A stretch of DNA of 22,827 bases, taken from a virus. Where the stretch lies: positions 1 to 22,827 of IMG/VR virus record IMGVR_UViG_3300014962_000019; one strand, written 5' to 3'. This document shows, piece after piece, positions 1 to 22,827 of the stretch. How positions within the stretch are numbered: position 1 is the stretch's first letter; each line of letters starts with the position of its first letter. The notes below the pieces were generated by a model. The model made no database searches. It saw nothing but the letters and a program-made list of their open reading frames with translations, and was not told the origin of the DNA. The position numbers and the translations under genes are program-made.

Positions 1-211
1 GGGGTGGGTGGGGTCCGGAGGCATAGGGGTCACGTTGGCGGTGGACCCACGAACCAAATTTTTATTTTTTCAAAATAAACCCGAGAAACAGAGACCCAAT
101 GGGTTCAGTTACCCCACTGGGTTCAGTTACCCCAATGGGTTCAGTTACTCCAATGGGTTCACTTCCCCCGTTCATTCATGTCTTCCATAAAATCGCCACC
201 ATGTTAGACTC
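1..211. other. Leader region upstream of the terminase genes, no convincing gene
   Basis: This stretch opens with a G-rich run (three G-tracts in the first 14 bases), followed by an AT-rich patch at about 57-80 and an 18-bp tandem repeat (separate entry). A frame is open from the left edge, with a GTG at 8 and a stop at 188-190. Its translation is dominated by the repeat (NGFSYP-like hexapeptides) and has no ribosome binding site, so I do not call it a gene. The AT-rich patch could be part of a promoter, but I find no clear -35/-10 pair. The left part could also be the end of a region that continues outside the window. Confidence 0.5.
95..166. repeat. Four 18-bp tandem repeats with CCCANTGGG palindrome
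   Basis: Four head-to-tail units start at 95, 113, 131 and 149. The consensus is CCCAATGGGTTCAGTTAC. Unit 2 has one change (CCCACTGGG) and unit 4 is degenerate at both ends. Each unit holds a CCCANTGGG palindrome followed by a 9-base spacer, so the palindrome recurs every 18 bp. The array ends 45 bases before the small terminase start. Its position suggests a binding array, either for the packaging initiation complex or for a regulator; this is inference. Spacer-free perfect tandem spacing rules out CRISPR. Confidence 0.85.
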
Positions 212-793
212 ATGTCCACTATGGAACATGAACCCACCTCGTCCGTAGGCACGGTTGTCACCGGTGAAAATCCAATCCCAAACTGGCTGTCGTGCCCAAC
301 GCCATCTCCGGCACCTACACCTGCCAACTCGAAGGCTGCCAAGGAGCTGCTGCACCTGCAGTATCAAAACATGTTCGAGAACTTCATCGAACAGGTCTAC
401 CGGGGCAGATCCCTCAAGTCCTTGGTCGAGGATGACCACCGACTCGTCAGTTACGAGGACTTTTTGCGCTGGATCAAGCGCGATCCCCAAAGATATGAGC
501 GATTCAAGGAAGCGCAGGAGATGCGCACGGAGTTCCTGGCTGGGGAAATTCTGGACATCTCGGATGGGATTGATTCACTCGATGCGTCAGCCCCGGACAC
601 GATCAATCGGGACAAGCTCAGGATCGACACGCGCAAGTGGCTCATGAGCGCACACAACAAGAAGCGCTACGGTGAGACCAAGTCGATCGAGCTGGGCGGG
701 ACGATCTCGATCACTGAGGCGCTGGCGCAGGCCCAAGCTCGGGTGATTGAGAGTGAGGTGATTGACGTGACCCCGCGGCTGGAGGACAACTGA
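212..793 (+). CDS. Terminase small subunit (Sf6 gp1-like)
   Basis: This 193-residue protein would recognise the packaging site and deliver phage DNA to the large terminase. The first 40 residues are Pro/Ser/Thr-rich and look disordered. Residues about 40-110 are helical and would form the DNA-binding part. The C-terminal half carries the hallmark of Sf6-type small terminases: NRDKLRIDTRKWLMS at 132-146, followed by a KRYGE motif near 151-155. Start choice is uncertain. ATG 212 has no clear Shine-Dalgarno, and ATG 221, nine bases on, is an alternative. The stop overlaps the large terminase start (TGATG), so the two are translationally coupled. Family assignment is from motif memory, not a search. 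Confidence 0.85.
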   Translation: MSTMEHEPTSSVGTVVTGENPIPNWLSCPTPSPAPTPANSKAAKELLHLQYQNMFENFIEQVYRGRSLKSLVEDDHRLVSYEDFLRWIKRDPQRYERFKEAQEMRTEFLAGEILDISDGIDSLDASAPDTINRDKLRIDTRKWLMSAHNKKRYGETKSIELGGTISITEALAQAQARVIESEVIDVTPRLEDN

Positions 794-2334
794 TGCAGCG
801 TATGAGGTATAGCCCCGAGGAGGAGCAGCTGCTGATGAGCCAGCTGTGGTCCCCGAGTATCAAGGACGACCCCGAGGCGTTCGTGCTGTTCGCGTTCCCA
901 TGGGGGCAGAAGAACACGCCGCTTGAGCACTTCCGCGCACCGCGGGCGTGGCAGCGCAGGACGCTGCGGCGGATCACCGGGTTCATCAAGGACAACCGCG
1001 GTCGCATGACCGAGGGTGAGCTGATCGACGCACTCAGAAGGGCCGTGTCGTCTGGCCGGGGGGTGGGGAAGTCTGCACTGGTGTCGTGGCTGATCCTGTG
1101 GATGCTGACAACCCGGATAGGCAGCTCTGTCATCGTGTCGGCTAACAGCGAGAACCAGCTGCGTAAGGTCACTTGGGGTGAGTTGACCAAATGGGTCACG
1201 ATGAGCATCAACGCTCACTGGTGGGAGCCGACGGCCACGAGCCTGACCCCCGCGTCGTGGCTCACCGAGCTGGTCGAGCGTGATCTCAAGAAGGGTACGC
1301 GGTACTGGGGCGCCGAGGGGAAACTGTGGAGTGAGGAGAACCCCGACGCCTACGCCGGCGTTCACAACATGGACGGCATGATGGTGATTTTCGACGAGGC
1401 CAGCGGTATCCCGGACAGTATCTGGTCCGTGGCAGCGGGCTTCTTCACGGAGAACATCCTCGATCGGTACTGGTTCGCGTTCTCCAACGGCCGTCGCAAC
1501 ACCGGGTACTTCTACGAGGCTGTGGACGGGAACAAACGCGAGTTCTGGGAGTCCGAGAAGATCGATGCCCGCACAGTCGAGGGTACCGACAAGACGATCT
1601 ACCAGCAGATCATCGAGGAGTATGGCGAGGACTCCGATGAAGCCCGGGTCGAGGTGTACGGTGACTTTCCCAAGAGCGGGGAAGATCAGTTCATCGGACC
1701 GCACCTGGTCGACGATGCCATGAATAGACCCCTGTATAAAGACAGCACGGCGCCTGTGGTCCTCGGGGTAGACCCGGCCCGCGGAGGCTTGGACAGCACC
1801 GTGATCGCCGTGCGCCAAGGCCGGGACATCGTGGCCATCAAACGGTTCAAAGGCGACGACACCATGACCACCGTGGGCCACGTCATCGAGGCGATCGAGG
1901 AGTACAAGCCCGCGCTGACTGTGATCGACGAGGGTGGGCTAGGCTACGGGATTCTTGACAGGTTGCTTGAGCAGCGTTACAAAGTGCGCGGGGTAAACTT
2001 CGGCTGGAAGTCGAAAAACCCGGTCATGTGGGGCAACAAAAGGGCAGAACTTTGGGGCGCCATGCGCGATTGGCTCAAAACAGCCAGTATCCCCAAGGAC
2101 CGAGTGCTCAAAAATGACCTGGTTGGACCGATGAAGAAGCCCAACTCGGCAGGTACCATCTTCCTAGAAGGGAAAAAGGAAATGAAAGCCCGCGGATTGG
2201 CCTCTCCAGACGCAGCGGATGCGATTGCTGTGACCTTTGCGTTCCCGGTGGCCAATCGCGGATACACTGAAGGCCGGACACCCCGCAGAAACGCGCAAAA
2301 CGGCGCAACTTTCAACTCTTGGATGGGATCTTGA
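793..2334 (+). CDS. Terminase large subunit (ATPase and nuclease)
   Basis: This is the 513-residue packaging motor. The N-terminal ATPase has Walker A SGRGVGKS at 87-94 and Walker B MMVIFDEA at 196-203 (D201, E202). The C-terminal RNase H-like nuclease has acidic motifs GVDPARGG (D327), VIDEGGLG (D379) and SPDAADA (D473/D476). Both domains look intact and full length. GGAGG at 781-785 lies seven bases before the ATG, and the start overlaps the TerS stop. Base composition changes inside the gene: the lines I counted between 1201 and 1920 are 63-73% GC, while those after 1980 are about 53%. The step falls in the nuclease domain and may mark a recombination joint. The protein docks on the portal in the family and cuts DNA by the headful or site-specific mode; the sequence alone does not say which. 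Confidence 0.96.
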
Positions 2335-2336
2335 TC

Positions 2337-2492
2337 ATGCCCCTCGTTAAATCTAAAAGCGACGCCGCTTTCCGCAAGAACGTCAAAGCCGAGATCGGTG
2401 CTGGCAAGCCGCCCAAGCAGGCAGTGGCCATCGCGTACTCCGTCAAGCGGGAAGCCGCCAAGAAACCCACCCCCACAAAGTCCAAAAAATGA
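2337..2492 (+). CDS. Small basic conserved phage protein, 51 aa
   Basis: This short gene starts two bases after the TerL stop and overlaps the next gene by four bases (ATGA). The product is 51 residues, Lys/Ala-rich, with a core [20 protein letters not shown] at 21-40 and a low-complexity tail of Lys, Pro and Thr. The [15 protein letters not shown] motif recurs in short proteins of many phages near head genes, as far as I recall, but I know of no assigned function. The basic charge would suit nucleic-acid binding or a scaffold-like adaptor role, which is only a guess. The close coupling on both sides is the best support that it is real. Confidence 0.75.
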
Positions 2493-2737
2493 CCCTGAAA
2501 GCCACCCAAGACTGCCTGATTGTCCGCCCGGACATGGAAAAACATGAGCTTTTCGTGCTGCTGCGTGAGAAGAAAACCGGTACCGGAATCGTGATTTCCG
2601 CGGGTCCGGACGCCAAAGACGTAAAAGTGGGCGACAAGGTGCTATTTGGTGATTCGATCGGTCAAGAATTACAATACATGGGTGAGCACCTTCTTGTGAT
2701 GCGCGAGGCTCACACACTCGGAGTATTTGACGCATGA
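2489..2737 (+). CDS. GroES-like co-chaperonin, 82 aa
   Basis: The protein matches the GroES (Cpn10) beta-barrel. It has an N-terminal strand DCLIVRP (8-14), the hallmark [11 protein letters not shown] (45-55) and a C-terminal [17 protein letters not shown] (65-81), which corresponds to the 'EEyLiMrEsDILaiv' end of GroES. At 82 residues it is shorter than E. coli GroES (97). The region aligning with the GroEL-binding mobile loop is about 15-30; its hydrophobic patch would be LFVLL (21-25) rather than the usual GGIVL. The start overlaps the previous stop (ATGA) and no Shine-Dalgarno is visible, so translation probably depends on coupling. Phage co-chaperonins such as T4 gp31 replace GroES for coat folding; a similar job is plausible here, before the portal and coat genes, but is inferred. 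Confidence 0.85.
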
Positions 2738-4905
2738 GCGATCCAACTGGCATCAATGCAGCCGCCAAGGTGGCAAACAACGGTCCGGACAACCCGGGCA
2801 AAGGCCACTCGGAGGTGCTGGCAGAAGCACGTCAGCGTTTGCAGATGGCCATTGACGCGCTGTCCGACAGCCGCGAAGACGAGATCGACGATCTCCGGTT
2901 CTATGCTGGCTCCCCGGACAACCAGTGGCAGTGGCCTGCGGATGTTCTGCAGACCCGCGGCTCGGTCAACGGTCAGACCATCAACGCTCGTCCCTGCCTG
3001 ACCATCAACAAGCTCCCTCAGCACGTTCATCAGGTCACCAATGAGCAACGGATGAACCGTCCGGGCATCAAGGTGATCCCGGCCGATGATGAGGCCGACA
3101 TCGACGTGGCCGAGGTTTACAACGGCGTGATTCGTCACATCGAGTACATCTCGGACGCCGACGTGGCCTATGACACGGCCTGTGAGAACCAGGTGTCCTA
3201 CGGTGAAGGCTACATTCGTCTACTGACCGAGTATTGCAGCGAAGACACCTTCGATCAGGACATCAAGATCGGGCGTATTCGCAACAGCTTTTCGGTCTAT
3301 ATGGACCCGCTGATCCAAGACCCCACGGGCGCAGATGCACGGTACTGTTTCATCACCGAAGACCTGACCAAAAAGGAATACGAGCGTCTGTACCCCAATG
3401 CGGCGCCGATCACGACCCTCATGAGTCTGGGCGTGGGTGATCAGTCGATCCAGCAATGGATCAATGAAGACACGGTGCGGATCGCCGAGTATTTTTACTA
3501 CGATCTCAAGCGCGAAACGCTTAACCTGTACCCCGGCAACGTGACCGCGTTCAACGGTACACCCGAGGACAAGCAGCTGCGGGCCATGTTTGGCAAGCCG
3601 CTCAAAAGCCGTGAAGCTGAGCGCAAGATCGTCAAGTGGCTCAAGATCAACGGCTACGAGGTGCTTGAGGAGCGCACATGGGCGGGTAAATACATCCCTG
3701 TAGTGCGTGTAGTCGGCAACGAGTACGAAGTCGATGGTCGCGTGTATGTGTCGGGCTTGGTGCGTAACGCCAAAGATGCTCAGCGCATGTACAACTACTG
3801 GGTGTCGCAAGAAGCCGAAATGCTGGCGCTGGCGCCCAAAGCTCCGTTCATTGGATACGGTGGTCAGTTTGAGGGTTACGAGACCCAATGGAAGACCGCC
3901 AACACGAACAACTGGCCTTATCTGGAAGTCAATCCTGATGTTACAGACGGCCAAGGCAATGTTCTGCCACTGCCCGCACGGGCACAGCCTCCGATGGCGT
4001 CCAGTGGTCTGCTGCAGGCCAAATCGGGTGCTGCTGAGGACATCAAGTCGTCCACGGGTCAGTACAACGCCTCGCTGGGCATGACCAGCAACGAGCGCTC
4101 CGGTAAAGCCATCTTGGCCCGTCAGCGTGAGGGTGACGTTGGCACCTATCACTACGTCGACAATCTGGCTCGTGCGATCCGCCATGTCGGTCGCCAGCTG
4201 GTCGATCTGATCCCCAAGATCTACGACACTGAGCGCGTGGCCCGCATCATCGGCGAAGATGGCGAACCCGCACTTGCCAAGATCAATCCGATGCAGCAAG
4301 AGCCGGTCAAGAAGATTGTTGACCAAGAGGGCACCGTGATCGACAAGATCTACAACCCCAGCGTGGGCAAGTACGATGTGCGTGTCATCACCGGTCCGGG
4401 TTACGCCACCAAGCGTCAGGAAGCTCTGGAGTCGATGGCTCAGTTGCTGCAGGGCAATCCGCAGCTGTGGCAGGTGGCGGGCGATCTGTTTGTCAAGAAC
4501 ATGGATTGGCCTGGTGCTCAGGATTTGGCCAAACGGTTCCAGAAAACACTGGATCCCAAGGTGCTGGCAGACGAGGACAATCCGGCTTTGGCTGCCGCCA
4601 ACCAGCAAATGCAGCAGATGGCTCAAGAGATGCAGATGATGCAAGGCATGCTGGCCAATGTGCAAAAGTCCTTTGAGGCCCGTGATCTTGAGATCAAAGA
4701 GTACGAAGCTCAGGTTAAGGCATATCAGGCCGAAACTCAGCGCATCAGCGCGGTGCAGGCCAGCATGTCACCCGAGCAGATCCAAGACATCGTGATGGGC
4801 ACAATCGCTGCTGCCGTGGATACGGGTGATCTGGTGGCAGGCATGCCCCGGATGCCCGAGGAGCCTGCCGGCATGGAAGCCCCGGAACAAGGAGAAATGC
4901 AATGA
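2734..4905 (+). CDS. Portal protein (P22 gp1-like)
   Basis: This 723-residue protein is close in length to the P22 portal (725). It forms the dodecameric ring at one capsid vertex, through which DNA enters and leaves. Visible landmarks are the early DDLRFYAGSPDNQW segment (about 50-65), the central KSSTGQYNASLGMTSNERSG region (about 437-456), typical of this portal family, and a Gln/Met-rich helix at about 620-680 that fits the C-terminal coiled-coil barrel of P22-type portals. GGAG at 2720-2723 lies ten bases upstream and the start overlaps the co-chaperonin stop. In P22 the scaffold gene follows directly; here about 5 kb of other genes intervenes. Confidence 0.93.
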   Translation: MSDPTGINAAAKVANNGPDNPGKGHSEVLAEARQRLQMAIDALSDSREDEIDDLRFYAGSPDNQWQWPADVLQTRGSVNGQTINARPCLTINKLPQHVHQVTNEQRMNRPGIKVIPADDEADIDVAEVYNGVIRHIEYISDADVAYDTACENQVSYGEGYIRLLTEYCSEDTFDQDIKIGRIRNSFSVYMDPLIQDPTGADARYCFITEDLTKKEYERLYPNAAPITTLMSLGVGDQSIQQWINEDTVRIAEYFYYDLKRETLNLYPGNVTAFNGTPEDKQLRAMFGKPLKSREAERKIVKWLKINGYEVLEERTWAGKYIPVVRVVGNEYEVDGRVYVSGLVRNAKDAQRMYNYWVSQEAEMLALAPKAPFIGYGGQFEGYETQWKTANTNNWPYLEVNPDVTDGQGNVLPLPARAQPPMASSGLLQAKSGAAEDIKSSTGQYNASLGMTSNERSGKAILARQREGDVGTYHYVDNLARAIRHVGRQLVDLIPKIYDTERVARIIGEDGEPALAKINPMQQEPVKKIVDQEGTVIDKIYNPSVGKYDVRVITGPGYATKRQEALESMAQLLQGNPQLWQVAGDLFVKNMDWPGAQDLAKRFQKTLDPKVLADEDNPALAAANQQMQQMAQEMQMMQGMLANVQKSFEARDLEIKEYEAQVKAYQAETQRISAVQASMSPEQIQDIVMGTIAAAVDTGDLVAGMPRMPEEPAGMEAPEQGEMQ

Positions 4906-5264
4906 AATGTGCTGATTTCGTAGGCACTCTGTTTTTGGCCCGGGATGTGGCCCATTCGGTGCATCTGAATACCCGCAGCTTTGCCAAACATTCGGCGCTG
5001 AACTCGTTTTACGATGACGTGGTCGAGTTGGCGGACAAGTTTGCCGAAGCATACCAAGGCCGCCATGGTCTAATTGGTCCCATCAGCTTGATGTCTGCCA
5101 AAAAAACAGGCAACATTGTGGAGTTCTTGGAGGATTCCTTGGCTGACATTGAGAAGATGCGCTACGAGGTGTGTGAGAAATCGGACACCGCGCTGCAAAA
5201 CATCATCGACGAGATCGTCGGTCAGTATCTGTCCACGCTGTACAAACTCAAGTTCTTGGCATGA
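4902..5264 (+). CDS. Small four-helix protein with Dps-like metal-site pattern
   Basis: The protein has 120 residues, nearly all predicted helical. AAGGAG at 4889-4894 gives a strong ribosome binding site and the start overlaps the portal stop. I recall similar phage proteins of unknown function (possibly the DUF5856 family). The helix 1-2 region has H18, H30, D45 and E49. These spacings (12, 15, 4) equal those of E. coli Dps ferroxidase residues H51, H63, D78 and E82; the fifth Dps ligand, D67, would be N34 here. The local context also resembles Dps (A17-H18, F27, then a helix to E49). The C-terminal helices (about 70-92 and 95-120) suit a minimal ferritin-like bundle, and DTALQNIIDEI resembles the last Dps helix. 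Iron or DNA binding is inferred, not shown. Confidence 0.7.
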   Translation: MKCADFVGTLFLARDVAHSVHLNTRSFAKHSALNSFYDDVVELADKFAEAYQGRHGLIGPISLMSAKKTGNIVEFLEDSLADIEKMRYEVCEKSDTALQNIIDEIVGQYLSTLYKLKFLA

Positions 5265-5479
5265 CAGTCGTTGTTACGCACTCCACACCGTCCGACAACA
5301 CGTTCAGTGCTGCCGGTGCTGCGGCTTGGGACGCCGATCACCAACTGTCGGGCGTAGGGACCATGGCCGAGCAAAACTCCAGCAACGTAACAATCACTGG
5401 CGGCACGATTGGTGGAGTAAATGTCACCGCATTGGCTTCTTCAAACGCTATTGCCAATCTTCTTTTGACGGGATACTGA
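5261..5479 (+). CDS. Short tail-fibre-like virion protein, 72 aa
   Basis: This 72-residue protein overlaps the previous stop by four bases. It contains the stretches THSTPSDNTFSAAGAAAWDA (6-25) and AEQNSSNVTITGGTIGGVNV (36-55). Such sequences are common as linker or N-terminal modules in phage tail fibres and structural proteins. The VTITGGTI segment resembles beta-solenoid starts in larger fibres. It may be a remnant or a free-standing adaptor that attaches the fibre products downstream. The gene is intact, without frameshift, but is far shorter than a fibre. The exact role is unknown. Confidence 0.7.
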   Translation: MTVVVTHSTPSDNTFSAAGAAAWDADHQLSGVGTMAEQNSSNVTITGGTIGGVNVTALASSNAIANLLLTGY

Positions 5480-5480
5480 A

Positions 5481-5900
5481 ATGCCTAAGTCCACCGCGCT
5501 TAATTTTACGCAGAACATCAAACTTGCCGCGACGACCATCGTCAACGCTGACAGCACGAATAAAAAGACGGTATTTACCGCTGGAGCAAACGATGCGGTG
5601 GTGAAATCGCTTCACGCTATCAGCGATGATTCTGCGGCCAAGGTGGTCAACATCTATGTGAATGATGGTTCAACCGATATATACATCGGCGCGGTAAACG
5701 TTCCAATCACCTCTGGCACGACTGGCGCGATTGCGGCAGTTGATCTGCTGAACGGTACATTGTTTCCGAACCTGCCTTATGACGCCAACGGCAAACGAGT
5801 TCTGCCCCTTCCTGGTGGCTACATCGTTAAGGTCTCCGTCCAAGTCGCTGTAACCGCTGCCAAAACGATCACCGTGACCTGCATGGCCGAGGACTATTAA
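5481..5900 (+). CDS. Probable beta-rich virion protein, 139 aa
   Basis: I do not recognise a named family. The 139-residue product is rich in Val, Thr, Ala and Gly, with alternating hydrophobic strands (for example VVNIYVNDGSTDIYIGAVNV at 55-74 and GGYIVKVSVQVAVTAAKTIT at 112-131). That pattern suggests a compact beta-sandwich such as a decoration, fibre-base or adaptor domain. It has no signal peptide or membrane segment. It starts one base after the preceding stop, with only a weak GGGAT ribosome site, and its own stop overlaps the next start (TAATG). Its place directly before the large adhesin suggests a partner or attachment protein, which is inference. Confidence 0.72.
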   Translation: MPKSTALNFTQNIKLAATTIVNADSTNKKTVFTAGANDAVVKSLHAISDDSAAKVVNIYVNDGSTDIYIGAVNVPITSGTTGAIAAVDLLNGTLFPNLPYDANGKRVLPLPGGYIVKVSVQVAVTAAKTITVTCMAEDY

Positions 5901-8734
5901 TGGCGTCCCTCCTTGATGGAAACCGGCTCAATCAAGGTATTCCCGCGAAACTGTCTAACGGGATTCGCGTAAACACCGATCTGGCAAAGCGTGGGCCAGA
6001 TTTGAGCCGTGGGCCTGGCATGGCAAAGCAAGCCATTGCCGCTGCCTGGTCAAACACATGGCCTGCACCCGGAGCCACACTCGACCTTGACTTTGCCAAC
6101 AACCGTGGGTTTGTCCGTGGTGTTGGCCAAGGCGGGGCGATGGATGCTGTGACGTTTACACGGGCCAGTAATGGCACGTTTGTGGGCAGCAACGGTCTAT
6201 TGGCAGGTAGTGGCAGCGACAAGGGTGCGTTGGGGCTGAACCTACTGACGTTCCCGCAGGATTTTGATAATGCGGCGTGGTTGAAAAACGGTGTAACCGT
6301 TACCGCAAATACAGGCATTGCTCCTGACGATACACAGACTACGGATTCATTGTTTGAAACCGCAGTAAATCAAGCGCACAGTATTAGACAGGCGTTTACG
6401 ACAGGAGCGCAATCTAACTACGCGCTCACTTTCAGCGTATATGTAAAACCGAATGGACGGGATTGGTGCGCTGTTCAAGTAACCGACACAGGAAGTAATT
6501 ATTATTTTGCATACGTCAATTTATCGACAGGTGCAACCGGCACAACAGGCTCAGCAGGAACTTCCAGCAATTCAGTCACTGTAACAGCGGATAAAAATGG
6601 TTTTTATCGGGTTGTTATTAAAACGACGTTTACTTCTATTGCAAGCGTGGTTCGTCCTGAAGTTTTGTGCGCTAGTGCGGACAACGTTGCTACTTATGTC
6701 GGAGATGTCACTAAAGGCATCTTCATCTGGGGCGCACAGCTAGAACTCGGCTCCACCGCTACGACCTACTACCCCACGAACATCAACGCACCACGGTTTG
6801 ACTGGGCGAGTACGGCGGTAACGGCGAATAGGAACATCCTTACTTATACGGAACAGTTTGATAATTCTGTTTGGATAAAGAATTCAGCTACTGTTACCGC
6901 AAATGCTATTTCTGCGCCAGACGGAAGTCTTACAGCCGATTTATTGACAGCCACTGGAAGTGGCGCAAACGCTCAATATCAAATTGGTTTTCCTGCTGGC
7001 ATTTATACAATTAGTGTTTATGCAAAACGAGGAAACAGCGATTGGTTTGCTTTAAGTAACGGTGGGTTTTTTGCTTATTTCAACATTTCAACAGGAACTG
7101 TAGGTACTGTTGGCGATGGTACTGCGTCTGTTGTGGATGTTGGCGGTGGTTGGTATCGTTGTGTTTGGGTTCCAGCAACTGCTTCTTCTAACGGCACACT
7201 TAGAATTCGGTGTGCGGTTGCAAACGGCAATACCAGCACTACAACAGAAAACGCTTACATCTGGGGGGCACAGATTGAAGCCGGTACATCATTGTCTTCT
7301 TATCAGGCAATCGGCGCTCAGTCTCCCACCAACACCCCTCTAGCCGCTGCATCCACCTGCAACGGCCTGCTGATCGAGGAATCCCGCACGAACAGGCTGC
7401 TGTGGTGTCGGTCTGGTTCATCAGGAACGGGGCAAAATGCTTTTACCTATTCTCAGACATTTAACAATGCTGCTTGGGTCGCAACTGCTACTACGTTGAC
7501 ATTGGGAATAACAGATCCTTCTAGTGGAACAACAGCAGCTACTTTACTGGCTACAAGTGCTAATGCAACTTTCTATCAGACACAAACATTGAACAATGCT
7601 CCATATACAGTATCGTTTTATGTTCAACGTGTCTTAGGATCTGGCCCTATTTCTTTTACTTTGGATGGAACAAACTTTACAGATATTTCTGCTCCAACAG
7701 GATCGTGGGTTAGATATTCTGTTACGGCCACTCCCGCAGCAGGGGCGAGAACTATTGGTATCCGTATTGCAACATTAGGAGATTCAATCAATATTGCTTT
7801 TGCCCAACTGAACATTGGGGCAGTGCTGACAGATTATCAAGTAACAACATCTTCGGCATTATTTGGGTGGTCTAAATCTAATGCTACAGTTGCCCAGAAC
7901 CAGACCGGTATTGACGGTGCAGCCAACGCAGCCACAAGCATCACAGCTTCTGCTGCCAATGCTGTACTGATCCAGCCAATTTCTTTGGCCTCAGGCTCCC
8001 GCACATCCTCCGTCTACCTCAAGCGCATCACAGGCACTGGCAACGTTCAAGTAAGCCTTGATGGTTCAACATGGTCTACTGTTGACCTGTCCAATGGTCT
8101 ATGGAACCGCATTGTGCTGTCGGGCACTGTCACGAACCCTGTAGTGGGTATCAGGCTGGCAACGAACGGCGATGCTGTGGCGATGGACTATGGGCAGGTG
8201 GAAGATGGGGCAAATGCGACAAGTCCGGTGCTAACTACTGGCGCTACGGCCACACGCAGTAGCGACATTGCCAGTCTTTCAACCAGCGTTATTTCAAGAT
8301 TTATAAATCAGTTCAGAGGTATTTGGACTTGCACTTTTAACGTTTATTCGTCAGGCGCTTTATCTGTAAATCCTAGGGCCTTGTCTCAAGGTCAAACACA
8401 AAACGCACAGGGATTGATAGTCATAAACAGTACCGGACTTGCTTCGGTGTTTGACGGATCAAACGTTTTGAGCGATAGGGCTTATGTAGCTGGCACCTTT
8501 GCTACTGCGTCCATGTTTTATGACCAATATAAAAAATCAATATCGTTAAATGGAGGGGTGGCTGGTTACGGTGACAGGGCTACATCATTTCCGTTAACGC
8601 CTGTTAACTACGTTGTAATTGGAGCGGCTACCGGGTCATCAAACTTTGTTAATGGCGCAATCAAGCGTGTTTATTACGTCCCCGGTCAAGGCAATCAAAC
8701 GTCTTTGTCCGTTTCTTCTAGCGGTGCAACATGA
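5900..8734 (+). CDS. Large multi-module adhesin / head-fibre protein, 944 aa
   Basis: This is the largest protein in the window. Residues 1-61 form an N-terminal attachment region and 62-101 contain LDLDFANNRG and TFTRASNGTFV, typical of phage spike proteins. Carbohydrate-binding-like beta-sandwich repeats follow at about 114-295, 312-470, 514-650 and 655-780. The first three open with the pattern N-hydrophobic-T-aromatic...F(D/N)N-x-x-W (NLLTFPQDFDNAAW, NILTYTEQFDNSVW, NAFTYSQTFNNAAW). A LamG-like C-terminal domain spans about 785-944. GAGG at 5889-5892 precedes the start. Repeat cores are AT-rich (about 37-40% GC in counted lines) while linkers are about 60% GC, suggesting modular exchange. 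Host glycan binding is inferred. Its place between portal and scaffold differs from the usual P22 fibre position. Confidence 0.85.
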   Translation: MASLLDGNRLNQGIPAKLSNGIRVNTDLAKRGPDLSRGPGMAKQAIAAAWSNTWPAPGATLDLDFANNRGFVRGVGQGGAMDAVTFTRASNGTFVGSNGLLAGSGSDKGALGLNLLTFPQDFDNAAWLKNGVTVTANTGIAPDDTQTTDSLFETAVNQAHSIRQAFTTGAQSNYALTFSVYVKPNGRDWCAVQVTDTGSNYYFAYVNLSTGATGTTGSAGTSSNSVTVTADKNGFYRVVIKTTFTSIASVVRPEVLCASADNVATYVGDVTKGIFIWGAQLELGSTATTYYPTNINAPRFDWASTAVTANRNILTYTEQFDNSVWIKNSATVTANAISAPDGSLTADLLTATGSGANAQYQIGFPAGIYTISVYAKRGNSDWFALSNGGFFAYFNISTGTVGTVGDGTASVVDVGGGWYRCVWVPATASSNGTLRIRCAVANGNTSTTTENAYIWGAQIEAGTSLSSYQAIGAQSPTNTPLAAASTCNGLLIEESRTNRLLWCRSGSSGTGQNAFTYSQTFNNAAWVATATTLTLGITDPSSGTTAATLLATSANATFYQTQTLNNAPYTVSFYVQRVLGSGPISFTLDGTNFTDISAPTGSWVRYSVTATPAAGARTIGIRIATLGDSINIAFAQLNIGAVLTDYQVTTSSALFGWSKSNATVAQNQTGIDGAANAATSITASAANAVLIQPISLASGSRTSSVYLKRITGTGNVQVSLDGSTWSTVDLSNGLWNRIVLSGTVTNPVVGIRLATNGDAVAMDYGQVEDGANATSPVLTTGATATRSSDIASLSTSVISRFINQFRGIWTCTFNVYSSGALSVNPRALSQGQTQNAQGLIVINSTGLASVFDGSNVLSDRAYVAGTFATASMFYDQYKKSISLNGGVAGYGDRATSFPLTPVNYVVIGAATGSSNFVNGAIKRVYYVPGQGNQTSLSVSSSGAT

Positions 8735-8991
8735 TCGACCTCTATCTCCGCTTTGCTGACCAACAGGAAATGCTCACGGTGTTGCAGCCGCTGGGCATGA
8801 CCTACACCGATGAAGAAGGTGTTGAGCAGGTGAGCCAAGGCTCACACCAATACAGTTTGTGGCAGGTTGGAACCATCCAAGACTACACTGGCTGGCATGT
8901 CAACATCCGACAGATTGACATGGAGATGGACTTGAGCAGCCTTGAGCCGTATCAAGTCTATCCGCCATATCCTGTTTGTGTTTGGGCTTGA
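8731..8991 (+). CDS. Hypothetical protein following the adhesin, 86 aa
   Basis: The 86-residue product starts inside the adhesin stop (ATGA). Its N-terminus is MIDLYLRFADQQEML, and the middle is polar and acidic (TDEEGVEQ). The C-terminal half is aromatic, with YSLWQVGTIQDYTGWHVNIR and a proline/tyrosine end (PYQVYPPYPVCVWA). I recall similar short proteins next to fibre genes in other phages, but no defined function. A small chaperone or fibre-associated protein would fit the position; this is speculation. No membrane segment or metal motif is visible. Confidence 0.72.
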   Translation: MIDLYLRFADQQEMLTVLQPLGMTYTDEEGVEQVSQGSHQYSLWQVGTIQDYTGWHVNIRQIDMEMDLSSLEPYQVYPPYPVCVWA

Positions 8992-9032
8992 TTGATCGCG
9001 TAGAATATGTCAAGATTGCGCACGGAGTAGTC

Positions 9033-9149
9033 ATGGGACCATTTTTTGGCGGCGCTTTCTTTGCTGGCGGATTCTTTGCCGGCCTTGTGCAAGCGACAGA
9101 GCAGCTTCTGATCAAGCTGCGGTCATTCACTGAACGTAGGAGATTTTGA
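9033..9149 (+). CDS. Small hydrophobic Phe/Gly-rich protein, 38 aa
   Basis: The ATG at 9033 has a good ribosome site (GGAG at 9024-9027, five bases away). The frame runs to a TGA at 9147-9149 that overlaps the next gene's ATG. The product starts MGPFFGGAFFAGGFFAGLVQ, a repeated FF-G/A pattern, and ends in a basic tail (LIKLRSFTERRRF). The first 20 residues could insert in a membrane or act as a hydrophobic clamp in the virion. I recall similar tiny MGPFF-type proteins at this place in other phage genomes, which raises confidence. The frame is open upstream to 8988 (TTG), but the ATG has the better ribosome site. Function unknown. Confidence 0.65.
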   Translation: MGPFFGGAFFAGGFFAGLVQATEQLLIKLRSFTERRRF

Positions 9150-9454
9150 TGGCAGTCACACTTAAGGCAATCACCAGCGTGCTGGGTTACCAGCAGATCA
9201 CCAGCCTTGGCTCGGCCACTGCTCTGACCGTACCGCAAAAAGACACCTCTGGTCTGGCAGGCTCTCCCCGTATCGCCATCATCACTCCCGAAGGTCAAGC
9301 TGTGCGTTGGCGCGATGACGGCGTGGCTCCTACTGCCAGCGTGGGCATGCCCTTGTCCGCTGGTGTGACGTTGCAATATGACGGCGATCTGACCAAGATC
9401 CAGTTCATTGAGCAGACCAGCGGCGCCAAACTCAACATCACCTACTACGCATAA
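9149..9454 (+). CDS. Conserved small virion protein, 101 aa
   Basis: The ATG at 9149 follows AGGAG (9138-9142) by six bases; a TTG one codon earlier is less likely. The product has 101 residues, mainly beta. It includes the segments ALTVPQKDTSGL and VRWRDDGVAPTASVGMPL, followed by a GVTLQYDGDLTKIQFI strand pair and a final KLNITYYA. I recall this RWRDDG-x-x-PTA-x-x-G-M-P-L signature in short proteins beside head genes of many podoviruses and siphoviruses. The role is probably structural (decoration or adaptor), but no function is assigned to my knowledge. It sits between the small hydrophobic gene and the coiled-coil gene. Confidence 0.78.
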   Translation: MAVTLKAITSVLGYQQITSLGSATALTVPQKDTSGLAGSPRIAIITPEGQAVRWRDDGVAPTASVGMPLSAGVTLQYDGDLTKIQFIEQTSGAKLNITYYA

Positions 9455-9464
9455 GAGGCCACAG

Positions 9465-9953
9465 ATGAACGTCTCCAACGACACTCCTTCTATGGACTAC
9501 ATCAAATACTTCACCGAGCAACTGCCCAAAGATCTGGCTCAAATGGCCGCTTTGCGTGACGAGCTTGCAGTGCGCCAAGGCGCTTTGTCCGCGGCTCAAG
9601 ACGCTGTGGCTGATCGTGAAGCCGCCAAAGCAGAACTGGCTAAAGCCAAAGCAGAAGCCGCTGAAATCACCGCTGCTGCCAGATCCGCTTTGGAAACCGC
9701 AAAATCCAAAGACCGGGCTGCTGACGCCAAGGCCAAAGAAGTCGCGGAACGCGACGACGCTGGTGCCGCTCAACTGGCCAAACGCGAAGCCGAAGTTGCT
9801 CAGCGCGAAAAAGTCGTTGCTGTGCAAATCGCATCTGTTGAAAATCAGGCCGCTGAACTGGAAAAGCGTGCTGCCGCTGTTGCCGCGGATGAAGCCTCGT
9901 TGGCCGCACGGGTCAAGGCATTTCAAGACAAAGTCGCAGCACTGAGTGCATAA
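9465..9953 (+). CDS. Long coiled-coil protein, 162 aa
   Basis: The start is placed at ATG 9465, which has AAGAGG at 9453-9458 and avoids overlap; an in-frame ATG at 9408 lies inside the preceding gene and lacks a ribosome site. After about 20 residues the protein is one continuous helix rich in Ala, Lys, Glu and Asp, with heptad-like spacing (DREAAKAELAKAKAEAAEIT and REAEVAQREKVVAVQIASVE). It has no catalytic motif and no membrane segment. It lies just before the scaffold gene, so it could be an assembly factor, a second scaffold-type protein or an internal rod. Composition alone cannot separate these. Low-complexity coiled coils are poor guides to homology. Confidence 0.75.
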   Translation: MNVSNDTPSMDYIKYFTEQLPKDLAQMAALRDELAVRQGALSAAQDAVADREAAKAELAKAKAEAAEITAAARSALETAKSKDRAADAKAKEVAERDDAGAAQLAKREAEVAQREKVVAVQIASVENQAAELEKRAAAVAADEASLAARVKAFQDKVAALSA

Positions 9954-10002
9954 TTGACAAACCGTACCGGCGAGGCTCACCGGGAACTCTAACGAGTTAC
10001 AC
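9954..10002 (+). promoter_or_regulatory. Two-hairpin leader before the scaffold gene
   Basis: The 49-base gap holds two potential hairpins. One is CCGG (9967-9970) pairing with CCGG (9980-9983) across a nine-base loop. The other is AACTC (9985-9989), loop TAAC, GAGTT (9994-9998), a perfect five-pair stem ending four bases before the ATG. The only Shine-Dalgarno-like bases (GAG, 9994-9996) lie in the 3' arm of the second hairpin, so folding would hide the ribosome site. This is the largest gap in the gene-dense portal-to-coat part. A regulatory role for scaffold translation is inferred. Confidence 0.45.
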
Positions 10003-10803
10003 ATGACTGATGAAGTCCAAAACCTAGCGGAAGTTGACTCCGCGCCAGCGCCCGAGGTGACGGCCACCACGGACCCCGCAGTAACCGCGCCGGAAGTCGC
10101 TGAGACTCAAGTTGAGCAAACGCCAGAGGAGAAGAGATTCACCCAGGCCGAACTCGATGCGATGATCGGCAAGCGCCTTGCCAGAGAGCAGCGCAAATGG
10201 GAAAGAGAACAGCAAGCCAAATTTGCAGAAATGCAGACCAAGGCCCAAGTTCCGGCGACTCTACCGCCAGCAGATCAGTTTGAGACACCCGAAGCCTATG
10301 CGGAAGCACTGGCCGAAAAACGTGCTCAAGAGCTGATCCAACAGCGTGAGACCGCCAAGCGTCAGGCCGAGATCATGGAAGCCTACCATGACAAGGAAGA
10401 GGAAGTGCGTGGCAAGTATGACGACTTTGACCAAGTCGCCTACAACCCTCAGCTTCCGATCACCGATGTCATGGCTGAAACGATCCGCGCCTCGGAGTTG
10501 GGTCCAGAGCTGGCTTACCATCTCGGATCGAACCCCAAGGAAGCCGAGCGCATTGCCCGTTTGTCTCCTTTTTTGCAGGCAAAGGAAATTGGGAAGATTG
10601 AGGCCAAACTTAGTGCCGAACCTCCCCAAAAGAAAATTTCGTCCGCGCCAGCACCGATCAGTCCGGTGACAGCTCGTGCATCTAATCCCGGTGTCACTGA
10701 CACCACCGATCCTCGGTCTGTAAAGACCATGAGTGCCTCGGAATGGATTGAAGCCGAGCGTCAACGTCAGATCGCCAAGGCAAAGGCACTTCGCAACCGC
10801 TAA
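10003..10803 (+). CDS. Capsid scaffolding protein
   Basis: The 266-residue protein is highly charged and mostly helical, as expected for a scaffold that templates procapsid assembly and then leaves. Residues 1-42 are acidic and Pro/Thr/Val-rich. A helix with FTQAELDAMIGKRLAREQRK (46-65) follows, then a Gln/Glu/Lys-rich coiled coil to about 135. A conserved core around 140-200 includes YDDFDQVAYNPQLPITDVM and LGPELAYHLGSNPKEAERIA. The C-terminus is basic (ERQRQIAKAKALRNR), as in scaffolds that bind coat through a basic helix-turn-helix. It lies immediately before the coat gene. Function is from family and position; the sequence differs from P22 gp8. Confidence 0.88.
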   Translation: MTDEVQNLAEVDSAPAPEVTATTDPAVTAPEVAETQVEQTPEEKRFTQAELDAMIGKRLAREQRKWEREQQAKFAEMQTKAQVPATLPPADQFETPEAYAEALAEKRAQELIQQRETAKRQAEIMEAYHDKEEEVRGKYDDFDQVAYNPQLPITDVMAETIRASELGPELAYHLGSNPKEAERIARLSPFLQAKEIGKIEAKLSAEPPQKKISSAPAPISPVTARASNPGVTDTTDPRSVKTMSASEWIEAERQRQIAKAKALRNR

Positions 10804-10818
10804 TTTGAAAGGACAGTC

Positions 10819-12036
10819 ATGTCTAATAGCCTGCTTACGATCGACATGATCACCCGCAAGTCTCTGGAGATTCTGGAGAACAACCTGGTGATCACCCGCA
10901 ACGTGAACCGTCAGTACGACGACAGTTTCGCTGTCGAAGGTGCCAAGATTGGTTCCACCCTGCGTATCCGCCTGCCCGACCGCGCTCTGGTGACTGATGG
11001 CGCCGCCCTGCAAGTTCAGGACGACAACGAACAGTACACCACCCTGACGGTTTCCAGCCAAAAGCACATCGGCATCAACTTCACGTCTGCCGAACTGACC
11101 ATGCAGCTGGACGACTTCGCTGAGCGTGTTCTGAAGCCTCGTATTAGCCAGCTGGCCTCCAGCGTGGATGCCGACGTGGCCAACAGTTACAACCAGGTGT
11201 ATCAGTCTGTCGGTACCCCCGGCACCACCCCTTCGACCGCTCTGGTTCTGCTGCAAGCTCACCAGAAGCTCAACGAGCTGGCCGCTCCGATGCAGCCGCG
11301 TTACGCCACCGTCAACCCTGCCGCCAACGCTGGCTTGGTCGATGGCCTCAAAGGTCTGTTCAACCCCACCGACACCATCAGCCGCCAGTTCAAGAACGGC
11401 ATGATGGGTGAAGGCGTGCTGGGCTTTGAAGAAATCAACATGAGCCAGTCGATCAAGAACCTGACGACTGGCAGCCGCACGGCCACCGCCAACACGCTGC
11501 AAGTGTCGGCCACCATCAGCACCCAAGGCGCTTCCACCATCACGATCAAATCCGGCACTGGCTCGGCCACGATCAAGAAGGGCGAAGTGTTCACGATTGC
11601 TGGTGTGTACGCTGTGAACCCGCAGACCCGCGAATCCACCGGTTCGCTGCAGCAGTTCACCGTGCTGGCTGACGCCACCGCCTCATCTGGCACTTGGACC
11701 GATGTTCAGGTTAGCCCTGCCATGTACACCGCCGATCAGGCTCTGGCCACCATCGACGCGTTCCCGCAGGTCAACGCCTACATCAACTTCTTGGGTTCGG
11801 CCTCTACGACCTACGCCCAGAACCTGGTGTACCACAAGGATGCCATCGCATTCGCTACCGCTGACCTGCTGCTGCCGCAAGGTGTGGACATGGCCAGCCG
11901 CGCCGTTCACAACGGTGTGAGCCTGCGTGTGGTTCGTCAGTACGACATCAACAACGACCGCATGCCGTGCCGTGTTGACGTTTTGTACGGCTACAGCACC
12001 ATCCGTCCGCAGATGGCCTGCCGTATCTGGGGCTAA
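10819..12036 (+). CDS. Major capsid (coat) protein, P22 gp5-like
   Basis: The 405-residue shell protein is similar in length to P22 coat (430). The N-terminus has the family signature: ITRKSLEILENNLVITRNVN (11-30), YDDSFAVEGAKIGSTLRIR (33-51) and a following QKHIGINFTSAELTMQLDDF segment (about 75-95). GAAAGGA at 10807-10813 gives a strong ribosome site, suited to a very abundant product. It should adopt the HK97 fold, with a P22-like inserted domain in the Thr/Ser-rich middle (about 220-300). The gene is followed directly by a hairpin terminator. It is coupled by position to the scaffold 15 bases upstream. Confidence 0.93.
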   Translation: MSNSLLTIDMITRKSLEILENNLVITRNVNRQYDDSFAVEGAKIGSTLRIRLPDRALVTDGAALQVQDDNEQYTTLTVSSQKHIGINFTSAELTMQLDDFAERVLKPRISQLASSVDADVANSYNQVYQSVGTPGTTPSTALVLLQAHQKLNELAAPMQPRYATVNPAANAGLVDGLKGLFNPTDTISRQFKNGMMGEGVLGFEEINMSQSIKNLTTGSRTATANTLQVSATISTQGASTITIKSGTGSATIKKGEVFTIAGVYAVNPQTRESTGSLQQFTVLADATASSGTWTDVQVSPAMYTADQALATIDAFPQVNAYINFLGSASTTYAQNLVYHKDAIAFATADLLLPQGVDMASRAVHNGVSLRVVRQYDINNDRMPCRVDVLYGYSTIRPQMACRIWG

Positions 12037-12040
12037 TCGC

Positions 12041-12064
12041 AAACGGGGGCTTCGGCCCCCATTT
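12041..12064 (+). terminator. Hairpin terminator after the coat gene
   Basis: A perfect six-pair GC stem, GGGGGC (12045-12050) with GCCCCC (12055-12060), is capped by a stable TTCG tetraloop. It is flanked by AAA and TTT that can extend the stem past one mismatch. Only three T residues follow, so it is likely a partial terminator or an mRNA 3'-end stabiliser. It begins four bases after the coat stop codon. Confidence 0.75.
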
Positions 12065-12092
12065 CTGAACCTACTTCTTAAAGGAAACTATC

Positions 12093-12500
12093 ATGGCACT
12101 CCCCAATGGTTCTGGTGGCTATCAAGTTGGCGATGGCAACCGCAATGAAGCCCGTCTGGGTTATGGCAACGCTCCGCAAACCGCTGGCGCTACCGCTACC
12201 CTGACCGCAGCTCAAGTGACTGGCGGCATCCTGTATGCTGACCCCACCACCTCCGCTGCCACCTACACGCTGCCCACCGCAGCTCTGATCGACGCCGCGC
12301 TGCCCAGCGCTGGTGTTGGCAACACCTTCGACCTGTCCATCGTGAACGTGGGCACCAGCTCCGGCACCGTGACCCTGTCGATGGGCACCGGTGTGACCGA
12401 CGGTGGCAATGCCGCCGTTGCTGTGGCCGTCACCTCCAGCGCAATGTTCCGGTTCCGCAAGACCGGTGACGCTGCATGGTCGGTGTACAAGATCGGTTAA
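12093..12500 (+). CDS. Decoration-like or head-fibre protein, 135 aa
   Basis: The gene sits directly after coat with a good AAGGA ribosome site (12081-12085). The 135-residue product is Gly/Ala/Thr-rich and beta-type. After an N-terminal arm (GSGGYQVGDGNRNEARLGYG) comes a repeated ATLTAAQVTGGILYADPTTS and YTLPTAALIDAAL motif common in phage outer-capsid and fibre proteins, then FDLSIVNVGTSSGTVTLSMG. Such proteins usually decorate the shell or act as fibre domains. The isolated location between two hairpin elements suggests separately tuned expression. Capsid decoration is inferred from position and composition. Confidence 0.78.
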   Translation: MALPNGSGGYQVGDGNRNEARLGYGNAPQTAGATATLTAAQVTGGILYADPTTSAATYTLPTAALIDAALPSAGVGNTFDLSIVNVGTSSGTVTLSMGTGVTDGGNAAVAVAVTSSAMFRFRKTGDAAWSVYKIG

Positions 12501-12511
12501 TTTTTAACCGA
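12493..12511 (+). other. Perfect hairpin spanning the decoration gene stop
   Basis: TCGGTTAA (12493-12500) pairs perfectly with TTAACCGA (12504-12511) across a TTT loop, giving eight base pairs. The stop codon TAA is part of the left arm. The next hairpin begins six bases later, so the two could act together in termination or transcript-end protection. Function is inferred. Confidence 0.5.
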
Positions 12512-12516
12512 CTGTG

Positions 12517-12546
12517 AGAAACGGGGCTATGATGGCCCCGTTTCTT
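12517..12546 (+). terminator. Rho-independent terminator-like hairpin
   Basis: AGAAACGGGGC (12517-12527) pairs perfectly with GCCCCGTTTCT (12535-12545) around a seven-base loop, giving an 11-pair stem with a GC core. The trailing arm supplies the T-rich end (TTTCTT). It lies 16 bases before the next gene's ATG, close to that gene's ribosome site. It probably lowers but does not abolish transcription into the tail genes, as no new promoter is obvious after it. Confidence 0.75.
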
Positions 12547-12561
12547 CATGGAGATCCCAAA

Positions 12562-12795
12562 ATGGCTCAAATTCTGCTTACTCACCCCCAACACGGCTGC
12601 AAGTTCGCCATGTCCGACGCTGAAGTCGAGCATGATGAAAAATTTGGCTGGGTGCGATATACTGATGAAACGCCAGTCGCGGCGGCATCGGTTGAGGAAA
12701 AGCCCAAGCGCAAATACACTCGCCGTGTGAACGAACCCACCCTCGAACAGCCCAACGGTGATGAACCGGTAAGCGACGAATCCGCAGGAAACTGA
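12562..12795 (+). CDS. Small charged hypothetical protein, 77 aa
   Basis: The start is set at ATG 12562, with GGAG at 12550-12553 eight bases upstream; a GTG at 12514 lies before the terminator hairpin and has no ribosome site. The N-terminal half, MAQILLTHPQHGCKFAMSDAE, has a His-x5-Cys arrangement (H8, H11, C13). It leads to FGWVRY, after which the sequence becomes a Lys/Arg cluster (KPKRKYTRR) and an acidic tail (GDEPVSDESAGN). The tail looks disordered. Similar short proteins lie between coat and gp4-like genes in other phages, as far as I recall. Function unknown. Confidence 0.7.
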   Translation: MAQILLTHPQHGCKFAMSDAEVEHDEKFGWVRYTDETPVAAASVEEKPKRKYTRRVNEPTLEQPNGDEPVSDESAGN

Positions 12796-12796
12796 C

Positions 12797-13513
12797 ATGG
12801 CAACGTACACCGCAGGCGACCAAATCAACCGGGCACTCCGTCTTCTCGGTGTACTTGCCGAAAGTGAAACTCCCTCGGCCGCGACATCTCAAGATGCGCT
12901 GATGGCGTTGAATCAGATGATCGACTCGTGGAACACAGAGCGTCTGTCGGTCTACAACACTATCGATCAGGTGTTCACATGGCCCACTGGCGAAATCAAG
13001 CGCACTTTGGGACCGTCCGGTGATTTTGTCGGTCTGCGCCCGGTGTTGCTTGACGACTCCACCTATTACCGCGATCCGCAGACCAATGTGTCTTACGGTA
13101 TCAAGTTCATCAACCAGCAGCAGTACGACGGCATTGCCGTAAAGACGGTCACGTCCACCTATCCGCAGGTCATGTGGATCAACATGGAGCATCCCAATAT
13201 CTCCATGACGATCTACCCCAAGCCCACCCGTGACTTGGAATGGCACTTCATCTCGGTTCAGGAACTTGACCAGCCTGCCACATTGGATACTGTGCTGGCG
13301 TTTCCGCCGGGTTACCTGCGTGCGTTTACCTACAATTTGGCAATGGAAATGGCGCCTGAGTTTGGCGTTGAACCATCTCCACAGGTTCAACGCATCGCCA
13401 TGACCAGTAAGCGCAACCTCAAACGCATCAACAATCCTGACGATGTGATGAGCATGCCGTACCCGCTAGTGGCCACTCGTCAGCGGTTCAACGTGTATAC
13501 GGGTAACTACTGA
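12797..13513 (+). CDS. Head completion / tail adaptor protein (P22 gp4-like)
   Basis: This 238-residue product occupies the position of P22 gp4, which binds the portal ring after packaging and extends the neck. The N-terminus (YTAGDQINRALRLLGVLAES, then ALMALNQMIDSWNTERLSVY) is the usual helical start of this adaptor family. The middle has PQVMWINMEHPNISMTIYPK, resembling the family's characteristic IYP-P strand, and the end (FNVYTGNY) is short and aromatic. It is longer than P22 gp4 (166), as in many relatives. AGGAA lies upstream, and the stop overlaps the gp10-like start (TGATG). Confidence 0.85.
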   Translation: MATYTAGDQINRALRLLGVLAESETPSAATSQDALMALNQMIDSWNTERLSVYNTIDQVFTWPTGEIKRTLGPSGDFVGLRPVLLDDSTYYRDPQTNVSYGIKFINQQQYDGIAVKTVTSTYPQVMWINMEHPNISMTIYPKPTRDLEWHFISVQELDQPATLDTVLAFPPGYLRAFTYNLAMEMAPEFGVEPSPQVQRIAMTSKRNLKRINNPDDVMSMPYPLVATRQRFNVYTGNY

Positions 13514-14946
13514 TGAAGTCCCCGATCCTCGGCTCCTCGTATGTCGCCAGGTCTGTCAACGCAGCAGACAGCCGGATGGTCAATCTGTTTCCGGAAATCA
13601 TTGCCGAGGGTGGAAAAGAAGCCGCATTTCTGCAGCGTTGTCCGGGTCTGCAGTTGTTGACAACCGTCGGCACAGGTCCGATTCGAGGAATGAACGCATA
13701 CGGTGGTTATCTGTATGTGGTATCCGGAGAACAGCTGATTCGGATCAGCGATACCTACACGGCCACCGTGCTCGGTACGGTTTCTGGGGCCACCGCGCCG
13801 GTGTCAATGGCCAACGATGGCAACCATCTATTCGTGGCATGCAACGGTCCCAGTTATGTCTACAACGCGACCACAACGGCGTTTGGGCAGATCACCGACC
13901 CGGACTTCCCCGGGGCGCTAACGGTGTCCTATCTCGATGGCTATTTTGTGTTCATTGAACCCAACAGCCAGCGCGTCTGGATCACGGGTTTATACGATCC
14001 GCTGACGATTGACCCTTTGGACTTTGCCAGCGCCGAAGGTGATCCGGACGGTCTGGTGTCGTCTATCGTTGACCATTCGGAAGTCTGGCTGTTCGGCACC
14101 AACTCGGTCGAGGTTTGGTACAACAGCGGCAACACCGACTTTCCACTGCAGCGCATTCAAGGCGCATTTAACGAGATTGGCTGCGCCGCCACGTTCTCTG
14201 TGGCCAAGATGGACAATGGTCTGTTCTGGCTTGGTCAGGACGCCCGGGGTCAAGGCATTGTGTACCGGGCGAACGGGTACACGGGTCAGCGCATCAGCAC
14301 CCATGCTGTCGAGTGGCAGATCCAGCAGTACGGCGACATCTCGGATGCGACGGCGTACACATATCAACAGGATGGTCACAGCTTTTACGTTTTGAACTTC
14401 CCCAGCGCCAATGCAACATGGGTTTACGACGTGGCCACACAGGCATGGCATGAACGTGCCGGGTGGATCAATGGTGAGTTTGTGCGTCACCGCGGCAACT
14501 GCCAGACGTTCTTCAACAATCAGATCACGGTGGGCGACCATCAAAACGGCAACATCTACACATATAGCATGACGGTTTACGCTGATCATGATCGGGTGCA
14601 GAAGTGGCTGCGGTCATGGCGAGCACTTCCCACGGGTCAGAACAATCTCACTCGCACCGCACAGCACGGTCTGCAGCTCGACTGTGAGTCTGGTGTGGGC
14701 TTGGAGACCGGACAAGGTAGCGACCCACAGGTCATGCTGCGCTGGAGCGATGATGGTGGTCACACATGGTCCGATGAGCACTGGGCCAGCATGGGCAAGA
14801 TCGGTCAGTACTTCCGACGGGTCTTTTGGCGCCGACTTGGCATGACCTTGAAGCTGCGCGATCGGGTGTATGAGGTCTCCGGTACCGATCCCGTCAAGAT
14901 TGCCATCATTGGCGCCGAAATCAGGATGAGTGGCACCAATGCTTGA
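13513..14946 (+). CDS. Packaged-DNA stabilisation / tail hub protein (P22 gp10-like)
   Basis: The 477-residue protein matches P22 gp10 (472) in length and order. Its start, KSPILGSSYVARSVNAADSR, followed by MVNLFPEIIAEGGKEAAFLQ, is the recognisable beginning of this family. In P22, gp10 assembles below gp4 and holds the packaged DNA in. The remainder is beta-propeller-like, with repeated short strands such as GGYLYVVSG and GNHLFVACNGPSYVYN. The start overlaps the gp4-like stop and the next gene begins within its last codons. The gene appears complete. Confidence 0.9.
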   Translation: MKSPILGSSYVARSVNAADSRMVNLFPEIIAEGGKEAAFLQRCPGLQLLTTVGTGPIRGMNAYGGYLYVVSGEQLIRISDTYTATVLGTVSGATAPVSMANDGNHLFVACNGPSYVYNATTTAFGQITDPDFPGALTVSYLDGYFVFIEPNSQRVWITGLYDPLTIDPLDFASAEGDPDGLVSSIVDHSEVWLFGTNSVEVWYNSGNTDFPLQRIQGAFNEIGCAATFSVAKMDNGLFWLGQDARGQGIVYRANGYTGQRISTHAVEWQIQQYGDISDATAYTYQQDGHSFYVLNFPSANATWVYDVATQAWHERAGWINGEFVRHRGNCQTFFNNQITVGDHQNGNIYTYSMTVYADHDRVQKWLRSWRALPTGQNNLTRTAQHGLQLDCESGVGLETGQGSDPQVMLRWSDDGGHTWSDEHWASMGKIGQYFRRVFWRRLGMTLKLRDRVYEVSGTDPVKIAIIGAEIRMSGTNA

Positions 14947-15523
14947 TGGACAAAACACCCAGCTGCCCGCACCACGAGTGCCCGTGGTGGACAAGGTCGG
15001 CCAGTTGATGGAACGATCATGGTATCGCTTTTTCAGCAACTTTTACAATTATTTCGTAGACCTGCCATATGGCACGTTCTATGACACGACGACTCAGACT
15101 GCCGCGGCCAACACGCCCACGGCGATCACGTTCAATACTTCGACGGGCACTAAGCACGTTTTGGTCGGTACCCCGTCTTCTCGAATTGTGTTTGACGCCG
15201 ATGGACTGACGACGGTGACGTTCAGCATCCAGTTCACCAATTCTGCGGCGGCAGAAGACGACGTGTATGCGTGGTTGCGTAAAAACGGCGTCGATGTACC
15301 ATATACGGCAAGCGCGGCAACGGTTCCAAAGAAACACGGTTCATCCGATGGTGCTGCCATCATGACAGTCAATTTCCATGAGGTTTTCAACCCCGGGGAT
15401 TACTTGGAGCTGTACTGGCTGACGACCAACGGTACATCGATAATTCAAACAATCCCGGCCACGACATCACCAGCAAAACCAGCATCGCCTGGTATCGTGC
15501 TTACCGTCAGCCAGATCATTTGA
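14939..15523 (+). CDS. C1q/TNF-like jelly-roll tail protein, 194 aa
   Basis: ATG 14939 overlaps the gp10-like gene; a GTG at 14930 in the same frame is possible but lies too close to AGGA. Residues 1-45 are an N-terminal arm with a helix rich in aromatics (SWYRFFSNFYNYFVDL). The rest (about 45-194) is a beta domain with FYDTTTQTAAANTPTAITFN, VTFSIQFTNS and YLELYWLTTNG, typical of phage C1q/TNF-like trimeric jelly rolls. In P22 the gene after gp10 is the tail needle gp26; Sf6 has a TNF-like knob on its needle. Here no long coiled-coil needle is seen, so this may be a short plug, knob or receptor-binding protein. Confidence 0.75.
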   Translation: MLDGQNTQLPAPRVPVVDKVGQLMERSWYRFFSNFYNYFVDLPYGTFYDTTTQTAAANTPTAITFNTSTGTKHVLVGTPSSRIVFDADGLTTVTFSIQFTNSAAAEDDVYAWLRKNGVDVPYTASAATVPKKHGSSDGAAIMTVNFHEVFNPGDYLELYWLTTNGTSIIQTIPATTSPAKPASPGIVLTVSQII

Positions 15524-15532
15524 GGCTAAAAC

Positions 15533-17254
15533 ATGGCATACAACATTTCAGCATTCGCCGGAGCAGGTGCTCAGTTTTTCGACAACAACGCCAACGTCTT
15601 GTCGGGCGGTTTGCTGTACGTCTACACCGCTGGTACAACGACCCCGGCAACCACATGGACCACCAGCTCGGGAGCGGTTGCCAACACCAATCCGATCGTG
15701 CTGGACTCGGCTGGTCGCACACCGAATGAGATCTGGCTCAATAGCGGCGTGACCTACAAGTTCGTGCTGAAAACTTCAGCAGGTGTCACGATTGGCACCT
15801 ATGATGACATTCCCGCAATCGACGATCCAACGGTTTTTAACAATCTGATTACGGTCACGGGAACCAATACACTGATTGGCGCAAGTGTACCGCCCTATAC
15901 AGCCTATACGGCAGGAATGACGCTGAGTTTTATTCCGCAGAACACCAACACGGGCGCAGTGACCATTGACGTGGATGGCTTAGGTGCGAGAAACATATAC
16001 GTTGGTTCCAGCAGCGCTCTGTCTGGCGGCGAGATTGTTGCCGGTCGCATGGTGACCATAGAATACGATGGCACACGTTTTCAATTGTTCACGTCCATTC
16101 TTGCCGATGGTTCGGTCACATCTGCCAAACTCGCAAATGCTCAGCTGACATTACCAAATGCGCTTAATGAGGCGCCTGCAGTTACATTGTCTTCTGCGGC
16201 GACGGTCGCAATTGGCGCTGCCGCGTCTAATAACATCATCATCACAGGCACGACGACCATCACGGCGTTCGATACCATTGCTGATGGTGCAACCCGCCGC
16301 GTGGTGTTCTCCAATACGCTGACGCTGACGCATAACGCAGTGTCTTTAATTCTGCCTGGTGGCGCAAACATCACGACTGGTGTTGGCGATGCAGCAACCT
16401 TCTTGTCGATTGGTTCCGGTAACTGGCGTTGCACGGCCTATCTGCGTGCAAACGGCACTTCCATCTTTACCAACAGCAAGATTCAACCGATCACTGCCTC
16501 TGTTGCATCAAATGCGTTGACATTGACATTGAACCCGACGGTGCTTGATTTCCGTAGCAGCACTTTGTCGAGTGGTACGGTCAATACCCGGACCATATCC
16601 TCGGCAATTTCTGTGGTCGTCCCCAACACGGCCACGCTCGGCACCACAAACGGTGTGGCTGCTCGGCTTACCGTGTTGGCAATCGACAATGCAGGCACCG
16701 TCGAGCTGGCAGTTGTAAACAATAGCGGCGCCGCAACCACGCTGAGTCTTGATGAGACTACGCTAATCAGCACTACGACAGTCGGTGTTTCGGCTACCAG
16801 TGCAGGTGTTGCGTACAGTACGACTGGTCGCGCCAGTGTGCCTTTCCGTGTGGTCGGGTTCATAGACATTACTGAAGCTACAGCGGGCACTTGGGCAACA
16901 GCCCCGACTACCGTGCAGGGTATTGGCGGCAACAACGTCACCGCAGTAAGCCCACAAACCTGCAAAGCATGGGTGAATTTCAACGGAAGTACAGCAACTG
17001 TTCGCGCTTCTTTTAATGTGAGTAGCGTAACAAGTAACGGAACTGGCGATTTCACGATCAATTTTACAAATGCTTTGCCAGATGCCAACTACGCAGTATC
17101 CGGGTGCGGAGAGCGCCCTTCAACGGCAGAGCCAACGTTTGCTGGTATTTGCGCCACTACTGCACCAACAGCATCGGCGGTAAGAGTTAAATATGGTAGC
17201 GGCGGTTTTGTTGCATATAACTCTGTGTACGCATCACTTTCCGTCTTCCGCTAA
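15533..17254 (+). CDS. Tail fibre / spike protein with head-binding domain
   Basis: The 573-residue protein begins with GAGAQFFDNNANVLSGGLLY (10-29) and continues through NPIVLDSAGRTPNEIWLNSG to YDDIP at about 94. This resembles the P22 tailspike head-binding fold (gene product attached to the portal tail). A second module at about 104-185 (YTAYTAGMTLSFIPQNTNTG...EYDGTRFQL) is common in fibres. A Thr/Ala/Val-rich beta shaft follows, and the C-terminus (about 470-573) has FNVSSVTSNGTGDFTINFTN and ALPDANYAVSG, a repeated fibre-tip type. GAGG at 15522-15525 gives the ribosome site. I see no endoglycosidase motif. Receptor specificity cannot be inferred. Confidence 0.86.
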   Translation: MAYNISAFAGAGAQFFDNNANVLSGGLLYVYTAGTTTPATTWTTSSGAVANTNPIVLDSAGRTPNEIWLNSGVTYKFVLKTSAGVTIGTYDDIPAIDDPTVFNNLITVTGTNTLIGASVPPYTAYTAGMTLSFIPQNTNTGAVTIDVDGLGARNIYVGSSSALSGGEIVAGRMVTIEYDGTRFQLFTSILADGSVTSAKLANAQLTLPNALNEAPAVTLSSAATVAIGAAASNNIIITGTTTITAFDTIADGATRRVVFSNTLTLTHNAVSLILPGGANITTGVGDAATFLSIGSGNWRCTAYLRANGTSIFTNSKIQPITASVASNALTLTLNPTVLDFRSSTLSSGTVNTRTISSAISVVVPNTATLGTTNGVAARLTVLAIDNAGTVELAVVNNSGAATTLSLDETTLISTTTVGVSATSAGVAYSTTGRASVPFRVVGFIDITEATAGTWATAPTTVQGIGGNNVTAVSPQTCKAWVNFNGSTATVRASFNVSSVTSNGTGDFTINFTNALPDANYAVSGCGERPSTAEPTFAGICATTAPTASAVRVKYGSGGFVAYNSVYASLSVFR

Positions 17255-17268
17255 TCAAAGGATCAACC

Positions 17269-17679
17269 ATGAAAGACGTCATCATCTTCACCAACGACAA
17301 CGGCGGCGTGTCTGTCTGCGTTCCGACTGGCGAACTGTCTATCGAGCAGGTGCAATCCAAGGACTGCCCAGCCGACTCCTACATCGTGGCCGCATCCAGC
17401 TTGCCCGAGGAAGACAACGACTTTTTCAACGCATGGGAACAGACCCGTGGTATTGTGACGGTCAATCTGTCCAAGGCCAAGGAAATCACAAAGAGCCGTC
17501 TTCGTGCTGAACGTGAACCCTTGCTTGCGGCGCAGGACATTGCATTTCAACGAGCGCTTGAAACCGGCGCAGATACTTCAACCATTGTGGCTGAAAAGCA
17601 GCGCCTGCGCGATGTGACCCAATTGGTTGACGCCTGCACCAGCACGGCTCAGTTGCGCGCATTGCAGGTGAGCGCCTGA
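17269..17679 (+). CDS. Conserved fibre-linked protein, 136 aa
   Basis: The 136-residue product follows the fibre with a good AAAGGA site (17257-17262). The N-terminal half is a small beta domain (VIIFTNDNGGVSVCVPTGEL). The C-terminal half is a long charged helix with VNLSKAKEITKSRLRAEREP, then ETGADTSTIVAEKQRLRDVT and a final LRALQVSA. I recall the KAKEITK-x-RLRAER...EKQRLRDVT pattern in fibre-associated proteins of many phages. It resembles the C-terminal helices of tail-fibre assembly proteins, so a fibre chaperone role is plausible but inferred. Its stop overlaps the next start. Confidence 0.75.
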   Translation: MKDVIIFTNDNGGVSVCVPTGELSIEQVQSKDCPADSYIVAASSLPEEDNDFFNAWEQTRGIVTVNLSKAKEITKSRLRAEREPLLAAQDIAFQRALETGADTSTIVAEKQRLRDVTQLVDACTSTAQLRALQVSA

Positions 17680-18143
17680 TGCAAGTGACTTACGGCAAAG
17701 GGTTTGAGATCAGACCACATCGCACGCTTAAAGAGCGAGTCGATGATCTGCAGTCAGAGATCTCAAGGCACCCTCAATACGAGCCGCCGACGGAGCATGT
17801 GTTCCACGGTGGCATGTATTGCCGTCAGGTGTGGCGCCCGGCCGGCTGCCTGATCGTCGGCAAGGTTCACAAAAAAGAGCATTTTTACATGGTCGTGTCG
17901 GGCACCGTGAAAGTGACAACGGACGACGGCGTCCAGACAATTACGGGTCCGTTTCTGCTGTGCAGCAAACCCGGCACCAAGCGGGCCGTGTACGCTGAAA
18001 CCGATGCACTTTGCATGACCATTCACAGGGTTGAATCAAACACGGTTGAGGACGTAGAATCCGAGCTAGTGGAAGATGATCCCAATTCCATGTTCACCAT
18101 TGGCAACAAGGTGAAAAATCTTGAAATCGAGGTGAAACCATGA
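17679..18143 (+). CDS. Cupin-like phage protein, 154 aa
   Basis: A cupin-like beta barrel is suggested at about 50-120. GKVHKKEHFYMVVSGTVKVT (61-80) resembles cupin motif 1, with H64 and H68, and GPFLLCSKPGTKRAVYAETD (90-109) resembles motif 2 with PG-x-x-R. H116 in TIHRV could be a further metal ligand. The exact H-x-H-x3,4-E metal triad is not complete, so metal binding is uncertain. The C-terminal 35 residues are acidic and end in KNLEIEVKP. The start overlaps the previous gene's stop and the end overlaps the ejection gene. It may have an enzymatic, sensing or purely structural role in the virion. Confidence 0.72.
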   Translation: MQVTYGKGFEIRPHRTLKERVDDLQSEISRHPQYEPPTEHVFHGGMYCRQVWRPAGCLIVGKVHKKEHFYMVVSGTVKVTTDDGVQTITGPFLLCSKPGTKRAVYAETDALCMTIHRVESNTVEDVESELVEDDPNSMFTIGNKVKNLEIEVKP

Positions 18144-18865
18144 GTTTCGTAACCGCAGCAATGATCGGCGCCGGTGGCGCACTTTTGGGTGGGTATTTGA
18201 GTGGCCAAGCTGCTGGCGATGCGGCTCGGGTGCAGGCGGACGCAGCCAATCGTGCTTCCGATCTTCAGTACAAGCAATGGAAAGAACAAGTCGCTCTTCA
18301 AAAGCCTTGGCTGCAAGCTGGCGAGACCGCTCTCAACAAACTGATCCCGCTGGCGACAAATTACACCCCGTTTGGTCAGACCAACTGGCAACAAGATCCC
18401 GGTTACGCATTCAGGTTGTCCGAGGGGCAAAAAGCCCTCGATCGCAGTGCCGCTGCCCGAGGGGGTCTGCAGTCTGGGGCTGCCCTGAAAGCCGCTGCCC
18501 GGTACGGTCAGGAAATGGGTTCTCAGGAATACACCAATGCGTTCAACCGTTACCAAACCGAGCGGAACGCGCAGCTGCAGCCCTTGCAATCCCTTGCCGG
18601 CGTGGGTCAGACCACAGCGCAGCAGATCGGCAACGCGGGTCAGAACATGGCATCGAATGTGGGCGACCTGATGACCAGCGGCGCCGCAGCTCGGGCCTCG
18701 GGCTATGTGGGTCAGGCCAATGCGCTTTCGAGTGCTTTGGGTGGTGTTGGTAACGCATACATGCAAAGTCAATTGCTCAACCGATTAATGCCGTCGGGCG
18801 GTGGCGCTGGGTACAACTACCTGTACGCCAATCCTCAAGCAGTCGGCCCGTTCCAGATTGGATGA
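18140..18865 (+). CDS. DNA ejection/transfer protein (P22 gp7-like position)
   Basis: The 241-residue protein has a hydrophobic Gly/Ala-rich N-terminus (VTAAMIGAGGALLGGYLSG, 4-22), suited to membrane insertion after ejection. A core with DPGYAFRLSEGQKALDRSAA (86-105), then RGGLQSGAALKAAARYGQEM, follows, and the C-terminus is Gln/Asn/Ala-rich. The GYAFRLSEG-x-x-ALDRSAAARGGLQSG pattern is common in phage DNA transfer proteins. By order it matches the P22 gp7 group, which travels with DNA into the cell. GAGGTG precedes the ATG, which overlaps the cupin gene's stop. Confidence 0.82.
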   Translation: MSFVTAAMIGAGGALLGGYLSGQAAGDAARVQADAANRASDLQYKQWKEQVALQKPWLQAGETALNKLIPLATNYTPFGQTNWQQDPGYAFRLSEGQKALDRSAAARGGLQSGAALKAAARYGQEMGSQEYTNAFNRYQTERNAQLQPLQSLAGVGQTTAQQIGNAGQNMASNVGDLMTSGAAARASGYVGQANALSSALGGVGNAYMQSQLLNRLMPSGGGAGYNYLYANPQAVGPFQIG

Positions 18866-18870
18866 TCTAA

Positions 18871-20190
18871 ATGGCAATCAATCCCAACATCGCATTGGCT
18901 GTCAAGCCTGTCGAAATCGCCGATCCGATGGCGATGTACGGCAAGATTGCCGCTATTCAAGGCGCTCAGAATCAAAATGCGCTGGCTCAGTACCAGCTGG
19001 GTGCCGCGCAACGCGCCGAAGCCAAAGACATTGCACGGACAAACGCACTGTCGCAAGCTGGAACTGATGACACCGCGATCGCAAACGCATTGCTGCGGTC
19101 TGGTGATCTGAAAGGCTATACCGACTTCATCAAGTCGCAACGGGAAACGCAAAAAGCCGAGCTTGAGTTGTTCGACACCTCGATGAAACAGATTCGGGAT
19201 ATGTGGGGACGTGTCCGCACTCCCGAAGACGCATTGGCCGTCCATGATGCCACTCATCGCGATCCACTCATCGGTCGACGCTTGGCAGCGCTGGGTCTGA
19301 CGGAACCAATGGGTCGTCAGCAAATCATGCAGGCCGCTCAAAATCCCCAGTCGTTTGCGGATTTTGTTCAGCGTGCTCAACTGGGTGCTGAGAAGTTCAT
19401 GGAGTTGAATAAGCCCACGATTACTTCTCAGAATTTGGGTGGTCAAGTTCGACTGGTTCAGACCCCCGGTCTGGGTGGCGCAACCACTGTGGTGCCAGGC
19501 TCTATAGCCAATGTCACCATGTCGCCCTACGAGGCGGCCCGGATTGGTCAAGAAAACCAGCGTCTGGCTCAAGAAGCAACCGGCGTGGTGTACCAAGAAG
19601 ACGCCAACGGCAACATCGTCGCACTGCCGTCCAAGCTCCGAAAAGGTGAAGTGCCCACAGCCCGCGTCGCCGTTGCACCTGGTGGCGGCTTCCAACCTTT
19701 GGCTGCCAAGCCTTCCGAGGCTGTTGGTAAAGAGCAGATGTCGATCAATCAGCAACGTGCGATCGTCAAAGGCGCTCTTGATGCTGTTGAAGGCACGCCC
19801 AGTGCATTCGGGTTCACCGAAGGTGCCAAACCCGAGGCAATCCGCAGCCGGATGGCGTCGTCTGCGGAAAACCAAGCCCGCTCGTATCTGTTCAATGTGG
19901 TGTCTGGCGTCATCAAGGAACGTGCTGGTACCGCACAATCCGCGGCCGAAGCCGAGACCCTGTCCCGGTTCTTGCCGCAACCCACGGACAATGCCGATGT
20001 CATCAAGGACAAGCTCAAGGGCTTCGACAAGTACTTGACCGACAAGGAAGCGGGCACCACCAAAAAGCGCCCGGTGGCTGAAAAGAGCAAACCATCGTTG
20101 TCCGGAATGGATCAGCAAGCCCTAGAATGGGCAAACGCCAATCCGAGCGATCCTCGGGCAGCGCAGATCAAACAACGCCTGGGAATGTGA
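18871..20190 (+). CDS. Probable internal virion / ejection protein, 439 aa
   Basis: This 439-residue protein is mostly helical and rich in Gln and Ala. It begins MAINPNIALAVKPVEIADPM, followed by MYGKIAAIQGAQNQNALAQY. This resembles the starts of ejection proteins in phages of this group (P22 gp20 position). There is no signal peptide and no catalytic motif that I can identify. A short beta segment (LGGQVRLVQTPGLGGATTVV) lies near 190-210. The C-terminus has a lysine-rich hinge and a helix ending in AAQIKQRLGM. It has a weak ribosome site and follows the previous stop by five bases. Role assigned mainly by order between two ejection-type genes. Confidence 0.72.
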   Translation: MAINPNIALAVKPVEIADPMAMYGKIAAIQGAQNQNALAQYQLGAAQRAEAKDIARTNALSQAGTDDTAIANALLRSGDLKGYTDFIKSQRETQKAELELFDTSMKQIRDMWGRVRTPEDALAVHDATHRDPLIGRRLAALGLTEPMGRQQIMQAAQNPQSFADFVQRAQLGAEKFMELNKPTITSQNLGGQVRLVQTPGLGGATTVVPGSIANVTMSPYEAARIGQENQRLAQEATGVVYQEDANGNIVALPSKLRKGEVPTARVAVAPGGGFQPLAAKPSEAVGKEQMSINQQRAIVKGALDAVEGTPSAFGFTEGAKPEAIRSRMASSAENQARSYLFNVVSGVIKERAGTAQSAAEAETLSRFLPQPTDNADVIKDKLKGFDKYLTDKEAGTTKKRPVAEKSKPSLSGMDQQALEWANANPSDPRAAQIKQRLGM

Positions 20191-20191
20191 C

Positions 20192-21790
20192 ATGGCATTC
20201 GATCCCGACAAGTATCTGGCATCCGCCCCGGCTTTTGATCCGGACGCATATTTGCGCTCGACCGGTGGGGAAATCCCTGGTCCACGCAAGACCGGCACAC
20301 TCGTCGATCAGATCCCGGGCTACGATCGCCCGGTGCCCGCAGCCACCGCGCCCATTCGCACCAAAGATTTCACACTGGGTGAAAAGATCCGCGGTGCCGC
20401 TGAAGTGATTCCGACGTTGGCCACTGGTGCTGTGACGGCACCGATTGTCGAGGCGTCCAAAATCTACGGCACCTTGACGAGTGGGAAATACGGCACTCAA
20501 GAAGGTCTGCAGGCCGGTGAACGACTCGGCGAGCGTGTTGCCGGTCAGATCCAATACCAGCCTCGCACCCAAGCTGGTCAGGAGTATACCGCCGACATCG
20601 CCAACGCCATGGCCCGCACCGGGCTGCAAGGTGTGCCGATGAATGTGCTGGCCGACTTTCAGCAAGGTCTGTCTCCCGCACTGCGGGCTGGCAAAGACTT
20701 GGGCAACGCAAGGATCGCCCAGCGTGCCCAAAACATCGCACAGCAGCGCTCCGAAGCAGCGTGGGCACGCGCACCTCAGATCGAGGCGGCTCAGGCTGCT
20801 CAACGCCTCGGGGTTGCCGTCAACCCTGCCGAGGCGAACCCGACAACCGGCACCAAACTGTTGGTCAACGCCACCGGTGAGGCCGTAGTCAACGCCAAAG
20901 CAGCCAAGGCCAACGCACCCAAGTGGAATGAAATTGCCCGCAAGGATCTGGGTCTGCCGGAAAACACTCCGCTGACACCCGAGGCTTTTGAGAAAGCTCG
21001 GGCGGCTCATTATGAGCCTTACAACGAAATCAAAAAGATTGACACGTTGCAGCCAGTCGAAGATGTGTCGGCGCAGTTGAGTAGTCTGAAACTTGACCCG
21101 TTGTCCACCAGCAGTCCCGAAAAAGCAGCTGCCGTCAACGGTATCATTGATCGAGTAATGACTCAGATCAATGAAGGACTGAGCGGTGAGAATGTTATTG
21201 GCCAGATCCGGGGGTTTCGCAAAGACGCCACAAGGGTGATGAAAAACCCCAACGTTTCACCAATTGACGCAAGTGTTGCGGAAACACAACTCGGAATTGC
21301 CAACTCGCTTGAAAATTTGTTGGAATCAAACATCACAGATCCGGGTCTACTTGACAGATTTCGTAAAGCCCGCACCGCTATTGCAAAAACACATGACTGG
21401 GAGCAAGCGACCGGTGTGACCACCAAACAAGTCGATCCTCTGCAAATTGCAAAGCTGGCTGAAAAAGGTAAACCGTTATCCGGCACTTTGGCAGATGTTG
21501 CCAACGTGGCGGGTAACTTTCCCGAAATCGCCAGTCTGTCGCCTGCCAAAGAACCGTTGCTCTACCAACGACTGCGCCGCGGTGGCGCCGGCGGTACGAT
21601 CGGGTTTGCTCTTGGTGGTGGGCCAGTGGGTGCAGCTGTGGGTGCAGGTCTGACCAGTTTGGGCAGCGAAGGTGTAGCTAACATGCTCACCCGACGCGGT
21701 GTTCAAAATCGTTTGGCAATGCCCCGTGACTATCGTGTTCCGCTGGCACCCGCTGAAACAGAATATGTAAATCAGTTGTTGGGGAAGTAA
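20192..21790 (+). CDS. Probable internal virion / ejection protein, 532 aa
   Basis: The 532-residue product occupies the P22 gp16 position, the third ejection protein. The N-terminus carries a duplicated motif, FDPDKYLASAP and FDPDAYLRSTG (3-13 and 15-25). A Gly/Ala-rich amphipathic region with TLATGAVTAPIVEASKIYGT (74-93) and a Gln-rich helical centre follow. Near the C-terminus is a glycine-rich hydrophobic stretch GGTIGFALGGGPVGAAVGAG (468-487) that could insert into a membrane. It starts one base after the preceding stop. I see no transglycosylase motif. Ejection is inferred from order and composition, not from a clear family match. Confidence 0.72.
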   Translation: MAFDPDKYLASAPAFDPDAYLRSTGGEIPGPRKTGTLVDQIPGYDRPVPAATAPIRTKDFTLGEKIRGAAEVIPTLATGAVTAPIVEASKIYGTLTSGKYGTQEGLQAGERLGERVAGQIQYQPRTQAGQEYTADIANAMARTGLQGVPMNVLADFQQGLSPALRAGKDLGNARIAQRAQNIAQQRSEAAWARAPQIEAAQAAQRLGVAVNPAEANPTTGTKLLVNATGEAVVNAKAAKANAPKWNEIARKDLGLPENTPLTPEAFEKARAAHYEPYNEIKKIDTLQPVEDVSAQLSSLKLDPLSTSSPEKAAAVNGIIDRVMTQINEGLSGENVIGQIRGFRKDATRVMKNPNVSPIDASVAETQLGIANSLENLLESNITDPGLLDRFRKARTAIAKTHDWEQATGVTTKQVDPLQIAKLAEKGKPLSGTLADVANVAGNFPEIASLSPAKEPLLYQRLRRGGAGGTIGFALGGGPVGAAVGAGLTSLGSEGVANMLTRRGVQNRLAMPRDYRVPLAPAETEYVNQLLGK

Positions 21791-22006
21791 ATGGCGTTTG
21801 ACGAATCGAATTTTGACCCGGTGAAATATGGCGTTCTGTGGCAGCGCGTCCAAGACATGGACCGCAAGATCGACAAAATGGAAAGCCAGATCGATCAACT
21901 CCTTGAGCTGGCCAACCGATCCAAAGGCGGGTTTTGGATGGGCATGACAATTGCATCATTTGCTGGTGGTCTTGTCACTTGGATCGCCAGTCACTGGAAA
22001 GCCTGA
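21791..22006 (+). CDS. XhlA-like small membrane protein (holin accessory)
   Basis: The 71-residue protein begins directly after the previous TAA. An N-terminal amphipathic coiled coil with WQRVQDMDRKIDKMESQIDQ (17-36) is followed by one membrane segment (FWMGMTIASFAGGLVTWIAS, about 48-67) and a short basic end. This layout matches XhlA-type haemolysin/holin accessory proteins, which work with a holin in lysis. It lies immediately before the endolysin. It could equally be a pinholin or a different tail-anchored membrane protein. The N-terminal FDESNFDPVKYG echoes the FDPDKY start of the gene before it, probably by chance. Confidence 0.7.
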   Translation: MAFDESNFDPVKYGVLWQRVQDMDRKIDKMESQIDQLLELANRSKGGFWMGMTIASFAGGLVTWIASHWKA

Positions 22007-22008
22007 CC

Positions 22009-22401
22009 ATGTACTCTCTTGGACCTCAATCAAAAATGCGTTTGAGTGGGGTCCATCCGGATCTTGTCAAAGTTGTCGAACGGGCCATTCAGATCAGCAC
22101 CGTCGACTTCACCGTGCTTGAGGGTGTCCGCTCTGTTGAGCGTCAGCGCACCCTTGTTAAATCCGGCGCCAGCCAAACCATGAACTCCAGACACATCCCG
22201 GGTGCCGATGGTCTGGGTAAAGCCGTAGACCTTGGTGCATGGGTTGACGATCAGGTCGACTGGTCTTGGCCTCTGTACTATCGAATCGCTGGAGCAATGA
22301 AGCTCGCCGCCAAGGAATTGAACATTCCGCTTGAGTGGGGTGGCGATTGGAAAATGAAGGACGGCCCTCATTTCCAGCTTCCATGGAAGGAGTACCCATG
22401 A
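22009..22401 (+). CDS. Endolysin, M15-type peptidoglycan peptidase
   Basis: The 130-residue enzyme is a compact zinc L-alanyl-D-glutamate (or D-Ala) peptidase of the M15/VanY group, like T5 endolysin. The zinc ligands are predicted as H62 and D74 in SRHIPGADGLGKAVDLG (60-76) and H121 in DGPHFQL. D118 of the same motif is the likely catalytic acid, and the WGGDW block is at 110-114. Compared with the usual S-x-H-x-x-G-x-A-x-D spacing, four extra residues (within IPGADGL) lie between H62 and the G-x-A-V-D part. No signal peptide is present, so export depends on a holin. GGAAAG precedes the ATG. Confidence 0.9.
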   Translation: MYSLGPQSKMRLSGVHPDLVKVVERAIQISTVDFTVLEGVRSVERQRTLVKSGASQTMNSRHIPGADGLGKAVDLGAWVDDQVDWSWPLYYRIAGAMKLAAKELNIPLEWGGDWKMKDGPHFQLPWKEYP

Positions 22402-22769
22402 TGGACCCGTTGACCGTTCTTGCCGCGCTGGGGCCACTGGCTGTTGACCTAGGGAAATCCCTGATTGGCCGTTTCGTTCAGACCGACGGTTACAAGCCCG
22501 TCAACATCGACGAGTACGCCAAGATGCGCCAACTTGACTTGGACATGTTTAAAGCCATGAACGAGGCGGGTGGCTCTAATCCGTCCTACCCGTGGGTTGA
22601 GGCTGCTGTGCGTCTAATGCGCCCAGGTGTGGCCATGATTGTCTTGGGTACATGGGCGGCGCTCAAGCTCAATGGTCAAGCCAGCGACACAGTGGACAAC
22701 TTTGCCGCTGTCGTAGGCTTCTACCTATTCGGGGACCGCACGTTGTTTTACTCGCGCAAAGCAAAGTAA
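22398..22769 (+). CDS. Three-TM holin-type protein
   Basis: The 123-residue protein starts at ATG 22398, which has AAGGAG at 22386-22391 and overlaps the endolysin stop; a second ATG directly follows. Hydrophobic segments are LTVLAALGPLAVDLGKSLIG (5-24), PGVAMIVLGTWAAL (about 75-88) and FAAVVGFYLFGDRTLFYS (about 101-118). The YPWVEAAVRLMRPGVAM and GFYLFGDRTLFYSRK stretches are characteristic of the GTA/phage three-TM holin family. It would permeabilise the inner membrane so the endolysin reaches the wall. The polar middle (DEYAKMRQLDLDMFKAMNEA) lies between TM1 and TM2. Confidence 0.85.
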   Translation: MMDPLTVLAALGPLAVDLGKSLIGRFVQTDGYKPVNIDEYAKMRQLDLDMFKAMNEAGGSNPSYPWVEAAVRLMRPGVAMIVLGTWAALKLNGQASDTVDNFAAVVGFYLFGDRTLFYSRKAK

Positions 22770-22827
22770 ATCACTGGCGCCCAAACTAGCCACCCGACAA
22801 AGGCCAACAGCATCCACCGAGCCAGTC
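22748..22827 (-). CDS. Possible 3' end of a membrane-protein gene (partial)
   Basis: On the minus strand, one frame is open from the right edge to a TAA at 22750-22748. It encodes LARWMLLAFVGWLVWAPVIY and then FALRE, a Trp-rich membrane-segment pattern with a charged end, unlike random antisense sequence. It would converge with the holin gene and overlap its last 22 bases. Only 25 codons are visible, so chance cannot be excluded. No terminator separates the two genes. The + strand after 22769 shows no start or gene. Confidence 0.35.
   Translation of the reverse strand, partial: LARWMLLAFVGWLVWAPVIYFALRE

Follow-up and report, generated by a model that had tools for sequence, protein, structure and literature searches.

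A compact phage protein of the DUF5856 family, to which T4 RI.-1 belongs, with a predicted ferritin-type fold and a predicted Dps-type metal site

Results

The DUF5856 gene and its neighborhood

The window analyzed here, a stretch of 22,827 nucleotides, belongs to a virus record of 38.8 kb and carries, in order, genes for the terminase small and large subunits, a GroES-like protein, the portal protein and a protein of the DUF5856 family, then two short ORFs and genes for a large protein, the scaffold and the major capsid protein. These neighbors were named from their PHROG matches, except that the terminase large subunit was assigned by its position and by comparison with phage DSL-LC05, where the genes follow the same order. 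The portal and DUF5856 genes and the codons discussed below are collected in Table 1.

The ORF picked out in the first-pass annotation does translate to a 120-residue protein with H18, H30, N34, D45 and E49 as claimed, and the translation bears out the separations of 12, 15 and 4 residues between the two histidines, the aspartate and the glutamate. The Ala-His pair described before the first ligand is there (A17-H18), as is the D-x-x-A-E ending (D45-K-F-A-E49), whereas the aromatic placed before the second ligand exists as F27 but lies three residues ahead of H30, residue 29 being a lysine. The start of the gene overlaps the portal stop by 4 bases (ATGA), an arrangement seen likewise in 51 of 78 close relatives, with a GGAG at 4890-4893 upstream, and the ORF also overlaps the start of the next one. 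Codon differences among 79 close homologues are mostly at third positions, with synonymous changes in excess (3,647 versus 1,715), which marks the ORF as a genuine gene kept by purifying selection. Searches of this region for RNA families, tRNAs and promoter signals found none.

Table 1. Positions of the two genes and of the codons for conserved or Dps-equivalent residues
Feature	Position	Strand	Description	Evidence
Portal protein gene	2734..4905	+		PHROG 156 E 2.2e-135; synteny
DUF5856 / PHROG 858 gene	4902..5264	+	120 codons plus stop; predicted compact Dps-like ferritin-fold protein	Pfam PF19174 E 1.6e-20, PHROG 858 E 1.4e-25, AF2
Codon H18	4953..4955	+	Near-invariant additional His, one turn ahead of the Dps-type His; pairs with Dps K48	
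Codon H21	4962..4964	+	Invariant; equivalent to Dps H51	
Codon H30	4989..4991	+	Invariant; equivalent to Dps H63	
Codon N34	5001..5003	+	Dps D67 position; unconserved (G 16, N 4, D 4 of 26)	
Codon D45	5034..5036	+	Invariant; equivalent to Dps D78 (which the partner subunit supplies in Dps)	
Codon E49	5046..5048	+	Invariant; equivalent to Dps E82	
Codon Y114	5241..5243	+	Invariant; aligns with Dps W160, itself invariant in the Dps set used	

Three other genes of the window drew attention. A GroES-like co-chaperonin gene (2489-2737, plus strand; PHROG 3188, 1.3e-8) lies directly upstream of the portal gene, and phage DSL-LC05, cta1H496 and L102 likewise have GroES-like genes close to their DUF5856 genes. 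Three genes past the DUF5856 gene, 5900-8734 (plus strand) encodes a 944-residue protein with apparent repeated carbohydrate-binding-like modules, and 17679-18143 (plus strand) encodes a 154-residue protein, cupin-like on visual inspection, with matches to short tail fiber and tail fiber adhesin PHROGs (2.4e-34).

Distribution and annotation of the family

The window protein scores 74.4 bits against DUF5856 (PF19174; cut-off 34.6) and matches PHROG 858 over residues 2-119. The family is present in 1,413 of 50,697 phage records, largely from phages resembling T4 or the Ackermannviridae, and hundreds of viral contigs from the environment also carry it; the product of T4-type rI.-1 is a member. 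A plasmid search found no plasmid carrying it, and a scan of bacterial genomes returned only two phage-like MAG contigs. The description of the family as one of unknown function holds for Pfam, but PHROGs already gives PHROG 858 a label, 'starvation-inducible transcriptional regulator', whose wording suggests that automatic annotation had suspected a link with Dps. This label, which many phage records repeat, seems misleading: no regulatory domain was seen in the family, and Dps is itself not a classical transcription regulator. In the literature on DUF5856, phage-encoded ferritin and phage Dps, of which our coverage was incomplete, we found nothing that names the family ferritin-like.

The predicted fold is a four-helix bundle closest to Dps

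An AlphaFold2 model built from the family alignment has four helices (residues 3-23, 27-55, 72-90 and 96-118), with a pLDDT of 95.5 and a pTM of 0.89, and no helix in residues 56-71, where the BC helix was looked for. A Foldseek search of the PDB with this model gave best matches that are nearly all Dps, although with E-values of only about 0.05, and VIA-align placed MsDps2 first (Z 13.8, rmsd 2.4, 118 of 120 residues), with E. coli Dps at Z 12.2-12.7 and bacterioferritins at about 12. The T4-type RI.-1 model shows the same four helices and ligands (pLDDT 92.9; Z 14.0 on MsDps2) and three helical residues (78-80) in the B-C region. The structure prediction proposed as a check on the suggested ferritin-like bundle thus returned a four-helix bundle with Dps proteins as its best solved matches, and no rival fold was obtained. 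Computation supports a predicted ferritin-type four-helix bundle of the ferritin-like superfamily for the window protein. Dps, bacterioferritin and YciE-type structures together head the structural list at Z 12-14, the latter two superposing nearly as well as Dps, and scores of this size are by themselves indecisive for helical bundles; for this reason, we sought evidence from sequence.

In a library of viral structures, the predicted folds of two giant-virus proteins, from Pithovirus LCPAC404 (A0A481ZC29) and Fadolivirus (A0A7D3V608), also match that of the window protein (E 7e-5 and 2e-3, 24-26% identity), from which the DUF5856 family may extend to eukaryotic viruses.

Profiles link the family to Dps

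A single-sequence search of the PDB with the window protein found nothing, and a profile was required. When the family profile was run with hmmsearch against all PDB sequences, the first match was H. pylori NAP, a Dps (2.1e-5), with many more Dps proteins below it. Aligned by hhalign to 12 diverse Dps proteins, the family scores 44-46 (probability 91-94), whereas the best of 200 column-shuffled profiles reaches 18.7 and the reversed profile 13.3; the profile comparison proposed earlier therefore favors Dps over its controls. Masking the ligand residues drops the score to 20.8, so these residues account for much of the profile similarity. Searches in the other direction agree: E-values of 3.4e-5 and 1.6e-4 were obtained for true Dps proteins against PHROG 858, and 11 of 67 DUF5856 members match PHROG 3636, which the matches of real Dps proteins identify as the Dps PHROG, at up to 3.2e-6. 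The Pfam Ferritin model (PF00210) matches neither the window protein nor anything else in the 38.8-kb record and is matched weakly by 1 of 67 family members (E 0.024). It is highly probable that the DUF5856 family is homologous to Dps.

Invariant residues and the register of the ligands

When the protein was shuffled 100,000 times, the H/H/D/E spacing arose by chance in 56 cases; it occurs in 274 of 293 family members but in just 1 of 3,998 other ORFs. Conservation carries much more weight than this spacing: H21, H30, D45, E49 and Y114 are invariant in 26 representatives sharing less than 62% identity and in 67 of 67 diverse members, and they persist in family members with as little as 23% identity. 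An aromatic and four metal-capable residues that stay fixed throughout are strong evidence for a putative functional site. Of the four residues whose conservation the first-pass annotation had asked about, H30, D45 and E49 are thus invariant and H18 is only near-invariant (24 of 26 representatives, with Arg or Gln in the exceptions), the first family-wide invariant histidine being H21. H18, N100, D103 and E104 are 80-92% conserved. One divergent group (L196-L202 and L204) has Arg or Gln at position 18 and retains H21, as seen in its representatives L202 and L204.

The hhalign register pairs H21 with Dps H51, L22 with W52, H30 with H63, N34 with D67, D45 with D78, E49 with E82, A50 with R83 and Y114 with W160. 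Between H30 and E49, helix B and its Dps counterpart align ungapped, and the phage A-B loop lacks three residues present in that of Dps. The ungapped alternative, in which H18 would be H51, was rejected, as hhalign still holds H21 on H51 when H21 alone is masked, shifting to H18 only if residue 22 is masked as well; deleting Dps loop residues 56-58 raises the hhalign score. In members from jumbo phages, HLQVRGDEGSYAKH lines up with Dps HWNMRGANFIAVH and the His-His spacing is 13, so the length of the A-B loop varies in the family. Judged by their alignment, these longer-loop members settle the register at H21 on H51. It follows from the shorter loop that the 12-residue spacing of H18 and H30 is an off-register coincidence; the proposal of a Dps-type site stands in that the Dps-type ligands are conserved, but the H51 equivalent is H21 and not H18. 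The jumbo-phage members concerned (L206-L215, L090 and L091) have a Dps-like V-R-G stretch as well as the longer loop, and L090 and L091 have long N-terminal extensions too.

Other Dps features are less well kept. The replacement of D67 by N34 is as described, the position being mostly Gly across the family. R83 of the A-E-R signature, invariant in the 12 aligned Dps proteins, is A50 in the window protein and is not kept in the family, and the W52 position, L22 here, is only sometimes aromatic.

Discussion

A proposed metal site between subunits

In the model, H30 is separated from D45 and E49 by 15-19 residues of one continuous helix B (27-55), or about 22 Å and 28 Å at 1.5 Å per residue; at such distances these residues could not share a metal within one chain, and a two-fold dimer would be needed. 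In Dps, a two-fold dimer brings H51 and H63 of one subunit to D78 and E82 of the other, and D67 helps to hold the second iron. Given this distance along helix B and the residue-by-residue match to Dps, we propose an inter-subunit site, in which one subunit would supply H21, from the end of its helix A, and H30, from the start of its helix B, and its two-fold mate would supply D45 and E49 of helix B; together these would form one metal site, and each dimer would have two. H18 and Y114 would probably line or tune the site. Iron is the likely metal, which might be oxidized or sequestered during infection, and the benefit to the phage could be less Fenton damage, or an altered redox state of the cell, while its DNA is made and packaged. 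Whereas the four-helix fold and the Dps-type metal site are supported by computation, the dimer, the metal, its oxidation and the benefit are what we infer. The loss of D67 and the additional H18 leave room for another metal or for a one-metal site. On balance, and with moderate confidence, we read the window protein as a compact Dps-like metal-binding, probably iron-oxidizing protein made during infection, with an inter-subunit site.

The same residues could serve another end if the Dps-like inter-subunit metal held together a small dimer acting as an adaptor or regulator, for example in lysis timing, without oxidizing iron. The loss of D67 alone of the five ligands suits such a role, as do the operon that T4 rI.-1 shares with the antiholin gene rI and the slight delay in the collapse of lysis inhibition when rI.-1 is overexpressed, a result of Golec et al. 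(2010) as relayed in a review (PMC6832632). However, jumbo phage RaK2 has an RI.-1-like protein and lacks T holin, RI, RI.1 and RIII (PMC3622015), and most lineages have no rI neighbor. Lysis inhibition therefore cannot be the general role, and we consider the adaptor or regulator unlikely. Still less probable, in our view, are separate metal sites within each subunit, with H18, H21 and H30 near Y114 at one end and D45 and E49 with N100, D103 and E104 at the other, an arrangement unlike Dps. The conservation of H18, N100, D103 and E104 speaks for it, and the bundle superposes well on bacterioferritins, whose sites are intra-subunit; against it, helix B keeps the register and phase of Dps without a gap from H30 to E49, Y114 falls on W160, and the conserved set is that of Dps and not the ferritin E/E-x-x-H set.

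A place in the phage head had been suggested for this protein, whose gene comes directly after the portal gene, and Dps is able to condense DNA. This position holds in the window lineage, where the gene lies within 20 nucleotides of the portal stop in 78 of 78 close relatives with enough upstream sequence, but in that lineage only. The gene is located elsewhere, outside the head operon, in T4, Ackermannviridae, Caulobacter and jumbo phages: beside rI and tk in T4-like phages, beside the primase gene in Ackermannviridae, beside tail-fiber-type genes in L186, and in other lineages beside an M15 peptidase gene or an endonuclease and a GroES gene. Moreover, this is an acidic family, with a median pI of 5.5 and no member above 8, and the window protein lacks a basic tail, which lends no support to DNA binding, and a DNA-compacting or DNA-protecting head protein appears very improbable. 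A general metal or redox function fits these scattered contexts better than a part in the head or in lysis. That the fold and ligands resemble Dps by convergence or accident is barely credible: four-helix bundles are common, and middling structural Z-scores weigh little for them, but the profile evidence runs both ways and exceeds that of shuffled controls, and five invariant residues stand in register. In sum, the observation made in the first-pass annotation is confirmed, and its interpretation is partly supported, being right in kind, with one ligand wrong and the place of action unsupported.

Significance

In one collection, more than 1,400 sequenced phages have a DUF5856 gene, T4 included, where rI.-1 was previously tied to lysis inhibition with no known biochemistry. 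The family is worth testing chiefly since T4 RI.-1 belongs to it. The predicted four-ligand Dps-type site makes this family of unknown function directly testable, and the corrected register points mutagenesis at H21 and not at H18 alone. More tentatively, the family may be one of minimal ferritin-like metalloproteins, T4 RI.-1 among them, that form Dps-like dimers or small shells controlling the chemistry of iron or peroxide inside infected cells. If this were true, the metal or redox state would be a common target of unrelated phages, possibly tied to the timing of lysis.

Comparison with known systems

T4 RI.-1 belongs to the same family as the window protein and shares its predicted four helices and ligands, at 28% identity between the two, but its gene follows the lysis-inhibition gene rI where the window gene follows that of the portal. 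Phages with true Dps have been reported (PMC8008677), and phage-borne true Dps (Streptomyces phages, gut 'Gratiaviridae' and Lactobacillus phages; PHROG 3636) shows weak but significant similarity to the window family. We found such true Dps proteins in Streptomyces phages such as Mildred21, whose Dps differs in that it retains both signatures of cellular Dps, HW and AER, along with its longer A-B loop, and in that it belongs to a PHROG other than 858. Bacterioferritin and mini-bacterioferritin have the same fold (Z about 12), but bacterioferritin has an intra-subunit di-iron site with different ligands, and the phage ligand set does not match theirs.

The closest likeness is to Dps itself (E. 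coli 1DPS, H. pylori NAP, Listeria), with which the phage protein shares the predicted four-helix bundle, H21, H30, D45 and E49 as equivalents of H51, H63, D78 and E82, profile similarity in both directions and an invariant aromatic, Y114 here where Dps has W160. It differs in having 120 residues against about 150-167, a shorter A-B loop, an extra near-invariant histidine, H18, and no basic tail. Because it is shorter and is without D67, R83, the BC helix and a Pfam Ferritin match, we set the family apart: it is distinct and is not classed as a Dps, yet it is related to Dps and probably works like it.
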